The notes under the pieces are model-generated. The model saw only the letters and a list, made by a program, of their open reading frames with translations. It was not told the origin of the DNA and did not search any database. Below, piece by piece: positions 1 through 64,000 of a stretch of DNA of 64,000 nucleotides (the stretch's first letter is position 1; every line of letters begins with the position of its first letter). Source of the DNA: Clostridiales bacterium (GTDB taxonomy: Bacteria; Bacillota; Clostridia; Christensenellales; Aristaeellaceae); NCBI GenBank assembly GCA_015056315.1, contig SVGN01000006.1:35076-99075 (forward strand). The letters are read 5' to 3'. The translations under genes and the position numbers were made by a program.

Positions 1-961
1 ACGGAACTGAAATAGTTCGATCCCTGTTAATCATGCTCTTTCCGTAAAAAAGGTATGCTTTGTTGTAATCAAATTCGGAATCTATTCTCTTGAAAGAAAA
101 ACTCTTGTAACGTTCTATGTCTGAGAGGCCAATTTGTCCTGCTTCATTTGCCGCATCACAAACACACTCATATATATCTTCGTATGAGTCGAATACAATG
201 CAATGCGTTATTCCGTATTTTTTCAATTTCATTTGTTCAAAATACGACGGTGAGCTTGCGGTGCAAAAATACCTTGCCGTACCTACAGAATAAGTTGTAT
301 TTGACGCAAACAATATGTCTATCTCGTCACTTAGGCTACAGCCAACATAGAGTAGATTCTGATATTGATAATCATGTGTCAGTCGACTAAGTAGGGATGC
401 ATTGGTTTGCAAACTTACAACATACTGTTTCTGATCAAAAACTTCACTTACAGCATCGTCATATGTGAGTATTTCACCGATATCGCCATGAAGTTTTATG
501 ACACACTTATTCTCATCAAAAATACCGCTTTGAACACTACGATTGGAATAAACAACCGTATTAAAAGCACTATTACGTTCTATACCATCGTCGATGTTTA
601 ATGTGTATATATAAGGCCAATCAAGGGAGAGAAATTTAGTTTTATATTCTTCAAGGGTTACATGAGTGAAATTATCCCTTAAGTAATTCAAGCGTGTTTG
701 CCGTGGTACTATCTCACGGTACGCACTAGATACACCCGAAAAAGGCTCTGAGTTTAGATATTCCTTATCTTCGGTAGTCATACACTGATGTTTTTCTATT
801 GAACTTATCATATATGCCCTATAGTCCTCGCCGGAAGGAACCATTCCACGCAAGCTTGCACAACCACGGGTGAAGCCAGATCCTATAATGGGAATTAGCA
901 TGCGACGCTTGAGACTGTTAATGATATCGGTCCTAACAGAAGAAAAATGCACAACATTCAT
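1..961 (-). CDS. SIR2-domain protein, likely phage-defence NADase (3' end outside window)
   Basis: The reverse strand is open for 320 codons from an ATG at 961 to the window edge, so the C-terminal part is missing. AAAGGAG lies 11 bases upstream; a TTG at 964 would give tighter spacing. Visible SIR2 motifs are a nucleotide-binding loop PIIGSGFTRG (residues 24-33), YTLNIDD with Asn122, IKLHGDIG with His158, and NLLYVGCSLSDEIDILF (202-218). These match the SIR2_2-type domain. In ThsA, DSR and SIR2-STAND systems that domain depletes NAD+ on phage infection. From about residue 290 the chain leaves the SIR2 core, so a second domain probably follows, but it cannot be identified here. Base composition is clearly more AT-rich than the rest of the window, which suggests acquisition. 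Family assignment is firm; a defence role is inferred. Confidence 0.8.
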   Translation of the reverse strand, partial: MNVVHFSSVRTDIINSLKRRMLIPIIGSGFTRGCASLRGMVPSGEDYRAYMISSIEKHQCMTTEDKEYLNSEPFSGVSSAYREIVPRQTRLNYLRDNFTHVTLEEYKTKFLSLDWPYIYTLNIDDGIERNSAFNTVVYSNRSVQSGIFDENKCVIKLHGDIGEILTYDDAVSEVFDQKQYVVSLQTNASLLSRLTHDYQYQNLLYVGCSLSDEIDILFASNTTYSVGTARYFCTASSPSYFEQMKLKKYGITHCIVFDSYEDIYECVCDAANEAGQIGLSDIERYKSFSFKRIDSEFDYNKAYLFYGKSMINRDRTISVP

Positions 962-1053
962 CAATAACCTTGCTCCTTTCCATTATTGTACAGTATATCT
1001 ATATATGCAACAATTATACAAAAAAACTATGGCGATTTCAATAGCAATACACC

Positions 1054-1230
1054 ATGTCTTCGTGTGCTCTCTGTTCCCGCACGGCACAAAGGGACGCAGA
1101 ACCGCTGATCGCCATGAGAATACCCAGCCACGCGGACGACCGTGCCACGGCGGAACTCTACGCAGATCGCCATTCCGGTATGATGAAAAAAGCCGGTACA
1201 GTTCTTTACGGTCTTCTGCGACTGGAGTGA
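1054..1230 (+). CDS. Short ORF or gene remnant, unknown
   Basis: An ATG-started frame of 58 codons encodes a basic, soluble-looking peptide with two cysteines at the start (CALC). Its second half, ATAELYADRHSGMMKKAG, has the look of a helical coding segment. No ribosome binding site is visible in front of the ATG and I recognise no family. It lies between the SIR2 gene and a frameshifted pseudogene, in a stretch that looks eroded. It may be a remnant of a longer gene or simply an open frame. Confidence 0.25.
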   Translation: MSSCALCSRTAQRDAEPLIAMRIPSHADDRATAELYADRHSGMMKKAGTVLYGLLRLE

Positions 1231-1261
1231 TCGGATCGGGGCGATTAGCTGCATGAAGATA

Positions 1262-1584
1262 TTAAGGAACCGCCTTGCCGGGGGGCGGCAGGGCGGTTCC
1301 TTGGGGATGCACAGTATCCTCATTCATTTGTCCAAACCAATATTCACATATTCTTGCAAGCAGCTCTTCCGTCAGTTCAACAGCCAACTCCGGCAGAACC
1401 GCATCCATGCCGCAATAAGGGCGCAGGGCTTGCGTGCATTTGCATCATCCACCCATTCGGTTACCGTGCTGCCATCGAATATTCTTTTGCAATAAAAGCA
1501 GCCGCATTCTTTACTTGTGCAAACAGCCCTCTCGTTTTCATAGGCCATTGCATGGATCTGTTTCAGCTGCTCCATCTGTCTCAC
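1262..1584 (-). pseudogene. Frameshifted small cysteine-rich protein (CxxC cytoplasmic-protein family)
   Basis: From a GTG at 1584 (GGAGG ten bases upstream) the frame reads to ECGCFYCKRIFDGSTVTEW and then, after about 57 codons, loses the expected second cysteine pair. The neighbouring frame immediately supplies PYCGMDAVLPELAVELTEEL and runs to a stop at 1262-1264. Both halves belong to one small protein family with an FYC...CPYCG pattern, so a single-base indel near 1430-1445 has broken it. In the second frame the usual Cys before PYCG also reads Arg. The second frame ends inside the hairpin at 1264-1302. It is probably a pseudogene; a sequencing error is the alternative. Confidence 0.6.
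1264..1302. terminator. Terminator-like hairpin
   Basis: The 11-bp arms AAGGAACCGCC and GGCGGTTCCTT enclose a GC-rich loop. The core resembles the hairpin at 4142-4174. Neither side has a good T-run, so its activity is uncertain. Confidence 0.4.
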
Positions 1585-1928
1585 ACTTCACAAACCTCCG
1601 GCGGTTCGTCGTAAAAACAAAAGCCTTGAAACAAATGTTTCAAAGATTTTTCTGGTCGAGGTGACAGGATTTGAACCTGCGACCTGTTGGTCCCGAACGC
1701 TGGAATCAATCGTTCAAAAACGTAGTATTTGTCCGGGTTTCTGATGGGGTTGGGTGGTGTATCTTGCCAGAGAAAGGATATTCGGGAAGTATATTTCCGC
1801 GCAGCCACGATCCCGTACCATTGCTGTAAATGTTTTCTCAGTCTTATATCTATAATGCTATCAAACAATTCCATAAACATTGAACCAGGGCCATTGACAT
1901 ACCGATGCAATTTCTATACAATATTAAT
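1585..1928. other. Intergenic stretch with a tRNA-Pro fragment
   Basis: Apart from the partial tRNA-Pro (about 1652-1698) I see no credible gene here. Open frames across it run through the tRNA fragment and show no family signature. Confidence 0.5.
1652..1698 (-). repeat. 3' fragment of tRNA-Pro, candidate attachment site
   Basis: Forty-seven bases match the 3' half of the tRNA-Pro(CGG) gene at 6547-6623, in the same orientation. The match starts in the anticodon loop, covers the T arm and acceptor strand, and includes the encoded CCA. There is one mismatch, then identity stops. A tRNA 3' fragment in direct repeat with the intact gene is the usual footprint of integration into a tRNA gene. 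Confidence 0.65.
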
Positions 1929-1956
1929 GTTCTATTTTGAACACTTCTATTTAGAA
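1929..1956 (+). promoter_or_regulatory. Twin inverted repeats, probable MarR operator
   Basis: GTTC-TATTTT-GAAC (1929-1942) is followed directly by TTCT-ATTT-AGAA (1945-1956). Two adjacent dyads 18 bases before the MarR start codon fit an autoregulatory operator for the marR-MATE pair. Confidence 0.5.
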
Positions 1957-1973
1957 CACAAGGAGAAGGGCGT

Positions 1974-2414
1974 ATGGAGAGTGTATTTAGGCACTATGCC
2001 GCAAACGAAAGCCTGTATACGGCAACTGTTAGTCCGGTGTGTGAAAAGTACGGTCTTACCTACATGGAATTTACGGTGCTAATGTTCTTGGCAAACAATC
2101 CGCAGTTCGATACTGCCTCCGATATTGTCAAGTACAGACATTTAACGAAATCTCATGTTTCAATGTCTGTTCGCAGCTTGGAAGACAAAGGGCTGCTTAC
2201 AGGCGAGCATCACAAACCAAACAGAAGAACCATTCATCTGACGGTGCTGGATGCTGCCGATGCGATTGTAGCAGCTGGCAGAAAAGCACAACAAGCATTC
2301 GGAAAGATCCTCTTTTCCGGTTTTTCTGATTCTGAGTATGAGCAGTTCACTGCTTTTATGAAGCGAATCGATCAAAATATTGCAGATCATATCGACCTGA
2401 CACAGAAGAAATAG
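1974..2414 (+). CDS. MarR family transcriptional regulator
   Basis: The 146-residue protein has the MarR winged-helix layout. An N-terminal helix is followed by a helix-turn-helix around residues 45-75 (ASDIVKYRHLTKSHVSMSVR), a wing with the typical DKGLL...PNRRTIHLTVLD strand pair, and a C-terminal dimerisation helix. The start ATG follows AAGGAGAAGGGCGT. It ends 10 bases before the MATE exporter gene, so the two are almost certainly co-transcribed. Two adjacent inverted repeats overlap the presumed promoter. The likely role is repression of the exporter, relieved by a small-molecule ligand; the ligand is unknown. Confidence 0.85.
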   Translation: MESVFRHYAANESLYTATVSPVCEKYGLTYMEFTVLMFLANNPQFDTASDIVKYRHLTKSHVSMSVRSLEDKGLLTGEHHKPNRRTIHLTVLDAADAIVAAGRKAQQAFGKILFSGFSDSEYEQFTAFMKRIDQNIADHIDLTQKK

Positions 2415-2424
2415 GAGAACGAAT

Positions 2425-3801
2425 ATGGAAACAAACAAGGAATTTTTGGGCACGGAGCCGATTGGCAAATTGCTTTTCAAGCTGTCTGTTCCAACGGTAG
2501 TGGCACAGCTGATCAATATGCTGTATAACATTATTGACCGTATCTACATCGGTCACATGCCCGGCGACGGCAGCTTGGCCCTTACGGGTGTTGGCGTATG
2601 TATGCCGCTGATTTTGTTGGTTGCCGCCTTTGCGGCGCTGGTCAGCGCGGGTGGCGCGCCGAGGGCTTCCATTTTTATGGGCAAGAAGGATCTCGAATCT
2701 GCCGAGAAAACACTTGGCAACTGCTTCAGCCTTCAAGTTGTCGTATCCATGATTCTGACAGCCGTGCTTCTGATCTGGAATGAAGAATTGCTGCTTGCCT
2801 TTGGCGCAAGTGAAAACACCATCGGGTATGCCACGGACTATATGAGCATTTATGCCATCGGCACCCTGTTTGTGCAGATGACGCTGGGCATGAATACCTT
2901 TATTACAGCGCAGGGCTTCACCACGATCTCCATGATCGCCGTCATGATCGGCGCGGTGTGCAATATTGCCCTTGATCCTTTGTTTATCTTTGCGTTGGAT
3001 ATGGGCGTCAAGGGCGCAGCTTTGGCGACAATACTTTCGCAGGCCATTTCCTGCGTATGGGTCATTGCCTTTCTTTGCAGCAGGAAAAGCAGACTTCGCA
3101 TCCGTAAAAAGAATATGCGTTTGCAGGGCAAAATCATTTTGCCTTGTATTGCGCTTGGCACTGCGGCGTTTATTATGCAGGCCAGCGAGAGCGCCATCTC
3201 GATCTGCTTTAATTCCTCTTTGCTCAAGTACGGTGGAGATATTGCGGTCGGAGCAATGACGATCATGGTCAGCGTGATGCAGTTTGCGATGCTTCCGCTG
3301 CAGGGAATCGCCCAGGGTGCACAACCGATTACCAGCTATAACTATGGTGCCAAAAATGCAGAGCGTGTAAAAAAGACCTTCCGCCTGCTCCTGATCACCT
3401 GTATGACCTATTCCGTGACACTTTGGGCAGCGGTTATGCTTTTCCCAAAGGTATTTGTAGGAATCTTCACACCGGATAAGGCACTGATTGAGTTCGCCGC
3501 TCCAATGCTGCAGATCTACCTCGGTGGCCTGTGCCTATTCGGCGTTCAGATTGCATGTCAGATGACCTTCACTTCTCTCGGGAAGGCTGCCAATTCCATC
3601 ATTGTTGCGGTAGTGAGAAAATTCGTTCTGCTGCTCCCGCTGATCTACATTATGCCGCGTATGATTGCTGATCAAACAAAAGGAGTTTATATGGCAGAGC
3701 CCGTCGCAGACGTAATAGCCGTCACTTTCACGGCTATTCTGTTCTCAGTCCAGTTCAAAAAGGCAATGAAGGAAATGGAATTGCCTGACAGCTACAAGTG
3801 A
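2425..3801 (+). CDS. MATE family multidrug/toxin efflux protein
   Basis: The 458-residue polytopic membrane protein begins GTEPIGKLLFKLSVPTVVAQ and contains the paired six-helix bundles of the MATE fold. Typical features are NMLYNIIDRIYIGH after the first helix and LPLQGIAQGAQPITSYNYGA at the start of the second half. MATE proteins export cationic drugs or metabolites using Na+ or H+ gradients. Length (about 450) and twelve-helix layout are normal. It directly follows the MarR gene in one operon; AGGAG precedes the start. Substrate is not predictable. It probably serves as cargo of the tRNA-Pro-linked segment. Confidence 0.9.
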   Translation: METNKEFLGTEPIGKLLFKLSVPTVVAQLINMLYNIIDRIYIGHMPGDGSLALTGVGVCMPLILLVAAFAALVSAGGAPRASIFMGKKDLESAEKTLGNCFSLQVVVSMILTAVLLIWNEELLLAFGASENTIGYATDYMSIYAIGTLFVQMTLGMNTFITAQGFTTISMIAVMIGAVCNIALDPLFIFALDMGVKGAALATILSQAISCVWVIAFLCSRKSRLRIRKKNMRLQGKIILPCIALGTAAFIMQASESAISICFNSSLLKYGGDIAVGAMTIMVSVMQFAMLPLQGIAQGAQPITSYNYGAKNAERVKKTFRLLLITCMTYSVTLWAAVMLFPKVFVGIFTPDKALIEFAAPMLQIYLGGLCLFGVQIACQMTFTSLGKAANSIIVAVVRKFVLLLPLIYIMPRMIADQTKGVYMAEPVADVIAVTFTAILFSVQFKKAMKEMELPDSYK

Positions 3802-3841
3802 GAATGAACATGAACGAAAAAGATAAAGCAACAGTCAGGCA

Positions 3842-4111
3842 ATGACCACGGACGCTTTTATCAACATTGTACGCAAATACACGCACGCAAAAAAGCTCAC
3901 GCCGAGTATGCTCAACGAGCTGATCCAACGTATCGAAGTGCATCAGGCAGAGAAGCTGGATGGCGTTCAGGTGCGGCGACTCACAATTCATTACAACTGC
4001 GTTGGGTCACTGGATATTCCCGATGAGCCTACACTGGAAACACCAAAAGTAGTGATGCAGACCCGCAAAGGTATGCGTGTCGCTTACGAACCTGCTGGCA
4101 CAGCCATCTGA
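3842..4111 (+). pseudogene. C-terminal fragment of a large serine recombinase (DUF4368)
   Basis: The 89 residues correspond to the DUF4368 tail of TnpX/TndX-type large serine recombinases. The pattern FINIVRKYTHAKKLTPSMLN, LIQRIEVHQAEK, then a basic strand ending IHYNCVG, is characteristic. A full enzyme has about 500 or more residues; the catalytic resolvase and recombinase domains are absent. A few codons in another frame just upstream (from 3808) may be further debris. There is no clear ribosome binding site. It is a relic of a conjugative or mobilisable element that probably once carried this segment. Confidence 0.7.
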
Positions 4112-4133
4112 AAATCCCTCATTATTCTCCGCA

Positions 4134-4174
4134 TAAAAAAGAAACCGCCTTGCCGGGTCTCGGCAAGGCGGTTT
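4134..4174 (-). terminator. Rho-independent terminator after the ATPase gene
   Basis: The perfect 14-bp stem AAACCGCCTTGCCG / CGGCAAGGCGGTTT (4142-4155, 4161-4174) is followed on the minus strand by CTTTTTTATG. It lies about 60 bases after the stop of the minus-strand ATPase gene. Confidence 0.8.
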
Positions 4175-4231
4175 ATCATGGAACGCATTTCACATAGCCC
4201 GCTCTGATCACATTGTTATGCTATCATGTAA

Positions 4232-5827
4232 TTATACATATATTTCTCTTTTATCAGGTTTTTGAAATTGCGCCTTAAAATATCGCAAAAGCGGATAATG
4301 AAATGTCAATGGCAACATCGGATCAATATCCTTATCCCCCTTGAAAGCGAAACGCTTTACTTCGCCATAATTGCCTATCACACCAATATCGTACAGATCC
4401 CGCAGAATGTGCGCAGGCTTTCTGTTTCCATTTTTTAGGTTCTCAACCTCCTCAAAAGTTTCAGCCTTGCCATCAATCTGCGCCGCAAACTCCCTCGATG
4501 TAAAAGGAACTTGCAAGCCGGTTAAAGCTTGTCGAATTCCGGAAACCTCTACATCCGAATACTTCACAGTGAGTATTTCTTCAAACTCAGCCCAAGATTC
4601 TTCTGAATAACGCTGTCTTACAATATCAAGCGTCTCCTGATCAATGAAATCCTTTTCATTGGCGACTTCCTGAATAATCGAAAAAAAGCGAATAATATCT
4701 CTAGGGCGCAACCAAGTTTGATCCAAGATATAATTACGAATCGGTATGTTTCCTCTGCCAACCGATTTAACAAAATACTCTTCAAACACATCTTCAGTTA
4801 TTTCAAGTCCCATCTGTTCCTCACTGTATTGAAAGCGCCGTTCCAGCATTCTCAATAATGGTTGTGTTCTTATGTCACCACCCTTTTGTTGCCAACTAAT
4901 CTGTACGCCAAAATCATGAATCGGCTTGTTGATTTCAAGTCCTTTCGATTTCACTTCGCGGTACACTTCATTGCGAATAGCAGTCATTATGTATACATTA
5001 TACCCGCGCTTTTTTGCAATCTCATTCATATATTGAATTGCAAAAATCAAATCCCTGATCAGCGTAATATCTCTTTCATAATTCTTAGTTTTTTTCAACG
5101 ACAATTCCAACTCATCAACAAACACATACATATCGCACTCATCAGGACTTAGATTTGAATACAATTCAACAATCTTCTTTCCCAAAGAAGCGAAAGAAAC
5201 GGTACGAGACTTATCACTATCCCATTCAAACTCCACCCCAATCTTGGCGAGCTTGCCTATATCAATCTCAATATTCCCGCGCTTTAGTTTGGGAATAATC
5301 CTCTTTACTGCATCACTGGTGTCCGATTCTTTATATACAAGACTAATCAGCTTTTGCAACTTACCCCATGGTTCTGTTTCCCGATCGAACACCCCTCCTT
5401 CTGTGAATTTCTCCAACCGACATATAATCACTTTAATTAGATAGACTTGCCAAGCCAATGTACAATCAATGCTCTTATCGCTTGGTATATCCCTATCCAA
5501 AATTTCTTCAAACGGTGCTTGTGGTACACCCGCACGTTTCATTTGATTTCTTTCGTCTTCATCGAAATCTCTTCTAAATCGAATAAACTCTGAAAATTTT
5601 CTATCAGGCTCACCAGCAACAAGTGACTCAATGTATTTCAACAACATAGTCTTACCTGTCCCTTTGTCACCGCAAATATAGTATCTCCGGCCCGAAAGGA
5701 AATCGTTCACATCTAAACAGGACAACTGAAAGAACAAATCCTTACATTTGTCTTGCCCATATTCAAGGAATTCATTATAGCCATCAGTCTTCCCAATATA
5801 TAGATTGGAGAGTTTCAGTCGTCCCAT
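4232..5827 (-). CDS. P-loop ATPase, Sll1717-like family
   Basis: The 531-residue soluble protein has a Walker A GDKGTGKT at residues 53-60, a hydrophobic Walker B strand ending FVDELELSL near the middle, and a later TWLRPRDIIRFF motif. This layout matches the Sll1717-type P-loop ATPases, which often occur in defence or mobile islands. The role is not established. I chose the ATG at 5827 because AGGAGG lies seven bases before it; the ATG at 5833 would overlap that site. The gene is AT-rich compared with the chromosome and stands alone, antisense to the MarR-MATE pair, with its own terminator. It could be cargo of the tRNA-Pro segment. Function beyond ATP binding is unknown. Confidence 0.7.
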   Translation of the reverse strand: MGRLKLSNLYIGKTDGYNEFLEYGQDKCKDLFFQLSCLDVNDFLSGRRYYICGDKGTGKTMLLKYIESLVAGEPDRKFSEFIRFRRDFDEDERNQMKRAGVPQAPFEEILDRDIPSDKSIDCTLAWQVYLIKVIICRLEKFTEGGVFDRETEPWGKLQKLISLVYKESDTSDAVKRIIPKLKRGNIEIDIGKLAKIGVEFEWDSDKSRTVSFASLGKKIVELYSNLSPDECDMYVFVDELELSLKKTKNYERDITLIRDLIFAIQYMNEIAKKRGYNVYIMTAIRNEVYREVKSKGLEINKPIHDFGVQISWQQKGGDIRTQPLLRMLERRFQYSEEQMGLEITEDVFEEYFVKSVGRGNIPIRNYILDQTWLRPRDIIRFFSIIQEVANEKDFIDQETLDIVRQRYSEESWAEFEEILTVKYSDVEVSGIRQALTGLQVPFTSREFAAQIDGKAETFEEVENLKNGNRKPAHILRDLYDIGVIGNYGEVKRFAFKGDKDIDPMLPLTFHYPLLRYFKAQFQKPDKREIYV

Positions 5828-5971
5828 AAACATGCCTCCTGCTTTTCTGTTGTGTTTACTATAATTATTGTAACAATATCACATTGTGTAGAAAAACGTC
5901 AAGCTTGTTTCTTGAGTTTCCCATTTCTTTCGCAAGGTCATCCAATAGGGGCGCGTAGCATCCCTGTTGGC

Positions 5972-6001
5972 ACACGACTTTGCATGCAAAGTGTAGTGTG
6001 T
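5972..6001. repeat. Near-perfect palindrome
   Basis: ACTTTGCATGCAAAGT (5977-5992) is a perfect 16-bp palindrome, extended by CACAC on the left and GTGTG on the right. It could be a protein-binding site or an origin- or transfer-type hairpin of the neighbouring element. Confidence 0.5.
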
Positions 6002-6227
6002 TATACCTTTTGTGGGCGCTGGCGCTGGAAAGGTGCTGGGCTGGCCAGGGCCTTTCCAGCGGCATGAGGGCAGACGGGTTTTGTGGACAAGTGCCACGAA
6101 AACACCGGGCTTTGCAGGAGCAAAAGCCGCCTGACCGGGAAGAGTTGGGGCAGGAATGCCTGCAGCCATGCGGAAGGCTTCCTGCCTCAACGTCCCGCAA
6201 AAGGGATACTCACCCCGCCGCAGCGGA

Positions 6228-6461
6228 TCACTCCCACGGGTCGAGGGCGAGCAGGGTTTCCTTCGGCAGTTTGTCGTTATCACAGCCAAGAAGATACACA
6301 ATGGCTTTCCCGGCAAACATGTTGGTGCGTATGGTATCCCCGTCAGCAAGCCGGATGATCCGTGCGGTTCCGTTCTCAAAATCGAATACGATCTCGCCCC
6401 ATTCGCCGTCGCAGTCTGCCTGATACAGGTAGGTAGCGGCGGCGATTCTGAACCAAACGGA
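6228..6461 (-). pseudogene. Start-less coding remnant, unknown family
   Basis: The minus-strand frame reads for 78 codons between two stops with good coding character: YQADCDGEWGEIVFDFENG, then ARIIRLADGDTIRTNMFAGK, then LLGCDNDKLPKETLLAL. The only ATG is internal and no ribosome binding site is present. It looks like the C-terminal part of a small acidic protein whose 5' end was lost near the tRNA-Pro junction. I do not recognise the family. Confidence 0.4.
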
Positions 6462-6505
6462 TCAGGATCGCCCCGGGCGGCAGGCTCTCACCTGTATAAA
6501 ACGCA

Positions 6506-6544
6506 ACAAAAAACGACCAGATCTCACATGAAATCGGCCGTTTT
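6506..6544 (-). terminator. Terminator of the tRNA-Thr/tRNA-Pro transcript
   Basis: An imperfect stem with outer arms AAAACG and CGTTTT directly follows the CCA end of tRNA-Pro on the minus strand and ends in CGTTTTTTG. Confidence 0.5.
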
Positions 6545-6546
6545 GC

Positions 6547-6623
6547 TGGTCGAGGTGACAGGATTTGAACCTGCGACCTTTTGGTCCCGAACCAAACGCG
6601 CTACCAAACTGCGCTACACCTCG
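6547..6623 (-). tRNA. tRNA-Pro (CGG)
   Basis: The minus strand folds into a complete cloverleaf: acceptor CGAGGTG/CACCTCG, discriminator A, encoded CCA, T loop TTCAAAT. The anticodon loop TTCGGGA gives anticodon CGG. A 3' fragment of it is repeated at 1652-1698. Confidence 0.93.
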
Positions 6624-6631
6624 CTATGGAC

Positions 6632-6707
6632 TGGAGCCAATGAGGGGACTCGAACCCCTGGCCTGCTGATTACGAATCAGCTGCTCTACCGACTGAGCTA
6701 CATTGGC
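6632..6707 (-). tRNA. tRNA-Thr (CGT)
   Basis: The acceptor GCCAATG/CATTGGC, T loop TTCGAGT and anticodon loop TTCGTAA (anticodon CGT) form a full cloverleaf with encoded CCA. It lies eight bases upstream of tRNA-Pro on the same strand, so both are probably one transcript. Confidence 0.93.
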
Positions 6708-6782
6708 ACATCAGCACTGCTCATTATAGCAAACGCGCCAGCCTTTGTCCAGTACTTTTTTGAAAACACAAAAGGTTTTGCC

Positions 6783-6811
6783 TTGCCAACAGCCCGAATG
6801 CATGGTATACT
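6783..6811 (+). promoter_or_regulatory. Promoter for the tRNA-Ser locus
   Basis: TTGCCA, a 17-base spacer and TATACT, placed 47 bases before the truncated tRNA-Ser copy at 6858. Confidence 0.6.
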
Positions 6812-6857
6812 GTTTTGGTCTGCGGTGCAACATACAAACGGCACCCAAGACCCATAG

Positions 6858-6899
6858 GGAGACGTATCGAAGTGGTCATAACGGGGCTGACTCGAAATC
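6858..6899 (+). repeat. 5' half of tRNA-Ser (truncated copy)
   Basis: The first 42 bases of tRNA-Ser(CGA), from the acceptor through the anticodon loop, are repeated here with one mismatch relative to 7040-7081. The rest of the tRNA is absent. It lies directly downstream of the only tRNA-type promoter seen for this locus. Confidence 0.75.
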
Positions 6900-7039
6900 C
6901 TCCTTGTCCACTGGAGATGTCCCCGATGTAATCCCTTGATTTTCCTACGGTTGCGGGAACCATAAGAGCTGGAAAATCACCTACATCTCTCCAACATATC
7001 TCTTCAGTTTCCAAGGTGTGTTTGAGAGGAATCATTCAT

Positions 7040-7130
7040 GGAGACGTATCGAAGCGGTCATAACGGGGCTGACTCGAAATCAGTTTGCCGGGTTTCCGGC
7101 ACGTGGGTTCGAATCCCACCGTCTCCGCCA
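7040..7130 (+). tRNA. tRNA-Ser (CGA)
   Basis: A complete type II tRNA of 91 bases including CCA: acceptor GGAGACG/CGTCTCC, a long variable arm (GCCGGGTTTCCGGC) and anticodon CGA in loop CTCGAAA. Its last 26 bases plus flank form the left attachment core of the element to the right. Confidence 0.93.
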
Positions 7131-7133
7131 CAC
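7108..7133 (+). repeat. Attachment site core, left (attL)
   Basis: Twenty-six bases covering the T arm, acceptor strand and CCA of tRNA-Ser plus three bases are repeated exactly at 18722-18747. The integrase gene starts this side of the element, the usual arrangement for tRNA-targeting tyrosine recombinases. Confidence 0.85.
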
Positions 7134-7136
7134 CTC

Positions 7137-7173
7137 AAAGCCTTGTGAAATAACACTTTCCAAGGCTTTTTCT
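7137..7173 (+). terminator. Terminator after tRNA-Ser
   Basis: AAAGCCTTG / CAAGGCTTT arms, followed by TTCTT, directly after the tRNA. Confidence 0.6.
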
Positions 7174-7192
7174 TATGCCCAAAACCACCCTT

Positions 7193-7212
7193 TACCACAA
7201 TATCTACCACAA
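7193..7212. promoter_or_regulatory. Two TACCACAA boxes, probable integrase arm sites (left)
   Basis: TACCACAA occurs at 7193-7200 and 7205-7212, exactly 12 bases apart, between attL and the integrase gene. Matching boxes with the same spacing occur near the right end at 18572-18603. Confidence 0.6.
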
Positions 7213-7241
7213 CCAGCAAAAAACCCGGCATTTCTGCCGGG

Positions 7242-8420
7242 TCACTTGACCGAATCCATATAGTTTTGCATCCTGCTTGCGCTGTCCCTGCGCATCTTCT
7301 CCGTAACATGGATGTATATGTTGGCGGTGGTGGATATGTTGGAATGCCCCAGAGCTTCGGAAACCACCTTCAGATCGTCGCCGTTCTGGAGGGAGATCGT
7401 CGCATAAGTGTGCCGGAGATCGTGAACACGGGCGGAGGGTATGCCGGATGCCCTCACAATGCGCTTGAAGCTGCCGTAAACCGAATCAACAGTAAGGTGC
7501 TTGCCATCCTCATGGGTGAATACCAAGTCAAGCGAATTCGCCCATTCTGAGCCGAAAAACAACCGTTGCTGTGCCTGTGTCCTGCGTTGCTCTCTCAGTA
7601 TATCCACGATACCGGGGGCAAGCGTTACCGTCCTGACACCACCCGTTTTGGTCTCTGCCAGCCGGTATTGACCGCCCCCGCCGGGGAGCCTTTCTTTTTG
7701 TAACTGACGATCAATGCGGATGGTTCCATTGTCGAAGTCCACGCAGCACCAGCGAAGCCCCAGAGCTTCACCCATTCGCATTCCGGAGAACAAAATAACC
7801 GTGAACAGGTTTTGATACTTGTGACCTTGCACAGCTTGGAGAAACGTTCTCACTTCCGCATCCGTAAGGGGCTTTATTTCGTGTTTCTCTGCCCTTGGCA
7901 GCTCACAGGCATCACAGGGGTTGACCTTGATGTAATCAATCTTTACAGCTTGTTGCAGGGCTTTATGGAGTATCCCATGCAGGTTCTTTATGCTTTTGTT
8001 GCTGAGACCGCCGGAGCCGTTCCCCCTCTCCCGCTGCTTTTTGTTATACAGGCTTTGGATCATGGGGGCGGTGAGCTGGGACAACTTCACAGCACCGATA
8101 CCGGGCTTTATATGCTGCTCTATGTATGTCCTGTACTGGCTGCGGGTGGAGGCTTTCACGCTGCCAAGGTATTCCCCGTGCCAGATGTCCATCCATTGTG
8201 CAACGGTGAGCCGGGACGGCTCAGTAAACACGCCTTGGTCAACCTCCGCCGTGTATGCGGTGATCTTCTTCCGAACCTCCGCCTGTGTTTTGCCGTAGAA
8301 GGACTTTTGCAGCAGCTTCCCGGAGCCGGGATCCCTGCCGATGGAGATACGCCCTTCCCAGCTTCCGTCCTTCCGCTGGCGGATCATGCCTTGCCCATTA
8401 GCTGCTTTGTGTTTCGCCAT
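7242..8420 (-). CDS. Tyrosine-type site-specific integrase
   Basis: The 392-residue protein has the three-part structure of Tn916/phage integrases: an arm-binding N-terminus (AP2-like, about 10-65), a SAM-like core-binding domain (about 70-170) and a catalytic domain. The active-site set is complete: Arg215 (SGMRMGEALGLRW), Lys258, His333 and Arg336 (HDLRHTYAT), His359 (LGHSN) and nucleophile Tyr369. It integrates and excises the element at the 3' end of tRNA-Ser, the adjacent gene. Its start overlaps the end of the repressor gene by 23 bases, so the two are one transcript and translation is probably coupled. No damage is visible, so the element may still be mobile. Confidence 0.95.
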   Translation of the reverse strand: MAKHKAANGQGMIRQRKDGSWEGRISIGRDPGSGKLLQKSFYGKTQAEVRKKITAYTAEVDQGVFTEPSRLTVAQWMDIWHGEYLGSVKASTRSQYRTYIEQHIKPGIGAVKLSQLTAPMIQSLYNKKQRERGNGSGGLSNKSIKNLHGILHKALQQAVKIDYIKVNPCDACELPRAEKHEIKPLTDAEVRTFLQAVQGHKYQNLFTVILFSGMRMGEALGLRWCCVDFDNGTIRIDRQLQKERLPGGGGQYRLAETKTGGVRTVTLAPGIVDILREQRRTQAQQRLFFGSEWANSLDLVFTHEDGKHLTVDSVYGSFKRIVRASGIPSARVHDLRHTYATISLQNGDDLKVVSEALGHSNISTTANIYIHVTEKMRRDSASRMQNYMDSVK

Positions 8421-9198
8421 TTATACGATCCTCCAATATCTGCATAACTTCTTCGACGGTTGGGACTTCCTCATCCGGGCGGATTACAATCTGCGTTTCT
8501 GTTTCTGACAACGGCGGAGGGGAACCCCGTTTGAAAGTGACCTTAAAATTCTTGTTCGCTTCTGCTATGAGCCTTTGCAAATCTATTTCATGTTTCAGCC
8601 GTTCCAGATCCACGGGGGCGGATGCCTTTTCTGTGGAATATTTCAAAATCAGAGATTTCACCCAATCTGTAAGAATATCCCTCATTTCGTATTCGCATTC
8701 ACGGGAAACCCTGCTGAACTCCAACAGTAAGCGACCAATGCCGACCCCATCCGGCTGCTGAAACTCATCGATTAGTGTATCCATATCCTTGCTTTCGATA
8801 TAATCCGCCCATGCTTTGTGCTGCAGCAGCATATTGGCGTGGCTGGCAAGTGAGAAAACCCGTTCGAGATTCCCGGCGAAATCATCAACGATCCAAAGGG
8901 CTTGTGGTTCATGTTCCTTCAGAAACGAAAGCTGTTCCGCCGTGGCCTGTGATATACCCAGCAGGGCGCAAGCGTTTTGCATATCCTGCTCTATGCTCTT
9001 GCATTCCGTCCTTCCAAGCAGATAGTCGGTAGATACACCGTAATGATCAGCGATCATAACAAGGGTATCAAACCCCGGTTCTCTTCGCTCCCCTTCGTAC
9101 ATGGAATAAGCCGAAGCCTTTAGCCCTATGGCTTGCGCTGCCTCCGCCTGTGTTCGTTCCCCTCTTAATTCCCTTAGTCTTTGCCCGAAACCATTCAT
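8398..9198 (-). CDS. XRE-family repressor (CI-like)
   Basis: The 266-residue protein begins with a Cro/CI helix-turn-helix (residues about 5-65, with RTQAEAAQAIGLKASAYSMY and DYLLGRT). A helical, charged C-terminus follows with no recognisable S24 peptidase site, so LexA-like self-cleavage is unlikely. I chose the ATG at 9198 because GGGAGG lies about eight bases upstream; a longer start at 9231 has none. It is divergent from the excisionase-like gene across a 153-base control region and co-transcribed with the integrase. It is inferred to keep the element integrated by repressing the rightward promoter. Confidence 0.85.
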   Translation of the reverse strand: MNGFGQRLRELRGERTQAEAAQAIGLKASAYSMYEGERREPGFDTLVMIADHYGVSTDYLLGRTECKSIEQDMQNACALLGISQATAEQLSFLKEHEPQALWIVDDFAGNLERVFSLASHANMLLQHKAWADYIESKDMDTLIDEFQQPDGVGIGRLLLEFSRVSRECEYEMRDILTDWVKSLILKYSTEKASAPVDLERLKHEIDLQRLIAEANKNFKVTFKRGSPPPLSETETQIVIRPDEEVPTVEEVMQILEDRINGETQSS

Positions 9199-9277
9199 AA
9201 CGGTATCGCCTCCCGCTAAATAGTACCACACAGCACCACAGAACGCAAGTTTTTTATGTTGCGCATTGCGAACTGTG

Positions 9278-9326
9278 TTGCATTATCACTTTACATAGTG
9301 TATAATAGATTTGTGGTAATCCACAA
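9278..9326 (+). promoter_or_regulatory. Rightward early promoter with dyad operator
   Basis: TTGCAT (9278-9283), a 17-base spacer and TATAAT (9301-9306) face the excisionase-like gene. Just downstream, TTGTGG-TAAT-CCACAA (9311-9326) is a perfect inverted repeat that contains a reverse copy of the TACCACAA box found at the element ends. It is a candidate operator for the repressor or a binding site for the recombination proteins. Confidence 0.65.
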
Positions 9327-9351
9327 TCTGTAAACAAAGGAGCATACGAGA

Positions 9352-9537
9352 ATGAACGAAAACCGTATCACCATCACCCCGAAGGAAGCAGCCGGAATGC
9401 TGGGTCTGTCCATGACAACCATGTATGAGCTGGTACACAGCGAGGGCTTCCCCTCTATCCGGGTAGGCAAGAAGATTCTCATCAACGTGGAGGGCTTGAA
9501 ACACTGGGTCAACGAGCGCAGCGGGATGGTGGTGTGA
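9352..9537 (+). CDS. Excisionase-family helix-turn-helix protein
   Basis: The 61-residue protein is a compact MerR-like HTH_17/excisionase domain: ITITPKEAAGMLGLSMTTMY, followed by a wing ending SIRVGKKILINVEGLKHWV. AAAGGAG precedes the ATG. It is the first gene of the rightward transcript, directly behind the strong early promoter. In related elements such proteins direct the integrase towards excision or act as activators. Its stop is almost adjacent to the next gene's start, indicating coupled translation. Confidence 0.85.
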   Translation: MNENRITITPKEAAGMLGLSMTTMYELVHSEGFPSIRVGKKILINVEGLKHWVNERSGMVV

Positions 9538-9541
9538 TGCG

Positions 9542-10279
9542 TTGGAAAACGGATACATCAAGCTGTGGCGATCCATTGACAGCTGGGGCTGGAGGACGAA
9601 CCCGAACACTTTGAGCGTGTTTCTGTACTGCCTCACCCATGCCCGCCACACTCCGGGAGAGTATCATGGTGTGCAGCTCCAGCCGGGGCAGCTGATCACC
9701 GGCAGGGATGCTATCAGCCGGGGAACAGGGGTAACCACCCAATCCGTGCGTACAGCCCTCAACAATCTAAAAAAAGGCGGAGAATTAACCATCAAATCAA
9801 CCAACAAATTCTCTGTTATAACCGTTGTGAATTGGGCAAAATTCCAATCCGCAACCGCCACACCTAACCAGCAACCTAACCAACAACTAACCAACAACCA
9901 ACCAGCAACTAACCAACAACTAACCACAAACAAGAATGATAAGAATGAAATAATGGAAGATGTTGTTGGGGGCAGCATCAGCACCATTCTCGACGATGTT
10001 ATCAAGAGGGGATGGGGTAAACCACCAACGCCGTACATCGCCGGAGAAATAGCACGGCTTGCCAACGAATACGGGGCTACTTTTGTTTCGGCTGCTGTAG
10101 ATACCGCTCTGGCTCACGATACAAAGGGCGGAATATCCATAGCGTATGTCGAAAAGATTCTTTCCAATATGCCACGCCGAACAGCGGTTCCAAAAGTCAA
10201 GTTTGAGAAGCGCATAGACGAACATGGAAACCCGTATGTTGTTGTGATCCGTACCCCGGAGCCGGACGATCCATATTAA
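9542..10279 (+). CDS. Phage replication initiator / DnaD-like protein
   Basis: The 245-residue protein starts ENGYIKLWRSIDSWGW, a typical N-terminus of phage replisome-organiser proteins. It has a winged-helix segment (GQLITGRDAISRGTGVTTQS, then STNKFSVITVVNWAKFQ). A low-complexity Asn/Gln/Thr linker (residues about 103-132) leads to a helical C-terminal domain (about 145-215). The start codon is TTG five bases after the preceding stop, with only weak Shine-Dalgarno complementarity, so translation is probably coupled. Its likely role is opening the element's origin and loading the host helicase. A tandem 12-bp repeat array lies downstream at 10342-10389. Confidence 0.75.
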   Translation: MENGYIKLWRSIDSWGWRTNPNTLSVFLYCLTHARHTPGEYHGVQLQPGQLITGRDAISRGTGVTTQSVRTALNNLKKGGELTIKSTNKFSVITVVNWAKFQSATATPNQQPNQQLTNNQPATNQQLTTNKNDKNEIMEDVVGGSISTILDDVIKRGWGKPPTPYIAGEIARLANEYGATFVSAAVDTALAHDTKGGISIAYVEKILSNMPRRTAVPKVKFEKRIDEHGNPYVVVIRTPEPDDPY

Positions 10280-10341
10280 CCCACCGCTTTTGAAATCATC
10301 CGCTTGCAAATGCTTGCAGATGAATGCACCCCTGTAAGAAA

Positions 10342-10389
10342 GTACCCCGGTTAGTACCTTGGTTAGTACCCCACTTTGTACCCCAGTAA
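10342..10389 (+). repeat. Four tandem 12-bp repeats (iteron-like)
   Basis: Four units follow each other without gaps: GTACCCCGGTTA, GTACCTTGGTTA, GTACCCCACTTT and GTACCCCAGTAA. They lie between the replication gene and the next gene and end at that gene's ribosome binding site. Tandem repeats beside a replication gene suggest an origin; a translated role (VPxx repeats) is also formally possible. Confidence 0.6.
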
Positions 10390-10398
10390 GGAGGAACG

Positions 10399-10575
10399 AT
10401 GAGCAGAGCAAGCGATTATAGCAACCTTGAAGATACCCCCGCCCGGAAGCGGAAGTGGTACAGGAACAACCCCGACAAGGTTCTGGCAGAACGGCAGAGG
10501 GCAGCCCTCCGCCTGCTGGAGCGAACCGGCTGCATCGTTGCCGGTATCGTTGTCAATGATCCCCGGAAACTTTGA
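10399..10575 (+). CDS. Small phage protein, unknown
   Basis: A 58-residue basic protein starts at an ATG seven bases behind AAGGAGG. The first half, ARKRKWYRNNPDKVLAERQ, resembles the 45-residue protein encoded at 14187-14324 (YQRKWRRENPEKVRATQ), so both may belong to one small phage family. It is followed at once by a terminator. No function can be given; positive charge suggests nucleic-acid contact. Confidence 0.6.
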   Translation: MSRASDYSNLEDTPARKRKWYRNNPDKVLAERQRAALRLLERTGCIVAGIVVNDPRKL

Positions 10576-10582
10576 TTTTTTC

Positions 10583-10606
10583 GCCCCCGTAAGGGGGCTA
10601 TTTTTA
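10583..10606 (+). terminator. Rho-independent terminator
   Basis: GCCCCC-GTAA-GGGGGC followed by TATTTTTATT separates the early replication genes from the resolvase gene. Confidence 0.85.
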
Positions 10607-10671
10607 TTCCGTCGGGATGGTGAATGAATAAAGACAATGAGAAAATGAAAGGGAAAGGAGGGGGATAACCA

Positions 10672-10983
10672 TTGAACTCTAAACGTAAAGGGAACGCCGG
10701 GGAGCGGGAACTGCTCTCCATCTTGGCGGAGGCTGGAAAGGCTGAAAGGAACGATCAGCGGTATATCGGCGGGAAGGACAACCCCGATATATCCTTCCAG
10801 CACAACGGCAAGAAGTACCATGTAGAGTGCAAGCGTTGTGAAAAGCTGAGTCTGTACGAAGCAATGGAACAGGCTATCCGGGATGCAAACGGTCATGCTA
10901 CCCCAGTTGTGATGCACCGCAGAAACAAGAAACCGTGGTTGGTTATCCTCCGCCTTTCGGATTTTTTGAACGAAAAGGAGTGA
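10672..10983 (+). CDS. Phage Holliday-junction-resolvase-like PD-(D/E)XK nuclease
   Basis: The 103-residue protein fits the small phage/archaeal resolvase fold. KRKGNAGERELLSIL carries the early Glu, DNPDISFQ the Asp and VECKRCEKL the E-x-K pair of the PD-(D/E)XK centre. A conserved PVVMHRRNKKPWLVIL strand follows. Such enzymes cut branched DNA before packaging. The start is TTG, ten bases after AAGGAGG; no ATG is available nearby. Its stop overlaps the Shine-Dalgarno region of the tail-terminator gene. Confidence 0.8.
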   Translation: MNSKRKGNAGERELLSILAEAGKAERNDQRYIGGKDNPDISFQHNGKKYHVECKRCEKLSLYEAMEQAIRDANGHATPVVMHRRNKKPWLVILRLSDFLNEKE

Positions 10984-10988
10984 GCAGT

Positions 10989-11405
10989 ATTCTTTTTTCG
11001 GATCTCTCACAGGTTATCTATAACCTGTGGTCTGGATTCCATCTGAACGGAATTCCAATTCCGGCATATAAAAGCGGTCACGTCCCCGACCATGCGAAAC
11101 CGCCTTTTATTACCTTTTCCGTTAGCATGGGCAATCTTGGAGATGTTACCAATCAAACCGCCTTTTTGTGGCTCCGGCACACCCCCGGCAGCAACGTAAA
11201 CCGGGATCGTGCAGCCGTTGCGGATCAGATCGCCTCTGCCATCCCCACCAGAGGAAAAGCGATTGCAGCAGCCAACGGCGGAGGGGTTTGGATCTCCAGA
11301 AGCGGATTGTTCCTTTCGGATAATGACCCGGAAGCAACCGACCCCAAGCCGGACGAAGAACCCATTATCGGCTTGCGTGTATCCTATTCGACAAAAACGT
11401 ATTGA
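10989..11405 (+). CDS. Phage tail terminator-like protein (ATT start)
   Basis: The 138-residue protein resembles siphophage tail-completion/terminator proteins: a helix LSQVIYNLWSGFHLNGIPIP, then a strand HAKPPFITFSVSMG. These proteins cap the tail tube and join it to the neck. The codon properly spaced (eight bases) behind AAGGAG (10975-10980) is ATT at 10989; the only canonical alternative, GTG at 10980, overlaps the Shine-Dalgarno sequence. The frame is intact to TGA. Normally tail tube, chaperone and tape-measure genes would follow; here the tail-tip gene comes next. Confidence 0.65.
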   Translation: MLFSDLSQVIYNLWSGFHLNGIPIPAYKSGHVPDHAKPPFITFSVSMGNLGDVTNQTAFLWLRHTPGSNVNRDRAAVADQIASAIPTRGKAIAAANGGGVWISRSGLFLSDNDPEATDPKPDEEPIIGLRVSYSTKTY

Positions 11406-11418
11406 GAGGTGAAGCAAA

Positions 11419-14007
11419 ATCAAACGGATATTGCTTCCGAAACAAGTCAACCCGACCACTTTCAAGAACAGCAAGCCCCTGCACCCGCTTTTGCTGTCGG
11501 TGAGCTTCGACCAGATTCCATGCTCTATGGCGAGAATGGTTCTGCCGGAGGGGGAAAGTCTTTCGGTTCGTGAGCTGGTGCGCCTGTACACTTCCGAAGG
11601 TGATGCCGGTATTTTTCGGGTAACAGCCACCACCCCAGTATATCCGGGGAACATGGAAGTTACCCTCGCCCACGGCATATGCATTCTGAATGATACCAGA
11701 ATCAAAGGGAGTGGGTACATCGAGGGCACCTTCGGATCTGTGATCGCCGATATCATCAGCCATCAAGAAGGAAACACTTTTGCGGTTGGATACTTTGCAG
11801 ACGGTGAAACCGTCCGCATTAAGTATGACAACGATACTCTTCTGGATCTTCTCAAACAGGCTTGTCAAAAGGCAAAGAAACAACGTCTAACCGTTGATCA
11901 ATCCTCCGCCACTTGGATTCTTGGCTCTGAATCCATCCCCGACCATCCGACCGCAGAGGGCAGGTTTGCCAGAAATCTGGGCACGGTTTCTATGAACGTG
12001 GATGACGATAATCTTTGCACCCGGCTGGTTGTCGAACACACGAACTGGGAAACCGGCGAAAAAACATATACCTACTATGATGCGGATACCATCAGCGAAT
12101 ATGGAGTTGTTGAGAAGCCGTGGTCTGTTCCATACGGAGCAACCGAAGAAGATATAACAGCATACGCTAACGAATTTCTGGAAATGTGGAAAGAACCGAG
12201 CGTAAGCATTGATATTGATGCCTCCGATCTTTACGACCTCACCGGGCAAAGCATCGACCGTCTTAAAATCGGTGATATGCTCCGCTGCTGTATGCCCGAT
12301 TATAAAACAACCGTGAACTGCCGCATGAGAACCGTAACGCACCCGGATGTGTACGGCAATCCTCTTAAGCGAAGGATCACATACAGCAACAGCCCCATTG
12401 ATACCTCCGGACTTTTAGTTGAACTGAAGAGGCAGAACGAAAGCAACGGGCGGAGGATCGGCGGGGCAGCATCTTCGGCGGAGGCTGCCCGATGGGGTAT
12501 CAATCTCACCCATGAACGGCTTGAAGAGCTTGATCAGTATACGAAAGCAACCTTTAACGCCGTTGGTATTGAGCTGAACGCACAGAAGGCAACAGTCGGG
12601 ATTCACGCAACGAACATAACCACACTTTTCGAAGATGTTGAGCGTGTAGCACAGATAACCGGCGATGTTTCCGTTCAGCTTGATGCCCAGAACAGGACGA
12701 TCAACCTCAAAGCCGACCAGAAAGCCGTTGATGATCTGACAAACGAGGTAACCACACTTGGAACAGATGTTTCTGTCGGGGTTGATGGTCTGCGAGCCAC
12801 CATCCAGCAGAACGATAAAACGCTTTCCGAACTGAATGCTACTATCGCCGGTCTGGAGCATTGGGTAACCGACGGAGCAGATAACGTTTCCGAACTGGTC
12901 AATACTGTTCGTGGTTTGGAGAGCATCGTCTCTGCTGCCGGAGGGCAGATCAGCACGCTCACCAACACCGCCGATGGCCTCACAAGCATTGTAAACGGGC
13001 AGGGCGAACAGCTTGCCACGTTCAAGACCCGCATTGATGAAATCACCAGTGAAGTCAAGGGGGCGAACGGCAGCATAACCAGCCTTTCGGTTTATGTTGA
13101 TGAGATCTCCGGGGTTGTCAAAGCTGCGGGCGGGAAGATTGGTTCCTTGGTTGTATCTGCCGATGAGATTTCCGGCAAAATCACCGACCAAACGAAAGCT
13201 TTTTCGCAGCTCCTTGCAAAGATTGATGAGATCTCTGCAAACGTACAAGCTGCGAATGGTGATATCGGCAAGATTACCGTGCAAAGCAACGAGATTGCGC
13301 AGACCATTGTGAGCGCCGATAAGCGCATCACTTCGCAGCTCAAATTGATTGCCGGTGTTATAGAGTTGCAAACCAAGGCTGATGGAACCGCTGTATCCCT
13401 CCGCCTTAATGCTCTTGACAATATGATCACAGCACAAGCTGGAACGATTGCCAATATCAGCGGTGATACCAAGAGCATAGGCGAAACCCTTTCGACGATT
13501 ACAGGCTCCACGATCTGGCAGAACAGAGAAAGCATCACCGGCGTTGTAGGGAATATGTCGGTTGGCGCAGACGGGAAGATCTATATCAAGGATGGCAGCG
13601 GTCTGATGATCACCAAGGGCAGCGCAAGCTATGGTGTGTACGATTCCAACAGCCTTACAGCGGGTATCATCGTCAACAAGATCAACGGCGGTACGGCTAC
13701 CATCAAAGCCGAGCGCATCAACCTTGAAGGTTATGTTACTGCCGATAAGCTCTCCACAGAGATAGCCAACATCATGACTCAGTTTAGCGGGAAACTCAGC
13801 ACAGGAGAGTTGGAAGTAACCAAAGGCCCGTTCTCTTTCCAGGGGTATAACATCGTTCGCCGGAGTAAAGCGGTGATGACAAGTTTGCCAACATTCACGA
13901 CCGCAACCGTAACCCTTGCCAATGGCAACCAAATCAAAGTTGTAACTGGTTGGGCTGATGCCCCAAGCAACCACAGATCCACCCTGTTTTATCTGGGTGA
14001 TGAATAA
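11419..14007 (+). CDS. Phage tail-tip / minor structural protein (ATC start)
   Basis: About 862 residues. The N-terminal 330 residues resemble siphophage tail-associated (Prophage_tail, endopeptidase-type) proteins. A long coiled-coil region (about 340-720) has recurring units such as KIDEISANVQAANGDIGKIT. A short C-terminal domain ends in WADAPSNHRSTLFYLGDE. Such proteins form the tail tip that contacts the host cell. AGAGGTG is followed after seven bases by ATC AAA CGG ATA TTG; a TTG start at 11431 is the fallback, losing four residues. The gene starts 13 bases after the tail-terminator stop. Confidence 0.7.
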   Translation: MKRILLPKQVNPTTFKNSKPLHPLLLSVSFDQIPCSMARMVLPEGESLSVRELVRLYTSEGDAGIFRVTATTPVYPGNMEVTLAHGICILNDTRIKGSGYIEGTFGSVIADIISHQEGNTFAVGYFADGETVRIKYDNDTLLDLLKQACQKAKKQRLTVDQSSATWILGSESIPDHPTAEGRFARNLGTVSMNVDDDNLCTRLVVEHTNWETGEKTYTYYDADTISEYGVVEKPWSVPYGATEEDITAYANEFLEMWKEPSVSIDIDASDLYDLTGQSIDRLKIGDMLRCCMPDYKTTVNCRMRTVTHPDVYGNPLKRRITYSNSPIDTSGLLVELKRQNESNGRRIGGAASSAEAARWGINLTHERLEELDQYTKATFNAVGIELNAQKATVGIHATNITTLFEDVERVAQITGDVSVQLDAQNRTINLKADQKAVDDLTNEVTTLGTDVSVGVDGLRATIQQNDKTLSELNATIAGLEHWVTDGADNVSELVNTVRGLESIVSAAGGQISTLTNTADGLTSIVNGQGEQLATFKTRIDEITSEVKGANGSITSLSVYVDEISGVVKAAGGKIGSLVVSADEISGKITDQTKAFSQLLAKIDEISANVQAANGDIGKITVQSNEIAQTIVSADKRITSQLKLIAGVIELQTKADGTAVSLRLNALDNMITAQAGTIANISGDTKSIGETLSTITGSTIWQNRESITGVVGNMSVGADGKIYIKDGSGLMITKGSASYGVYDSNSLTAGIIVNKINGGTATIKAERINLEGYVTADKLSTEIANIMTQFSGKLSTGELEVTKGPFSFQGYNIVRRSKAVMTSLPTFTTATVTLANGNQIKVVTGWADAPSNHRSTLFYLGDE

Positions 14008-14020
14008 GGAGGAACATACC

Positions 14021-14194
14021 ATGATCAAGATTCTTGACACCATCATTGCAGCTCTGAACAAAGTCGAGGTGCGGGGGCTGGATAATGTGAAAATCCTGAG
14101 TGATTGCATTATTACCCTTCGGGATTTTCGCAACATGATCGCCGAAGAGCTGGAGAAGTCTGCGACCGAGACGGAGGTGGTATCCGATGACTGA
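14021..14194 (+). CDS. Small phage protein, unknown
   Basis: A 57-residue acidic helical protein (MIKILDTIIAALNKVEVRG) starts at ATG eight bases behind AAGGAGG. It follows the tail-tip gene by 13 bases and overlaps the next gene by eight bases, so it is part of the same transcript. The helical pattern suggests a small adaptor or chaperone; no family is recognised. Confidence 0.65.
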   Translation: MIKILDTIIAALNKVEVRGLDNVKILSDCIITLRDFRNMIAEELEKSATETEVVSDD

Positions 14195-14324
14195 AGCAGC
14201 CAAGGAAGCCCGCCGAGCCTATCAGCGTAAGTGGCGGAGGGAGAACCCCGAAAAGGTGCGGGCTACTCAGGATCGCTACTGGGAAAAGAAATCCATCGAA
14301 GCCAAAAAGGAGCTGAAAGCATGA
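14187..14324 (+). CDS. Small basic phage protein, unknown
   Basis: A 45-residue, highly charged protein (AYQRKWRRENPEKVRATQ in the middle) is encoded in an ATG frame that overlaps the preceding gene by eight bases and the next start by four (ATGA). The overlaps argue for real translation. It shares the KW(Y/R)R-NP(D/E)KV pattern with the 58-residue protein at 10399-10575. Function unknown. Confidence 0.6.
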   Translation: MTEAAKEARRAYQRKWRRENPEKVRATQDRYWEKKSIEAKKELKA

Positions 14325-14866
14325 GAACCCTTGATGAACTTTTGACCGCAGCGAAAGAAGCCAAGAACGGCTATTCCGCCAATGTACAGAGAGCCGAGCA
14401 GGAACGGCAGCTGCTGCAGAAAGCCCTTTCCGCAGCCCGTACAGCGCAGGAAGCTGCTGCTGCCTCTGGTGACCGTGCAGCATATGACAAGGCTCACAGC
14501 GACGAAAAGTACGCCTCCGCCCGTCTGGCTGCTATCGCCCAGCCGAAGCCGTTCTTCACCAGAGAAGAAAACAATGCCTTTGCTGCCGAAGTGCGCAGGG
14601 CATACGTTGAAGCTGTAAAACCCCACTACAAGCACCTGCAGGAGCTGCGCCATCAATGGCAAGCTGTCCTTGACCAGATCAACGAGGAAGCCCAGAAGGT
14701 GCGTATCATCGGCAATAAGATGAATGCAGCACACCCCCAAAACAGAGATTATTCCATTCGCTATGACAAGCCATACGAGTGTCTTTCCCCCCGTCTGGAT
14801 ACCTTCAAGGATGGCGAAGCCGTGCATGCTATCGACACTTTTCTGAGAATCTACGATAAGGAGTAA
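14321..14866 (+). CDS. Phage protein with coiled coil, unknown
   Basis: A 181-residue soluble protein. The first 80 residues are a heptad-rich helix (EQERQLLQKALSAARTAQEA). A second helical part follows, then an aromatic C-terminus. The ATG overlaps the upstream stop as ATGA, so translation is coupled; AAGGAG lies just before it. It sits in the cluster of small genes between tail tip and the RinA-like regulator. I recognise no family. Confidence 0.65.
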   Translation: MRTLDELLTAAKEAKNGYSANVQRAEQERQLLQKALSAARTAQEAAAASGDRAAYDKAHSDEKYASARLAAIAQPKPFFTREENNAFAAEVRRAYVEAVKPHYKHLQELRHQWQAVLDQINEEAQKVRIIGNKMNAAHPQNRDYSIRYDKPYECLSPRLDTFKDGEAVHAIDTFLRIYDKE

Positions 14867-14872
14867 ACCGCC

Positions 14873-15403
14873 ATGAAAGAATGTATTTCCATCGCCCGTA
14901 ACTTTTTGGATGTGGTTTCCGCAGCAAAAGCGGAGCTTCGCACCATCGGCGAAACCTACAAGGGCGAAGCCCTCCGCAGCAAGTCGGCGGAGGTGCTGAA
15001 GGGGCTGCAAGCCGAGTACCTTACCACCGGGCAGCTCATCCAGAAGCGTATCGATGAAGCCGAAAAGCGTGCTGCCGAGGAACAGAAGAACCTTTTCAAC
15101 GTCCCTCCCTCCGCTGATTTCCAGTATCTTACCCTACCAATTGTGCTGGATCAGGATCAGCTTTCTATTCTTCATGAGCGCAACAGCGCAGACCCTATTT
15201 TTTGCAAGGCTCTGAACGAATACGTTCAGAAGAACCACCCCGACAGCGGTGCATATTTCTCCTGTACTGCTCCCGGCGCAAAGGCAGAATGCAACAGCAT
15301 GAAGGTGGTTTTCAATGATCTGTTGCGTTCCTCTGCCCCCGCTGATATGCCCAGCTTTGACCAGATCGCCGACGATCTGTACTGGGGTATGGAAACCAAC
15401 TGA
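14873..15403 (+). CDS. Phage protein, unknown
   Basis: A 176-residue protein with a helical N-terminal half (about 1-65) and a mixed C-terminal half containing YLTLPIVLDQDQLSIL. AAGGAG lies nine bases before the ATG, and the gene begins six bases after the preceding stop. The similar length and two-part design of this and the preceding protein suggest the two work together. Function unknown. Confidence 0.65.
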   Translation: MKECISIARNFLDVVSAAKAELRTIGETYKGEALRSKSAEVLKGLQAEYLTTGQLIQKRIDEAEKRAAEEQKNLFNVPPSADFQYLTLPIVLDQDQLSILHERNSADPIFCKALNEYVQKNHPDSGAYFSCTAPGAKAECNSMKVVFNDLLRSSAPADMPSFDQIADDLYWGMETN

Positions 15404-15419
15404 TAAGGAGTGACCCGCC

Positions 15420-15941
15420 ATGATGCCCGAACCCCGGAAGAATCAAGATGTCCGATTGTGGCTAAAGGGCTACCGCAGCAATATGCGAAACCTTGATAAC
15501 CACATCAAGGTATATGAGCGTTACCGGGCAAAGGTTGACAGGTATGAAGCTGCTTTCAGCAGGGCTACCAGCGCAACCCAGAAATGGGGAACGGGCATCA
15601 AGGGGAACCAGCGCAATTTCTCAGACAAAACCGCCGATGCGGTTCTGGAGATGATAGAAGCCTCCGCCACCGCCAGCCGGGGAGATTATGACGGTCTTTT
15701 CGATTGGCTGGTGGAGGATCTCTCCGCTCTGGCTTCCTCCGGCCGTAAAGTGCTGGCAGCTATCAACAACCTATCCCATGCAGACCACAAAGATGCGCTT
15801 TTCCGGCGGTATATCGTTGGTGATACATGGGAGAAGATCGCCCTTGATATGGGCGTTTCTGTTGAATCCGTGTATAAGTGGCACGGGCATGCGCTGGATG
15901 AACTGAAAGAAAAGGGCGTACTTCCGCCCGAAAAGGAGTGA
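15420..15941 (+). CDS. RinA/ArpU-like phage late transcription regulator
   Basis: The 173-residue protein ends in a sigma-70 region-4-like helix-turn-helix: LFRRYIVGDTWEKIALDMGV, then SVESVYKWHGHALDELKE. A helical N-terminal half precedes it. This is the layout of DUF1492/ArpU/RinA-type regulators, which switch on late packaging and virion genes in Gram-positive phages and normally lie just before terminase. Here the portal gene follows directly and terminase is absent. AAGGAGTGACCCGCC precedes the ATG. Confidence 0.75.
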   Translation: MMPEPRKNQDVRLWLKGYRSNMRNLDNHIKVYERYRAKVDRYEAAFSRATSATQKWGTGIKGNQRNFSDKTADAVLEMIEASATASRGDYDGLFDWLVEDLSALASSGRKVLAAINNLSHADHKDALFRRYIVGDTWEKIALDMGVSVESVYKWHGHALDELKEKGVLPPEKE

Positions 15942-15947
15942 TCCACC

Positions 15948-17396
15948 ATATTCATCAAATACACATACCAAGACTGGGAGAGTACCCCGGCAGCGCAGCG
16001 CACCGAGCTGCTGGAGAAGATCATCAAGGATTACAAGAACAGCCCCGATTTTCGGCAAGCAGCCGTTGCCAATTCCTACTGGATGAACGAGGGAAAGAAG
16101 ATCGACGAAAAGTATATCCTCTCCCCGAAAGCCATCAATCACGGCGACCCCAAAACCGGCACAGTAACTAAGCATGTGCATCTTACTCCCGTAGTGGGCA
16201 ACCGCATTTCCTGCGATTTCTACCAGCGTTTTGTAACCCACCGGGCGCAGTACAGCCTTTCTCATGGTGTTCTGATCGACGGCAAGCCCAGCGCACAGAG
16301 CATGGGTGTAGGCTTCGATAACGCCGTGGCTACCGCTGCCCAATATGCACAGGTTCACGGTGTGTGCTGGGGCTACTGGAACCACGACCATCTGGAGCTG
16401 TTCCCCGCCTATGAGGATGCTCTTTCCGGCTTCGTTGCCCTGCTGGATGAGCGCAACAGCCAGCCGATGGTCGGCATTCGCTTCTGGCAGATCGACAAAG
16501 ACCGCCCCATGTGGGTGCAGCTCTATGAGCCGGACGGCATGACCGAGTACCGCAAGCCCAAAGATGCACAGCATCTGATCCCGTACAAGGCAAAACAGGC
16601 ATATTACAGCAAGGGCTACAAAGATGCAGCCGGGTCTGTGATCACCGAAACCGGCAATTATTCTGCCCTGCCGGTTGTTCCCCTGTTCGCCAACAAGCAG
16701 CATCGATCCACCCTGACCACCGCCATCAAGTGCAAGATTGATGCATACGATGTGATTACCTCCGATTTTGCCGATAATCTGGAAAAGACCAACGAAATTT
16801 ATTGGGTGCTGAATAACTTCGGCGGGTCTACTTCGGAGATCGTCAATATGATGGAAACCATCAACGAGCTGAAAGTGGTAGCCAACATCAGCGACGGCAC
16901 AGGCAGCAGCAGCGCAGAGCCGAAGTCCTTTGAAGTCCCCTATGCTGCCCGGAGCCAAGCCGTTGCCCTGCTGACCGAAACCCTGCACGACGATGCTATG
17001 GTGGTCAATCTGAAGGAGATCACCGGCGGGAGCCTGACCAACGTTGCTATCGAAGTAGCATTCACCCGCATGGATTTGGGAGCCGACGAGCTGGAATGGG
17101 AGGTTTTTACCTTCGTGCAGCATCTTCTTGCGCTGGCGGGAATCCAGACCGAAAACATCACGTTCAAGCGCAGCCGTCTGTTCAATACGGCGGAAACCAT
17201 CCAAGAGATTTACACCATGCGCAACGATATCTCCCAGAGGAAAGCCCTTGCGCTGAATCCTCTTATCACCAATGATGAGATTGATCAAATCATGCAGGAA
17301 TCCGCACAGGAAGCAGCAGCCCGCCGGGAGATGGAAGCCATTGCTGCAGCCGTGGATGAGACCATGACCGAGGAAGATTCTTTCGGGCAGCGATGA
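15948..17396 (+). CDS. Phage portal protein, SPP1-like family (ATA start)
   Basis: About 482 residues from the codon nine bases behind AAGGAG. That codon is ATA, followed by FIKYTYQDWE, a normal portal N-terminus. The first ATG is 45 codons further in (16083) and would remove part of the conserved N-terminal region. Typical segments are NRISCDFYQRFVTHRAQYSL and later NTAETIQEIYTMRNDISQRK. The portal forms the dodecameric DNA gate of the capsid. The upstream spacer GGAGTGATCCACC closely resembles GGAGTGACCCGCC before the ATG of the previous gene, supporting ATA as the intended start position. It is the last rightward gene. Confidence 0.75.
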   Translation: MFIKYTYQDWESTPAAQRTELLEKIIKDYKNSPDFRQAAVANSYWMNEGKKIDEKYILSPKAINHGDPKTGTVTKHVHLTPVVGNRISCDFYQRFVTHRAQYSLSHGVLIDGKPSAQSMGVGFDNAVATAAQYAQVHGVCWGYWNHDHLELFPAYEDALSGFVALLDERNSQPMVGIRFWQIDKDRPMWVQLYEPDGMTEYRKPKDAQHLIPYKAKQAYYSKGYKDAAGSVITETGNYSALPVVPLFANKQHRSTLTTAIKCKIDAYDVITSDFADNLEKTNEIYWVLNNFGGSTSEIVNMMETINELKVVANISDGTGSSSAEPKSFEVPYAARSQAVALLTETLHDDAMVVNLKEITGGSLTNVAIEVAFTRMDLGADELEWEVFTFVQHLLALAGIQTENITFKRSRLFNTAETIQEIYTMRNDISQRKALALNPLITNDEIDQIMQESAQEAAARREMEAIAAAVDETMTEEDSFGQR

Positions 17397-17423
17397 ATCA
17401 GCGAGGAAAGAATCGGTTTCCCG

Positions 17424-17457
17424 AATCAAAAAGGGGAGGGCTTGCGCTCTCCCCTTT
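17424..17457 (-). terminator. Hairpin terminator between convergent genes
   Basis: The stem around AAAGGGGAG / CTCCCCTTT is followed by TTTTTGATT on the minus strand. It ends the minus-strand pair and probably also blocks portal read-through. Confidence 0.65.
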
Positions 17458-17486
17458 GGTGTGGTATAATATCTGTGCTGTTCCCT

Positions 17487-17651
17487 TTAGTTAAGGGGCT
17501 GTCCTTCGTCGGTCTGCTCACCGGCGGAGGCTTTTTCTTTTTCGGCCTGTACGGCTTCCCAGATGCGGTAGATCGTGTCAGCGTCCGGGACTTCGTTCTT
17601 CGGGAACCGGATGGTAATGTTGCCGTTGTCAATGTAAATCGTAACCGCCAT
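17487..17651 (-). CDS. Small phage/ICE protein, unknown
   Basis: A 54-residue acidic protein (MAVTIYIDNGNITIRFPKNE, then DADTIYRIWEAVQAEKEK) starts at ATG at 17651, seven bases after GGGAGG. It follows the 89-residue gene by 14 bases and shares its promoter. Coding character is good but the family is not recognised. Confidence 0.6.
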   Translation of the reverse strand: MAVTIYIDNGNITIRFPKNEVPDADTIYRIWEAVQAEKEKASAGEQTDEGQPLN

Positions 17652-17665
17652 GTGCTTTTCCTCCC

Positions 17666-17935
17666 TTACGCAATGGTCAACCGGTGGCTGGTGGTGGTCT
17701 TGGTGAACTGGGCTGCAACCTCTGGCATGGCTTTCTTCAGGGCGGTGGTGTCCACCCGGCTGCTGCTGACCGCCTTGTAGGTGATCTTGAACGCCCCTGC
17801 AATGATCTGTTCCTGATCCCCCATAGCTGCCTTGATAGCGTCCTTCAGGCTATCAATTTCGGCTTCCAGTTCGTCCTGCATCCGCTGAAGCTCTTTCAGC
17901 TCCATAACCTTGGCTTCCATTTCCTTGATACTCAT
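17666..17935 (-). CDS. Conserved phage/ICE coiled-coil protein, unknown
   Basis: An 89-residue protein: a helical N-terminal half (KVMELKELQRMQDELEAEID) and a small beta C-terminal half with FKITYKAVSSSRVDTTALKK. The pattern 'helical leader, then W/Y-K-x-V-x-S-S-R-x-D-T-x-x-L-K' recurs in small proteins of Clostridia phages and conjugative elements, but its role is not known to me. It starts 58 bases downstream of a promoter whose spacer contains the palindrome ACTAACGTTAGT, so the ribbon-helix-helix protein encoded opposite may control it. Confidence 0.65.
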   Translation of the reverse strand: MSIKEMEAKVMELKELQRMQDELEAEIDSLKDAIKAAMGDQEQIIAGAFKITYKAVSSSRVDTTALKKAMPEVAAQFTKTTTSHRLTIA

Positions 17936-17993
17936 TCGGTAAAACCCCTTTCAACGGTGATTCAGCGGGGAAAGATCCCCGGCTGATGGATAT

Positions 17994-18042
17994 AGTATAA
18001 CAGACTAACGTTAGTACATCAATAGAAAGGTATAACGTTAGT
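17994..18042 (-). promoter_or_regulatory. Leftward promoter with palindromic operator
   Basis: On the minus strand TTGATG (18017-18022), a 17-base spacer and TATACT (17994-17999) form a promoter. The perfect palindrome ACTAACGTTAGT (18004-18015) fills the spacer. A partial copy, AACGTTAGT, lies at 18034-18042. Confidence 0.65.
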
Positions 18043-18062
18043 CTTACGATATTGTTACGAAT

Positions 18063-18101
18063 GTACTAACAGTAGACAAACAAGCAGACTTGTGTTAGAA
18101 T
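18063..18101 (+). promoter_or_regulatory. Rightward promoter with operator half-site
   Basis: TAGACA (18073-18078), 17 bases and TAGAAT (18096-18101) precede the ribbon-helix-helix gene. GTACTAACAGTAG (18063-18075) overlaps the -35 box and resembles the palindrome in the opposing promoter, as expected for autoregulation. Confidence 0.55.
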
Positions 18102-18121
18102 ATAGAAAAGGGGGTGAAAGC

Positions 18122-18328
18122 ATGGCGGTAAACCAAAAGAGAACCGACCAAAAGAGAGCTTTCAACGAAAAGGCATATGATCGCTTGGCAATTACCATTC
18201 CAAAGGGGCAGAAAGCTGCCGTCGAAGATCACGCAGCCGGGCGGGGCTTCTCCATCAATGGGCTGGTAAACTATCTTCTCCGTGTTGATATGGGCATTCC
18301 GGCGGAGGAATGGAAAGCCAAAGAATAG
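18122..18328 (+). CDS. Arc-like ribbon-helix-helix regulator
   Basis: The 68-residue protein matches small Arc/CopG-type DNA-binding proteins: a basic arm, a beta strand YDRLAITIPKGQKAAVEDHA, then a second helix FSINGLVNYLLRVDMGI. Such dimers bind short palindromes. I chose the ATG behind AAAGGGGGTG. The palindrome ACTAACGTTAGT and related half-sites lie in the divergent control region upstream, so it probably represses both its own gene and the minus-strand pair. No toxin gene is adjacent, so an antitoxin role is less likely. Confidence 0.75.
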   Translation: MAVNQKRTDQKRAFNEKAYDRLAITIPKGQKAAVEDHAAGRGFSINGLVNYLLRVDMGIPAEEWKAKE

Positions 18329-18337
18329 CACCCACAC

Positions 18338-18375
18338 AAAGCCTCTCATAAACGCCTCTGAGGGGCTTTCTTTTG
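18338..18375 (+). terminator. Terminator after the ribbon-helix-helix gene
   Basis: The 11-bp stem AAAGCCTCTCA / TGAGGGGCTTT (one G-U pair) is followed by CTTTT. Confidence 0.7.
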
Positions 18376-18571
18376 CCCTTGCTTCCCTGCCGGGTGTAAT
18401 CCTCCGCCCAGCCAGCAGAAACGAAAATAAAGGGCATTCTGGGCTGTTAACATATGTTAATGTTTTCGCCTATATAGGGAACCTTACAAAACCTTACTAT
18501 ATGCCCGTGGAGCCTTTCGGGAGGCACGGCGAATCAGCGGGGAAAAATACTCAAAAATACTGAATTTTGAC

Positions 18572-18603
18572 CACCACAATTTATACCACAACCGATACCA
18601 CAA
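18572..18603. promoter_or_regulatory. Three 12-bp-spaced boxes, probable integrase arm sites (right)
   Basis: CACCACAA (18572-18579), TACCACAA (18584-18591) and TACCACAA (18596-18603) are spaced exactly 12 bases apart. The same box and spacing occur near the left end at 7193-7212. Confidence 0.6.
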
Positions 18604-18721
18604 TGGCGGTTTTTTTCGGTGGTATTGGATGATATCTGGAGAGCAGGAAAACGGGCTTTTCCGTGCTGCTGCTTGGATTACAGATCACACCATAACGCAC
18701 CGTGATTTTGAACAAGGAAAA

Positions 18722-18747
18722 TTCGAATCCCACCGTCTCCGCCACAC
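18722..18747 (+). repeat. Attachment site core, right (attR)
   Basis: It is an exact copy of the last 26 bases of the attL core (tRNA-Ser T arm, acceptor strand and CCA plus three bases). No 5' half of the tRNA lies in front of it. Confidence 0.85.
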
Positions 18748-18779
18748 GCCTTGCAGCATAACGGCTGCAAGGCTTTTTT
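18748..18779 (+). terminator. Terminator, presumably the ancestral tRNA-Ser terminator
   Basis: GCCTTGCAGC / GCTGCAAGGC followed by TTTTTT directly abuts the right attachment core. Confidence 0.85.
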
Positions 18780-18929
18780 GTTGCAAAAAAGTTTGCGCCG
18801 CACCGAATGATCGGCTCCCCATGCCCAGACCCGCGGGCATGGCTTGCTGCCTGCTTGTTTTGGCGTGCTCATCTCCGCTCGTTTTCTCCGCACATCTATT
18901 ATAGCGCAAAACCCGCCCCATGAACAGTC

Positions 18930-18957
18930 TTGTCATTCACCTGCGATACTGTACAAT
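18930..18957 (+). promoter_or_regulatory. Promoter of the S41 peptidase gene
   Basis: TTGTCA, 16-base spacer, TACAAT; the start codon is 50 bases downstream. Confidence 0.6.
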
Positions 18958-19006
18958 ATCGGTAGCAAAGGCTTCAAACTGCACGGCATCAAGGAGGTAT
19001 GCAGCC

Positions 19007-19930
19007 ATGAACAAAGCAGATATGATCTACGACCTTTCCTCCCTGTGGGCGGTAACAAAAGAGATCTTCCCCTACTTCGACCGCCTGCAGCTCGATTGGG
19101 ATGAGCAGTACCGAATCTGCCTTGAGAAGCTTCTCGTGGTAGATGACGAGGGCGATTTCCATCGGCTCTTAACGGCATTCATGGAAAGCCTGCAGGATGG
19201 TCACAGCAAATACTACCCTCCGGCTGCGTACCGAAAACCGAAGGCCTATGTTCCTCCCGAGCCGCCCTCCTTCACCGTCGCTGATGGCGTTTTGACCATC
19301 AGGCTCAACGAATTCATGAAGGATCACACGCCCTATGTAAAGCACCTGCTGGAAACGACCTCCGGGCTATCGTTGGTGCGCCTGGATATACGCAGCAACA
19401 TCGGCGGCAATACCTACTATGCCGCAAAGGTGGCTGAGCTGTTCATCTCCGGAACATTTGAAAGCTGCCAGAAGTGGACGCAGGCGCAAACCGCCATCGC
19501 CACCGCCGGTGCAAGCCAGCTGGTCTGTTACAGCGAAGAGGAGATCGCCCGGTGTATCCGGGATGGGATGTTTACCCAAGAGGCGATCGCCGATGCCAAA
19601 AGCACCATGAACCGCACCAAATACGAAACCTATACCTCCACCCACGGCGCAGAAGGGCAGCGCGCGCTCTATGAGGGGCCTTTGCAGCTCCTGATCTCCC
19701 GCAGCACCATGTCCGCCGCGGAAGACTTTACCGCTATGTTCAAAAACACCCGGCGGGCCACTTTGATCGGCCAGCCGACCTACGGCTCCACCGGCACCCC
19801 GTGCATGATCCCGCTTCGCTGCGGCGGTCGGGCGCAGGTGGTTTCGGTCGGCTACCGTTTGCCGGATGGGACCGAGTTCATCGGTAAGGGCATCCTGCCC
19901 GATATCGAAACGGATGCAGCTTCTGTATAG
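19007..19930 (+). CDS. S41 family peptidase-like protein
   Basis: The 307-residue protein has the C-terminal-processing-peptidase fold. LVRLDIRSNIGGNTYYAAKV carries the oxyanion loop and LLISRSTMSAAEDFTAMFKN the catalytic Ser in its S-A-A-E context. GQPTYGSTGTP and GILPDIETD are typical C-terminal segments. There is no signal peptide and no PDZ domain, so it probably acts in the cytoplasm, unlike classical CtpA. The ATG at 19007 has AGGAGG nine bases upstream. It is monocistronic. Substrate unknown. Confidence 0.85.
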   Translation: MNKADMIYDLSSLWAVTKEIFPYFDRLQLDWDEQYRICLEKLLVVDDEGDFHRLLTAFMESLQDGHSKYYPPAAYRKPKAYVPPEPPSFTVADGVLTIRLNEFMKDHTPYVKHLLETTSGLSLVRLDIRSNIGGNTYYAAKVAELFISGTFESCQKWTQAQTAIATAGASQLVCYSEEEIARCIRDGMFTQEAIADAKSTMNRTKYETYTSTHGAEGQRALYEGPLQLLISRSTMSAAEDFTAMFKNTRRATLIGQPTYGSTGTPCMIPLRCGGRAQVVSVGYRLPDGTEFIGKGILPDIETDAASV

Positions 19931-20025
19931 CCTGCAAAACAAGCGTACTTCCACGTGCGTCAGCAAGCCGCAAAGCTGCGCTCTCCGCTGCTGCGAGCCG
20001 CATCCCTTCTCCCCTGCCCCGCTGT

Positions 20026-20952
20026 TTACACCCCGAACATCCGCCGCAGGTACTCCACCCGCTCCCGGATCATCCGCTGGGTGGTGGGTGCTTTGAAGAC
20101 CGTATCAAAGCCATGCATGGCCCCGGGCACTTCTTCAAGCACGGCCTCGATGCCCTCCTTCTCCAGCAGGGCGGCGTAGAGCACGCCGTCGTCGTGCAGG
20201 CAATCGAACTCCGCCACCTCGATGTAGGCAGACGGCAGCCCCGCATGGCTCTCCGCCTCCACGGGGCTGCGGTAGGCAAGGGGCATATCGGCAGGGCCCG
20301 GGTCGATCAGCGGCCCCACCTTTTTGGAGAGGGTGGAATTCCACATGGGCGTATCGGTAAAGCGGCGGCAGGATTCGCTGTTGCCCCGGCCATCCAGCCA
20401 GGGGTATACCAGCAACTGGAACAGAGGCCCCACCGCTGCACCCCGATCCCTCGCCATCAGGCAGCAGGTGACCGCCAGAGTGCCGCCTGCGCTGTCGCCG
20501 GTGATGCCGATCCTATCCCGCCGGATGCCCAACGCATCCGCATGATCGTACACCCAGCAAAGCGCCGCATAGCAATCCTCCTGCGGCACCGGGAAGGGAT
20601 GCGCCGGGGCCAGCCGGTAGCGAACATAGATCACCTTGCAGCAGGCTTCCTTTGCATAGGTCATGGCCAGGCGGAAGTGGCTGTTGGAGCCCTCGAACAC
20701 AAAGCCGCCGCCGTGGATGTAGAAAAGGCAGGGCGCAGGCTCCTTCAGCCCCGCCGGAGTAAGGATGTACAGCCCGATCTCTCCGCCCTGATATCCGGGG
20801 ATGGTTTTCTCCTCCACCGCCAGTTCGGGATCCCGAAACAGAAAGCCCGGGGTCTTCATATGCCGCTGCGCCAGCTGCACAAAGCGGCGGCCGATGGGCG
20901 GCGCAAACAAATTGAACGGAAAGAATTCCTTGCTGATGGGGTATTTGCCCAT
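20026..20952 (-). CDS. Alpha/beta hydrolase, hormone-sensitive-lipase-like esterase
   Basis: The 308-residue protein has the HSL-family signature: oxyanion motif YIHGGGFVFEG, nucleophile elbow GDSAGG, Asp in EFDCLHDDG and His in GAMHGFD. It probably hydrolyses short-chain esters in the cytoplasm. The ATG at 20952 is preceded by GGAGGG. The same frame stays open upstream, across the antisense strand of glf, but that extension has no protein character. The gene is divergent from glf, and each has its own sigma-70 promoter in the roughly 200-base gap. Confidence 0.9.
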   Translation of the reverse strand: MGKYPISKEFFPFNLFAPPIGRRFVQLAQRHMKTPGFLFRDPELAVEEKTIPGYQGGEIGLYILTPAGLKEPAPCLFYIHGGGFVFEGSNSHFRLAMTYAKEACCKVIYVRYRLAPAHPFPVPQEDCYAALCWVYDHADALGIRRDRIGITGDSAGGTLAVTCCLMARDRGAAVGPLFQLLVYPWLDGRGNSESCRRFTDTPMWNSTLSKKVGPLIDPGPADMPLAYRSPVEAESHAGLPSAYIEVAEFDCLHDDGVLYAALLEKEGIEAVLEEVPGAMHGFDTVFKAPTTQRMIRERVEYLRRMFGV

Positions 20953-21004
20953 GGTTTTTCCCTCCTGCCCGTGCAGCAGGCGCTGCACAGCATCTGTTGC
21001 ATAC

Positions 21005-21033
21005 ATTATAATAGCGCATCGGCGTATGGTCAA
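21005..21033 (-). promoter_or_regulatory. Promoter of the esterase gene
   Basis: On the minus strand TTGACC, 17-base spacer, TATAAT. Confidence 0.7.
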
Positions 21034-21078
21034 TGCGGAGGGGCCGCTGCGCCCCGCACCATTCTCTATGCATTCCGT

Positions 21079-21107
21079 TTCCCACAGCGGCGCAAGTATG
21101 GTATAAT
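21079..21107 (+). promoter_or_regulatory. Promoter of glf
   Basis: TTCCCA, 17-base spacer, TATAAT, 44 bases before the glf start. Confidence 0.55.
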
Positions 21108-21150
21108 GGAAAAACCAACCGGGAGAACTCATCTGTATGGAGGCTGCAAG

Positions 21151-22242
21151 ATGTACGATTATCTCATCGTGGGTGCGGGGCTGTACGGCGCGGTATGCGC
21201 CCGGGAGCTGACCGACCGGGGCAAGCGCTGCCTGGTCATAGACCGGCGCAGCCACATTGCCGGGAATACCTATACCGAGCAGGTATCCGGCATCCATGTG
21301 CACAAATACGGTGCGCATATCTTCCATACCAAAGACGAAGAGGTGTGGCAGTATGTGAACCGCTTTGCCACCTTCAACCACTACATCAACAGCCCTGTGG
21401 CCGTCTATGGGGATGAGCTGTACAACCTGCCCTTCAACATGAACACCTTCTCCAAAATGTGGGGCATCCGCACCCCTGCGGAGGCAAAGGCAAAGATCGC
21501 ACAACAGGTGGCAGAGCTGGGCATCACCCAGCCCCAAAACCTGGAGGAGCAGGCGCTGAGCCTGGTGGGCCGGGATGTATACACCAAGCTGGTAAAGAGC
21601 TACACCGAAAAACAGTGGGGCCGGGATTGCCGGGAGCTGCCCGCTTTCATCATCAAGCGGCTGCCCTGCCGCTTCACCTACGATAATAATTACTTCAACG
21701 ACCCCCATCAGGGCATCCCCACGGAGGGCTACACCGCTATGGCGGCCAATCTGCTGGCGGGCGTGGAGGTACGCCTGGGTGTGGATTTTCACCGGCTCAT
21801 CCGCTCGGAGCCGCAGATCGCCCGCAGGATCATCTACACCGGCTGCATCGACGAATACTTCGGCTACCGGCTGGGGGCGCTGCGCTACCGCTCCCTGCGC
21901 TTCGAGACCCAGGAGCTGCCGGAGGAGAACCATCAGGGCAATGCGGTGGTCAACTATACCGGGCCGGAGGTGCCCTACACCCGCGTCATCGAACACAAGC
22001 ACTTCGCCTTCGGTACCCAGCCCACCACCGTCATCACCCGGGAGTACCCCTGCGAGTGGCAGCCCGGGCAGGAGCCCTATTACCCCATCAACGACGAGGA
22101 AAACAACGCCCTCTATGCTGCCTACCGGCAGCTGGCCGAGGCTGAGGGGAATGTGCATTTCGGCGGTCGGCTGGGCCAGTACCGCTACTACGATATGGAT
22201 CAGGTGATCCGCACAGCGCTGGATGATGTACAGACGCTGTAA
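21151..22242 (+). CDS. glf: UDP-galactopyranose mutase
   Basis: The 363-residue flavoprotein begins MYDYLIVGAGLYGAVCAREL, the FAD-binding GxGxxG motif, and continues with IDRRSHIAGNTYTE and YGAHIFHT, hallmarks of Glf. Further conserved segments are YTEKQWGRD, RLPCRFTYDNNYF and the C-terminal GRLGQYRYYDMDQVI. The enzyme interconverts UDP-galactopyranose and UDP-galactofuranose, supplying galactofuranose for surface polysaccharides. GGAGG lies six bases before the ATG. Length is normal. The window also carries a YtfQRT/YjfF-type transporter, whose E. coli relative imports galactofuranose. Confidence 0.96.
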   Translation: MYDYLIVGAGLYGAVCARELTDRGKRCLVIDRRSHIAGNTYTEQVSGIHVHKYGAHIFHTKDEEVWQYVNRFATFNHYINSPVAVYGDELYNLPFNMNTFSKMWGIRTPAEAKAKIAQQVAELGITQPQNLEEQALSLVGRDVYTKLVKSYTEKQWGRDCRELPAFIIKRLPCRFTYDNNYFNDPHQGIPTEGYTAMAANLLAGVEVRLGVDFHRLIRSEPQIARRIIYTGCIDEYFGYRLGALRYRSLRFETQELPEENHQGNAVVNYTGPEVPYTRVIEHKHFAFGTQPTTVITREYPCEWQPGQEPYYPINDEENNALYAAYRQLAEAEGNVHFGGRLGQYRYYDMDQVIRTALDDVQTL

Positions 22243-22522
22243 AACGCATTCCCCATGCAGGGCCTGCCCCATCGGGCAGGCCCTCAGGCTGTTGATAAAC
22301 CCATACTTTTCGATCAAAGCCGCACATCTTGCACCTTCGGTGCTCGCTGTGCTTGCGGGAAAACGCTGCGGCGCAAGGTTTGTGGGCTCTGCCCACACCC
22401 GGCAGGGGGATGATCCCCCTGCACCCCACACTTTGTCGACAACCTGAGGGCCTGCCTCATCGGGCAGGCCCTGCTTTCCTTCTGCATGCCTATGCACCGC
22501 CCCAAAGCAGCCGCCGCCCGGC
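22243..22522. other. Intergenic stretch occupied by a repeat element
   Basis: It contains only the 217-bp inverted-repeat element at 22258-22474 and the approach to the malic enzyme promoter. The outer hairpins may also act as terminators for glf. Confidence 0.6.
22258..22474. repeat. MITE-like element with 43-bp terminal inverted repeats
   Basis: Left arm 22258-22299 and right arm 22432-22474 are inverted copies with about six mismatches. Each arm itself contains a GGGCCTGCC / GGCAGGCCC hairpin. The interior (about 22315-22425) is a reverse copy of the repeat units at 26613-26887. No coding capacity is seen. Confidence 0.7.
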
Positions 22523-22552
22523 TTGACAAAGCAGAACCGGGCTTTGTATAAT
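22523..22552 (+). promoter_or_regulatory. Promoter of the malic enzyme gene
   Basis: TTGACA, 18-base spacer, TATAAT; both boxes are consensus. Confidence 0.75.
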
Positions 22553-22592
22553 ATCCGCTGGATATTTCAGTATACATATCGAGGTGAATGGT

Positions 22593-23780
22593 ATGGACCT
22601 CCGTCAGGAATCCCTGAAGAAGCATTACGAGTGGGGCGGCAAGCTGGAGATCGCCGTCCGGGCCACGGTGCAGGATAAGGAATCCCTCTCTCTGGCCTAC
22701 ACGCCCGGCGTTGCCGAGCCCTGCATGGTTATTCATGAGGATGTGGAAAAATCCTACGAGCTTACCCGCCGCCACAATCTGGTGGCCGTCATCACCGACG
22801 GTACCGCCGTGCTGGGGCTGGGCGATATCGGCCCCGAGGCCGGTATGCCGGTCATGGAGGGCAAGTGTGTGCTGTTCAAGGAGTTTGCCGGGGTGGATGC
22901 CATTCCCCTGTGCCTCAAGAGCACCGATGTGGATGAGCTGGTACGCACCATCTACCTGCTCTCCGGCAGCTTTGGCGGCATCAATCTGGAGGATATCGCC
23001 GCCCCCCGCTGCTTCGAGATCGAGCGCAGGCTCAAGGAGATCTGCGACATTCCCGTTTTCCACGACGACCAGCATGGCACCGCCGTGGTGGTGGCCGCTG
23101 CGCTGTACAACGCCGCCCGGCTGACGGGCAGGCAGCTTTCCGAAATGACCTGCGTCATCAACGGCGCAGGCGCTGCGGGCTGCGCCATTGCCAACCTGCT
23201 GCTGAATTTCGGCATCGGTGAGCTGATCCTGGTGGATAAGCAGGGCATCCTCTACGAGGGCTGCGAGGGCATGAACCCCGCCCAGCAGGCGCTGTGCCAA
23301 AGATGCAACCGCAGCCTGTGCAAGGGAACCCTGGCCGATGCCATGCGCGGCGCGGATGTATTCGTGGGTGTCAGCAGGCCCGGCCTGGTGACCGAGGACA
23401 TGGTACGCTTCATGGCCAAGGATCCCATCGTGCTGGCTATGGCCAACCCGGTGCCGGAGATCATGCCCGAGGCGGCCATCAACGCAGGGGCCAAGGTGGT
23501 GGGCACCGGCCGCAGCGATTACGGCAACCAGATCAACAACGTGCTGGCCTTCCCCGGCATTTTCCGGGGCGCGCTGGATGTACGTGCCCGGGATATCACC
23601 GAGGAGATGAAGGTAGCCGCAGCCTATGCCATCGCCGGTCTGGTCAGCGACGAGGAGCTGGCTCCCGGCTACATACTGCCCCAGGCCTTCGACCCCCGGG
23701 TGGGCAAGACCGTTGCCCGGGCCGTGGCCAAAGCCGCAGTGGAATGCGGCGTAGCCCGGCTGCCGCTCAGGGAGGAATAA
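22593..23780 (+). CDS. Malic enzyme (NAD(P)-dependent, decarboxylating)
   Basis: The 395-residue protein is a short bacterial malic enzyme. [11 protein letters not shown] carries the catalytic Tyr, [18 protein letters not shown] and the metal site [16 protein letters not shown] follow, and [15 protein letters not shown] is the NAD(P)-binding loop. [10 protein letters not shown] and [13 protein letters not shown] are diagnostic. It converts malate to pyruvate and CO2, linking C4 acids to fermentation. The ATG at 22593 follows GAGGTGAATGGT; an in-frame GTG nine bases earlier lies within that site. It is monocistronic with its own promoter and terminator. Confidence 0.95.
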
Positions 23781-23794
23781 AAACGCATATGCCG

Positions 23795-23831
23795 CGAGGG
23801 CAGAAGCAAAGCTTCCCGCCCTCGTGTTTTT
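23795..23831 (+). terminator. Terminator of the malic enzyme gene
   Basis: CGAGGGC / GCCCTCG arms with an inner stem, followed by TGTTTTTTG. Confidence 0.8.
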
Positions 23832-23857
23832 TGTCCCATCTTTCTGCCAAGCGGGCA

Positions 23858-23887
23858 TTGCTTCACGCCCGCCGCCTGCCCTATACT
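23858..23887 (+). promoter_or_regulatory. Promoter of the secreted esterase gene
   Basis: TTGCTT, 18-base spacer, TATACT. Confidence 0.55.
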
Positions 23888-23922
23888 ATAGCCATACCCC
23901 ACACCGCGAAGGAGGCCGTCAT

Positions 23923-24777
23923 ATGTCCCGTTTCCTTAGTTTTGTCCTGTTGCTTTCCCTGTGCATCACCCCTGCGCTGGCGCAGGAGGATCCCTATACG
24001 CCCCCGGCTGGGTTCGATGGCTACCAAAAGGGGGCCTTGTACGCCATCCCGGAGACGGTGAGCTACTACTCCACCACCTGCGAGAAGGAGCGCAAGTTCA
24101 ATCTATACCTGCCTGTGCAGTACGATGAGAGCAAGGCCTATCCCCTGCTGATCCTGCTGCACGGCATCGGCGGCGACCACAACGAGTGGAACGGCGGCAA
24201 GCCCGGCATCATCATCGGCAATCTGGTGCTGAACGGCGAAGCGCCGGAGATGATCGTTGTCACGCCGGATGTGAAGGCCTTCCACAAGGATGCGGCTCCT
24301 GCGGGCATCTACACCCCGGAGAACTTTGCCGCCTTCGATAACTTCATCAACGACCTGCGGGACGATCTGCTGCCCTTCCTTAGGGAGAACTACAGCATTG
24401 CAGAGGGCCGCGAGAACACCGCCATCGCCGGGCTTTCCATGGGCGGGCGCGAATCGCTGTATATCGGCCTGAGCATGCCGGAGACCTTCGGCTATGTGGG
24501 TGCCTTTGCCCCCGCCCCCGGCGTGCTGCCCTACAACGTGGAAAAAGGCCTCTTTGCCAAAGAGGAGCTGAAGGCCGCCGAGGGCTACGATACCCTGATC
24601 ATGATCGTGCACGGCCTGCAGGATAACGTGGTGGCCCCCTGGCCCAAGACCTACTCCGACACCCTTACCGCCAACGGCACCGAGCATGTGTACTACGAGA
24701 CCCCCGGCGCCCACGATTTCTTTGTGTGGAAGAACGGGCTGTACAATTTCGTGAAGCAGATCTTCCCCGGCAAGTAA
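23923..24777 (+). CDS. Secreted CE1-like esterase (feruloyl/acetyl-xylan esterase type)
   Basis: The 284-residue protein has a Sec signal peptide (FLSFVLLLSLCITPALA, cut before QED) and an esterase-D/CE1 alpha/beta-hydrolase fold. LLILLHGIGGDHNEW holds the oxyanion loop, IAGLSMGGRESL the nucleophile Ser, MIVHGLQDNVV the Asp and TPGAHDFFVW the His. CE1 enzymes release ferulate or acetate from xylan; the close relatives XynZ and IroE make exact substrate uncertain. GGAGG precedes the ATG. It fits with the CE15 and GH3 genes at 36-40 kb as part of hemicellulose use. Confidence 0.85.
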   Translation: MSRFLSFVLLLSLCITPALAQEDPYTPPAGFDGYQKGALYAIPETVSYYSTTCEKERKFNLYLPVQYDESKAYPLLILLHGIGGDHNEWNGGKPGIIIGNLVLNGEAPEMIVVTPDVKAFHKDAAPAGIYTPENFAAFDNFINDLRDDLLPFLRENYSIAEGRENTAIAGLSMGGRESLYIGLSMPETFGYVGAFAPAPGVLPYNVEKGLFAKEELKAAEGYDTLIMIVHGLQDNVVAPWPKTYSDTLTANGTEHVYYETPGAHDFFVWKNGLYNFVKQIFPGK

Positions 24778-24789
24778 ACGATCGTCAAA

Positions 24790-24830
24790 ATGCCCCCGGT
24801 GCGCAGTTCAGTTCAATGCACCGGGGGCAT
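24790..24830 (+). terminator. Terminator of the esterase gene
   Basis: The 13-bp stem ATGCCCCCGGTGC / GCACCGGGGGCAT; the T-run is weak (TCTGT). Confidence 0.6.
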
Positions 24831-24839
24831 TCTGTACCC

Positions 24840-24867
24840 TTTACATTCCGCTAATTTTCTGTATAAT
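24840..24867 (+). promoter_or_regulatory. Promoter of the VOC/oxidoreductase operon
   Basis: TTTACA, 16-base spacer, TATAAT. Confidence 0.6.
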
Positions 24868-24947
24868 AAGCCTCAGAAAACAGCGTGCGGGGCGTGCCCG
24901 CCACCAAAACCGCATACCCCGCACCAACAGAAAGAAGGCGTTTTTCT

Positions 24948-25406
24948 ATGGCAGGTCCCCTTGGTACCCTCCGTGTAGCCCAGATCGGCTTTATCGTGCG
25001 CGATATCGAGACCACCAAACAGAAGTTTGCCGAGTTTCTCGGTACCCCGGTACCTCCCACGGTGGGCGGCGGCGAATTCGAGACCACCCAGACCACGGTG
25101 AACGGGCAGCCCGCCCCCGATGCCAACTGCAAAATGGCATTCTTCGATCTGGAAAACATCCAGCTGGAGCTGATCGAGCCCAACGGCCACAAGAGCACCT
25201 GGCAGGATCATCTGGATGCCCACGGCGAGGGCATCCATCACATTGCCTTTGGCGTAAAAGGCACCGATGAGAAGCTCATCGCCTGCGAGGCCATGGGGCT
25301 CAAGTGCACCCAGCGGGGCAAGTACGGTGACGGCGGCGGCGAATACGCCTATCTGGATGCCACCGAGACCCTCAAATGCTTCATGGAAACCCTGGAAAGC
25401 TACTGA
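24948..25406 (+). CDS. VOC (glyoxalase/dioxygenase) superfamily protein
   Basis: The 152-residue protein has the two beta-alpha-beta-beta-beta modules of the VOC fold: VAQIGFIVRDIETTKQKFAE starts the first, and GIHHIAFGVKGTDEKLIACE the second. Candidate metal ligands are His in HHIAFGV and the late Glu/Asp of AYLDATE. Its pattern resembles lactoylglutathione-lyase-like or methylmalonyl-CoA-epimerase-like members, so the substrate is open. It starts 80 bases downstream of a promoter and ends 18 bases before the oxidoreductase gene, suggesting that both act on one sugar- or acid-derived intermediate. Confidence 0.8.
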   Translation: MAGPLGTLRVAQIGFIVRDIETTKQKFAEFLGTPVPPTVGGGEFETTQTTVNGQPAPDANCKMAFFDLENIQLELIEPNGHKSTWQDHLDAHGEGIHHIAFGVKGTDEKLIACEAMGLKCTQRGKYGDGGGEYAYLDATETLKCFMETLESY

Positions 25407-25424
25407 CGAAGGGAGGCATTTACC

Positions 25425-26609
25425 ATGCAGATCAAACCCGTTAAAACTGCCGTGGTGGGCTGCGGCATCATCTCGCAGGTCTACCTGCGCAATATGACCC
25501 GGCTGTTCAGCATCCTGGATGTGGTGGCGGTGTGCGACCTGGTGCCCGAGCTGGCTCAGGAGGCTGCCCGCAAGTACGGCGTGCCCCGGGTGATGACGCT
25601 GGAGGAGATCACCGCCGATCCGGAGATCGAGCTGGTCATCAACCTGACGGCTGCCTCCGCCCATTATGGGGTCATCCGTCAGCTGCTGCTGGCGGGCAAG
25701 CATGTGTACACCGAAAAGACCATGACCGCCCGGCTGGAGCAGGCCCGGGAGCTGGTGGATATCGCCAACGCAAAGGGCCTGTACCTGGCCGTTGCGCCGG
25801 ATACCGCACTGGGTGCCGCCATACAGACCGCGCGCTGGGCGGTGGATCACGGCCTCATCGGCGAGGTGACCTCCTGCGTGGTCTCCATCAACCGGGACCA
25901 GAACCTGAATGCGGAGCGTTTCCGCTTCCTGCGCAGCGAGGGCGGCTGCCTGCCCTACGATGTGGGCATCTACTACATTCAGGCACTGCTGTGCATCCTT
26001 GGCCCGGTGGCCGAGGTGACCGGCTTCGGTGCCCCTGCCAGGCCCAGGCAGCGGCAGTTCCTCTACAACAAGGAGGATGCGGAGAGCTGGCAGATCCCCG
26101 GCAACAATCTGGTGGCAGGCTCCCTGAAATTCCGGCGGGGCACGCTGGGCATGCTGCATTTTGACGGCAACACCATCGGCGCAGAGTGCTCCACCTTCCG
26201 CATCTATGGCACGGAGGGCATCTTGGAGCTGGGCGACCCCAACCGCTTCGGCGACCCGGTCACCCTCATCAAGCCGGAAAGCCCGCCCTGTCAGCTGCCC
26301 ATGACCCACGGCTACGACGGCACCTGTGTGCTGGAGGATGCCACCGATTTCGAGAAGGGCTACGGCAACCGGGGCATCGGCGTGGCAGAGCTGGCGTGGG
26401 CCATCCGCAAGGGCCGCCCCAACCGGCTCAATAAGGAGATGGGCCTGCACGGGCTGGAGGTGCTCTGCGGCCTGGATGAGACCGCCCGCACCGGCGGCGT
26501 GTACCATATGACCTCCACCTTTACCTCGGAGCCGGTGAAGCCGGGCATTTATTCCACCATGTGGGGCGGCGGCGCCCGGGCGGATGCCGAACTCTCTCTG
26601 GTGGATTAA
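25425..26609 (+). CDS. Gfo/Idh/MocA family oxidoreductase
   Basis: The 394-residue protein opens with a Rossmann domain (VKTAVVGCGIISQVYLRNMT) and the family's EK motif in KHVYTEKTMTARLEQ. An alpha/beta substrate domain follows, containing GGCLPYDVGIYYIQALLCIL in the position of the usual GGxxxDxGxH active-site segment, here with Tyr where His is common. Such enzymes oxidise or reduce sugars, inositols or their acids with NAD(P). It is the second gene of a two-gene operon behind the VOC protein; AGGGAGG precedes the ATG. Substrate cannot be read from sequence. Confidence 0.88.
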   Translation: MQIKPVKTAVVGCGIISQVYLRNMTRLFSILDVVAVCDLVPELAQEAARKYGVPRVMTLEEITADPEIELVINLTAASAHYGVIRQLLLAGKHVYTEKTMTARLEQARELVDIANAKGLYLAVAPDTALGAAIQTARWAVDHGLIGEVTSCVVSINRDQNLNAERFRFLRSEGGCLPYDVGIYYIQALLCILGPVAEVTGFGAPARPRQRQFLYNKEDAESWQIPGNNLVAGSLKFRRGTLGMLHFDGNTIGAECSTFRIYGTEGILELGDPNRFGDPVTLIKPESPPCQLPMTHGYDGTCVLEDATDFEKGYGNRGIGVAELAWAIRKGRPNRLNKEMGLHGLEVLCGLDETARTGGVYHMTSTFTSEPVKPGIYSTMWGGGARADAELSLVD

Positions 26610-26612
26610 TGA

Positions 26613-26741
26613 GCAGGGTGCAGGGGGATCATCCCCCTGCCGGGGCTTGGGGCAGCGCCCCAAAACCTGCGCCGCAGCGCGCAACCCCAAGCACAGCGAG
26701 CGCCAAAGGCCCAAGATGTGCGCCGGTAACGCCCAAGCCGG
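26613..26741. repeat. Dispersed repeat, tandem copy 1
   Basis: It begins GCAGGGTGCAGGGGGATC, has the palindrome GGGGGATCATCCCCC, then a GGGGC...GCCCC hairpin and a GC-rich tail. It is repeated 145 bases downstream and, inverted, inside 22258-22474. Confidence 0.75.
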
Positions 26742-26757
26742 GGGAATACCGAAAGAA

Positions 26758-26887
26758 GCAGGGTGCAGGGGGATCATCCCCCTGCCGGGGCTTGGGGCAG
26801 CGCCCCAAAACCCTGCGCCGCAGCGCGTAACCCCAAGCACAGCGAGCGCCAAAGGCGCAGGATGTGCGCCGGTAACGCCCAAGCCGG
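26758..26887. repeat. Dispersed repeat, tandem copy 2
   Basis: It is nearly identical to copy 1 over about 130 bases, separated from it by a 16-base linker. Confidence 0.75.
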
Positions 26888-26954
26888 AAAAAGCACCCAA
26901 ACCGTCCTGTACCGTGCACTCCTCCCCCGCCATTCTCCCTCCCCCAAAAGCAGC

Positions 26955-26993
26955 AAAACACCTTCCGGATGCACCACGCACCCGGAAGGTGTT
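26955..26993 (-). terminator. Terminator of the sugar ABC transporter operon
   Basis: AACACCTTCCGG / CCGGAAGGTGTT arms, followed on the minus strand by TTTTGC, 38 bases past the last gene. Confidence 0.65.
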
Positions 26994-27031
26994 CTTTGTT
27001 ACTGAAACGATCTGTACAGGAAGAAGGCTCC

Positions 27032-28087
27032 TTACGCCTTTACGCCTTCCTTGCCCTTGCCCTTCTTCTTGGCCCGGTGGGAGAGCACCACGCTCTGCAG
27101 CAGAATGAAGAAGCAAAGCATGGCACCGGTGGTGATGGACTGCCACCAGGGATCCCGCAGGCCGGAGGTGGTAACGATGGCCTTGATGGTGGTCAGGGTC
27201 AGCACGCCGAAGAAGGTGCCGATCACGTTGCCTACGCCGCCACTGAGCAGCGTGCCGCCGATGATGGCAGAGGCAATGGCGTTCATCTCCGCACCGGCGG
27301 CGTTGGTGGCATTGCCTGCGCCGGTGTGCATCATGAACACAAAGCCCGCGATGCCGGAGAGCAGACCGCTGATCAGGTAGGACCAGAAACGGGTGCGCTT
27401 TACATTCACGCCCAGCATCAAAGCGCTCTGGCTGTTGCCGCCGATGGCGTAGAAGTTGCGGCCCATACGGGTCTTCTTCAGCACCACGAACACCACCAGC
27501 AGAATGACCAGCGCCACCACCACGCCCAGCTCCATGCGGGCGGGGATCAGGTTGCCCTTCTTGGCAATGTAGCCCAGCCAGGGGATCTCGATCTTGGTCT
27601 TCATGAGCGCCTTGAAGCCCTCATGGGCGATCTTCTGGGGCTCCAGAGAAACGATGGTGGTCATGCCGCGGGCAAAGAACATGCCCGCCAGCGTGATGAT
27701 GAAGGGCTGGATCTCCAGATAGGAGATCAGGTACCCCTGCACCAGACCGAAGCACAGGCCGATGCCGATGGCCAGCAGCGCAGCGGTAAAGATGCTGCCG
27801 CCGTTGTTCATGTGCACGATGCAGCTCATTACCACCAGGGCCGTTACGCCGCCGACGGAGATATCGATGCCGCCGCCGATCATCACGATGGTAAGACCGC
27901 AGGCCACGATAATCAGGGCCGCGTTGTTGTTGAGCATGTCGAACACCTGCTGGAACCGCAGGAAGCCGCCGCCCCAGATGAGCATGGCCAGCCCGTACAT
28001 GGCAAAGAAGATGCAGATGGTAATGGTCAGAAGCAGCTGGGTATCGGTCAGCGGCTCCCGGCGTTTCAGTTGGTTACTGCGCTTCAT
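27032..28087 (-). CDS. yjfF: Galactofuranose-type ABC transporter permease, YjfF-like
   Basis: The 351-residue polytopic membrane protein belongs to the RbsC/BPD_transp_2 family, with about nine to ten helices. GGGIDISVGGVTALVVMSC and LSGGVGNVIGTFFGVL are the conserved segments of this family. It ends in a short basic tail (KKKGKGKEGVKA). It is the last gene of the operon and overlaps the preceding permease gene by 14 bases. The two permeases form the membrane channel for one ATPase dimer or fused ATPase. Assignment as the YjfF partner rests on order and on the YtfR-like ATPase; the substrate could also be another furanose or pentose. Confidence 0.85.
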   Translation of the reverse strand: MKRSNQLKRREPLTDTQLLLTITICIFFAMYGLAMLIWGGGFLRFQQVFDMLNNNAALIIVACGLTIVMIGGGIDISVGGVTALVVMSCIVHMNNGGSIFTAALLAIGIGLCFGLVQGYLISYLEIQPFIITLAGMFFARGMTTIVSLEPQKIAHEGFKALMKTKIEIPWLGYIAKKGNLIPARMELGVVVALVILLVVFVVLKKTRMGRNFYAIGGNSQSALMLGVNVKRTRFWSYLISGLLSGIAGFVFMMHTGAGNATNAAGAEMNAIASAIIGGTLLSGGVGNVIGTFFGVLTLTTIKAIVTTSGLRDPWWQSITTGAMLCFFILLQSVVLSHRAKKKGKGKEGVKA

Positions 28088-29153
28088 TGTGTGCCGCCTC
28101 CTTTGCTTTTCTGCCGCCGGAGAGCTTCTTCCACAGGCGGCTCAGCTGTGCCTTGACCACCGGCGAGCCGATGACCACGATCAGGATGATAACGATGGCC
28201 TTGTACGCCTTAACGGCGGTGGAGGGCACCTTCATGGCGTAGAGGGTGATGGTGAGGGCCTGGATGGCATAGGCACCCAGCACGGAGCTGGATACCTTGA
28301 ACTTGCCGCCGCCCAGCGCATTGCCGCCGATGGCAACCGCCAGGATGGCATCCATCTCGATCTCCAGCAGCAGGGTCTCGTGGTTGATGAGGCCCAGACG
28401 GCTCACGCCGATGCAGCCGGCCACGGCGCAGCACACACCAAGGATCATAAAGCTGAGCAGTTTGATCAGCGTGGTGTTGATGCCGTTGAGGCGGGCAGCC
28501 CGCTGGTTGATGCCCACGGTCTGGGTATACAGCCCCAGGGTGGTGAACTTGAACAGCAGCGCAAACAGGATGCCCACAACGGCCACGATAATGATGGGCG
28601 TGGGGATCGGCACACCGGGAATAAAGCTGCCGATGGCATTGATCAGCGGGCTTTCCACGGTGGGGGTGGCACCGCCGTTGATCCAGTACGCAATGGAGCG
28701 GCCGCAGGTGAACAGCACCAGCGTGGCGATCATGGGCTGGATCTTGAAAACGGAGACCAGTGTACCGTTAAAGGCACCGAACACCACCGCCACAGCGCAG
28801 CAGCACAGGAACGCCAGCACGATCGTGCCCGCGGTGATCTCGCCCGAGCGCAGCACCTTGACGAACACACTGCCCGCAATGGCAGCCAGGGCACCAACGG
28901 AGATATCCTGACCGCCGCAGGCAGCGGTAACCAGGGTCATGCCCATGGCCAGCACCGCCAGCTCGGAAGCACCGTTGAGGATGCTGATCAGGTTACCGGT
29001 GAGCACGGTGTTGCCCACATTGTTCTTGGCGATCTCAATGGAGAAAAAGCTGGGATCCCGCAGAAGGTTGAAAACCACGATCAGCAAAATGGAGACCAGC
29101 GGCAGCATCAGCTGGGAGTGCCTGCTCCAGTTAAACTTGCTCTTCTGTGCCAT
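28074..29153 (-). CDS. ytfT: Galactofuranose-type ABC transporter permease, YtfT-like
   Basis: The 359-residue RbsC-family permease has a hydrophobic core with ACGGQDISVGALAAIAGSVF near the second helix and AIGGNALGGGKFKVSSSVLG later, both typical. I chose the ATG at 29153, nine bases behind GGGAGGTG; a longer start has no site. It follows the ATPase gene directly and overlaps the second permease gene by 14 bases, so the pair is translationally coupled. Together with the ATPase and binding protein it forms a YtfQRT-YjfF-type importer. Confidence 0.85.
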   Translation of the reverse strand: MAQKSKFNWSRHSQLMLPLVSILLIVVFNLLRDPSFFSIEIAKNNVGNTVLTGNLISILNGASELAVLAMGMTLVTAACGGQDISVGALAAIAGSVFVKVLRSGEITAGTIVLAFLCCCAVAVVFGAFNGTLVSVFKIQPMIATLVLFTCGRSIAYWINGGATPTVESPLINAIGSFIPGVPIPTPIIIVAVVGILFALLFKFTTLGLYTQTVGINQRAARLNGINTTLIKLLSFMILGVCCAVAGCIGVSRLGLINHETLLLEIEMDAILAVAIGGNALGGGKFKVSSSVLGAYAIQALTITLYAMKVPSTAVKAYKAIVIILIVVIGSPVVKAQLSRLWKKLSGGRKAKEAAHNEAQ

Positions 29154-29154
29154 C

Positions 29155-30663
29155 TCAGTCCACACCTCCCGCAATGGTACGCATCACGTTGCTCTGGGTA
29201 AGCTCCTGCCCGCGCAGCTGACCAACGATGCGGCGGTCGCGCATTACGATGAGGCGGGAGCAGGTACGCAGCATCTCTTCGATCTCGGAAGAAATAAAGG
29301 TAACGCTCATGCCCTCCTCCGCCAGCTTGCGCACCAGACGCTGGATCTCGGTCTTGGTACCCACGTCGATGCCGCGGGTGGGCTCGTCCAAAATCAGGTA
29401 CTTGGGGTGGGTGAGCAGCCAGCGGGCCAGGATCACCTTCTGCTGGTTGCCGCCGGAGAGGCTCTTGATGGGCGTTTCGCTGGAGGCGGTCTTGATCTCC
29501 AGCGCCTTGATGTATTCATCGGCAAAGGCCTCAGCCTCCGCCTGGGAGAAGGGCCGGAAGAAGCCCTTCATTACCTGCAAAGCCAGAATGATGTTATCCC
29601 GCACGGAAAGATCGGCAATGATGCCGTCATCCTTGCGGTCTTCGGGCAGATAACCGATGCCCTGCTTCATGGCATGGATGGGCTTCTGGATCTTTACCGC
29701 CTTGCCATCCATCCGCACGGTGCCGCCGGTCACCCGGTCGGCTGCAAAAATGGCGCGCACGCTCTCGCTGCGCCCGGAGCCCAGAAGGCCCGTAAAGCCG
29801 TTTACCTCGCCCTTGCGGATGGCAAAGGCAAAGGGATTGGTGCACGCTGCGCTGGAAAGCCCATCCGCCTCGTACACGGGGGTGGAGGTATCCACCGTGG
29901 TGGTCTCCTCCCGCTTCAGTTCGCCCAGTTCCTCCAGCTCCTTGCCCATCATTTTGGCAACCAGCTCTACCTGGGGCAGATTTTCGATCTCGTATTCGCC
30001 CACCAGCTCGCCGTTGCGCAAAACGGTGATGCGGTCGCTCACCTCGTAGACCTGCTCCAGGAAATGGGTAACGAAAATAATGCCCACTCCGCGGCTGCGC
30101 AGGTCGCGCATCAGGCCGAAGAGCATCTCCACTTCCTTATCATCCAGAGAGGAGGTGGGCTCGTCCAGAATGAGCACCTTGCAATCCATATCCACAGCGC
30201 GCGCAATGGCTACCATCTGCTGCACGGCCAGAGAGCAGCTGCCCAGCTGCTGCTTGGCCCGGGCCGGAATGCCCAGATTGGTGAGGATCTCATCCGCTTT
30301 TTTCTCCATGCCCTTCCAATCCACGGTAACATAGTTGCCGCGGCCGATGAACATGTTCTCCGCCACCGTCAGGTTCGGGCACAGTGTGATCTCCTGGTAC
30401 ACCGTGCTGATGCCCGCCTTCTGTGCATCCTGCGGCGAGCGGATGCTTACCTCGCCCTCAACACCGTCGATGAAGATCTGCCCGGCATCCTTGGCATAAA
30501 CGCCGGTCAGCACCTTGATCAGCGTGGATTTTCCAGCACCGTTCTCGCCCATCAGCGCATGGATCTCGCCCTTGCGCAGGGTAAAATCCACATTCGAGAG
30601 CGCCTTTACGCCCGGAAACGTCTTGCCGATCCCGCGCATAGACAAAACGACATCGTTTTGCAT
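29155..30663 (-). CDS. ytfR: Sugar ABC transporter ATP-binding protein, YtfR-like
   Basis: The 502-residue protein is a fused double ATPase. The first half has Walker A GENGAGKST, signature SLAVQQMVAIARA and Walker B VLILDEPTSSLD. The second half has GLLGSGRSE in place of a full Walker A, SGGNQQKVILARW, and ILDEPTRGID. This asymmetry is normal for RbsA/MglA/YtfR proteins. FVTHFLEQVYEVSDRITVLR is very close to E. coli YtfR. It powers import by the two permeases encoded downstream. The ATG at 30663 has AAGGAGGAG upstream. A stem-loop separates it from the binding-protein gene. Confidence 0.92.
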   Translation of the reverse strand: MQNDVVLSMRGIGKTFPGVKALSNVDFTLRKGEIHALMGENGAGKSTLIKVLTGVYAKDAGQIFIDGVEGEVSIRSPQDAQKAGISTVYQEITLCPNLTVAENMFIGRGNYVTVDWKGMEKKADEILTNLGIPARAKQQLGSCSLAVQQMVAIARAVDMDCKVLILDEPTSSLDDKEVEMLFGLMRDLRSRGVGIIFVTHFLEQVYEVSDRITVLRNGELVGEYEIENLPQVELVAKMMGKELEELGELKREETTTVDTSTPVYEADGLSSAACTNPFAFAIRKGEVNGFTGLLGSGRSESVRAIFAADRVTGGTVRMDGKAVKIQKPIHAMKQGIGYLPEDRKDDGIIADLSVRDNIILALQVMKGFFRPFSQAEAEAFADEYIKALEIKTASSETPIKSLSGGNQQKVILARWLLTHPKYLILDEPTRGIDVGTKTEIQRLVRKLAEEGMSVTFISSEIEEMLRTCSRLIVMRDRRIVGQLRGQELTQSNVMRTIAGGVD

Positions 30664-30711
30664 ATACGTCTCCTCCTTCCCTGTAAAAGAACAGGTCTTA
30701 AGCTTGCGAAA

Positions 30712-30755
30712 GCGCGGTGCGGTCTGCGGATCAACTCCACATGGCCGCACCGCGC
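30712..30755 (-). promoter_or_regulatory. Intercistronic stem-loop between binding-protein and ATPase genes
   Basis: The perfect 11-bp stem GCGCGGTGCGG / CCGCACCGCGC has a 22-base loop and no T-run. In this position it probably protects the upstream mRNA or thins read-through, giving more binding protein than transporter. Confidence 0.6.
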
Positions 30756-30799
30756 AGGGGTCAATTAGTCAGCCGAAGTTTTCTTTGACCGGGGAGAAA

Positions 30800-31768
30800 T
30801 TACTCGCCCAGGCCGTAAGCGTCGATGTCTTCCTGAGTGATGGTGGCAGCGTCGAAGCCCTTCTCTTCAGAGATGACCTTCTTGTCTTCGGGCAGCTCCA
30901 GGGTCTCGCCGGCTTCCAGCTTCTGGATCATATCGCTGATGACCTGAGCCTGGAAGGGAGAGCACTGACCGTCGTAGTTCCAGTTGCCGGCGAGCACTTC
31001 GCGAAGAGCCCAGCGGTTGCAGTCAAAGCCGATAACGATAACGTCGCCGTCCTTGCCGTGGGTGATGCCAGCCTCGTCCAGAGCGGCAACAGCGCCCTTG
31101 GCCATGCCGTCGTTCTCGGCGTAGATGACGTTGAAGGCTTCCTTGGAGTTGATCACAGACTCGGTGATCTTCTTGGCTTCAGCCTCGTCCCAGGTAGCGG
31201 TCTGCTGGGTAACAAGCTTCCAATTTTCGTTGGCAGCGACCTGAGCGTCCAGAGCGCCGGTACGGCCCAGCTGAGCATCGGAGCCCATAGCACCCTGAAT
31301 GTGGATGATGTTGTAGGCTTCCAGGTTCTGAGCGATCAGCCATTCAACAGCCAGCTTGCCCTGGTTGGCCATGTCGGAAACGATGGCGGCATTGTAGAGA
31401 GCGGGGTCGCAATCGATCATACGGTCGAAGAGGAACACGCCGATGCCGTTCTCCTGAGCAGCAGTCAGAACCTCGTCCCAGCCGGTGGTCTCAGCAGCGG
31501 AGATGAGCAGGTAGTCCACGCCGTCGGTGATGAACTGCTGAGCGGCAGCCAGCTGTTCGTCGTTCTTCAGGCTGTAGAAGGCCTTGGCTTCGTAGCCGTT
31601 CTCAGCGGTGAAAACGGTCTCGAAATCCTTCACGTTGGCCTCGCGGTAGCCGGACTCGGAGGGGGGATTGTTCACGATACCTACGGTGATCACATCGGCT
31701 TCAGCCATGGCCACACAAGCGGTGAGAACCATGAGCGCAGCCAGCAGCAGAGCAACAAACTTCTTCAT
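30800..31768 (-). CDS. ytfQ: Sugar ABC transporter substrate-binding protein, YtfQ-like
   Basis: The 322-residue exported protein has a signal peptide MKKFVALLLAALMVLTACVA; LTAC reads as a lipobox, so it is probably a lipoprotein. The mature part is a periplasmic-binding-protein-4 type sugar receptor: TVGIVNNPPSESGYREANVK, then LLISAAETTGWDEVLTAAQE, FDRMIDCD and VIYAENDGMAKGAVAALDEA. It resembles YtfQ, which binds galactofuranose. It is the first gene of the transporter operon behind an AGGAGG site. Its promoter faces the histidine kinase gene across a 271-base control region. Confidence 0.88.
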   Translation of the reverse strand: MKKFVALLLAALMVLTACVAMAEADVITVGIVNNPPSESGYREANVKDFETVFTAENGYEAKAFYSLKNDEQLAAAQQFITDGVDYLLISAAETTGWDEVLTAAQENGIGVFLFDRMIDCDPALYNAAIVSDMANQGKLAVEWLIAQNLEAYNIIHIQGAMGSDAQLGRTGALDAQVAANENWKLVTQQTATWDEAEAKKITESVINSKEAFNVIYAENDGMAKGAVAALDEAGITHGKDGDVIVIGFDCNRWALREVLAGNWNYDGQCSPFQAQVISDMIQKLEAGETLELPEDKKVISEEKGFDAATITQEDIDAYGLGE

Positions 31769-32039
31769 GATGGTGCCTCCTAAACGTTATTTGTCCAATC
31801 TGGTGGACTTGTTGCTATTATTGTATATGAAACCACCCCCGGTAACATTCAAATTCTTTTTTTCTTTTTAGCAAGTTTTTTGGAAGATATTCTCCCGGAA
31901 GAGAAAAAATGAAAAATCCTTTCGATTGCTGATACTTTTTTTCGCAGGCAAAGAAAACACAGCAAATTCATGCTATAATAGCAGAAACAAGAGGGAGCGT
32001 TTCCTTACATAAACAGACCGGGAAGGGAGGGCTTTACTG
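31769..32039. promoter_or_regulatory. Divergent control region, transporter and histidine kinase
   Basis: To the right, an extended -10 (TGCTATAAT, 31971-31979) with a poor -35 serves the kinase gene. To the left, TACAAT (31820-31825, minus strand) also lacks a good -35. Weak -35 boxes on both sides suggest activation, plausibly by the YesN-type regulator. The A/T-rich middle (31850-31940) may hold its sites; I could not define a repeat. Confidence 0.5.
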
Positions 32040-33494
32040 TTGAAGCCCGCAAAAAACCGCACCATAGAGCAGCAGATCAAGCGCCTGCTGGTGACCATTC
32101 TGCCGGTGATGTGCGCCGTCATCGTTGTTCTGATGGTGATGCTGGTAACGGTAAACCGCCGGTACACCAGCGTCTTGCAAAGCGCCAACACTGCCGCCGA
32201 TTTCAACAAGGAATTCAAGACCATGCTGGATTCCGGCATGTACAACCACGTTATACTGCCAAGGAGCGGGGCCTCGGTGGAGCAGCTGCCCATGGATGTG
32301 CTCACCGATGCGGAGGCGGTGCTGCGCCGCCTGGAGACCACCACCGGCCTGAGGGATAACCGCTGGCGTGTGCAGAGCATGCTGGATATGTGCGAGAACC
32401 TGCGCAGCTATATGCTGGAGATCGCGCTGGAGGAATCCTACGATCTGCGCATGGAGCTGCTGGAGCGCAACATACGCGGCGAAACGGGCCTTACCAAGCT
32501 GATAGAGACCTACATGCACGATTTTATCGATGATGAGGTGCGGGAGATGGCCCGCCTGCAGGGCCGGCTGACCGCCCAGGTGCTGGCGGTGATCCTGACG
32601 GTGGGCGCGGGCATCGTGCTGCTCACCATGGGCATGGTCTGGTACTCGGTGCGGGTCACCCGGCGCATCACCGGGCCCATCGGGGCGCTGAGCCGCAAGG
32701 TGCAGCGCTTTGGCGAGGGGCATTTCGATACTGCCCCGGTGGAGACCCACATCACCGAGCTGCAGACCCTGGACAGCGGCTTTGACGAGATGGCCCGCCG
32801 TGTGGATGCGCTCATGGCCAAGCAGATCGAGGATCAGCGCTCGCTGCACAGGGCAGAGCTGGAGCTGCTGCAGGCCCAGATCAACCCCCACTTTCTCTAC
32901 AACACGCTGGATTCCATCGCCATTCTGGCCGAAAGCGACCGGGGCGAGGATGTGGTGGATATGGTCACCAGCCTTTCCACCTTCTTCCGCAATTCGCTGA
33001 ACAAGGGCGAGGACATCATCTCCCTGGCGGCGGAGCGCACCCAGGTGACCAGCTACCTCCAGATCCAACAGATCCGCTACAGCGACATCCTCCGCTACCG
33101 CATCGATATTCCCGAAGAGCTGCTGGATTGCCGGGTGCCCAAGCTGATCCTGCAGCCGCTGGTGGAGAATGCGCTCTACCACGGCATCAAGAACCGGCGG
33201 GGCATGGGCACCATCACCGTTACCGGCGAAAGCGACGGCGGCGACCTGCTGCTGCGGGTAGCCGACAACGGCGCCGGCATGGATGCGGAGCAGGTAAAGG
33301 GCCTGCAGGCGGGCATCTACGAAGACCGGCACACCGGTCTGGGGCTTGTGAACGTACACAAGCGCATACGGCTCTACTGCGGCGAGCCCTACGGGCTGTT
33401 TTTCGAAAGCGAGGTGGGCAAGGGCTCGGTGGTCACCATCCGGCTGCCCCAGACCCGCCCTGCCAAAGAGGAGGAAACCGTTCATGAAGCATAA
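32040..33494 (+). CDS. LytS/YesM-type sensor histidine kinase
   Basis: The 484-residue membrane kinase has two transmembrane segments (about 16-38 and 180-205) enclosing a roughly 140-residue extracytoplasmic sensor, then HAMP, a His_kinase domain with QAQINPHFLYNTLDSI (His284), and an HATPase with LVENALYHGIKNR, VADNGAGM and TGLGLVNVHKRI. The start is TTG behind AAGGGAGGG. It overlaps the following lipoprotein gene by 11 bases. In Clostridium beijerinckii the XylFII-LytS pair, with YesN, senses D-xylose in the same gene arrangement; here the partner is YtfQ-like. Confidence 0.92.
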   Translation: MKPAKNRTIEQQIKRLLVTILPVMCAVIVVLMVMLVTVNRRYTSVLQSANTAADFNKEFKTMLDSGMYNHVILPRSGASVEQLPMDVLTDAEAVLRRLETTTGLRDNRWRVQSMLDMCENLRSYMLEIALEESYDLRMELLERNIRGETGLTKLIETYMHDFIDDEVREMARLQGRLTAQVLAVILTVGAGIVLLTMGMVWYSVRVTRRITGPIGALSRKVQRFGEGHFDTAPVETHITELQTLDSGFDEMARRVDALMAKQIEDQRSLHRAELELLQAQINPHFLYNTLDSIAILAESDRGEDVVDMVTSLSTFFRNSLNKGEDIISLAAERTQVTSYLQIQQIRYSDILRYRIDIPEELLDCRVPKLILQPLVENALYHGIKNRRGMGTITVTGESDGGDLLLRVADNGAGMDAEQVKGLQAGIYEDRHTGLGLVNVHKRIRLYCGEPYGLFFESEVGKGSVVTIRLPQTRPAKEEETVHEA

Positions 33495-34464
33495 TATCGT
33501 ACGCTGCCTGTGCCTTCTTTTGCCGGTGCTCTGGCTGCTCACCGGCTGCGCCCCTGCCCCCGCCCCCACCGCCGAAAGCTACGACGACTTCGTGGTGGTG
33601 GGCTTCTCTCAGGTGGGTGCAGAGAGCGATTGGCGTAACGCCAACACCCTGAGCATGCAGCAGGCCTTCTCCGAAAGCAACGGCTACCGGCTCATCTTTG
33701 ATGATGCCCAGCAGAAGCAGGAAAAGCAGATCACCGCCATACGCAACTTCATCCACCAGGGGGTGGATTACATCGTTCTGGCCCCCACCACCGAGAAGGG
33801 CTGGGATACGGTGCTGGCAGAGGCCAAGTCGGCGGGCATACCGGTGATCATCGTAGACAGGATGATCGAGGTGGAGGACGATAGCCTCTACACCTGCTGG
33901 ATCGGCTCCGATTTTCTCGGCGAAGGCCGCAATGCGGTGCGCTGGATGGACCAGCACCTGGGCGATGAGCCCCTGCGCATTGTGCATCTGCAGGGCAACC
34001 TGGGCTCCAGCGCCCAGCTGGGCCGCACCGCCGGGCTCAACGAGGGCCTCTCCACCCACCCGGAGTGGCAGCTGGTGTACCGGGAAAGCGGCGATTTTAC
34101 GCAGGCAAAAGGCCAGGAGCTTGTGGAAGCGATCCTGGCCGATGGGCTGGATTTTGATGTGATCTTTTCGGAAAACGACAACATGACCTACGGGGCCATC
34201 GATGCGCTGAAGAACGCGGGCCTCACCCCCGGCAAGGATGTGACCATCATCTCCTTCGATGCCAGCAGGCATGCACTGGAGCTGGTGATGCAGGGGCAGA
34301 TCAGCTACGATGTGGAATGCAACCCGCTGCACGGGCCCCGGGTGGAGAGCATCATCCAGAAGCTGCGCAACGGTCTTTCCTCGCCCAAGCTGACCTATGT
34401 GCAGGAGAGCGCCTTCGATGCGGAAAACGTTACCCAGAGCCTTCTGGAGGAACGGGGCTACTGA
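33484..34464 (+). CDS. YtfQ-like sugar-binding lipoprotein, probable sensor partner
   Basis: The 326-residue lipoprotein has lipobox LLTGC (Cys22), then a sugar-binding domain starting VVVGFSQVGAESDWRNANTL, which is very close to E. coli YtfQ. LAPTTEKGWDTVLAEAKSAG, VDRMIE and IFSENDNMTYGAIDAL follow. It overlaps the kinase gene by 11 bases and lacks transporter neighbours on its strand. It probably presents the bound sugar to the kinase, like XylFII in Clostridium. Its 3' end overlaps the convergent response regulator gene by seven bases. Confidence 0.85.
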   Translation: MKHNIVRCLCLLLPVLWLLTGCAPAPAPTAESYDDFVVVGFSQVGAESDWRNANTLSMQQAFSESNGYRLIFDDAQQKQEKQITAIRNFIHQGVDYIVLAPTTEKGWDTVLAEAKSAGIPVIIVDRMIEVEDDSLYTCWIGSDFLGEGRNAVRWMDQHLGDEPLRIVHLQGNLGSSAQLGRTAGLNEGLSTHPEWQLVYRESGDFTQAKGQELVEAILADGLDFDVIFSENDNMTYGAIDALKNAGLTPGKDVTIISFDASRHALELVMQGQISYDVECNPLHGPRVESIIQKLRNGLSSPKLTYVQESAFDAENVTQSLLEERGY

Positions 34465-36041
34465 TCGCCCTGCTGCATACGGTTGCGGTACTCCTTGGGG
34501 GTTATGCCCTCCAGCTTGCGGAATACATGGCTGAAATAGTTAGGCTCGTTGTAGCCGATCTCCATAGCGATGTTGGAAAGCTTCATACTTGTGGTGGCCA
34601 GCAACTCCTTGGCGCGCTCGATGCGCATGGCGGTAAGATAGTTGATGAAAGACCGCCCCAGCGTCTGGGAGAACACGGTGCTGAAGTGCGCCGAGCTGAG
34701 CCCCACATACTTGGCCACGCTGATGAGCGAGATGTTGGGGTCGCAGAAATTTTCTGCCACATACTTCTCTGCCTTGCTGATCACGTGGCTGTATTTGACC
34801 CCAGCCATATGGTCGGGCTTCATGCTCACGGCCTGCCGGAGCAGCTCCACCGCCGTCTGGCGGAAGGTATCCCGGCGGCCGGAGGCGGCAAAGATATCGT
34901 GCTGCTCGCTGAGGCGGGCGGCGATATCCTTGGCATCCATGCCGGGGGTGGCCCGGCTCAGCTGCTCCACGGTCATTTTGAGCAGGTCGATCAGGGCATA
35001 GTAGCGCATCAGGGTGCTGCCGAAGCGGTTGCCCTCCGGGCTTTCCAGCACCTCGTCCACCAGGGCGGGCACATCGGCGGCGGTGGCCTGCAGCAGCTTC
35101 TGGCGGAAGCTCTCGCCAAAGGGGTTGCCCAGCTCCAGCATTTCGGCTGCGATCTGGGCGGTATCGTTGGCATCCACCACCTGTCCGGCAGAGACCGCCG
35201 CCACGCGCTTGAGCAGATCCAGCGCATTCTTGTAGGCCCGGCACACGGCACTGAGGCGCTTGACCACCGTGCCCACCACGGTGGTAACGGCGGTGCAGTA
35301 CTCCTTTAGTTCGTGGCGCAGAATGGTAATGAAGCGGTACACCCGCTCGTTGAGGGCATCGGTATCCTGCCCCAGAGAGAGCACGGCCAGCTGGTTGGCA
35401 TCCACAAAATAGAACAGCTCCATGCCCTGCTGCTGCAAAACGCTGCGGGCGGCGATGCGTACCGCGTGCAGTGCCTGCTCCTCCGCCCCGAAGTGGAACA
35501 GAACGATCTGGTAGCAGGGGCTTACGATATCCATCTTCAGCGAGCGGGCACGCTCCAGAAGGGTGGCAGTATCCAGCCCGCCATAGAGCAGCTGCTGCAT
35601 ATAGTGCTGCAAAAGCGCATGCTGCACCTCATCCCGGTCGTAGCCGCTGGGCAGGGCGGCCTTGCTCTCCTCGATCTGGCGGGCTACGCCCTCGATCACC
35701 CTGGTCAGCTCCTGCGGGCGGATGGGCTTGAGCAGGTACTGATCCACCCCCAGCGAGATGGCCCGCTGGGCCGATTCAAAATCACCGTAGCCGCTGATGA
35801 TGATCACCTTCAGCCAGGGCATGATGGCCTTGGCGTGGCGGATCAGCTCAAAGCCATCCAGAAAGGGCATGCGGATATCCGTCAGCACGATGTCGGGCAT
35901 CAGGTCCTGCATCATGGAAAGGGCCATTTCGCCATCGGAGGCCTCGCCGCAAAAGGCATAGGGGCCGGACATATTCTCGATCACATTCCGGATGCTCTGA
36001 CGAATGAGCAGCTCATCCTCCACCACAAAAATTTGATACAC
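34458..36041 (-). CDS. YesN-type response regulator with AraC output domain
   Basis: The 527-residue protein has a receiver domain (FVVEDELLIRQSIRN, phospho-acceptor Asp55 in VLTDIRMP, Lys in LLKPIRPQEL), a roughly 280-residue middle region typical of YesN proteins, and two C-terminal AraC helix-turn-helices (YVGLSSAHFSTVFSQTLGRS and MEIGYNEPNYFSHVFRKLEG). It is the natural partner of the LytS-type kinase encoded convergently. Expected targets are the transporter operon at 31.7 kb and possibly the CE15-GH3-dehydratase operon, from which it is divergent. Confidence 0.92.
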   Translation of the reverse strand: MYQIFVVEDELLIRQSIRNVIENMSGPYAFCGEASDGEMALSMMQDLMPDIVLTDIRMPFLDGFELIRHAKAIMPWLKVIIISGYGDFESAQRAISLGVDQYLLKPIRPQELTRVIEGVARQIEESKAALPSGYDRDEVQHALLQHYMQQLLYGGLDTATLLERARSLKMDIVSPCYQIVLFHFGAEEQALHAVRIAARSVLQQQGMELFYFVDANQLAVLSLGQDTDALNERVYRFITILRHELKEYCTAVTTVVGTVVKRLSAVCRAYKNALDLLKRVAAVSAGQVVDANDTAQIAAEMLELGNPFGESFRQKLLQATAADVPALVDEVLESPEGNRFGSTLMRYYALIDLLKMTVEQLSRATPGMDAKDIAARLSEQHDIFAASGRRDTFRQTAVELLRQAVSMKPDHMAGVKYSHVISKAEKYVAENFCDPNISLISVAKYVGLSSAHFSTVFSQTLGRSFINYLTAMRIERAKELLATTSMKLSNIAMEIGYNEPNYFSHVFRKLEGITPKEYRNRMQQGDQ

Positions 36042-36102
36042 GGGCGGTGTGCCTCCTTTCCCGCATCGGTTGTAAAGCTATGAAACGCATACGATCCATT
36101 TC

Positions 36103-36131
36103 ATTATAACCGTTTCCCTGCGAACTGGCAA
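36103..36131 (-). promoter_or_regulatory. Promoter of the response regulator gene
   Basis: On the minus strand TTGCCA, 17-base spacer, TATAAT. Confidence 0.65.
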
Positions 36132-36146
36132 GCGCGGGGCGGTATA

Positions 36147-36175
36147 TTGCTCCAAAGAGCCGTCTGCGGTATAAT
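36147..36175 (+). promoter_or_regulatory. Promoter of the CE15-GH3-dehydratase operon
   Basis: TTGCTC, 17-base spacer, TATAAT, 59 bases before the start codon. Confidence 0.6.
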
Positions 36176-36234
36176 AGAGGCAACATTCCGTGCCGGGGCG
36201 CTGCCGGCAGAACAAAAGAAAGAAGGGTCAATTC

Positions 36235-37569
36235 GTGTTGAAACGGATCTTTTCCATGATGCTGAGCCTGTTGCTGTGTGCCTCTGCCATGCCCATAGCC
36301 CGCGGAGAGGAGGCCGCTCTGCCCCAGCCCAAAGAGCTGCCGCCCATTGCCGGGCTGCCGGAGCTGATGCGCCTCTCGGACGGTACCCCCGTTACCACGC
36401 CCGAACAGTGGGCCCAGCGGCGCAAGGAGCTGCTGAGCCTCTACAGCTTCTATATGTACGGCTATATGCCCGACAAAGCGGGCGAGACCCTTTCCTACGC
36501 CATTGAAGACTACGAAGCCACCGGCGGCAAGCTGCTGACCATCACCATTGCAAACAGTGAGGGCAGCGCCTCCTTCTCGGTACTCGTTACTTTGCCGGAG
36601 ACCCCCGCCCCCGAAAAGGGCTACCCCTACTACATCGAATACACGCCCTACCACTACAGGAGCTGGTTTACCGGCCAGTGGGTGAACGAGGCCTCCCAGA
36701 ACTGCGTCTATGCCGCCCGGCGGGGCTATGCGGGCATCAACTACGATTGCTCCCAGGTGGCTCCCGATAACAAGAGCTTTACCGGTGCCTTCTACACCCT
36801 GTACCCCTACAAGCTGCTGGACCAGAACAGCCGCAACGGCACCCTGCTGGCCTGGGCCTGGGGCGTGAGCAAGATCATCGATGCCATGGAGCAGGGCGCA
36901 GGCGCAGAGCTGAACATCGACCCGGCGCTTTCGCTGGTGGGCGGCGTTTCCCGCTACGGCAAGAGCGCGGCAGTGGCCGGTGCCTACGAGCAGCGCATCA
37001 AGGTGGTCATTCCCTCCTGCTCCGGCGCAGGCGGCATTGCCACCTACCGCACCAACAACTCCGGTAAGAGCTACGACCTTACCAGCCTGGGCGGCCCCGC
37101 TGCCTGGGTGAACGAATCCGCCAACGAGCCCCTGAGCAACCTGCAGGGCGGCGAGGGGTACTGGTTCTGCGGCCGCTTTGCGGTCATCCCCTCGGTGGAG
37201 CAGATCCCGGTGGATCAGCACATGCTGGCGGCACTGGTGGCCAGCCCGGAGCGGCATATGATCATTGTTACGGGCATCACCTCCGAGGGCTGGAACAACA
37301 CCGAGGGCCAGTGCCTGGCCTATGCAGCCTCCCAGCCCGCGTGGGATCTGCTTGGCTGCCCCGACCAGAACAACATGATCATCCATCTGGATGGGCACGC
37401 CATTCTGCCCTCCGATATGCAGATGATCCTGGATTACTGCGATGTGCATCTCTTCGGCAAGGCCCCCGACGCGGTGGAGACCGACCTGAGCCAAATGAAG
37501 GGCAACCTGTTCCTGGAGCATAACCGGGAGGGGCTCTACCCGGAATTTGCCCCCTATCTGGAGAACTAA
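36235..37569 (+). CDS. Secreted CE15-like glucuronoyl esterase
   Basis: The 444-residue protein has a signal peptide (residues 1-24, ending IARGEE) and a CE15-type alpha/beta-hydrolase domain. The nucleophile motif is GVSRYGKSA (Ser239), i.e. the family's G-x-S-R-x-G-K with Val where fungal enzymes have Cys, as in several bacterial CE15 members. DGHAILPSDM near residue 400 may supply the His. CE15 enzymes cut the ester between glucuronoxylan side chains and lignin. The GTG start follows AGAAGGG. First gene of a three-gene operon with GH3 and an IlvD/Edd dehydratase. Activity is inferred. Confidence 0.8.
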   Translation: MLKRIFSMMLSLLLCASAMPIARGEEAALPQPKELPPIAGLPELMRLSDGTPVTTPEQWAQRRKELLSLYSFYMYGYMPDKAGETLSYAIEDYEATGGKLLTITIANSEGSASFSVLVTLPETPAPEKGYPYYIEYTPYHYRSWFTGQWVNEASQNCVYAARRGYAGINYDCSQVAPDNKSFTGAFYTLYPYKLLDQNSRNGTLLAWAWGVSKIIDAMEQGAGAELNIDPALSLVGGVSRYGKSAAVAGAYEQRIKVVIPSCSGAGGIATYRTNNSGKSYDLTSLGGPAAWVNESANEPLSNLQGGEGYWFCGRFAVIPSVEQIPVDQHMLAALVASPERHMIIVTGITSEGWNNTEGQCLAYAASQPAWDLLGCPDQNNMIIHLDGHAILPSDMQMILDYCDVHLFGKAPDAVETDLSQMKGNLFLEHNREGLYPEFAPYLEN

Positions 37570-37615
37570 GCCGCCGGCAGGCCCGGCCCCCATTCTGACC
37601 ATTGGAGGAAGCACC

Positions 37616-40381
37616 ATGCTTGAGTTTACCATGAAGAATTTTGCCGCCACCGCCCGCGCCGCCGCAGCCGAGGGCTGTGTGCTCCTGCGCAACGAAGCAG
37701 CCGCCCTGCCGCTGGAAAACGGCTGCCGGGTGGCGGTCTTTGGACGTACCCAGCTGAACGACTACAAAAGCGGCCTTGGTTCCGGCGGTCTGGTCAACGC
37801 CCGGTATGTGATCGGCGTGTACCAGGCCCTCCGGGAATGCGGCACCGTTGTGCCCGATGCCGCCCTGCGCAGCACCTACGAGGCCTGGGGCGAGGAGCAT
37901 CCCTTCGAAGCGGGCGACGGCTGGGGCAGCCACCCCTGGTACCAGGAGGAGATGCCCATCAGCGATGCACTAGCCGCCGAATGCGCCGGGCGCAACGATG
38001 CGGCGGTGATCATCCTTGGCCGCACCGCCGGTGAGGACAGGGATAACGCCGAAGCCCCCGGCAGCTGGCTGCTGACCGAGGGCGAGGAAGAGCTGCTCAG
38101 TGTGGTACACCGCCACTTCCGGCGTACGGTGGTGGTGCTGAACGTTGGCAATATCATCGATATGAACTGGGTGGAGCGCTACAGCCCCGCCGCCGTGCTG
38201 TATGCATGGCAGGGCGGCCAGGAGCACGGCAATGCGGTAGCGGATGTGCTCACCGGCAGGGTGGCTCCCTGCGGCCGCCTGACCGATACCATTGCCTGCA
38301 GCATCGGCGATTACCCCTCCAACGAAGATTTCGGCGACCCGGATCGCCTCCTTTACACAGAGGATGTATACGTGGGCTACCGCTACTTTGAGACCTTTGC
38401 CAAGGATCGGGTGCTCTACCCCTTCGGCAGCGGCCTCAGCTACACCACCTTTGCCCATGAGCCCCTTTCCCTGCGCTGGGATGGGGAGACCGCCCTCCTG
38501 CGCCACCAGGTGACCAACACCGGCAGCCACGCCGCCAAGGAAGTGGTGCAGGTCTATGTGCGCATCCCCAACGGGCTGCTGGGCCAGCCGAAAATGCGCC
38601 TGTGCGGCTTTGCCAAAACCGGCGTACTGGCCCCCGGCGCAGCGGAGGCGGTGGAGATCGCCATCCCGGCGGATCGCCTTGCCTCCTACGACGACAGCGG
38701 CATCACCGGCCACCGCTCCTGCATGCTGATGGAAGCGGGCGAATATGCATTCTTCGCCGGGCATGATGTGCGAGAGAACGAGCCCGCAGGCAGCTTTACG
38801 CTGGATGCGCTCCGGGTGCTCCGGCAGCTGGAGGAAGCCTGCGCCCCGGTGACGCCCTTTGAGCGGCTGCACCGCAGCGCAGACGGCACTCCCTGCCGGG
38901 AGGCTGCCCCCACCCGTACCATCGACCCGGCGGAGCGCCGCCTTCAGCGGCTGCCTGCACGGCTGCCCAACACCTGCGCCGACCCCCTCACCCTGGGCGA
39001 TGTATACGAGGGCCGCTGCACTGCAGAGGCGCTGGTGGCCCAGATGGAGGAGGAGGATCTGTGCTGCATCGTGCGCGGCGAGGGCATGGGCTCGCCCCGT
39101 GTTACCCCCGGCACCGCCGGTGCCATCGGCGGCGTTTCCAGCCGTTTGACCGACCGTTTCGGCCTGCCTGCCGCCTGCTGCTCCGACGGCCCCAGCGGCA
39201 TCCGTATGGATTGCGGCAACAAGGCCTTCTCCATGCCCAACGGGGCCAGCCTTGCCAGCAGCTGGAACGAAGCCCTCATTACCGAGCTGTACCGGATGGA
39301 GGGCATGGAAATGCGCAAGTATCAGGTGGATACGCTGCTGGGCCCGGGCATGAACATCCACCGCCACCCGCTGAACGGGCGCAATTTCGAATACTTCTCC
39401 GAAGACCCGCTGGTGACCGGGCGCATCGCCGTGGCCCAGCTGAAGGGTCTCCACTCGGTGGGCGTTACCGGCACCATCAAGCATTTTGCCTGCAACAACC
39501 AGGAATACCGCCGCAACTGGGTGGATCCCGTGGTCTCCGAGCGTGCCCTGCGGGAGATCTACTTAAGGGGCTTCGAGATCGCTGTGCGGGAGGGCGGGGC
39601 CTACTCGGTAATGACCACCTACTGCCCCCTCAACGGCTGCTGGACCGCCAGCCACTACGACCTGAACACCACCATCCTGCGGGGCGAGTGGGGCTTTGAG
39701 GGCATCGTGATGAGCGACTGGTGGGCCAAAGGCTCCGAAGAGGGCAGCGAGCCCTCCATCAAGCTGATGGGCTCCATGGTGCGGGCCCAGAACGACCTGT
39801 TCATGGTCTCCAACAACTCCGAGAGCAACTCCAACGATGACGATTCCGCCGAGAGCCTTCGCCTTGGCAAGGTGACCCTTGCCGAGTACCAGCGCTGCGC
39901 CGTGAACATCTGCAAATACCTGCTGCGCATGCCCGCCCTCCGGCGCAAGCTGGGCTACCGGGACGAGCTGGATGCCTATCTGGAACAGCTGCGGGACGAG
40001 GATGGCGACGTGATCCTCTCTGTGCCGGAGATCCCGGTGGATGAGCAGGCAGTGATCCCCGGCAGGGAGATCATCACCAAGCCCGGGCACACCAGCCTGT
40101 TCCAGCTGGTGATGACAAAGCCCGGCCAGTACCGCATCGATGTGGTGTGCAGGGCCCTGCCCGGCATGCCGGATGTTGCCCAGCTGCCCATTGCGGTATC
40201 GCTGGATCAGTTCGTGCTGGGCACCCAGGTGCTCACCGGGGCCGATACGGAGTGGCGCACCTTCAGCTTCTCCACCCGGGAGAGCACCCGCAGGCTGCTT
40301 TCCTACCTGCGCATCTTCTGCGCCGTAGGCGGCCTGGAGGTGCGTGAGGTGACCATCGTGCGCACCGCTCTGGCCCAATGA
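37616..40381 (+). CDS. GH3 beta-glucosidase-type glycosidase with reversed domain order
   Basis: The 921-residue protein contains both GH3 domains in reverse. The 'C-terminal' alpha/beta sandwich comes first (EGCVLLRNEAAALPL onwards), then a fibronectin-III-like part (about 280-420), then the TIM-barrel domain (about 470-790) with DGPSGIRM, KHFACNNQEYRRNW and the nucleophile Asp701 in IVMSDWWAKG. A short beta domain ends the chain. The BA order is known from Butyrivibrio and Ruminococcus albus beta-glucosidases. No signal peptide is present, so it probably cleaves imported oligosaccharides. It lies 46 bases after the CE15 gene and overlaps the possible early start of the dehydratase gene. Confidence 0.9.
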   Translation: MLEFTMKNFAATARAAAAEGCVLLRNEAAALPLENGCRVAVFGRTQLNDYKSGLGSGGLVNARYVIGVYQALRECGTVVPDAALRSTYEAWGEEHPFEAGDGWGSHPWYQEEMPISDALAAECAGRNDAAVIILGRTAGEDRDNAEAPGSWLLTEGEEELLSVVHRHFRRTVVVLNVGNIIDMNWVERYSPAAVLYAWQGGQEHGNAVADVLTGRVAPCGRLTDTIACSIGDYPSNEDFGDPDRLLYTEDVYVGYRYFETFAKDRVLYPFGSGLSYTTFAHEPLSLRWDGETALLRHQVTNTGSHAAKEVVQVYVRIPNGLLGQPKMRLCGFAKTGVLAPGAAEAVEIAIPADRLASYDDSGITGHRSCMLMEAGEYAFFAGHDVRENEPAGSFTLDALRVLRQLEEACAPVTPFERLHRSADGTPCREAAPTRTIDPAERRLQRLPARLPNTCADPLTLGDVYEGRCTAEALVAQMEEEDLCCIVRGEGMGSPRVTPGTAGAIGGVSSRLTDRFGLPAACCSDGPSGIRMDCGNKAFSMPNGASLASSWNEALITELYRMEGMEMRKYQVDTLLGPGMNIHRHPLNGRNFEYFSEDPLVTGRIAVAQLKGLHSVGVTGTIKHFACNNQEYRRNWVDPVVSERALREIYLRGFEIAVREGGAYSVMTTYCPLNGCWTASHYDLNTTILRGEWGFEGIVMSDWWAKGSEEGSEPSIKLMGSMVRAQNDLFMVSNNSESNSNDDDSAESLRLGKVTLAEYQRCAVNICKYLLRMPALRRKLGYRDELDAYLEQLRDEDGDVILSVPEIPVDEQAVIPGREIITKPGHTSLFQLVMTKPGQYRIDVVCRALPGMPDVAQLPIAVSLDQFVLGTQVLTGADTEWRTFSFSTRESTRRLLSYLRIFCAVGGLEVREVTIVRTALAQ

Positions 40382-40407
40382 GCCGCGCAGAAAGGAAAGG
40401 ATCGGGC

Positions 40408-42123
40408 ATGATCAGTCAGGAGATCCGCAAGGTGGCCCCGGAGCAGGATCCGCTGCGCATGGGCATGGGCTGGACGGCAGCCGATCTTGCCAAGCCCCAG
40501 ATCATGGTGGAAAGCACCTTTGGCGACAGCCACCCGGGCAGCGCCCATCTGCTTTCGCTGGCAGAGGAAGCCGCAGCCGCCGTAGCCGAAAGCGGCGGCA
40601 AAGCTGCCCGCTACTTTACCACCGACATCTGCGACGGCATGGCCCAGGGGCACGACGGCATGAACTACTCCCTGGCCAGCCGGGACATGATCGCCGGAAT
40701 GATCGAGATCCATGCCGGGGCCACGCCCTTTGACGGGGGCGTGTTCATCTCCAGCTGCGACAAGGCCGTGCCCGCCCACCTGATGGGCATCGGCCGGGTG
40801 AACATGCCCTCTGTTCTTGTAACCGGCGGCGTGATGGATGCAGGCCCCGGGCTGCTCACACTGGAGCAGATCGGCAGCTATGCGGCCCAATGCGCCCGGG
40901 GCGAGATCACCGAAGATAAGCTGGAATGGTACAAGCAGCACGCTTGCCCGGGCTGCGGGGCCTGCTCCTTTATGGGCACTGCCTCCACCATGCAGGTGAT
41001 GGGCGAAGCCCTGGGCCTGATGCTGCCCGGCACCGCTCTGCTGCCCGCCTCCGACCCGCTTTTGCAAACAGCCGCCCGGGATGCGGGGCGGCAGGTGATG
41101 GCGCTGGCAAAACAGCACCTTCGCCCCCGGGCCATCGTTACCCGGGAAAGCTTCGAAAACGCCGTGATGGTGCATGCCGCCATCTCCGGCTCCACCAACA
41201 GCCTGCTGCATATTCCCGCCATTGCCAAGGAGTTCGGCATCGACTTTGACGCCGAAATGTTCGACCGGCTGCACCGGGGCGCACATTACCTGCTGGACAT
41301 CCGCCCGGCGGGGCGCTGGCCTGCCCAGTACTTCAGCTATGCAGGCGGTGTGCCCCGGGTGATGGAGCAGCTGCGCTCCGTTCTGCACCTGGATGCCATG
41401 ACCGTTACCGGCAAGACCCTTGGCGAAAACCTGGAGGAGCTGAAGCAGAGCGGCTACTACGACCGTTCCGAAGAAGCCTGCGCCAGGGTGGGACTGCGCT
41501 GGCAGGACATCATCCGGCCCTATGGGGAGGCCATCGGCAGGGATGGGGCCATCGCCATCCTGAAGGGCAATCTGGCCCCGGACGGAGCGGTGATCAAGCA
41601 CACCGCCTGCCCCAGGGAGATGTTCCGTGCCACCCTGCGGGCCCGCCCCTTCGACCGGGAGGAGGATGCCCTGGCCGCCGTGCTTGCCCACACCGTACAG
41701 CCGGGGGATGCGGTGATCATCCGCTACGAAGGCCCCAAGGGTTCCGGCATGCCGGAGATGTTCTACACCTCCGAGGCCATCTCCTCGGATGGGGAGCTGG
41801 GCCGCAGCATTGCGCTGATCACCGACGGGCGTTTCTCCGGCGCTTCCACCGGCCCCTCTATCGGGCATGTGAGCCCGGAGGCAGCCGAGGGCGGCCCCAT
41901 CGCACTGGTGCAGGAAAACGACCTGATCCTGCTGGATGTACCCGCCAGAAGGCTGGAGATCGTAGGCATTGCGGACAAGCCCCTGCCGCCGGAGGAGGTG
42001 GCTGCGGTGCTGGAAGCCCGGAAAGCCGCCTGGGTGAAGCCGGTGAGCCGGTACACCCGGGGCGTGATGAAGCTGTTTACCGAAAACGCTGCCTCCCCCA
42101 TGCAGGGCGGCGGGATCGAGTGA
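40408..42123 (+). CDS. IlvD/Edd family sugar-acid dehydratase
   Basis: The 571-residue protein has the Fe-S dehydratase signature: TTDICDGMAQGHDGMNYSLA, ISSCDKAVPAHLMGIGRVN and HACPGCGACSFMGTASTMQ supply the cluster cysteines. TDGRFSGASTGPSIGHVSPE closes the active site. Family members dehydrate dihydroxy acids; length and the operon with CE15 and GH3 favour an aldonate (xylonate, arabinonate or similar) rather than IlvD itself. I chose the ATG behind AGGAAAGG; an earlier ATG overlaps the GH3 stop (ATGA) and is also possible. It may feed the sugar acid into central metabolism. Confidence 0.85.
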   Translation: MISQEIRKVAPEQDPLRMGMGWTAADLAKPQIMVESTFGDSHPGSAHLLSLAEEAAAAVAESGGKAARYFTTDICDGMAQGHDGMNYSLASRDMIAGMIEIHAGATPFDGGVFISSCDKAVPAHLMGIGRVNMPSVLVTGGVMDAGPGLLTLEQIGSYAAQCARGEITEDKLEWYKQHACPGCGACSFMGTASTMQVMGEALGLMLPGTALLPASDPLLQTAARDAGRQVMALAKQHLRPRAIVTRESFENAVMVHAAISGSTNSLLHIPAIAKEFGIDFDAEMFDRLHRGAHYLLDIRPAGRWPAQYFSYAGGVPRVMEQLRSVLHLDAMTVTGKTLGENLEELKQSGYYDRSEEACARVGLRWQDIIRPYGEAIGRDGAIAILKGNLAPDGAVIKHTACPREMFRATLRARPFDREEDALAAVLAHTVQPGDAVIIRYEGPKGSGMPEMFYTSEAISSDGELGRSIALITDGRFSGASTGPSIGHVSPEAAEGGPIALVQENDLILLDVPARRLEIVGIADKPLPPEEVAAVLEARKAAWVKPVSRYTRGVMKLFTENAASPMQGGGIE

Positions 42124-42211
42124 GGATCGAACGAAATAAAAGCTACTATCCAAGGTAATTTGATTTTGAGTAAGAATTATGCAAACTGCTTAATATGAAG
42201 GAGGGAAAAAG

Positions 42212-42693
42212 ATGAAGCACTATGTATGTCGCTTTATGTTTTGTTTGGTATGTATTCTACTGCTTTCTGTATGTGCGTATGCAGAGGTTGTTGATTTTTC
42301 TACCATGAGTATCGAGGAACTTGTATCAATGCGAAATAGAATTGATAATGAGATATATTCTCGAGTTATATCAGATAATATTCAAATAGGGCCGGAGACA
42401 CCTCTTATTTATGAAGGAACCTATTTTGTCGGAAAAGACATAAAGCCCGGAAGCTATACAATTTCATATTTGTGCCCTGAAGGAAGCATGCTTATCGGAG
42501 TTTTTTCGTCGTATGAAGATTATGAACAGTTCAAAAAATTCCTTCCGGTGGAAGGTTGATGGAGTTATCAGATTTTAGTACAGAATTAGCACCTGCGCAG
42601 CAGAGTCTGTTACATTTGAATGAGGGTGATATACTACGCATTAATATGGGAACGGCTAGTTTTGTTTTGACTCAGCCTAGTTTTGTCCCATAA
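42212..42693 (+). pseudogene. Frameshifted small secreted protein, AT-rich
   Basis: From ATG 42212 (GGAGGG upstream) the frame encodes a signal peptide (FMFCLVCILLLSVCAYA), a helix, and EGTYFVGKDIKPGSYTISYL, then stops at 42559 after 115 residues. The overlapping frame from ATG 42559 (TGATG) continues with SLLHLNEGDILRINMGTASF to a TAA at 42693. The secreted protein at 46060-46548 has the same design in one frame, including a matching C-terminal EGDVLVLPYP segment. One indel near 42540-42558 therefore split the gene; translational coupling of two pieces is a weaker alternative. It is much more AT-rich than its neighbours. Confidence 0.65.
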
Positions 42694-42743
42694 ACTCACA
42701 ACGAAGCAGAGGAAACAAACGATGCCCTCATCAGACAAACATC

Positions 42744-42783
42744 AAAACACCAGACCACAAAAGCGGTCTGGTGTTTTGTTATA
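42744..42783 (+). terminator. Strong terminator
   Basis: The 13-bp stem AAAACACCAGACC / GGTCTGGTGTTTT runs into GTTATAT. Confidence 0.8.
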
Positions 42784-42798
42784 TACGAATACGCCCCC

Positions 42799-42878
42799 CT
42801 GCGCCATGAAATGGCGCAGTATGTGGGATTCCAAAGGGCCTCAGGCCCTTTGGCGGGGTGCAGGGGCAGCGCCCCTGC
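42799..42878. repeat. Cluster of three palindromes after purC
   Basis: CTGCGCCAT-GAA-ATGGCGCAG (42799-42819), CCAAAGGGCCT-C-AGGCCCTTTGG (42831-42853) and GCAGGGGC-AGC-GCCCCTGC (42860-42878) follow each other. The third resembles the core of the dispersed repeats at 26.6 kb. They may serve as the purC 3' end structure. Confidence 0.65.
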
Positions 42879-42888
42879 CTCACCGTTC

Positions 42889-43572
42889 TTACCGGTTCAG
42901 GATCAGCTTGGTCAGCTCCACGGGCTCCACGATGGTATCGCCCTTGTAGACACGCATGTTGCCGGAAGCGATCTCGTCGATGAGGATCACTTCGCCGTTG
43001 TTGTAGCCGAACTCGAACTTGATATCCCACAGATCCAGACCGATGGTCTTGAGATCGTCGGCCACGATCTTGGTGATGGCCAGAGTCTGCTTCTTCATGC
43101 TCTCGAACAGCTCGGGGCTCATAACGCCCAGAGCGGCCAGGCCTTCGCCGGTGACCAGGGGATCGCCCTTGGCATCGTTCTTGAAGGTGCATTCCACATA
43201 GCCGCCCTCCAGGGGAGTGCCATCGGCGATGTACTCGCCGTAGCGGCGGATGAAGCTGCCGGTGGCGACCAGACGGCAGATGACCTCCAGGCCGTGACCG
43301 AACACGGTGGCGGGCAGCACTTCCATGGTGGCATCGTCCACATTGGCGCTTACATAATGGGTCTTGATGCCGGCCTGCTTGAGCATCTCGAAATAGTATA
43401 CAGAGGTCTGCAGGTTGGCCTTACCGATGCCTTCGATGGTGAGACCCACGGTGTTTTCGCCGGGATCGAATACGCCATCCTTGCCGGTGCAGTCATCCTT
43501 GAACTTGAGCAGCACATTGCCGTTTTCAAGTTCGAATACGTCCTTGGTCTTGCCTTCGTACAGCTTCTTCAT
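42889..43572 (-). CDS. purC: Phosphoribosylaminoimidazole-succinocarboxamide synthase
   Basis: The 227-residue protein is a complete Pur[31 protein letters not shown], the SAICAR signature [16 protein letters not shown], and [21 protein letters not shown] followed by the aspartate-rich end. It joins CAIR and aspartate using ATP in purine synthesis. The ATG at 43572 is 11 bases after AAGGAG; a GTG at 43584 overlaps that site. It stands alone, outside any pur operon, with a hairpin (CCGGGCGC / GCGCCCGG, 43622-43639) in its leader. Confidence 0.95.
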
Positions 43573-43672
43573 CGTAACCAGCACTCCTTCATTCTAAGCG
43601 AAGTATCAGTCTGGCGCATCCCCGGGCGCTGCGCCCGGCGCACCTGCCGTTCTGACCAAAAAAACCGTGCTT

Positions 43673-43702
43673 ATCATATCACAACGGCATAAAAAAAATC
43701 AA
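43673..43702 (-). promoter_or_regulatory. Promoter of purC
   Basis: On the minus strand TTGATT, 18-base spacer, TATGAT, giving a leader of about 95 bases that contains a GC-rich hairpin. Confidence 0.5.
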
Positions 43703-43758
43703 TGCGGATGGAGACGCATTTTTTCATTTTCTGTCTTTTTTCTGTGCGGTAGCCCCGA

Positions 43759-43959
43759 TCATTTTCTGCGGGAGAGGATGGCCGCATACACCGCCGCTGC
43801 CGCAACGCTCACCGCCAGCGAAACAAAATGGATGCTGCGGGAGCCGGGGGCTGCCACAAAGGTCTTGAGCGGATCGATATCGGCAGCATAGCCCAGCAGA
43901 TTGAGGGCTGCAAACACCACAAGGAAACACACGACCAGCTTTTTCTCGGTTTTTTCCAC
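43759..43959 (-). CDS. Small two-helix membrane protein
   Basis: A 66-residue protein: a basic start (EKTEKK), a first transmembrane segment (LVVCFLVVFAALNLLGYA), a short outside loop, and a second segment (FVSLAVSVAAAAVYAAIL) ending in SRRK. I chose GTG at 43959, nine bases behind AAAGGAG; the ATG at 43968 overlaps that site. It lies about 50 bases downstream of the amidohydrolase gene on the same strand. Function unknown. Confidence 0.6.
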   Translation of the reverse strand: MEKTEKKLVVCFLVVFAALNLLGYAADIDPLKTFVAAPGSRSIHFVSLAVSVAAAAVYAAILSRRK

Positions 43960-44006
43960 AAAGATCATCTCCTTTATGCAGGGGGGCTCCCCTGCTGCTG
44001 CGCCGG

Positions 44007-44813
44007 TTACAGCCCCAAAAGAGCGGCGGCGTTATCGTGGGTGATGCGCTGTAGCTCCTCCCGGCTCAGGCCCAGGCGTTCAAGCCCCTCCAGCGTGTGG
44101 GCAGGGCTCTCCCAGGGGCTGTCGCTGCCAAAGAGGATGCGCTCTGCCCCGTGGCTGCGAATCATGCGCAGGTACTGCTCCGGGGGCAGGTGATCCGTCA
44201 CGAAGGCGGTATCCAGCCACAGCTCCTCCCTGCCCACCAGGCAGGCTTCCGCCTCTGTCCACATGCGCCAGCCGCCCATGTGGGCCGCTACGATGCGGCA
44301 GCCGGGGGCCGCATCCATGGCGCGGGCCAGTTTCCGGGGCGTGCAGTGCACCGGCGGCGGCATGCCGATATCCTGCCCCGCATGGAGCACCACCAACAGC
44401 CCCAGCTCCGCCGCTTTCTTCAGAATGGTCAGCATCTCCGGGCTGTCCACATCCGCGTACTGGAATTCCGGATGCAGTTTGATACCCTTACCACCTGCCC
44501 GGGCGATCTCCTCCAGCACGCTTTCCCTGTCCTCCTGCATGGGGTGCAGGCTGTAGAAGGAGTGAACGGAGGCGCTCTGCACCCCCTGGGCAAAGCGGTT
44601 GATGGAGGGGGTCTGGCTGGGCTTGGTGGCAATGGGCAGCACAACGCTCACATCCACATGGTTCTCCTCCATAGAAGAAACGAGCCCGGCAAGGGTACCA
44701 TCCGTACAGGGGGCCAGGGTTGCACCCTCCACCCGCAGGGCACCGGCCATCAGGCTCTCCAGTGCTTTGGGAGCCACCGCATCGGGAAAGATATGCGTAT
44801 GAAAATCGATCAT
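44007..44813 (-). CDS. Amidohydrolase-2 family metal-dependent hydrolase
   Basis: The 268-residue TIM-barrel protein starts MIDFHTHIFPD (HxH metal motif). KGIKLHPEFQYADVDS has the bridging region, and VVLHAGQ, RIVAAHMGGW and ILFGSDSPWESP supply His and Asp ligands. This is the amidohydrolase-2 (ACMSD/PTE-like) pattern; members hydrolyse or decarboxylate small acids. I chose the ATG immediately before IDFHTH, as is normal for the family. The substrate is unknown. Confidence 0.87.
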   Translation of the reverse strand: MIDFHTHIFPDAVAPKALESLMAGALRVEGATLAPCTDGTLAGLVSSMEENHVDVSVVLPIATKPSQTPSINRFAQGVQSASVHSFYSLHPMQEDRESVLEEIARAGGKGIKLHPEFQYADVDSPEMLTILKKAAELGLLVVLHAGQDIGMPPPVHCTPRKLARAMDAAPGCRIVAAHMGGWRMWTEAEACLVGREELWLDTAFVTDHLPPEQYLRMIRSHGAERILFGSDSPWESPAHTLEGLERLGLSREELQRITHDNAAALLGL

Positions 44814-44883
44814 GGGAAGCACCTTCTCCACAAAAATTCGGAACATTATTGATTGTAACGCCGTTCGGAGGCATTCGTCAATA

Positions 44884-44912
44884 ATGACAAATGCGCCCTT
44901 TTGGGGTATAAT
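44884..44912 (+). promoter_or_regulatory. Promoter of the hexapeptide acyltransferase gene
   Basis: ATGACA, 17-base spacer, TATAAT. Confidence 0.6.
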
Positions 44913-44979
44913 GTGGGGCGTAGAGACCCGCAGTGCCCCAACGGGGGCATTGCCGTTCCATTTGGAAGGAGTTGTTCTC

Positions 44980-45639
44980 ATGTATACGATCCATCAGCTT
45001 TACGACCTGGAGCATACCGCAGCCGCCGATTACCTGCGCGGCTTTACCCACCCCTGGGAAGCCCTCAGCGGCATCAAGGCGATGATCACCGCCCTGGGCG
45101 AGACCCTCAGCAGCGAGGAATACGACCAGCCCCAGCCCGGCGTATGGGTGCACAAGACCGCCACCGTTGCCCCCACCGCCTATCTGGGCGCGCCCTGCAT
45201 CATCGGGGCCAATACCGAGGTGCGGCACTGTGCCTTCATCCGCGGTTCGGCGCTGGTGGGCGAGGGCTGCGTGGTGGGCAACTCCACCGAGCTGAAGAAC
45301 GTGATCCTCTTCGACAAGGTGCAGGTGCCCCACTACAACTATGTGGGCGACAGCATTCTGGGCTACCGCTCCCACATGGGCGCAGGCTCCATCACCTCCA
45401 ACGTGAAGAGCGATAAGCAGCTGGTGCGCATCCGCACCGGCAACGGCTACATCGACACCGGCCTCAAAAAGATGGGTGCCATGCTGGGCGATAATGTGGA
45501 GGTCGGCTGCAACAGCGTGCTGAACCCGGGCACCGTGATCGGCCGGGAGACCAATGTGTACCCCCTCTCCAGCGTGCGCGGCGTGGTGCCGGAGCGCTGC
45601 ATCCACAAGAACAACGGCGAGATCGTTGCCAAGTGGTAA
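44980..45639 (+). CDS. Left-handed beta-helix (hexapeptide) acyltransferase-like protein
   Basis: The 219-residue protein has a short helical N-terminus followed from about residue 55 by hexapeptide repeats ([LIV]-G-x4): PTAYLGAPCIIGANTEVRHC, GSALVGEGCVVGNSTELKNV, and SVLNPGTVIGRETNVYPLSS. It resembles the acyltransferase half of GlmU-like proteins without the uridyltransferase half. It probably transfers an acetyl group to a sugar nucleotide or binds such a sugar. AAGGAG precedes the ATG. Monocistronic. Confidence 0.85.
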   Translation: MYTIHQLYDLEHTAAADYLRGFTHPWEALSGIKAMITALGETLSSEEYDQPQPGVWVHKTATVAPTAYLGAPCIIGANTEVRHCAFIRGSALVGEGCVVGNSTELKNVILFDKVQVPHYNYVGDSILGYRSHMGAGSITSNVKSDKQLVRIRTGNGYIDTGLKKMGAMLGDNVEVGCNSVLNPGTVIGRETNVYPLSSVRGVVPERCIHKNNGEIVAKW

Positions 45640-45650
45640 GAAAGGCCCGT

Positions 45651-45690
45651 AAGGCGGGGCGGTCGGAATGACCGTCCCGCCTTCTTCTTT
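45651..45690. terminator. Bidirectional terminator
   Basis: The 14-bp stem AAGGCGGGGCGGTC / GACCGTCCCGCCTT, followed by CTTCTTT, separates convergent genes. Confidence 0.75.
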
Positions 45691-45916
45691 ACTCCCCCGC
45701 CTCCTCCACCATGCCGATCAGCTGGCTCAGGCGCAGCCCCAGCGCCGCCGCGATGCGCCGGAGGGTCTCCACGTTGGGGCTTTTTCTGCCGCATTCGATC
45801 ATGCCCAGATGGCTGCGGGCAATGCCTGCCAGCCCGGAGAGCACCTCCTGGGTCATGCCTTTTTCCTCCCGCAGGCGGCCGATCACCAGCCCCGTGGTTC
45901 TTCGATACTCCTTCAT
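45689..45916 (-). CDS. Small XRE-family helix-turn-helix protein
   Basis: The 75-residue protein is a lone Cro/CI domain: GLVIGRLREEKGMTQEVLSG, then IARSHLGMIECGRKSPNVET and LRRIAAALGLRLSQL. AAAGGAG lies eight bases before the ATG at 45916. It has no effector domain and is divergent from the secreted protein gene at 46060, across a 143-base gap, so it may control that gene. Otherwise its targets are unknown. Confidence 0.85.
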   Translation of the reverse strand: MKEYRRTTGLVIGRLREEKGMTQEVLSGLAGIARSHLGMIECGRKSPNVETLRRIAAALGLRLSQLIGMVEEAGE

Positions 45917-46059
45917 TTGGTTTGCTCCTTTCCGTTGCGGCTCATGCCGTCTCTGAAAAGGAACTGTAGATTTCGCGAGGACGCAGACTGTCGCCCATCG
46001 CAGACAAAAAAGCACCTCCACCGGGGTATACTCTACCCATCGGAAGGAGGCGTACTGTA

Positions 46060-46548
46060 ATGAAGAAATGGATGCTGTTTGTTTTGGTGCTTTGTCTTAC
46101 CCTGCCCACCGCCGCTTGGGGTGAAGCAGCGCCCGGGGCAGCCGCCACAGGTACGGAGCCGTCTGCTGCCGTAGAAAACGCTGAGCCGGTCATCGATCTG
46201 GCCCCGCTGACGGATGAGGAGCTTCGCCTGCTGCTTGCCCAGGTGGAGAGCGAGTTGGTGGCCCGTGGGCTGGCAGGCACCGCATTGCTGCCCGGCGGCA
46301 CCTATGTGGGCGGGCGGGATCTGCCTGTGGGCGCTTATGTGATCAGCAACGACGGTTCCTGGCCGGATATGCAGGGCGGCCCACTGGTGCTCAAGCCCGT
46401 CGCAGAGGTGGAAGCAGAACTCCAGCTGAACACCTACGTCACCTCCGACGATGTTTACAGCTACTACATCCGCATCTGCGAAGGCGATGTGCTGGTGCTG
46501 CCCTACCCCCACACAGTGAGCATCTACACCGGGCTTACGTTTCAGTAA
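46060..46548 (+). CDS. Small secreted protein, paralogue of the 42.2-kb pseudogene
   Basis: The 162-residue protein has a signal peptide (LFVLVLCLTLPTAAWG), an Ala/Pro-rich stretch, a conserved helix (LTDEELRLLLAQVESELVAR) and a beta domain starting GGTYVGGRDLPVGAYVIS. The C-terminal EGDVLVLPYPHTVSIYTGL matches the second half of the broken gene at 42212-42693. The 'xYxVGxDIPxGxY' domain is common in secreted Clostridia proteins of unknown role. GGAGG precedes the ATG. Confidence 0.75.
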   Translation: MKKWMLFVLVLCLTLPTAAWGEAAPGAAATGTEPSAAVENAEPVIDLAPLTDEELRLLLAQVESELVARGLAGTALLPGGTYVGGRDLPVGAYVISNDGSWPDMQGGPLVLKPVAEVEAELQLNTYVTSDDVYSYYIRICEGDVLVLPYPHTVSIYTGLTFQ

Positions 46549-46567
46549 AGGCTGCGGTGAAGAGAAT

Positions 46568-46604
46568 ACGCCCCATCGGCTCCGGTCTTTCCGGGCCGAT
46601 GGGG
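46568..46604 (+). terminator. Terminator of the secreted protein gene
   Basis: The 12-bp stem CGCCCCATCGGC / GCCGATGGGGCG; weak T-run. Confidence 0.6.
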
Positions 46605-46624
46605 CGTGTTCATGATGTTTTGTA

Positions 46625-46662
46625 CAGCAAGAGCCGCACCCGGGCAGGGGCGGTTCTTGCTG
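46625..46662. terminator. Hairpin after the GNAT-nitroreductase gene
   Basis: CAGCAAGAGCCGC / GCGGTTCTTGCTG arms next to the stop of the minus-strand gene. Confidence 0.5.
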
Positions 46663-46670
46663 TTATCGTC

Positions 46671-47924
46671 TCAGAAATCATCCAGATACCGCTCCACAGA
46701 GCGGGTCATCTCCCGGGAGAAATCCGAGTTATACTTGCGCTGGCAGAAAGCCTGCATCCACGCCTCAAAGCCCTTCTCGCCGCAGCGGGGCAGGAACATC
46801 TCCCGGAGCTCCTCAGCCTCCATGGTGCGGTAGGCGTTTTCGTGCACGATATGCTTCATGGCTGCCCGGCGGGGCTTCTCCCGCTCCTGCTGCTGGGCTG
46901 TAGGGTAGCCGAACACCAGCATGGCCGCCGGGAACACATAGGCGGGCAGCTCCAGCATGCGGCGGTGGGTCTCGCAGTTCTCCATCACATCGCCAATGTA
47001 GCAGGATCCGATGCCCAGGCTCTCCGCTGCGGTGACCGCATTCTGGGCGGCGATGTTGGCATCGGAGACCGCCAGCAGAAGGTCGCCCGCGCCCGGATCC
47101 CGGGGCGTGCAGCCAGCGGCAGTAAAGGCATCGTACCACTTGCGGCAGTCCGCCAGAAAGATGAGCACCATCTGCGCCGTGGCAATAAAGGGCTGGTGGT
47201 CGCAGCTTTCGGAGAGGCGGCTCTTCAGCTCTGGGTCGGTGATATCCAGTATGGTGTAGAGCTGCTGGTTGCCTGCCGTGGGGGCATTGACCGCCGCCTG
47301 CAGGATGGCCTCCTTCGCCTCCGGGGGAATGGGCCGATCCTCAAATACCCGCACCGACTTGCGGGCGATCAGCTGCCGGATGGTCTCGTTCATCGGTCTC
47401 ACACCTTTCAGGTCGCATTCCAGATAGTACAGCTCCGATTCGAACAGGTCGTGGTGGTTGACCACCTTGCGCCCGCTGATGCGGAAGCCCAGCTTTTGGT
47501 ACAGCCGCTGGGCGGGCAGGTTGCCCACATAGGTATCGATGCGGATGACCGTGCAGCCCCGGCGCACCGCCTCCTCCATGGCAAAACGCACCATGCGGGT
47601 ACCGTAGCCCCGCCCGGCCATCTCCGGCGGCATGGAGAGGGTATGGATCACCAGCACCTCCTCCGGCGGAGCCGGGTACTGCCAGGGGATCTCCCGGTAC
47701 GCCTCTGCCTGGTGCTGGTTAAGGATCATTCCTGCGCAGATCTCCCCCGCCTCCTCCAGCACGTAGAGGGTGCCATTCTCGGCAGCGGTCTGTGCATCCT
47801 GCCGCACCGGGTAGATGCCGGGCTTCCAGTTGGTGTAGCTGTGGGTGGCTGCCTCATGGCTCAGCAGGCGCTCGTAGCCTGCAGCCACCGCATCCACATC
47901 CCGCAGGGTGGCTTGACGGATCAT
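46671..47924 (-). CDS. Fusion of GNAT acetyltransferase and nitroreductase domains
   Basis: The 417-residue protein has two enzymes in one frame. Residues 1-175 are a GNAT domain (IRQATLRDVDAVAAGYERLL; acetyl-CoA loop PPEMAGRGYGTRMVRFAMEE; RLYQKLGFR). From Met178 a complete FMN-dependent nitroreductase begins (IRQLIARKSVRVFEDRPIPP, VNAPTAGNQQLYTILDI, GIGSCYIGDVMEN). The nitroreductase normally is a separate protein that starts exactly there. No stop separates them, so this is either a true fusion or a lost stop codon. Its start overlaps the VOC gene's end (ATGA). Confidence 0.85.
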   Translation of the reverse strand: MIRQATLRDVDAVAAGYERLLSHEAATHSYTNWKPGIYPVRQDAQTAAENGTLYVLEEAGEICAGMILNQHQAEAYREIPWQYPAPPEEVLVIHTLSMPPEMAGRGYGTRMVRFAMEEAVRRGCTVIRIDTYVGNLPAQRLYQKLGFRISGRKVVNHHDLFESELYYLECDLKGVRPMNETIRQLIARKSVRVFEDRPIPPEAKEAILQAAVNAPTAGNQQLYTILDITDPELKSRLSESCDHQPFIATAQMVLIFLADCRKWYDAFTAAGCTPRDPGAGDLLLAVSDANIAAQNAVTAAESLGIGSCYIGDVMENCETHRRMLELPAYVFPAAMLVFGYPTAQQQEREKPRRAAMKHIVHENAYRTMEAEELREMFLPRCGEKGFEAWMQAFCQRKYNSDFSREMTRSVERYLDDF

Positions 47925-48283
47925 GGTGCTTCCTCCTTGGCGGCAAATTGCCGAAGATAGACCCGGTTGCCGTCGGGGTCCTGCAGGATCATGTTCACGG
48001 TGCCCCAGGGCTGACGGGTGGGCGGCTGCAGAACGGGCAGTGCATTCTTCTGCACATGCCGGTATGCCGCCTCCATATCCTCTACGGTAAAGGCCAGCGC
48101 AGTCCGCTGGGCCGAAGCCTCCGGCAGCCCGGCCTCATAGAGGATGGTGAGCATGGGCTCCTGCTCCACGATGGCCTGAAAGGCAGTATCATCGCTGCTG
48201 CCCTCCGTTTGCAGAAGTGTTCTGTAAAAGGCCGCCAGCCGGGGCACATCCCCGGTGAGCAGGCAGATCTCTCCCAGATGCAT
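47921..48283 (-). CDS. VOC family (glyoxalase-like) protein
   Basis: The 120-residue protein is a single VOC unit: HLGEICLLTGDVPRLAAFYR, then ALAFTVEDMEAAYRHVQKNA and VNMILQDPDGNRVYLRQF. The ATG at 48283 has GGGAGGTG upstream and begins the fold directly. Its stop overlaps the GNAT-nitroreductase start, so both are translated together. Such small members often act in resistance or detoxification; no substrate can be given. Confidence 0.85.
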   Translation of the reverse strand: MHLGEICLLTGDVPRLAAFYRTLLQTEGSSDDTAFQAIVEQEPMLTILYEAGLPEASAQRTALAFTVEDMEAAYRHVQKNALPVLQPPTRQPWGTVNMILQDPDGNRVYLRQFAAKEEAP

Positions 48284-48333
48284 GGGCCTGCACCTCCCGT
48301 TTGTTTCATCTTCATCTGCATACAGACAGGTAG

Positions 48334-48357
48334 GGCAGCCGCTTTCGCGGCTGCCCA
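48334..48357. terminator. Hairpin after the giant surface protein gene
   Basis: The perfect 10-bp stem GGGCAGCCGC-TTTC-GCGGCTGCCC has no T-run on the minus strand. Confidence 0.45.
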
Positions 48358-48430
48358 TTATTGGTTCGCGCTGCGCCGGAGCCGGGCTGTGCCGTACTCC
48401 CTGCGCTGTAGGGGTTTCCTGCACGAAGGC

Positions 48431-51400
48431 TCAGGCCTCGGCATCGGTGCCGTTACCGGCATCGTGGTAGCGCTCCATGCGGCCGGAACGGCGGCGGGGA
48501 GCTGCCTGCGCCTGGGGCTGTTCCTCCATCGGGCGGGCGTAGGGGTTCTCCACGCTCTGGTCGATGGGCCGTGCAAAGGGATTGGTGCCCATGGCGGGGG
48601 CGCTTTCCTGCGCACCGCTGCTCTGGGGACGGTTCTGGCTGAAGTCCGGCGCAACATAGGGGCTGGCATCGGTCTGGGCGCTGCTCATGGGAGCGAAGCC
48701 GCTCTGGTAGCCGTTGCGGGGCTCTGCATTGCCGGTGATGGTGCCGTTGCTGTAGGGGTTACGGCTCTCGCTGCTGCCGCCTGCATAGGGGTTGCTGCCG
48801 GTCTGGGCGTAGGGGTTCGGGGCCTGCTGCACCGTGTAGGGGCGCTGGCCTGCCTGGCCCTGAGGCCGTGCATTGCCTGCCGCGGGGGCGGGGCCGGGGC
48901 GGCGGGCGTTGGGGCCCTGATTGGCCTGTGCCCGTCTGGCCTGCGCTGCGCGGGCTGCGGCAGCCTTGCGCTTGCGGTTCTGGTTCATGGCGTAGGCATA
49001 CACGCCGCCTGCACCGCCGATGAGCACCACGCCGGCTGCGATCAGGCCCCAGGGAGCGGTGGCGCTCTGGGTCTCCTTGCTCTCGTCGGTGTAATCAATG
49101 GGGATCATCGTGCCAATGGCGAAGGTGGGGGTAGGCGTTACCATATCGCTGGGCATGGGAGACTCGCTGGGCAGCGGGGTGGCCGTGGCAATGGGGTTGA
49201 AGGGCGCGTAGCTGGTCTGCACCGATACGCCGGTGTTCTGCCAGGTGCCCACGTTCCAGTCCTCCACGGAGCCGATGTTGCCGGGCTGGGCAACGCCGCC
49301 GTTGAAGGTCTCGTTGGAGGTGCCGATGTTGCCGGTATTGGTGTTGCCGGAATTGGCGTTGAGGCCCTGCTTGTACTCATCGCTGTTGAGGAAGGCGGTA
49401 AGCTCCGTCAGGTTGAGCTGATGGAAGTAATCGCCGTGGATCCAGCCCACGGTACCGTTCTGGTTCACGTTGTACCAGGTAACGCCGTTCACCTCACGGG
49501 TACCCAGCACAAGGCAGAAGGCGTAACGGTTCAGGGTCTTGATCCTGGTGCCGTTGGGCTCCTCGCGGAAGTTGACGGAGGAGCTGTTCACATAGCCGTA
49601 GCTGGAGTTGCCGTAGGGGTCGTAGGGCGCGGGGGTGGCGCCCGGGGTGGGCGTAGGCTCGGCGGGCTGCTGGTTCAGGTAAGCCTCCACCTCGGCAGCG
49701 GTCATCTTGCGCAGCTGGTCGTGACGGATGAAGCCGGAGATGCCTTCAAAGTCGCTCAGGTACCAGCTGGTGTTGTTACGGTATTCCATGCCGCTCACGT
49801 AGACCACACGATCCTTGGCGAGCCACAGCATGGCGGCGCTCTGGGCATCCGCCTGGGCACGCATGGGCACGTTATCGCTCAGGGTGATGTAGTAACCGCT
49901 GATCTGCTGCGCAATAGGCGGCTGCTGCTGGTTGAACTGCTCGATGATGGCCTCCGCCTGCTCCTTGTCGATAGGCTTGAGGGCGCTGGTGAGCACCACG
50001 CCGCTGGCACCGCTGTTGCCAAGCATGATCTGGCAGCTGCTCCAGTCGGTACCATCCACGGTGGTCTGGCCGTTCACGTACACCAGGGTATTCACCGGCA
50101 GGATGGCGATAACGGAGCTTTCATCGTTGTTGTAAGCCTTGCGCAGGTGGGTCTGGGTGGTCACCAGCGCATAACCCATATAGACCTCGGACTGCTTCTT
50201 CTGGTAGTGGAACACCACCACAGCCTGGTCGGGCTGGCCCAGGTCGTTCACCGTTACCTTGACGGACTCGGCACCGGCAGCGGCGGGCTCGTAGTTCTCG
50301 CCGGCCTTGGTATCATCCCGGGTAATGGTATGGGTGCCGGGGCGCAGGGTGAGCACCTCGGAGGCGATCACGCTCATATCGCTCACATCCACGTAGCGCA
50401 CGGTCACGCGGCCCATGACGCTGTTGGGGATCAGCGTGAAGCTGACGCTGTTGGGGCGGGCCACCAGATCGTCGCCCACCACGACCTTGTGAGACTGGGC
50501 GCTGCCGGAGCCAAGGGAGTACCCCTTGGGAATGAAGGCAGCGTTGGGCTGGATGGTGTGCTCGCCCTTGGCAAGCTCCAGCACCTCGGGAGAATTGCCC
50601 AGCTCGCGGCCGATGGCATCCAGATAGTGGATCTCCAGGGTGGCGGTGGTCTTGTTCTTTACATAGGTGAAGGTGATCTCCGCAGGCTCGGCCACGCCGC
50701 CGGATACACGGATCAGGTTGGCGCTGGGGCCCTTGCAGGTGTAGCCGTCCAGCTTGGCGGCATACTCGGCGGCATCGTGGGTACCATCCTCCAGCTCCAC
50801 CACCTGGGCAGCCAGCAGCTCTTTGCCGTCCTCATCCGCAAAGCGGAAGGTGACGCTGGCCTTCTGCACGGGGGCAGCCGGGGGCTGGTACACAAAGGCC
50901 ACGGAGGAGGGCTGGGTGGTACCGTCCGCATTCAGGGTAACGGTGACCGGCTCGGCCTGCACGGCGGTATAGCCGTCGGGGATCAGGTTCTTGTTGGGCT
51001 TGATGGTGTTCTCGCCCTCGCTGAGGGGCACGGTCTCGCTGGCAAAGGTGCCCTGCTGGGCGGTCACATACAGCACATCCACCGTGCCGGTGATGGGCGG
51101 GGCCTGATAGGTAAAGGTGACCGTATCGGGCGTTACCACACCGTCTGCACCCAGCGTTACCTGCACGGGGGCAGCGTTGACGGCAGTGTAGCCGGAGGGG
51201 ATCATGGCTGCATTGGGACGGATGGTGTTCTGGCCCTCGGTAACGGCGATCACCTCGCCGTTGAAGGCTGCGCCGGTGGCAGCGTTCACATACTGCACCA
51301 TCACGGAGCCGGAGAGGGCGGGGGCCTGGTACACGAAGGTGACCGCAGCAGGGATGGGCGCACCGCTGGCATCAAAGCTGATGGTAACGGGCTCCACCGA

Positions 51401-54400
51401 TACGGGGGTGTAGCCGGTGGGCACGTTGGCGGTATCGGGAGCGATCACATTATTGGATTCGCTCACCGCCACGGTCTGCTTGTAGAACTCGCCGCGCTGG
51501 GTAACATAGCTCACCAGCACCTGGCCGGTCTTTTCGGGGGCCTGGAAGGTGAACTCCACCCGGGCGGGGCTGGGGTGGCCGTTCTCATCAAAGGTGATGG
51601 TGACCGGCTCCACATTGATGGCGGTGTACTGCTGGGGCACCAGCGCCAGGTTGGGAGACACCACGTTCTGGCTCTCGCTGACCACAACCACCTCGCTGGC
51701 AAGCTCGGTACGGCCGGCCATATAGACCACCGTCACCTTGCCGCTCTTCTCGGCGGGAGCGGGCGCATTGAACAGGAAGGAGACCACGCTGGGGCTGGGG
51801 GTACCGTCCGCACCGAAGGTAACGGTAACGGGGTCGGTATTGATGGCGGTATAGCCCTCGGGCACCTTGCTCAGGTCTGCGCTGATCACATTGCTGCTTT
51901 CGGAAACGGCAACGGTCTCCTCAAAGAGCACGGTCTCGCCGCTGATGTAGCGAACGGTCACGCTGCCCTTCTTCTCGGGGGCCTGGAAGGTGAAGTCCAC
52001 CGCAGAGGGGTTGGGCTTGCCCTTCTTGGTAAAGCTGATGGTGACCGGCTCGGTGTTGATGGCGGTATAGCCCTCGGGCACCTTGCTCAGGTCGGCGCTG
52101 ACCACATTGCTGCTCTCGGTAACGGTTACGGTATCCTCAAAGAGCACGGTCTCGCCGCACAGATAGCGCACGGTTACCTGGCCGCTCTTCTCGGGGGCCT
52201 GGAAGGTGAAATCCACCGTGGCAGGGTCGGGCTTGCCCTTCTTGGTAAAGGTGATAGTGACCGGCTCCACATTGATGGCGGTGTAGCCGGAGGGCACCTT
52301 GCTCATATCGGGGCTGACCACATTGCTGCTCTCGGTAACGGTAACGGTCTCTTCAAAGAGCACGGTCTCGCCGCACAGATAGCGCACGGTTACCTGGCCG
52401 CTCTTCTCGGGGGCCTGGAAGGTGAAATCCACCGCAGCGGGGCTTACGGAGCCATCGCTGCCGAAGGTGACGGTGACCGCCTCCGCATTGATGGCGGTGT
52501 AGCCCTCGGGCACCTTGCTCAGGTCGGCATTGACCACATTGCTGCTTTCGGAAACTGTGACCGTTTCCTCAAAGAGCACCGTTTCGCCGCAGAGGTAGCG
52601 CACCTGAACACTGCCGGTCTTCTCCGGCTCGCTGTACATGAATACGATCTGGGCAGGCACGGGAGCACCGTTGCTGTCGAAGGTGATGGTAACGGGCTCG
52701 GCGCTGATGGCGGTATAGCCCTCGGGTACCTTGGAGGCATCGGGGCTGACCACGCTGTTGTCGTCGCTGACGGTAACGGTCTGGCTGGCAAACTCGCCGG
52801 CAGCGGTGGCATAGCTGACGTATACCTCACCGCTGTTGGCTACCAGATCCACATACTTGGCCATTACGTAGCCATCGGTGCCGTTGTAGCTGATCTTGTA
52901 CCATTCCTCGCCATCGCTGTTGATGACCAGACCGTACACATACACCTGGGTGCCGGTCTTGGAGATGCTGCCGATGGCGTTGTTGCTTTCCTTCCAGGGG
53001 TTCTTGCGCATGTTGAGGCCCTTGGCATTGGTGGTGCCGTTGCGGCCGATCACCTGCGTAAGCTCCGGGTCGGGTTCGGGTTCGGGGGCAGCGATCTTCT
53101 GCATACGGAAGATCACCTCGCCGGAGGCGGTGCCATCCTCGCTGATGATAACGGTCTGGGCTTCGCTGCTTACCAGCTGGTAGCCTGCGATCTCCCCGGC
53201 CTTATCGGGGGTGATGTTGTAGGTACCGGGGGCCAGATCGGTGATCAGGTCGCTCAGGAGGAAGGTGTTGGTATCGGCATCCACATAGTGGATGGTCACG
53301 CTGCCGTACAGCGGATCGATCTCCGGGCCGGGTTCGGGTTCGGGAGCAGCGATCTTCTGCATCTGGAAGTACAGCTGATTGGAGGCGGTACCATCCGCAT
53401 AGACGACGGCATACTGGGGCTCATCGTTCACGATGGTGTAGCCGGTCACCTCGCCTGCACGGTCGGGGGTGAACCAGTACTCGCCGGGGGTGAGATCCTG
53501 CTTGGTCTCGCTGAGCAGCACCTCGCCGGTCTCGGCGTTCACATAATTGATGATGATGTTGCCATAGACGGGTTCGGGTTCCGGCTCCACAATCTTCTGC
53601 ATGGCAAAATTGATCTGATTGGAGGCGGTACCGTCGGCGGCGATCACAGCCATCTGGGGATCGGTGCTGAGCAGCTCATAGCCCGCCACCTCACCTGCAC
53701 GGTCGGGGGTGAACCAGTATTCGCCGGGGGTGAGATCGCTCTTGGTCTCGCTGAGCAGCACCTCGCCGGTCTCGGCGTTCACGTAGTTGATGACGATGTT
53801 GCCATAGACGGGTTCGGGTTCCGGCTCCACGATCTTCTGCATGGCAAAGTTGATCTGGTTGGAGGCGGTACCGTCGGCGGCGATGGTGGCCATCTGGGGA
53901 TCGGTGCTGAGCAGCTCATAGCCCGCTACCTCGCCTGCACGGTCGGGGGTGAACCAGTATTCGCCGGGGGTGAGATCCTGCTTGGTCTCGCTGAGCAGCA
54001 CCTCGCCGGTCTCGGCGTTCACATAGTTGATGACGATGTTGCCATAGACGGGTTCGGGTTCCGGCTCCACGATCTTCTGCATGGCAAAATTGATCTGATT
54101 GGAGGCGGTACCGTCGGCGGCGATGGTGGCCATCTGGGGATCGGTACTGAGCAGCTCATAGCCCGCTACCTCGCCTGCACGGTCGGGGGTGAACCAGTAT
54201 TCGCCGGGGGTGAGATCGCTCTTGGTCTCGCTGAGCAGCACCTCGCCGGTCTCAGCGTTCACGTAGTTGATGACGATGCTGCCATAGACGGGTTCGGGTT
54301 CCGGCTCCACGATCTTCTGCATGGCAAAGTTGATCTGATTGGAGGCGGTACCGTCGGCGGCGATCACAGCCATCTGGGGATCGGTACTGAGCAGCTCATA

Positions 54401-55891
54401 GCCCGCCACCTCGCCTGCACGGTCGGGGGTGAACCAGTATTCGCCGGGGGTGAGATCCTGCTTGGTCTCGCTGAGCAGCACCTCGCCGGTCTCGGCGTTC
54501 ACATAGTTGATGACGATGCTGCCGAAAACAGGGGCAGGGATCACCTGCATCTGGAAGGTGATATCGCCGGAGGTGGTACCGTCGTCGTACACGGTCACCA
54601 GCTGGGCATCGCTGCTGACCAGCTCATAGCCTGCCACCTCACCGGCACGCTCGGGCTGGAACCAGTACTCACCGGGGGTCAGATCGGTCTTGGTATCGCT
54701 GAGCTTTACCTCGCCGGTGGCCACATCCACGTAGTTGATAACAACATTGGCGGTCTTGGGCGGGATCACCTGCATCTGGAAGGTGATATCGCCGGAGGTG
54801 GTACCGTCGTCGTAGACGGTCACCAGCTGGGCATCGCTGCTGACCAGCTCATAGCCTGCCACCTCACCGGCACGCTCGGGCTGGAACCAGTACTCGCCGG
54901 GGGTCAGATCGGTCTTGGTATCGCTGAGCTTTACCTCGCCGGTAGCCACATCCACGTAGTTGATAACAACGTTGGCGGTCTTGGGCGGGATCACCTGCAT
55001 CTGGAAGGTGATATCGCCGGAGGTGGTACCGTCGTCGTACACGGTCACCAGCTGGGCATCGCTGCTGATCAGCTCATAGCCTGCCACCTCACCGGCACGC
55101 TCGGGCTGGAACCAGTACTCGCCGGGGGTCAAGTCGGTCTTGGTATCGCTGAGCTTTACCTCGCCGGTAGCCACATCCACGTAGTTGATAACGACGTTGG
55201 CGGTCTTGGGCGGGATCACCTGCATCTGGAAGGTGATATCGCCGGAGGTGGTACCGTCGTCGTACACGGTCACCAGCTGGGCATCACTGCTGACCAGCTC
55301 ATAGCCTGCCACCTCACCGGCACGCTCGGGCTGGAACCAGTACTCGCCGGGGGTCAGGTCGGTCTTGGTATCGCTGAGCTTTACCTCGCCGGTGGCCACA
55401 TCCACGTAGTTGATCACGACATTGGCAAACACAGGCTCTTCCTCGGGCAGAGGAAGGGTGGAGAGATAGATGGGGTAAGAAGCCAGCAGCTCGGAGAAAT
55501 CCTCGTTGTAGATCTCTACCCAGCCGGTAAAGCTGATATCGTCCTTATCGGCGGCATTGACCGCGGGATAGGGCGAGCTTCCGTCGGGCAGGCACATGCT
55601 GCCATCCTGAGAAACGGCCTTCAGTGTAACGGGGGTCTCCCAGCTCACGTCGCCGGGCAGCTGGGCCCAGTACACCACCTCATCCATGTTGATGCCGGTG
55701 GCAACGGGGTTCACCGTAAGGGTGAAGAGCTCGCCGTTCAGGTCGGTGTAGGCTACATCCAGCAGGGGCAGATAGGTCACATCCACCTCCGCAAGGGCAG
55801 CCGCAGGCATTGCCAGCTGCGCAAGCAGCAGCAGTACCGACAGCATAGCGGCAAACAGTCTCTGGGTAAGGGTCGTGCGGGTGTTGGTCAT
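48431..55891 (-). CDS. Giant repeat-rich surface protein with SH3b domains and membrane anchor
   Basis: A 2,486-residue protein. A signal peptide (cut near ALA-EV, about residue 35) is followed by a unique region, four near-identical 75-residue repeats (about 150-450), five 80-residue repeats (about 450-850) with EPEPEP linkers, one diverged copy, and an SH3b domain (LNMRKNPWKESNNAIGSI). About twelve 70-residue MucBP-like repeats (about 1025-1890) and three more SH3b-like domains follow. One transmembrane helix (GLIAAGVVLIGGAGGVYAYA, about 2280-2300) leads to a 185-residue basic, disordered cytoplasmic tail with NPYA/NPFA motifs. There is no LPXTG. The ATG at 55891 follows AAGGAGGAG. Adhesion or cell-wall binding is inferred. 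Confidence 0.85.
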   Translation of the reverse strand: MTNTRTTLTQRLFAAMLSVLLLLAQLAMPAAALAEVDVTYLPLLDVAYTDLNGELFTLTVNPVATGINMDEVVYWAQLPGDVSWETPVTLKAVSQDGSMCLPDGSSPYPAVNAADKDDISFTGWVEIYNEDFSELLASYPIYLSTLPLPEEEPVFANVVINYVDVATGEVKLSDTKTDLTPGEYWFQPERAGEVAGYELVSSDAQLVTVYDDGTTSGDITFQMQVIPPKTANVVINYVDVATGEVKLSDTKTDLTPGEYWFQPERAGEVAGYELISSDAQLVTVYDDGTTSGDITFQMQVIPPKTANVVINYVDVATGEVKLSDTKTDLTPGEYWFQPERAGEVAGYELVSSDAQLVTVYDDGTTSGDITFQMQVIPPKTANVVINYVDVATGEVKLSDTKTDLTPGEYWFQPERAGEVAGYELVSSDAQLVTVYDDGTTSGDITFQMQVIPAPVFGSIVINYVNAETGEVLLSETKQDLTPGEYWFTPDRAGEVAGYELLSTDPQMAVIAADGTASNQINFAMQKIVEPEPEPVYGSIVINYVNAETGEVLLSETKSDLTPGEYWFTPDRAGEVAGYELLSTDPQMATIAADGTASNQINFAMQKIVEPEPEPVYGNIVINYVNAETGEVLLSETKQDLTPGEYWFTPDRAGEVAGYELLSTDPQMATIAADGTASNQINFAMQKIVEPEPEPVYGNIVINYVNAETGEVLLSETKSDLTPGEYWFTPDRAGEVAGYELLSTDPQMAVIAADGTASNQINFAMQKIVEPEPEPVYGNIIINYVNAETGEVLLSETKQDLTPGEYWFTPDRAGEVTGYTIVNDEPQYAVVYADGTASNQLYFQMQKIAAPEPEPGPEIDPLYGSVTIHYVDADTNTFLLSDLITDLAPGTYNITPDKAGEIAGYQLVSSEAQTVIISEDGTASGEVIFRMQKIAAPEPEPDPELTQVIGRNGTTNAKGLNMRKNPWKESNNAIGSISKTGTQVYVYGLVINSDGEEWYKISYNGTDGYVMAKYVDLVANSGEVYVSYATAAGEFASQTVTVSDDNSVVSPDASKVPEGYTAISAEPVTITFDSNGAPVPAQIVFMYSEPEKTGSVQVRYLCGETVLFEETVTVSESSNVVNADLSKVPEGYTAINAEAVTVTFGSDGSVSPAAVDFTFQAPEKSGQVTVRYLCGETVLFEETVTVTESSNVVSPDMSKVPSGYTAINVEPVTITFTKKGKPDPATVDFTFQAPEKSGQVTVRYLCGETVLFEDTVTVTESSNVVSADLSKVPEGYTAINTEPVTISFTKKGKPNPSAVDFTFQAPEKKGSVTVRYISGETVLFEETVAVSESSNVISADLSKVPEGYTAINTDPVTVTFGADGTPSPSVVSFLFNAPAPAEKSGKVTVVYMAGRTELASEVVVVSESQNVVSPNLALVPQQYTAINVEPVTITFDENGHPSPARVEFTFQAPEKTGQVLVSYVTQRGEFYKQTVAVSESNNVIAPDTANVPTGYTPVSVEPVTISFDASGAPIPAAVTFVYQAPALSGSVMVQYVNAATGAAFNGEVIAVTEGQNTIRPNAAMIPSGYTAVNAAPVQVTLGADGVVTPDTVTFTYQAPPITGTVDVLYVTAQQGTFASETVPLSEGENTIKPNKNLIPDGYTAVQAEPVTVTLNADGTTQPSSVAFVYQPPAAPVQKASVTFRFADEDGKELLAAQVVELEDGTHDAAEYAAKLDGYTCKGPSANLIRVSGGVAEPAEITFTYVKNKTTATLEIHYLDAIGRELGNSPEVLELAKGEHTIQPNAAFIPKGYSLGSGSAQSHKVVVGDDLVARPNSVSFTLIPNSVMGRVTVRYVDVSDMSVIASEVLTLRPGTHTITRDDTKAGENYEPAAAGAESVKVTVNDLGQPDQAVVVFHYQKKQSEVYMGYALVTTQTHLRKAYNNDESSVIAILPVNTLVYVNGQTTVDGTDWSSCQIMLGNSGASGVVLTSALKPIDKEQAEAIIEQFNQQQPPIAQQISGYYITLSDNVPMRAQADAQSAAMLWLAKDRVVYVSGMEYRNNTSWYLSDFEGISGFIRHDQLRKMTAAEVEAYLNQQPAEPTPTPGATPAPYDPYGNSSYGYVNSSSVNFREEPNGTRIKTLNRYAFCLVLGTREVNGVTWYNVNQNGTVGWIHGDYFHQLNLTELTAFLNSDEYKQGLNANSGNTNTGNIGTSNETFNGGVAQPGNIGSVEDWNVGTWQNTGVSVQTSYAPFNPIATATPLPSESPMPSDMVTPTPTFAIGTMIPIDYTDESKETQSATAPWGLIAAGVVLIGGAGGVYAYAMNQNRKRKAAAARAAQARRAQANQGPNARRPGPAPAAGNARPQGQAGQRPYTVQQAPNPYAQTGSNPYAGGSSESRNPYSNGTITGNAEPRNGYQSGFAPMSSAQTDASPYVAPDFSQNRPQSSGAQESAPAMGTNPFARPIDQSVENPYARPMEEQPQAQAAPRRRSGRMERYHDAGNGTDAEA
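50210..52820 (-). repeat. MucBP-like coding repeats (about 12, some 216-bp period)
   Basis: Units of about 70-72 codons with V-x-Y...S-x-S-N-V-V...K-V-P-x-G-Y-T-A cores. The best conserved neighbours (around 51960-52600) are spaced 216 bases apart. Confidence 0.75.
53341..54540 (-). repeat. Five 240-bp coding repeats
   Basis: The marker CTTCTGCAT recurs near 53354, 53594, 53834, 54074 and 54314, exactly 240 bases apart (80 codons). Copies are nearly identical in DNA, indicating recent duplication or gene conversion. Confidence 0.85.
54541..55440 (-). repeat. Four 225-bp coding repeats
   Basis: TCACCTGCATCTGGAAGG starts at 54541, 54766, 54991 and 55216, giving an exact 225-base period (75 codons) with few differences. 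Confidence 0.88.
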
Positions 55892-56003
55892 GGTTGGCTC
55901 CTCCTTCTGTTGCCCGGAAACCTGGCATGATGAAGTATAAACCGTCTGTATGTGGACGGGGGTTGGTCGGATACGTGCAAAACTACACATTGGGCTACTT
56001 TAT

Positions 56004-56032
56004 ATAATACGGTCTAAGGCCGGTGCTGTCAA
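56004..56032 (-). promoter_or_regulatory. Strong promoter of the giant surface protein gene
   Basis: On the minus strand TTGACA, 17-base spacer, TATTAT; the leader is about 110 bases. Confidence 0.7.
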
Positions 56033-56179
56033 GAAAAGGCGCGGGGCAAACCTGCCTGGAATATGGGTTTTGCTGCATTGTTACAGGTTTTTACCTGTAC
56101 TTTTTTCCGTCCTGCAAGGGGTATCCCGCCCGGATGGCGAATAGTATAGGCAAAACCATAACACGGAGGCGACCCCCAC

Positions 56180-56746
56180 ATGAGCGATCAGCAGCATCTG
56201 CTTTCCACCACGCTTTCTCAGAAAACCGTCTTTAACGGCCTCATCATCGATGTGGCCCATATGCAGGTACGCCTGCCCAACGGCGAGGAGATGACCCTCG
56301 AAGCCGTACTGCACAAGGGTGCGGCAGCCGTTGTGCCCGTCGATGCGGAGGATAACATCTATCTGGTGCGCCAGCACCGTGCCGTTGCCGGGCTGCTGAC
56401 GCTGGAGATCCCCGCGGGCAAGCTGGATTATGTAGGCGAGCCCCACAGCGCCTGCGCCGAGCGGGAGCTGCAGGAGGAGACCGGCCTCAAGTGCGAGAAG
56501 CTGGAGCACCTGACCGATCTGGTCACCACCCCCGCCTTCTGCACCGAGAAGATCGGCATCTTCCTGGCCACCGGGCTGAGCCAGCACGAGACCCATCTGG
56601 ATGATGACGAATTCATCGATGTGGTCAAAATGCCGCTTACCGAGGCGGTGCAGCTGGTCATGCGGGGCGAGCTGCCCGATGCCAAGACCATCGCCGGTGT
56701 GCTGATGGCCTGGCAGAAGCTCCACGGCCCCGATGCCTGCAAATAA
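56180..56746 (+). CDS. NUDIX hydrolase, ADP-ribose pyrophosphatase type
   Basis: The 188-residue protein contains a complete Nudix box, GKLDYVGEPHSACAERELQE followed by ETGL, and the usual preceding strand TLEIPAG. KTVFNGLIIDVAHMQVRLPN at the start and FLATGLSQ after the box match bacterial ADP-ribose pyrophosphatases, which cleave ADP-ribose to AMP and ribose-5-phosphate. An A/G-rich site (CGGAGGCG) precedes the ATG. Divergent from the giant surface gene. Confidence 0.9.
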   Translation: MSDQQHLLSTTLSQKTVFNGLIIDVAHMQVRLPNGEEMTLEAVLHKGAAAVVPVDAEDNIYLVRQHRAVAGLLTLEIPAGKLDYVGEPHSACAERELQEETGLKCEKLEHLTDLVTTPAFCTEKIGIFLATGLSQHETHLDDDEFIDVVKMPLTEAVQLVMRGELPDAKTIAGVLMAWQKLHGPDACK

Positions 56747-56804
56747 CAAACGGATCAAAGAACCATTTTCATCCGTCCTGTAGATAAAGAAGGGAAGGTT
56801 TTTT

Positions 56805-56945
56805 ATGCCGAAGAAGCGCTTCCGCATCACTCCCTTCGGCTGGCTGATGCTGTTTTTTCTGCTGATGCTTGCCCTGGGCATCTGGATGCTTGTCAAAGGC
56901 CCGCAGCCGCCGGGGATCACCCACTCGCTGCCCTATACTGTTTGA
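56805..56945 (+). CDS. Small single-pass membrane protein
   Basis: A 46-residue protein with a basic start (PKKRFR), one transmembrane helix (WLMLFFLLMLALGIWMLV) and a short tail. GAAGGGAAGG precedes the ATG. It sits between the NUDIX and GNAT genes on the same strand, 13 bases before the latter. Function unknown. Confidence 0.6.
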   Translation: MPKKRFRITPFGWLMLFFLLMLALGIWMLVKGPQPPGITHSLPYTV

Positions 56946-56958
56946 GGAGAAGAGGCCC

Positions 56959-57552
56959 ATGCAACCCTATCTGGATGTTTTCTCGCACCTGCCCACCATC
57001 CGCACGGAGCGGCTGGTGCTGCGCACCGCCCGCATGAGCGATGCCCAGGATCTCTACGAATACTCCTCCGACCCGGAGGTGGCCCGCCATGTGCTGTGGA
57101 CGGCCCATACCTCCATCCACCAGACCCGCACCTACATCCGCTACCTGCTCAGGCAGTACAAAAACGGCGCCCCCTCCAGCTATGTGATCGCCCTGAAGGA
57201 TACCGGCAAGGTGATTGGCACCATCGGCTACATGTGGGTGCGCCCGGAGGACCGGTCTGCGGAGGTGGGCTACAGCCTGCACCGGGGCTACTGGAACCGG
57301 GGCATTATGACCGAGGCGCTGGAGGCGGTGATCGCCCTTGGCTTTCTGCGCCTGAACCTGAACCGCATCGAGGCGCAGCACGAGACCGCCAACCCGGCCA
57401 GCGGCAAGGTGATGCAGCATGTGCATATGCAGCATGAGGGCACCCTGCGCCAGCGGGTCTACAACAAGGGCCGCTTTGTGGATGTGGAGCTGTACGCCAT
57501 TCTGCGTAAGGATTATGCGCCCCCCGCCGGGATCCGGGGCGCGATCGGATAA
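56959..57552 (+). CDS. GNAT acetyltransferase, RimJ/RimL-like
   Basis: The 197-residue protein matches the RimJ-type family: TIRTERLVLRTARMSDAQDL at the start, VGYSLHRGYWNRGIMTEALE as the acetyl-CoA loop, and LNLNRIEAQHETANPAS as the late strand. Such enzymes acetylate protein N-termini or amino compounds. GAGGAGAAGAGG lies before the ATG. It is followed after 18 bases by the lipoprotein gene, in the same direction. Confidence 0.88.
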   Translation: MQPYLDVFSHLPTIRTERLVLRTARMSDAQDLYEYSSDPEVARHVLWTAHTSIHQTRTYIRYLLRQYKNGAPSSYVIALKDTGKVIGTIGYMWVRPEDRSAEVGYSLHRGYWNRGIMTEALEAVIALGFLRLNLNRIEAQHETANPASGKVMQHVHMQHEGTLRQRVYNKGRFVDVELYAILRKDYAPPAGIRGAIG

Positions 57553-57570
57553 GGAGGCGCTCAAAGACCG

Positions 57571-58356
57571 ATGAAGCGCATACGTCTGTTTTGCCTGCTG
57601 ATGTGCATCCTGCTGGCAGCCACCGGCTGCGGCATCAATCACCGCAAGGTGTACGATGATGCCGTGGAAGCCTTTGCCGACGGCGATTATGCTGCCGCCG
57701 CCGGAAATTTCGAGCGGCTGGGCGATTATTCCAACGCACCCACCTACGCAGCCTATTCCCGGGGCCTGGTGCTCTATGAGCAGGGCCAGTACATCGCTGC
57801 CGAGCCCTACTTTGCCACCGTGCGGGATTTCATGTACGGCGAGACCCGCTACCAGTACTGCCACGGCTGCCTGCTGGAGAGCCAGGGCAGCTACCGGGAG
57901 GCCGCTGACACCTTCCTGGCCCTTGGCGACTACGAGAACGCCAAGGTGCTCTACCACTACAACAACGCCCGGGATGCGGAGGCCAACGCCGCCTACGCCA
58001 GCGCCCTGTTCGACTACGAGCAGGCGGGCGACTACGCCGACGCCCCTCTCCGGCTGGATTCGCTGCGCACCCAGGTGTACGACAGCGCCAGCCTGATGAT
58101 GGTGGAGGGCTACTACGAGCAGGCGCTGAATCTGTTCAGCCTGCTGGGCAGCTACTACGACAGCGCCGAGCAGGCCCGCATCTGCAAGCAGCACTTCCGG
58201 GAGCTGCGCTATGCAGAGGCCGAAGCCCTCTACAATGCCGGAGACCTGCAAGGCGCTTACGAGATCTTTCTCAGCCTTTCCGGCTACAGCGATGCCGCCA
58301 CCCGTGCCGAAGAGCTGGGGCAGCAGCTGGGCATAGCGCTGCCCACCGTTGAATAA
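57571..58356 (+). CDS. Lipoprotein with TPR-like repeats
   Basis: The 261-residue lipoprotein has lipobox LAATGC (Cys20), then six to seven helical repeats with the pattern 'A-x-x-x-x-E-x-G-[DQ]-Y-x-x-A-x-x-x-F-x-x-L-G-[DS]-Y-x-[DN]-[AS]' (e.g. FADGDYAAAAGNFERLGDYS and YYEQALNLFSLLGSYYDSAE). These Sel1/TPR-like solenoids mediate protein contacts on the outer face of the membrane. AAGGAGG precedes the ATG. No partner is evident. Confidence 0.8.
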   Translation: MKRIRLFCLLMCILLAATGCGINHRKVYDDAVEAFADGDYAAAAGNFERLGDYSNAPTYAAYSRGLVLYEQGQYIAAEPYFATVRDFMYGETRYQYCHGCLLESQGSYREAADTFLALGDYENAKVLYHYNNARDAEANAAYASALFDYEQAGDYADAPLRLDSLRTQVYDSASLMMVEGYYEQALNLFSLLGSYYDSAEQARICKQHFRELRYAEAEALYNAGDLQGAYEIFLSLSGYSDAATRAEELGQQLGIALPTVE

Positions 58357-58373
58357 ACAAAGGAGAAGATACC

Positions 58374-58934
58374 ATGGCTAAACTGTACTTCCGCTACGGG
58401 GCAATGGGCTCCAGCAAGACCGCCAACGCCATCATGGTGCGCCACAACTATATGGAGCGCGGCCAGAAGGTGCTCATGCTCAAGCCCCGTCTGGACAACC
58501 GGGACGGTGCCACCACCATCGCCAGCCGCTGCGGCCTGCATTGCGAATGCGCCTACATCGAGGATCTGGCCGACCATGACGTACGGCAGTACGACTGCCT
58601 CATCGTAGATGAAGCCCAGTTCCTGACCAAAGCCCAGGTGGAAGCCCTTGTGCGCGTGGTGGACGAGGATCGTGTGCCGGTGATCGCCTACGGTCTGCGG
58701 GCAGACTTCCAGGGCAACCTGTTCGAGGGCAGCCAATGGCTGCTGGCCTGGGCCGATACCATCGAGGAGGTAAAGACCATCTGCTGGTGCGGCAAGAAGG
58801 CCATCTGCAACGCCCGTGTGCAGAACGGCAGAGTGGTCAAGGAGGGCGAACAGGTGATGCTGGGCGGCAACGAGAGCTATGTGAGCCTGTGCCGCAAGCA
58901 CTGGGCCGAGGGCAAATTGAAGCCCGAGGAATGA
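58374..58934 (+). CDS. tdk: Thymidine kinase
   Basis: The 186-residue type II thymidine kinase has P-loop GAMGSSKT (residues 9-16), Walker B CLIVDEAQFLT with the catalytic Glu, PVIAYGLRADFQGNLFEGS and zinc-binding cysteines in ICWCGKKAICNAR and SLCRKHW. It phosphorylates thymidine in nucleotide salvage. AAAGGAG precedes the ATG; a terminator follows the stop at once. Confidence 0.95.
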   Translation: MAKLYFRYGAMGSSKTANAIMVRHNYMERGQKVLMLKPRLDNRDGATTIASRCGLHCECAYIEDLADHDVRQYDCLIVDEAQFLTKAQVEALVRVVDEDRVPVIAYGLRADFQGNLFEGSQWLLAWADTIEEVKTICWCGKKAICNARVQNGRVVKEGEQVMLGGNESYVSLCRKHWAEGKLKPEE

Positions 58935-58947
58935 GCCTCATACAGCC

Positions 58948-58997
58948 AAACAGACCCTTGCGGAGGGCAATGCGCCAACCGCAAGGGTCTGTTTTTA
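58948..58997 (+). terminator. Terminator of tdk
   Basis: The 16-bp stem AAACAGACCCTTGCGG / CCGCAAGGGTCTGTTT is followed by TTACT; it lies between convergent genes. Confidence 0.85.
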
Positions 58998-58998
58998 C

Positions 58999-59547
58999 TC
59001 ATGCATCCTGCTTTGCCCACAGAATGCCGTTGCGATCCCATTTGAGAATGGTCTCATAGCCCAATTTGGCATACCAGGGGCCGATGTGGGTGTAATGGAT
59101 GTAGGAGGCATCGAAGCCGTTTTCCTTCAGGTACTGGGTAGCCAGCTGCACCATCCTGAGGCCGATACCCCGGCGGCGGTACTCGGGCACCGTGCCCACG
59201 CAGCCCGGGCCGCTGATGTGCAGCCCCTGATGGTGGCCCATATCATCCAGATTGCAGAAGGCAGCGATCCGGTCGCCGTCAAAGGCGCAGAAGACCTGGC
59301 TGTCGTCATTGAAATACTGCACCCAGTCCTCATCCACCTTGGCTACCGCCTCACGGATCTTCTCACCCGCATCTTTGGCAATGCCGAAGGTGATGCCCTC
59401 CGGGCAGGGAATGTTCAGTGATTCCACAGAGAAGCCTTCAAGGGGCATGATCTGCTCCACATACGTCTCCCCCTCCGGGATGGCGCGGATGTATTCCTGC
59501 GAAAAAAAGCCGGGCTGCATGCTGTCAAACAGCTGACGATAATCCAT
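58999..59547 (-). CDS. GNAT family N-acetyltransferase
   Basis: The 182-residue protein has a GNAT core in its second half: VFCAFDGDRIAAFCNLDDMG, CVGTVPEYRRRGIGLRMVQL as the acetyl-CoA loop, and SYIHYTHIGPWYAKLGYETI at the end. The first 60 residues are a specific N-terminal extension. Substrate unknown. The gene ends right after the tdk terminator, and the ATG at 59547 follows AGAGAGGTG. Confidence 0.87.
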   Translation of the reverse strand: MDYRQLFDSMQPGFFSQEYIRAIPEGETYVEQIMPLEGFSVESLNIPCPEGITFGIAKDAGEKIREAVAKVDEDWVQYFNDDSQVFCAFDGDRIAAFCNLDDMGHHQGLHISGPGCVGTVPEYRRRGIGLRMVQLATQYLKENGFDASYIHYTHIGPWYAKLGYETILKWDRNGILWAKQDA

Positions 59548-59603
59548 GAAAGCACCTCTCTCTTTTGTATCATTCAGATCCAGCAGCTTGCTCCGGCGGA
59601 GCT

Positions 59604-60512
59604 TCAGCCCTTGCGGTTACGGAGCCGCTCCACCGCATCCAGATAGGCCTTGGGGGGCTTTGCTTCAAAATGCAGCCGTTCGCCGGTGCGGGGGTGGGTA
59701 AAGGCCAGCGTATGGGCGTGGAGCATGAGCCTGGGCACCCGCACACCGCCCTTGCTGAGACCGTAGAGCGGGTCGCCTGCCAACGGATGATGGATGCTCT
59801 GCATATGCACACGGATCTGGTGGGTACGCCCGGTAAGGATGTGCACATCCAGCAGCGCTGCATCCCGCAGGTTCTCCACCAGCTTCCAGCGGGTAAGCGC
59901 CTCCCGGCCCTCCGGATCCACCGCCATCTTCTTGCGATCCTTCTTGGAGCGGCCCAGGGGCTTGTCGATCTCGCCCTCTTCCGTCTTCATAACGCCCTCC
60001 ACCACTGCCAGGTAGTGCTTCTCCATGGTGCGTTCGCTGAGCTGCCGGGAAAGGCTCTCGTGGGCCATATCGTTCTTGGCAACCATCATCACGCCGCTGG
60101 TGTCCTTATCCAGCCGGTGCACGATGCCGGGGCGCTTCACCCCGCCAATGCCGCTGAGGCTGTCCATGGCAAAAAGCAGCGCATTGACCAGCGTGCCGCT
60201 TTCGTTGCCCGCCGCCGGATGCACCACCATGCCGCAGGGCTTATCCACCACTGCCACATCCTCATCCTCGTAGAGGATATCGATGGGGATATCCTCCTTC
60301 TCCACGGTGGATTCCACCGCATCGGGGATGGTAAAGACCACCCGGTCGCCGGGCTTGACGGAGAAGCCTGCCTTCAGCACGGTCTTACCGTTCACCTGGC
60401 ACAGGCCGTCGGCGATCCATTTGGCAGCTTGTGAGCGGCTTGCATCCCCCTCCAGAGAGACCAGCACATCCAGCCGCATATCGATCAGGACGGTTTTCTC
60501 AATCTTCTGCAT
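59604..60512 (-). CDS. rluD: 23S rRNA pseudouridine synthase, RluD family
   Basis: The 302-residue protein has an N-terminal S4 domain (about 10-75; RLDVLVSLEGDASRSQAAKW) and a catalytic domain with PGIVHRLDKDTSGVMMVAKN (catalytic Asp in HRLDKDTSG), DVHILTGRTHQIRVHMQ and HHPLAGDPLYG. It modifies uridines in helix 69 of 23S rRNA. Its start overlaps the end of lspA by 14 bases, the usual lspA-rluD pairing in Firmicutes. Confidence 0.93.
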   Translation of the reverse strand: MQKIEKTVLIDMRLDVLVSLEGDASRSQAAKWIADGLCQVNGKTVLKAGFSVKPGDRVVFTIPDAVESTVEKEDIPIDILYEDEDVAVVDKPCGMVVHPAAGNESGTLVNALLFAMDSLSGIGGVKRPGIVHRLDKDTSGVMMVAKNDMAHESLSRQLSERTMEKHYLAVVEGVMKTEEGEIDKPLGRSKKDRKKMAVDPEGREALTRWKLVENLRDAALLDVHILTGRTHQIRVHMQSIHHPLAGDPLYGLSKGGVRVPRLMLHAHTLAFTHPRTGERLHFEAKPPKAYLDAVERLRNRKG

Positions 60513-60963
60513 TCTTTTCTCTCCAATCCTGCGGGCGCAGCAGCAGGCTGATCACCAGCAGCGCCACACCGAAGCACACCGCGATATCTGCCACGTTGCA
60601 TACGAACCACGGCAAAAAGGGAAAATAGAGCATATCCAGCACATAGCCATTGAACACCCGTTCAATGTAATTGCCCAAAAAGCCGCCCAGGATGAGCCCG
60701 GCAGCAAAACGCACATAGTTGGTCGGATGGTACCGGCGCAGCATCAGCCAGCAAAGGATCAGCACCACCACCGGCAGCACCAGCAGCACCAGCTTGTTGC
60801 CCTCCAGCATACCAAGGGCGATGCCCCTGTTCTGCCGCAGCTGCAGCGACAGCAGACCGGGTATGGCCTCGAAATACTCTACAGTCAGATGCCTGGCGGC
60901 CATGTGCTTGGTAAACATATCCGCAGCCAGTGCAAAACAAGCTGTGATCAGCGTAACGAGCAT
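60499..60963 (-). CDS. lspA: Lipoprotein signal peptidase
   Basis: The 154-residue membrane protein has four helices and both catalytic aspartates: GGFLGNYIERVFNGYVLDML and WFVCNVADIAVCFGVALLV. QNRGIALGML replaces the commoner N-T-G-A-A-F segment, a mild divergence. It cuts lipoprotein signal peptides after lipidation; the window holds several lipoprotein substrates. Overlaps rluD and follows the DUF5665 gene by 11 bases. Confidence 0.92.
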   Translation of the reverse strand: MLVTLITACFALAADMFTKHMAARHLTVEYFEAIPGLLSLQLRQNRGIALGMLEGNKLVLLVLPVVVLILCWLMLRRYHPTNYVRFAAGLILGGFLGNYIERVFNGYVLDMLYFPFLPWFVCNVADIAVCFGVALLVISLLLRPQDWREKNAED

Positions 60964-60974
60964 AGCGCTCCCTC

Positions 60975-61283
60975 CTACTTGATACCGTTCTGTACCACCT
61001 GCATGATCTGATCCAGCAGCTCACCGATCAGGGGCAGATTGTGCCGTGCCAGATCCTGCAGGATCAGCACTAAAATGGCACCCAATATGGTAAACCCCAC
61101 CGCCATGCCAACGCCCCTGGCCACGCCGGAAATAAAGCTGGTAACCAGCAGCCTGCGGCGATCCTCCACATAGCGCAGATAGTCTGCAAGGCGGAGCTGC
61201 TCCAGATCCCTGAGCCATTTCTCCAGCCGCTGCTCGGCGAGAGACATTCGCTCCCCCTTCGGCTCCTGCATGCGCTGGCCCAC
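60975..61283 (-). CDS. DUF5665-like membrane protein
   Basis: A 102-residue protein with an amphipathic, charged N-terminal part (EQRLEKWLRDLEQLRLADYL) and one or two hydrophobic helices (MAVGFTILGAILVLILQDLA). This is the layout of the small DUF5665 proteins of Clostridia. I chose GTG at 61283, seven bases after GGGAGGGG; an internal ATG twelve bases later is possible. It is the first gene of the run with lspA and rluD. Function unknown. Confidence 0.7.
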   Translation of the reverse strand: MGQRMQEPKGERMSLAEQRLEKWLRDLEQLRLADYLRYVEDRRRLLVTSFISGVARGVGMAVGFTILGAILVLILQDLARHNLPLIGELLDQIMQVVQNGIK

Positions 61284-61338
61284 CTTGCATCCCCTCCCGG
61301 GGTTTAGTATGGGCACAGGTACGAACACTATCATAGCA

Positions 61339-61374
61339 AAAAACCCCTTCCGATGCAAATCGGAAGGGGTTTTT
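61339..61374 (-). terminator. Terminator of the ribosomal alpha operon
   Basis: The 16-bp stem AAAAACCCCTTCCGAT / ATCGGAAGGGGTTTTT is flanked by T- and A-runs, so it can work on both strands. Confidence 0.88.
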
Positions 61375-61391
61375 GTTGCTTGGTTACGAGA

Positions 61392-61901
61392 TTAAATGAT
61401 CTCGATCAGGCACATCTCGGCAGCATCGCCGCGACGGGGCCCAAGCTTGTAAATGCGGGTGTAACCACCGGCGCACTTCTTTTCTTCGTTGCGAGCCTTG
61501 AACTTGGGACCGATCTCGCGGAAGAGCTTCTCAACGACGGGATACTTCACGTCCTTGGTGCGTTCCTTCCAGTCCTTCTTGTCCTCATCGGCACGCTGCA
61601 CATCCTTGAGCTCGTACAGGTAGCTCATGATGATGCGGCGGGCATGCAGCTTGCTGGGAGCATCGTTGATGGCCTCGATGGTCATCAGCTGGCCCTTATC
61701 GTTGTGGGTTTCCTTGGTAACGGTAACGGTATTGTCGCACTCCTGCACAGCCAGAGTGATCAGACGCTCGGCAGCGCGGCGGACTTCCTTGGCGCGGGCC
61801 TCGGTGGTCTCGATGCGGCCGTACCAGATCAGGTTGGTCACCTGATTGCGGATCAACGCCTTACGCTGGTCGGCGGTACGACCCAATTTGCGTTGTGCCA
61901 T
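61392..61901 (-). CDS. rplQ: 50S ribosomal protein L17
   Basis: The 169-residue protein starts MAQRKLGRTADQRKALIRNQ, the L17 signature, with TEARAKEVRRAAERLITLA following. It ends GGYTRIYKLGPRRGDAAEMC. It is longer than the 120-130 residues of E. coli or Bacillus L17 because of a charged insert (about 95-140). Longer L17 proteins are known in Clostridia. Last gene of the alpha operon; followed by a strong terminator. Confidence 0.96.
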   Translation of the reverse strand: MAQRKLGRTADQRKALIRNQVTNLIWYGRIETTEARAKEVRRAAERLITLAVQECDNTVTVTKETHNDKGQLMTIEAINDAPSKLHARRIIMSYLYELKDVQRADEDKKDWKERTKDVKYPVVEKLFREIGPKFKARNEEKKCAGGYTRIYKLGPRRGDAAEMCLIEII

Positions 61902-61940
61902 GGTTTTTCTCCTCCTTTGAAGGATATGTCAATTCGTTCG

Positions 61941-62885
61941 TTATTCGTCGCTGGGACGCAGAGCCAGGCCCAGACCGGCCAGCTTCTGCTCCACTTCTTC
62001 CAGGCTCTTGCGGCCGAGGTTGCGGACCTTCATCATGTCCTCCTGGTTGCGCTGGACCAGCTCGCCGATGGTATTGATGCCCGCGCGCTTCAAGCAGTTG
62101 TAGGCGCGAACGCTCAGATCCAGTTCTTCGATGGTCATATCCAGCGCCTGGCCCTTCTTGTCGTCCTCCTGATCGGCGAAGGTGACGGAAGCCACCTGAT
62201 CGGTCAGGCCAACGAAGAGGCTCAGATGCTCGGTGAGGATCTTGGCGGCAGTGCTGATGGCTTCATCAGGCTGCACGCTGCCGTCGGTCCACACTTCCAG
62301 GGTCAGCTTGTCGTAGTCCGTGATCTGGCCCACGCGGGTATCGGTCACGGTGTAGTTGACCTTTTTGATGGGAGTGAAGATGGAGTCGATCGGGATCACA
62401 CCGATGGGCATGTTGGGGTACTTGTTCTTATCGGCGCTGACGTAGCCGCGGCCCTTGTCCACGGTCAGGGTCATTACCAGATGCGCATCCTCGTTCAGGG
62501 TGGCGATGTGGGCTTCGGGATCGACGAATTCAAGCTCATCGTCGGTCTTGATGTCCTTCGCCTTCACCTCGGCCGGGCCCGTTACATCGATGGTAACGGT
62601 CTTGGGCTGGTCCACATACAGCTTGGCAGAGAGAGCCTTCAGGTTCAGGATCAGCTCGGCAACATCCTCGGTAACACCGGGAACGGTGGAGAACTCATGC
62701 TGAACACCCTCAATCTGAATGCTGGTGACCGCTACGCCGGGCAGCGAGCTAAGCAGCACGCGGCGCAGCGCATTGCCCACAGTGTAGCCGAAGCCGCGCT
62801 CCAAGGGCTCGATCACAAAACGGCCATAGGCGCCGTCCTGGCTGAGCTCCTCGCATTCGATACGCGCTTTTTCGATTTCGATCAT
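61941..62885 (-). CDS. rpoA: RNA polymerase alpha subunit
   Basis: The 314-residue protein has both alpha domains. The N-terminal dimer domain contains [20 protein letters not shown] and [13 protein letters not shown]. The C-terminal domain, which contacts UP elements and activators, contains [20 protein letters not shown] and [20 protein letters not shown]. Length is normal. Lies between rpsD and rplQ as in other Firmicutes. Confidence 0.98.
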
Positions 62886-62938
62886 TTGGGATTACCCTCC
62901 TGTCTTATGCCACTTGGTCGAGGGAGTAAGGCCGCTTA

Positions 62939-63565
62939 TTAACGAGAGTAGAACTCAACGATCATGTTCTCCTGCAGGGACAGGTCAACATCATCGCGGG
63001 CGGGCAGGGCGTTCACGGTAGCGGTCAGGTTGGCGGCGTCGGTGGTGAGCCACTGGGGAACCACGCGGCTGATGCCTTCCTTCACGATCTGGAAGTGAGC
63101 CATGTCCTTACGGGTAGAGCGGACGGAGATCACATCGCCCACCTTGCAGGTGTAAGAGGGGATGTCTACCTTCTTGCCGTTAACGGTCATCAGACCATGG
63201 CAAACGAACTGACGGCCCTGGGCACGGCTGGAAGCCAGACCGCTGCGATAGACAACGTTGTCCAGGCGGAGCTCCAGCAGCTGGAGCAGGTTCTCGCCGG
63301 TGATGCCCTTCATGCCGGTGGCACGAACGAAGGTGCGCTTGAACTGGCCTTCCATCAGGCCGTAAGCGCGGCGGGCCTTCTGCTTTTCACGCAGCTGCAG
63401 GCCATATTCGCTGGCCTTGCGCTGACGAGCCTGACCGTGCTGACCCGGAGGGGTAGGACGGTTCTGTACCGCACACTTGGTGGAGAAGCACTTCTCACCC
63501 TTCAGGAAGAGCTTGGTGCCCTCGCGGCGGCACATACGGCATACGGAATCGGTATATCTTGCCAT
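62939..63565 (-). CDS. rpsD: 30S ribosomal protein S4
   Basis: The 208-residue protein begins MARYTDSVCRMCRREGTKLF with a zinc-type CxxC. Further features are PPGQHGQARQRKASEYGLQL, the S4 RNA-binding domain RLDNVVYRSGLASSRAQGRQ, and the C-terminal ENMIVEFYSR. It nucleates 30S assembly and can regulate its own operon by binding mRNA. Second gene of the visible alpha operon. Confidence 0.98.
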   Translation of the reverse strand: MARYTDSVCRMCRREGTKLFLKGEKCFSTKCAVQNRPTPPGQHGQARQRKASEYGLQLREKQKARRAYGLMEGQFKRTFVRATGMKGITGENLLQLLELRLDNVVYRSGLASSRAQGRQFVCHGLMTVNGKKVDIPSYTCKVGDVISVRSTRKDMAHFQIVKEGISRVVPQWLTTDAANLTATVNALPARDDVDLSLQENMIVEFYSR

Positions 63566-63587
63566 TTCTTTGTACCTCCTCGATTAC

Positions 63588-63989
63588 TTACACTCTTCTA
63601 CGCTTGGGCGGACGGCAGCCATTGTGCGGGATGGGTGTAACGTCTTTGATCATGTTAACTTCCAGACCGGCAGCCTGCAGGCTACGGATAGCAGCCTCAC
63701 GCCCGGAACCGGGGCCCTTTACGTAGACCTCAACGGTCTTCAGGCCATACTCCATTGCAGCCTTGGCAGCGGTCTCGGCGGCCATCTGAGCGGCGAAGGG
63801 AGTAGATTTCTTGCTACCACGGAAACCCAGGCCGCCGGCGCTGGCCCAGGAGAGGGCGTTGCCGTTGGTGTCGGTCAGGGTAACGATGGTGTTGTTAAAG
63901 GAAGAACGGATATGCGCGGCGCCACGCTCGACGAGCTTCTTCTCACGGCGCTTGCGCGTAACCTTCTTAAGCTTCTGCTTAGGTGCCAT
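63588..63989 (-). CDS. rpsK: 30S ribosomal protein S11
   Basis: The 133-residue protein has the S11 pattern: [60 protein letters not shown] and the C-terminal [17 protein letters not shown] chose the ATG at 63989, eight bases behind what looks like a GAG site; a GTG at 63998 would overlap that site. The operon continues beyond the window, where rpsM is expected. Confidence 0.96.
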
Positions 63990-64000
63990 GTTGTTCACTC

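Follow-up and report, generated by a model that had tools for sequence, protein, structure and literature searches.

Translation from AUA, AUC or AUU start codons (AUH) is known from a handful of bacterial genes. In Staphylococcus aureus, infC (AUA), ccpN (AUA) and cvfC1 (AUU) combine such codons with extended Shine-Dalgarno (SD) sequences and yield about 10%, and up to 30%, of the product obtained with AUG; the authors describe this as translation attenuation modulated by IF3 (PMC13009471). Exchange of ATG for ATA at the start of Escherichia coli rpoS lowered the protein by up to 5-fold, though that study rates ATA at up to 1% of ATG (PMC12864459). For phages, one article goes no further than a remark that non-canonical starts are prevalent (PMC13072308). 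In the open-licence PMC literature on start codons and portal dosage, none of the accessible text was found to describe a phage portal gene that starts with AUH.

Here we describe a portal gene that very likely starts at AUA, located in an integrated element within a 64,000-nucleotide stretch of a Clostridiales genome (the window). The gene resembles infC in having an AUH codon behind a strong SD. This includes the infC of the host, where no canonical codon lies in reach of the SD and ATT/ATC stands in the usual IF3 arrangement. However, infC is autoregulated by its own product in E. coli (cited in PMC13009471), and the portal has no such loop. Likewise, ccpN and cvfC1 share the conserved AUH codon and extended SD (PMC13009471), but they are chromosomal genes for which initiation was measured, whereas the portal start is predicted from sequence. 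Streptomyces sigR also uses a weak start as a translational brake under IF3, although its codon is GTC and the gene is regulatory (PMC5472188). The portal of Dulem virus 33 is alike in being an SPP1-type gene with ATA and an SD; it differs in belonging to a complete phage, in being only 30-34% identical to the window portal, and in its separate origin in the tree. The start codon is thus of a kind already known from infC and ccpN; what appears to be new is that it occurs in the portal gene of a phage and that it recurs independently.

Organization of the integrated element

A 26-bp perfect direct repeat of the tRNA-Ser 3' end bounds an integrated element of about 11.6 kb. Both an integrase and att repeats are present, as in integrative elements of tRNA genes (Table 1). 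We scanned 17 element proteins, namely ten forward-strand proteins, the integrase, the repressor, three small forward-strand proteins, and two minus-strand proteins. No terminase or capsid protein was detected among these 17, which sets the element apart from a complete temperate phage, and for this reason it would not make virions by itself. The suggestion in the initial annotation that virion production is affected therefore goes too far. Assignment of the portal to the SPP1 Gp6 type is secure, with 83.9 bits for PF05133 against a curated cut-off of 25.5. The tail-terminator-like protein had no match in the family search and carries the name given in the initial annotation.

Several further features were noted in and around the element. 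Downstream of the portal, a GAATCAGCGGGGAAA-like motif occurs in three direct copies (17390-17412, 17954-17976, 18526-18548), spaced by 564 and 572 bases. For a small minus-strand protein (17666-17935), matches were obtained to the C-terminal portion of a RecE-like exonuclease family and to a Mu Gam-like family (phrog_434, phrog_253). In addition, positions 6858-6899 are a 42-base near-copy (98%) of the tRNA-Ser 5' half (7040-7081), 182 bases upstream of it, for which no tRNA was called.

Table 1. Positions of the element's features in the window, and of ATC scaffold starts in other phages
Feature	Position	Strand	Evidence or remark
tRNA-Ser (cga), integration site	7040..7130	+	attL 7108-7133
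Tyrosine integrase	7242..8420	-	PF00589, E 2e-30
HTH repressor-like protein	8398..9198	-	PF01381
Excisionase-like HTH protein, ATG start	9352..9537	+	PF12728, phrog_66
DnaD-like helicase loader, TTG start	9542..10279	+	phrog_2514
RusA/PDDEXK nuclease, TTG start	10672..10983	+	phrog_244, PF24608
Tail-terminator-like gene, ATT 10989 or in-frame GTG 10980	10989..11405	+	Name from the initial annotation; relatives P0125, P0126
Tail-tip (prophage endopeptidase tail) gene, ATC 11419, alternative TTG 11431	11419..14007	+	PF06605
Sigma-like or ArpU-like transcription regulator, ATG start	15420..15941	+	phrog_36, phrog_248
Portal Shine-Dalgarno sequence, AAAAGGAG-TGATC	15931..15943	+	Near-complete anti-SD complement; -15.0 kcal/mol
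Portal gene, SPP1 Gp6-like, ATA start	15948..17396	+	PF05133, E 2e-23; phrog_64, E 7e-31; N-terminus
attR, tRNA-Ser 3' end copy	18722..18747	+	Repeat match to attL
ATC scaffold starts	L240:9490, L242:6905, L249:3418, L253:9674, L265:4364, L267:9463, L268:8601, L284:6509		

Start of the portal gene

The initial annotation proposed that the tail-terminator, tail-tip and portal genes each have an AUH codon where the start codon should be. ATT 10989, ATC 11419 and ATA 15948 are all present, in frame, and 6-9 bases behind an SD. For the portal, the SD is AAGGAG (15933-15938) followed by TGATC, and the leader is similar to those of genes further upstream that have ATG (leader family D2: 14003, 14855, 15402, 15930), as had been noted for the preceding gene. 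The regulator gene terminates with AAG GAG TGA in the same frame as the portal. The portal frame is open from 15942 and closes two codons upstream of ATA. The next in-frame canonical codon is ATG 16083, 45 codons into the gene, with no ATG, GTG or TTG between. This ATG has no SD (-0.9 kcal/mol) and starting there would remove the conserved TYQDW block.

Comparison with relatives bears out the match of the portal N-terminus to its family. Met occupies the position of the ATA residue in all 11 relatives with 62-65% identity (P0005-P0015; MFIKYTYQDW, MYIKHTYQDW). We take this first Met to be encoded by ATG because the protein database gives the raw first residue, as seen in the window records that begin with V or L. 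At 42-47% identity, the same position is TTG in L001 and ATG in L003-L006. The 97% identical portal P0004, a different allele, is recorded solely from the internal ATG, as would be expected of an allele that likewise has no canonical codon upstream. One portal relative was recovered by genome scan. The portal leader pairs with the 16S tail more strongly (Table 1) than those of ATG portals (median -11.2 kcal/mol), with 6 of 103 ATG portals having an SD at least as strong. Fusion of the portal to the sigma-like regulator by TGA read-through, which the shared frame would allow, was considered and rejected: the portals of relatives begin with Met at the ATA position, and the terminase and portal of Dulem virus 33 lie in different frames.

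Starts of the tail-tip and tail-terminator genes

The frames had been said to reach upstream to just the three AUH codons. While this holds for the portal and for the tail tip (open from 11413), it does not for the tail terminator, in which the open frame extends back to 10842 and includes GTG 10980 and GTG 10935. The tail-tip SD is GAGGTGA (11406-11412), and its energy is -11.7 kcal/mol for ATC 11419 compared to -3.3 kcal/mol for TTG 11431, the start given both in the ORF list and in the database record. Fifteen homologues place the tail-tip start one codon after ATC 11419, with relatives' starts scattering over several nearby columns; for example, the start of P0129 falls in the column of ATC and the Met of P0128 in that of TTG 11431.

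The tail-terminator SD (AAGGAG, 10975-10980) is contained in the 3' end of the RusA/PDDEXK nuclease gene and favors ATT 10989 (-11.2 kcal/mol) over GTG 10980 (-5.3 kcal/mol). However, this GTG, at -3 from ATT, aligns with the Met of the closest relative, P0125. Relative to ATT, the starts implied are -3 (P0125), +1 (L098), and +2 (L001, P0126) by hand count, and seven homologues imply a start three codons after ATT, further from GTG 10980. The SDs of both genes are of average strength, and no close relatives of either were found in the IMG/VR scans.

On the basis of the relatives' implied starts and the SD pairing energies, the AUH start is firm for the portal and likely for the tail tip; for the tail terminator it is doubtful. 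The proposal of weak AUH starts is therefore well supported for one gene of the three and probable for a second. The initial annotation also recognized that homologues with ATG at other positions would argue against it. In the portal relatives Met is at the same position; for the other two genes, the objection is partly sustained by P0125 and P0128.

Recurrence of AUH portal starts

We read portal starts in relatives from IMG/VR, GenBank phages, and further genomes. In Dulem virus 33 (PP511792.1), the portal begins ATA AAA ACT TAT CAG. An in-frame stop lies three codons upstream of this ATA, with GCG CCA alone between, and the SD (GAGGTGA) overlaps the terminase stop. The annotated portal starts of this virus (L088:1233-1284) and of Flavonifractor phage Chenonceau (L087:11995-12046) lie 17 codons downstream of the homologous start; the true starts are likely ATA and TTG, respectively. 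The structural region of Dulem virus 33 also has two matches to the gut-2 sRNA (RF02990; L088:4141-4188 and 8787-8834).

A further clade comes from IMG/VR. The portal of L025 begins ATA AAA ACA GCA and that of L028 ATT ATC AAA ACA. L026, L027 and L030, near-copies of L028, have ATT-ATC with a canonical codon 10-12 codons upstream and are AUH-only within eight codons of the implied start; in L026, the start codon is ATT or ATC. The six pairs within L026, L027, L028 and L030 have dN/dS of 0.036-0.094, and the L025 portal is still 76% identical to them in protein sequence, although synonymous sites are saturated. This purifying selection indicates that the L025-L030 portals are kept while their starts are AUH. 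The AUH codon is conserved in this clade. In the clade of the window portal, the 62-65% relatives have Met and the 97% relative is called only internally. A maximum-likelihood tree of 71 portals, with eight rows labelled AUH, requires at least four label changes, or three without L125 (by inspection). The portals of L024 and L125 were left off the firm AUH list due to an in-frame GTG in or near the SD, although L125 is labelled AUH in the tree.

The L125 prophage is itself a second case of several weak starts within one element, having a minor-tail-like gene with ATC (AAAGGAGGGAGAAGC-ATC, L125:9269) in addition to its portal ATA with GTG at -3 (L125:3787).

In 80 additional portals of the Dulem group, 71 have ATG at the model start or beside it (70 in the script tally, in which a row with ATG then GTG was scored as GTG), four have TTG, and five rows with four distinct leaders have AUH with an in-frame GTG at -3. 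No AUH start without such a GTG was found among these 80. A GTG at this position is absent from the 71 ATG rows (Fisher 9e-7 for AUH versus ATG rows, 4/0 vs 0/70), and in the wider set it occurs in 2 of 104 ATG portals. As a result, GTG was taken as the likely start in the five AUH rows and they were not counted. In these five (L217, L228, L251, L254, L271), AUH stands at the homologous start and GTG inside the SD, and ATG is present in L233 and L235, whose leaders resemble that of L228. This suggests that start codons are migrating into the SD in this group.

Scaffold genes that start at ATC

AUH starts can also be accidents. The head scaffold gene begins with ATC in eight nonredundant phages (Table 1), in the context GACTTATCGC in seven of the eight; its identity is given by PF06810 in L249 and phrog_194 in L240 and L284. 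A motif search of 93 scaffold-family ORFs returned ATG at the start in 59 and ATC in 9, and in the rest the motif was absent or misplaced or another codon was present. In the three loci checked, a NUMOD4/HNH_3 endonuclease gene lies directly upstream of the ATC scaffold. Several endonuclease genes open with a scaffold-like leader and ATG GCA CT (L240, L249), and that of L268 with ATG GCT GAA. It seems that the endonuclease gene inserted at the scaffold start and took over the leader and ATG, its own 3' end providing a new SD and an AUC start. A group I intron was rejected as the cause after none of the eight loci gave an Rfam match above the cut-off; insertion is preferred because it better accounts for the GCACT repeat and for the ATG that belongs to the endonuclease.

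Frequency and strength of AUH starts

We surveyed homology-implied starts in 140 sequences (139 phage loci and the element), comprising 805 nonredundant genes. Among the 102 portals, 3 had AUH-only starts, compared to 8 among the 703 other genes (p 0.15), a weak enrichment by plain count. All eight of the others are head scaffold genes behind one type of insertion. The window portal is not among the three, having been scored as class 'none' because shorter relatives shifted the implied start three codons on. In a smaller, earlier set that included the window portal, the counts were 3/44 portals and 2/296 other genes (p 0.017), with one of the two others judged spurious. Counting origins after the fact gave 4/102 portals (the window, L025-L030, Dulem virus 33, and the ambiguous L125) compared to 2/703 others (scaffold and the L125 minor-tail-like gene) with p 0.003, which is suggestive only. 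By eye, L105 and most other 'none' rows of the start surveys are spurious frames or internal positions and were discarded.

The four AUH portal lineages have SD energies of -15.0, -17.3, -18.3 and -12.4 kcal/mol (p 0.003 against 103 ATG portals, which were not deduplicated); these energies were calculated with an assumed 16S tail sequence. For TTG starts, median energies are -12.8 kcal/mol in portals and -13.1 kcal/mol in other genes, compared to -10.2 kcal/mol in non-portal genes with ATG. For GTG starts, they are -12.3 kcal/mol in other genes and -7.5 kcal/mol in the 10 portals. Except in GTG portals, the weaker codon goes with the stronger SD, as expected of weak starts that work. A crude tally of SD against codon over all ORFs was too noisy and was dropped. 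Two other unusual codons were seen where homologues place the start and a good SD precedes it, namely CTG in a holin-like gene and ACG, in two phages, in a small gene (phrog_1863 in L125) (L119:11731; L125:11175; L129, minus strand).

Alternative explanations

The AUH codons could instead reflect decay or domestication of the element. With terminase and capsid genes gone, portal and tail starts would be free to be lost, or their loss would be favored if the proteins are harmful. This is a serious rival given that the element cannot build virions alone, and since the 11 closest full-length portal relatives have Met at the ATA position, the change to ATA arose on the window branch. However, no stop or frameshift interrupts the portal and tail-tip ORFs, which span 483 and 863 codons including the stop. 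Had each suffered a single random inactivating substitution, the odds of both hitting starts would be about 0.002, or 0.0002 for the third base alone. Moreover, one of the AUH portals elsewhere belongs to a complete phage genome, and others are under purifying selection. We therefore consider decay possible, though on the unlikely side. An error of sequencing or assembly at the third base is very improbable: the host genome is a draft of 101 contigs that is 80% complete, but P0004, as a different allele, is also called from the internal ATG alone.

The starts may also have been misassigned, with the canonical GTG 10980 and TTG 11431 being the real ones. The Met residues of P0125 and P0128 are in keeping with this, as are the five AUH rows in the census of 80 portals, since a GTG inside the SD may serve there. 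For the portal, in contrast, misassignment is impossible, as no canonical codon lies upstream and none follows for 45 codons. For the other two genes, the canonical codons are nearly devoid of an SD, and the seven tail-terminator homologues point away from GTG, which makes this explanation improbable overall. Less probable again is an origin at junctions, in which indels attached the end of an upstream gene, SD included, to each structural gene at its second codon, leaving AUH as a remnant. By the gene order of Chenonceau and Dulem virus 33, the usual phage genes are missing before all three genes. The AUC scaffold starts behind NUMOD4/HNH endonucleases in eight phages provide a precedent, and the RusA/PDDEXK nuclease lies directly upstream of the tail terminator. 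Yet the terminase large subunit immediately precedes the portal in Dulem virus 33 and L026, an anti-repressor gene lies between terminase and portal in L025, and a leftover codon would be ATH in just 3 of 64 cases, the chance expectation. In addition, no NUMOD/HNH match was obtained in the 17 element proteins, and the tRNA was the sole RNA element near the window starts to exceed the cut-off.

Predicted mechanism and significance

The model we favor over these alternatives builds on observed codon positions, homologous N-termini, computed SD strength, recurrence in other phages, and purifying selection on AUH portals elsewhere. Portal translation would begin at AUA 15948 less often than at an AUG, with perhaps a tenth of the yield. 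The initiator tRNA would mispair with AUA at the third base and IF3 would reject most of the resulting complexes, while the long SD overlapping the upstream stop codon would retain the ribosome so that some initiations pass. The tail tip likely undergoes the same attenuated initiation from AUC; the tail terminator may not. Taken together, this three-part reading, in which the portal very likely starts at AUA and is predicted to be attenuated, has about an even chance of being correct. Initiation itself, its rate, its dependence on IF3, and attenuation as a selected trait are predictions drawn from the genomic data.

By analogy, AUA is probably an attenuated, IF3-sensitive start rather than proof of silencing, because the S. 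aureus AUH starts give about 10-30% of AUG. Of the earlier proposal that expression is throttled or silenced, throttling fits the literature on AUH codons with strong SDs (PMC13009471), and silencing is more than the sequences show.

The predicted rate can be set against the number of copies that a virion needs. The portal is a dodecamer present in 12 copies per virion, and tail-tip proteins are likewise low-copy, so a low initiation rate would be tolerable or even useful. This logic alone does not explain the choice of AUH, as other low-copy genes have ATG. Excess or shortage of portal is thought to spoil head assembly. On a bolder and rather speculative view, which we think is probably not correct as it stands, Clostridia phages repeatedly use AUH with a compensating long SD as an IF3-sensing valve on the dosage of the one-per-virion portal vertex. 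Since the host infC also has an AUH start, the amount of portal made would follow free IF3 and the state of the ribosome pool, and gene callers limited to canonical start codons would hide the arrangement by clipping the N-terminus.

Given an ATA behind a strong SD at the ATG position of relatives, together with AUH portals in at least two other phage lineages, it is likely that these phages make a low-copy part sparingly. If so, start-codon strength would be a means by which phages set portal dose, and public annotation would be clipping some portal N-termini, by 17 codons in Dulem virus 33 and Chenonceau.
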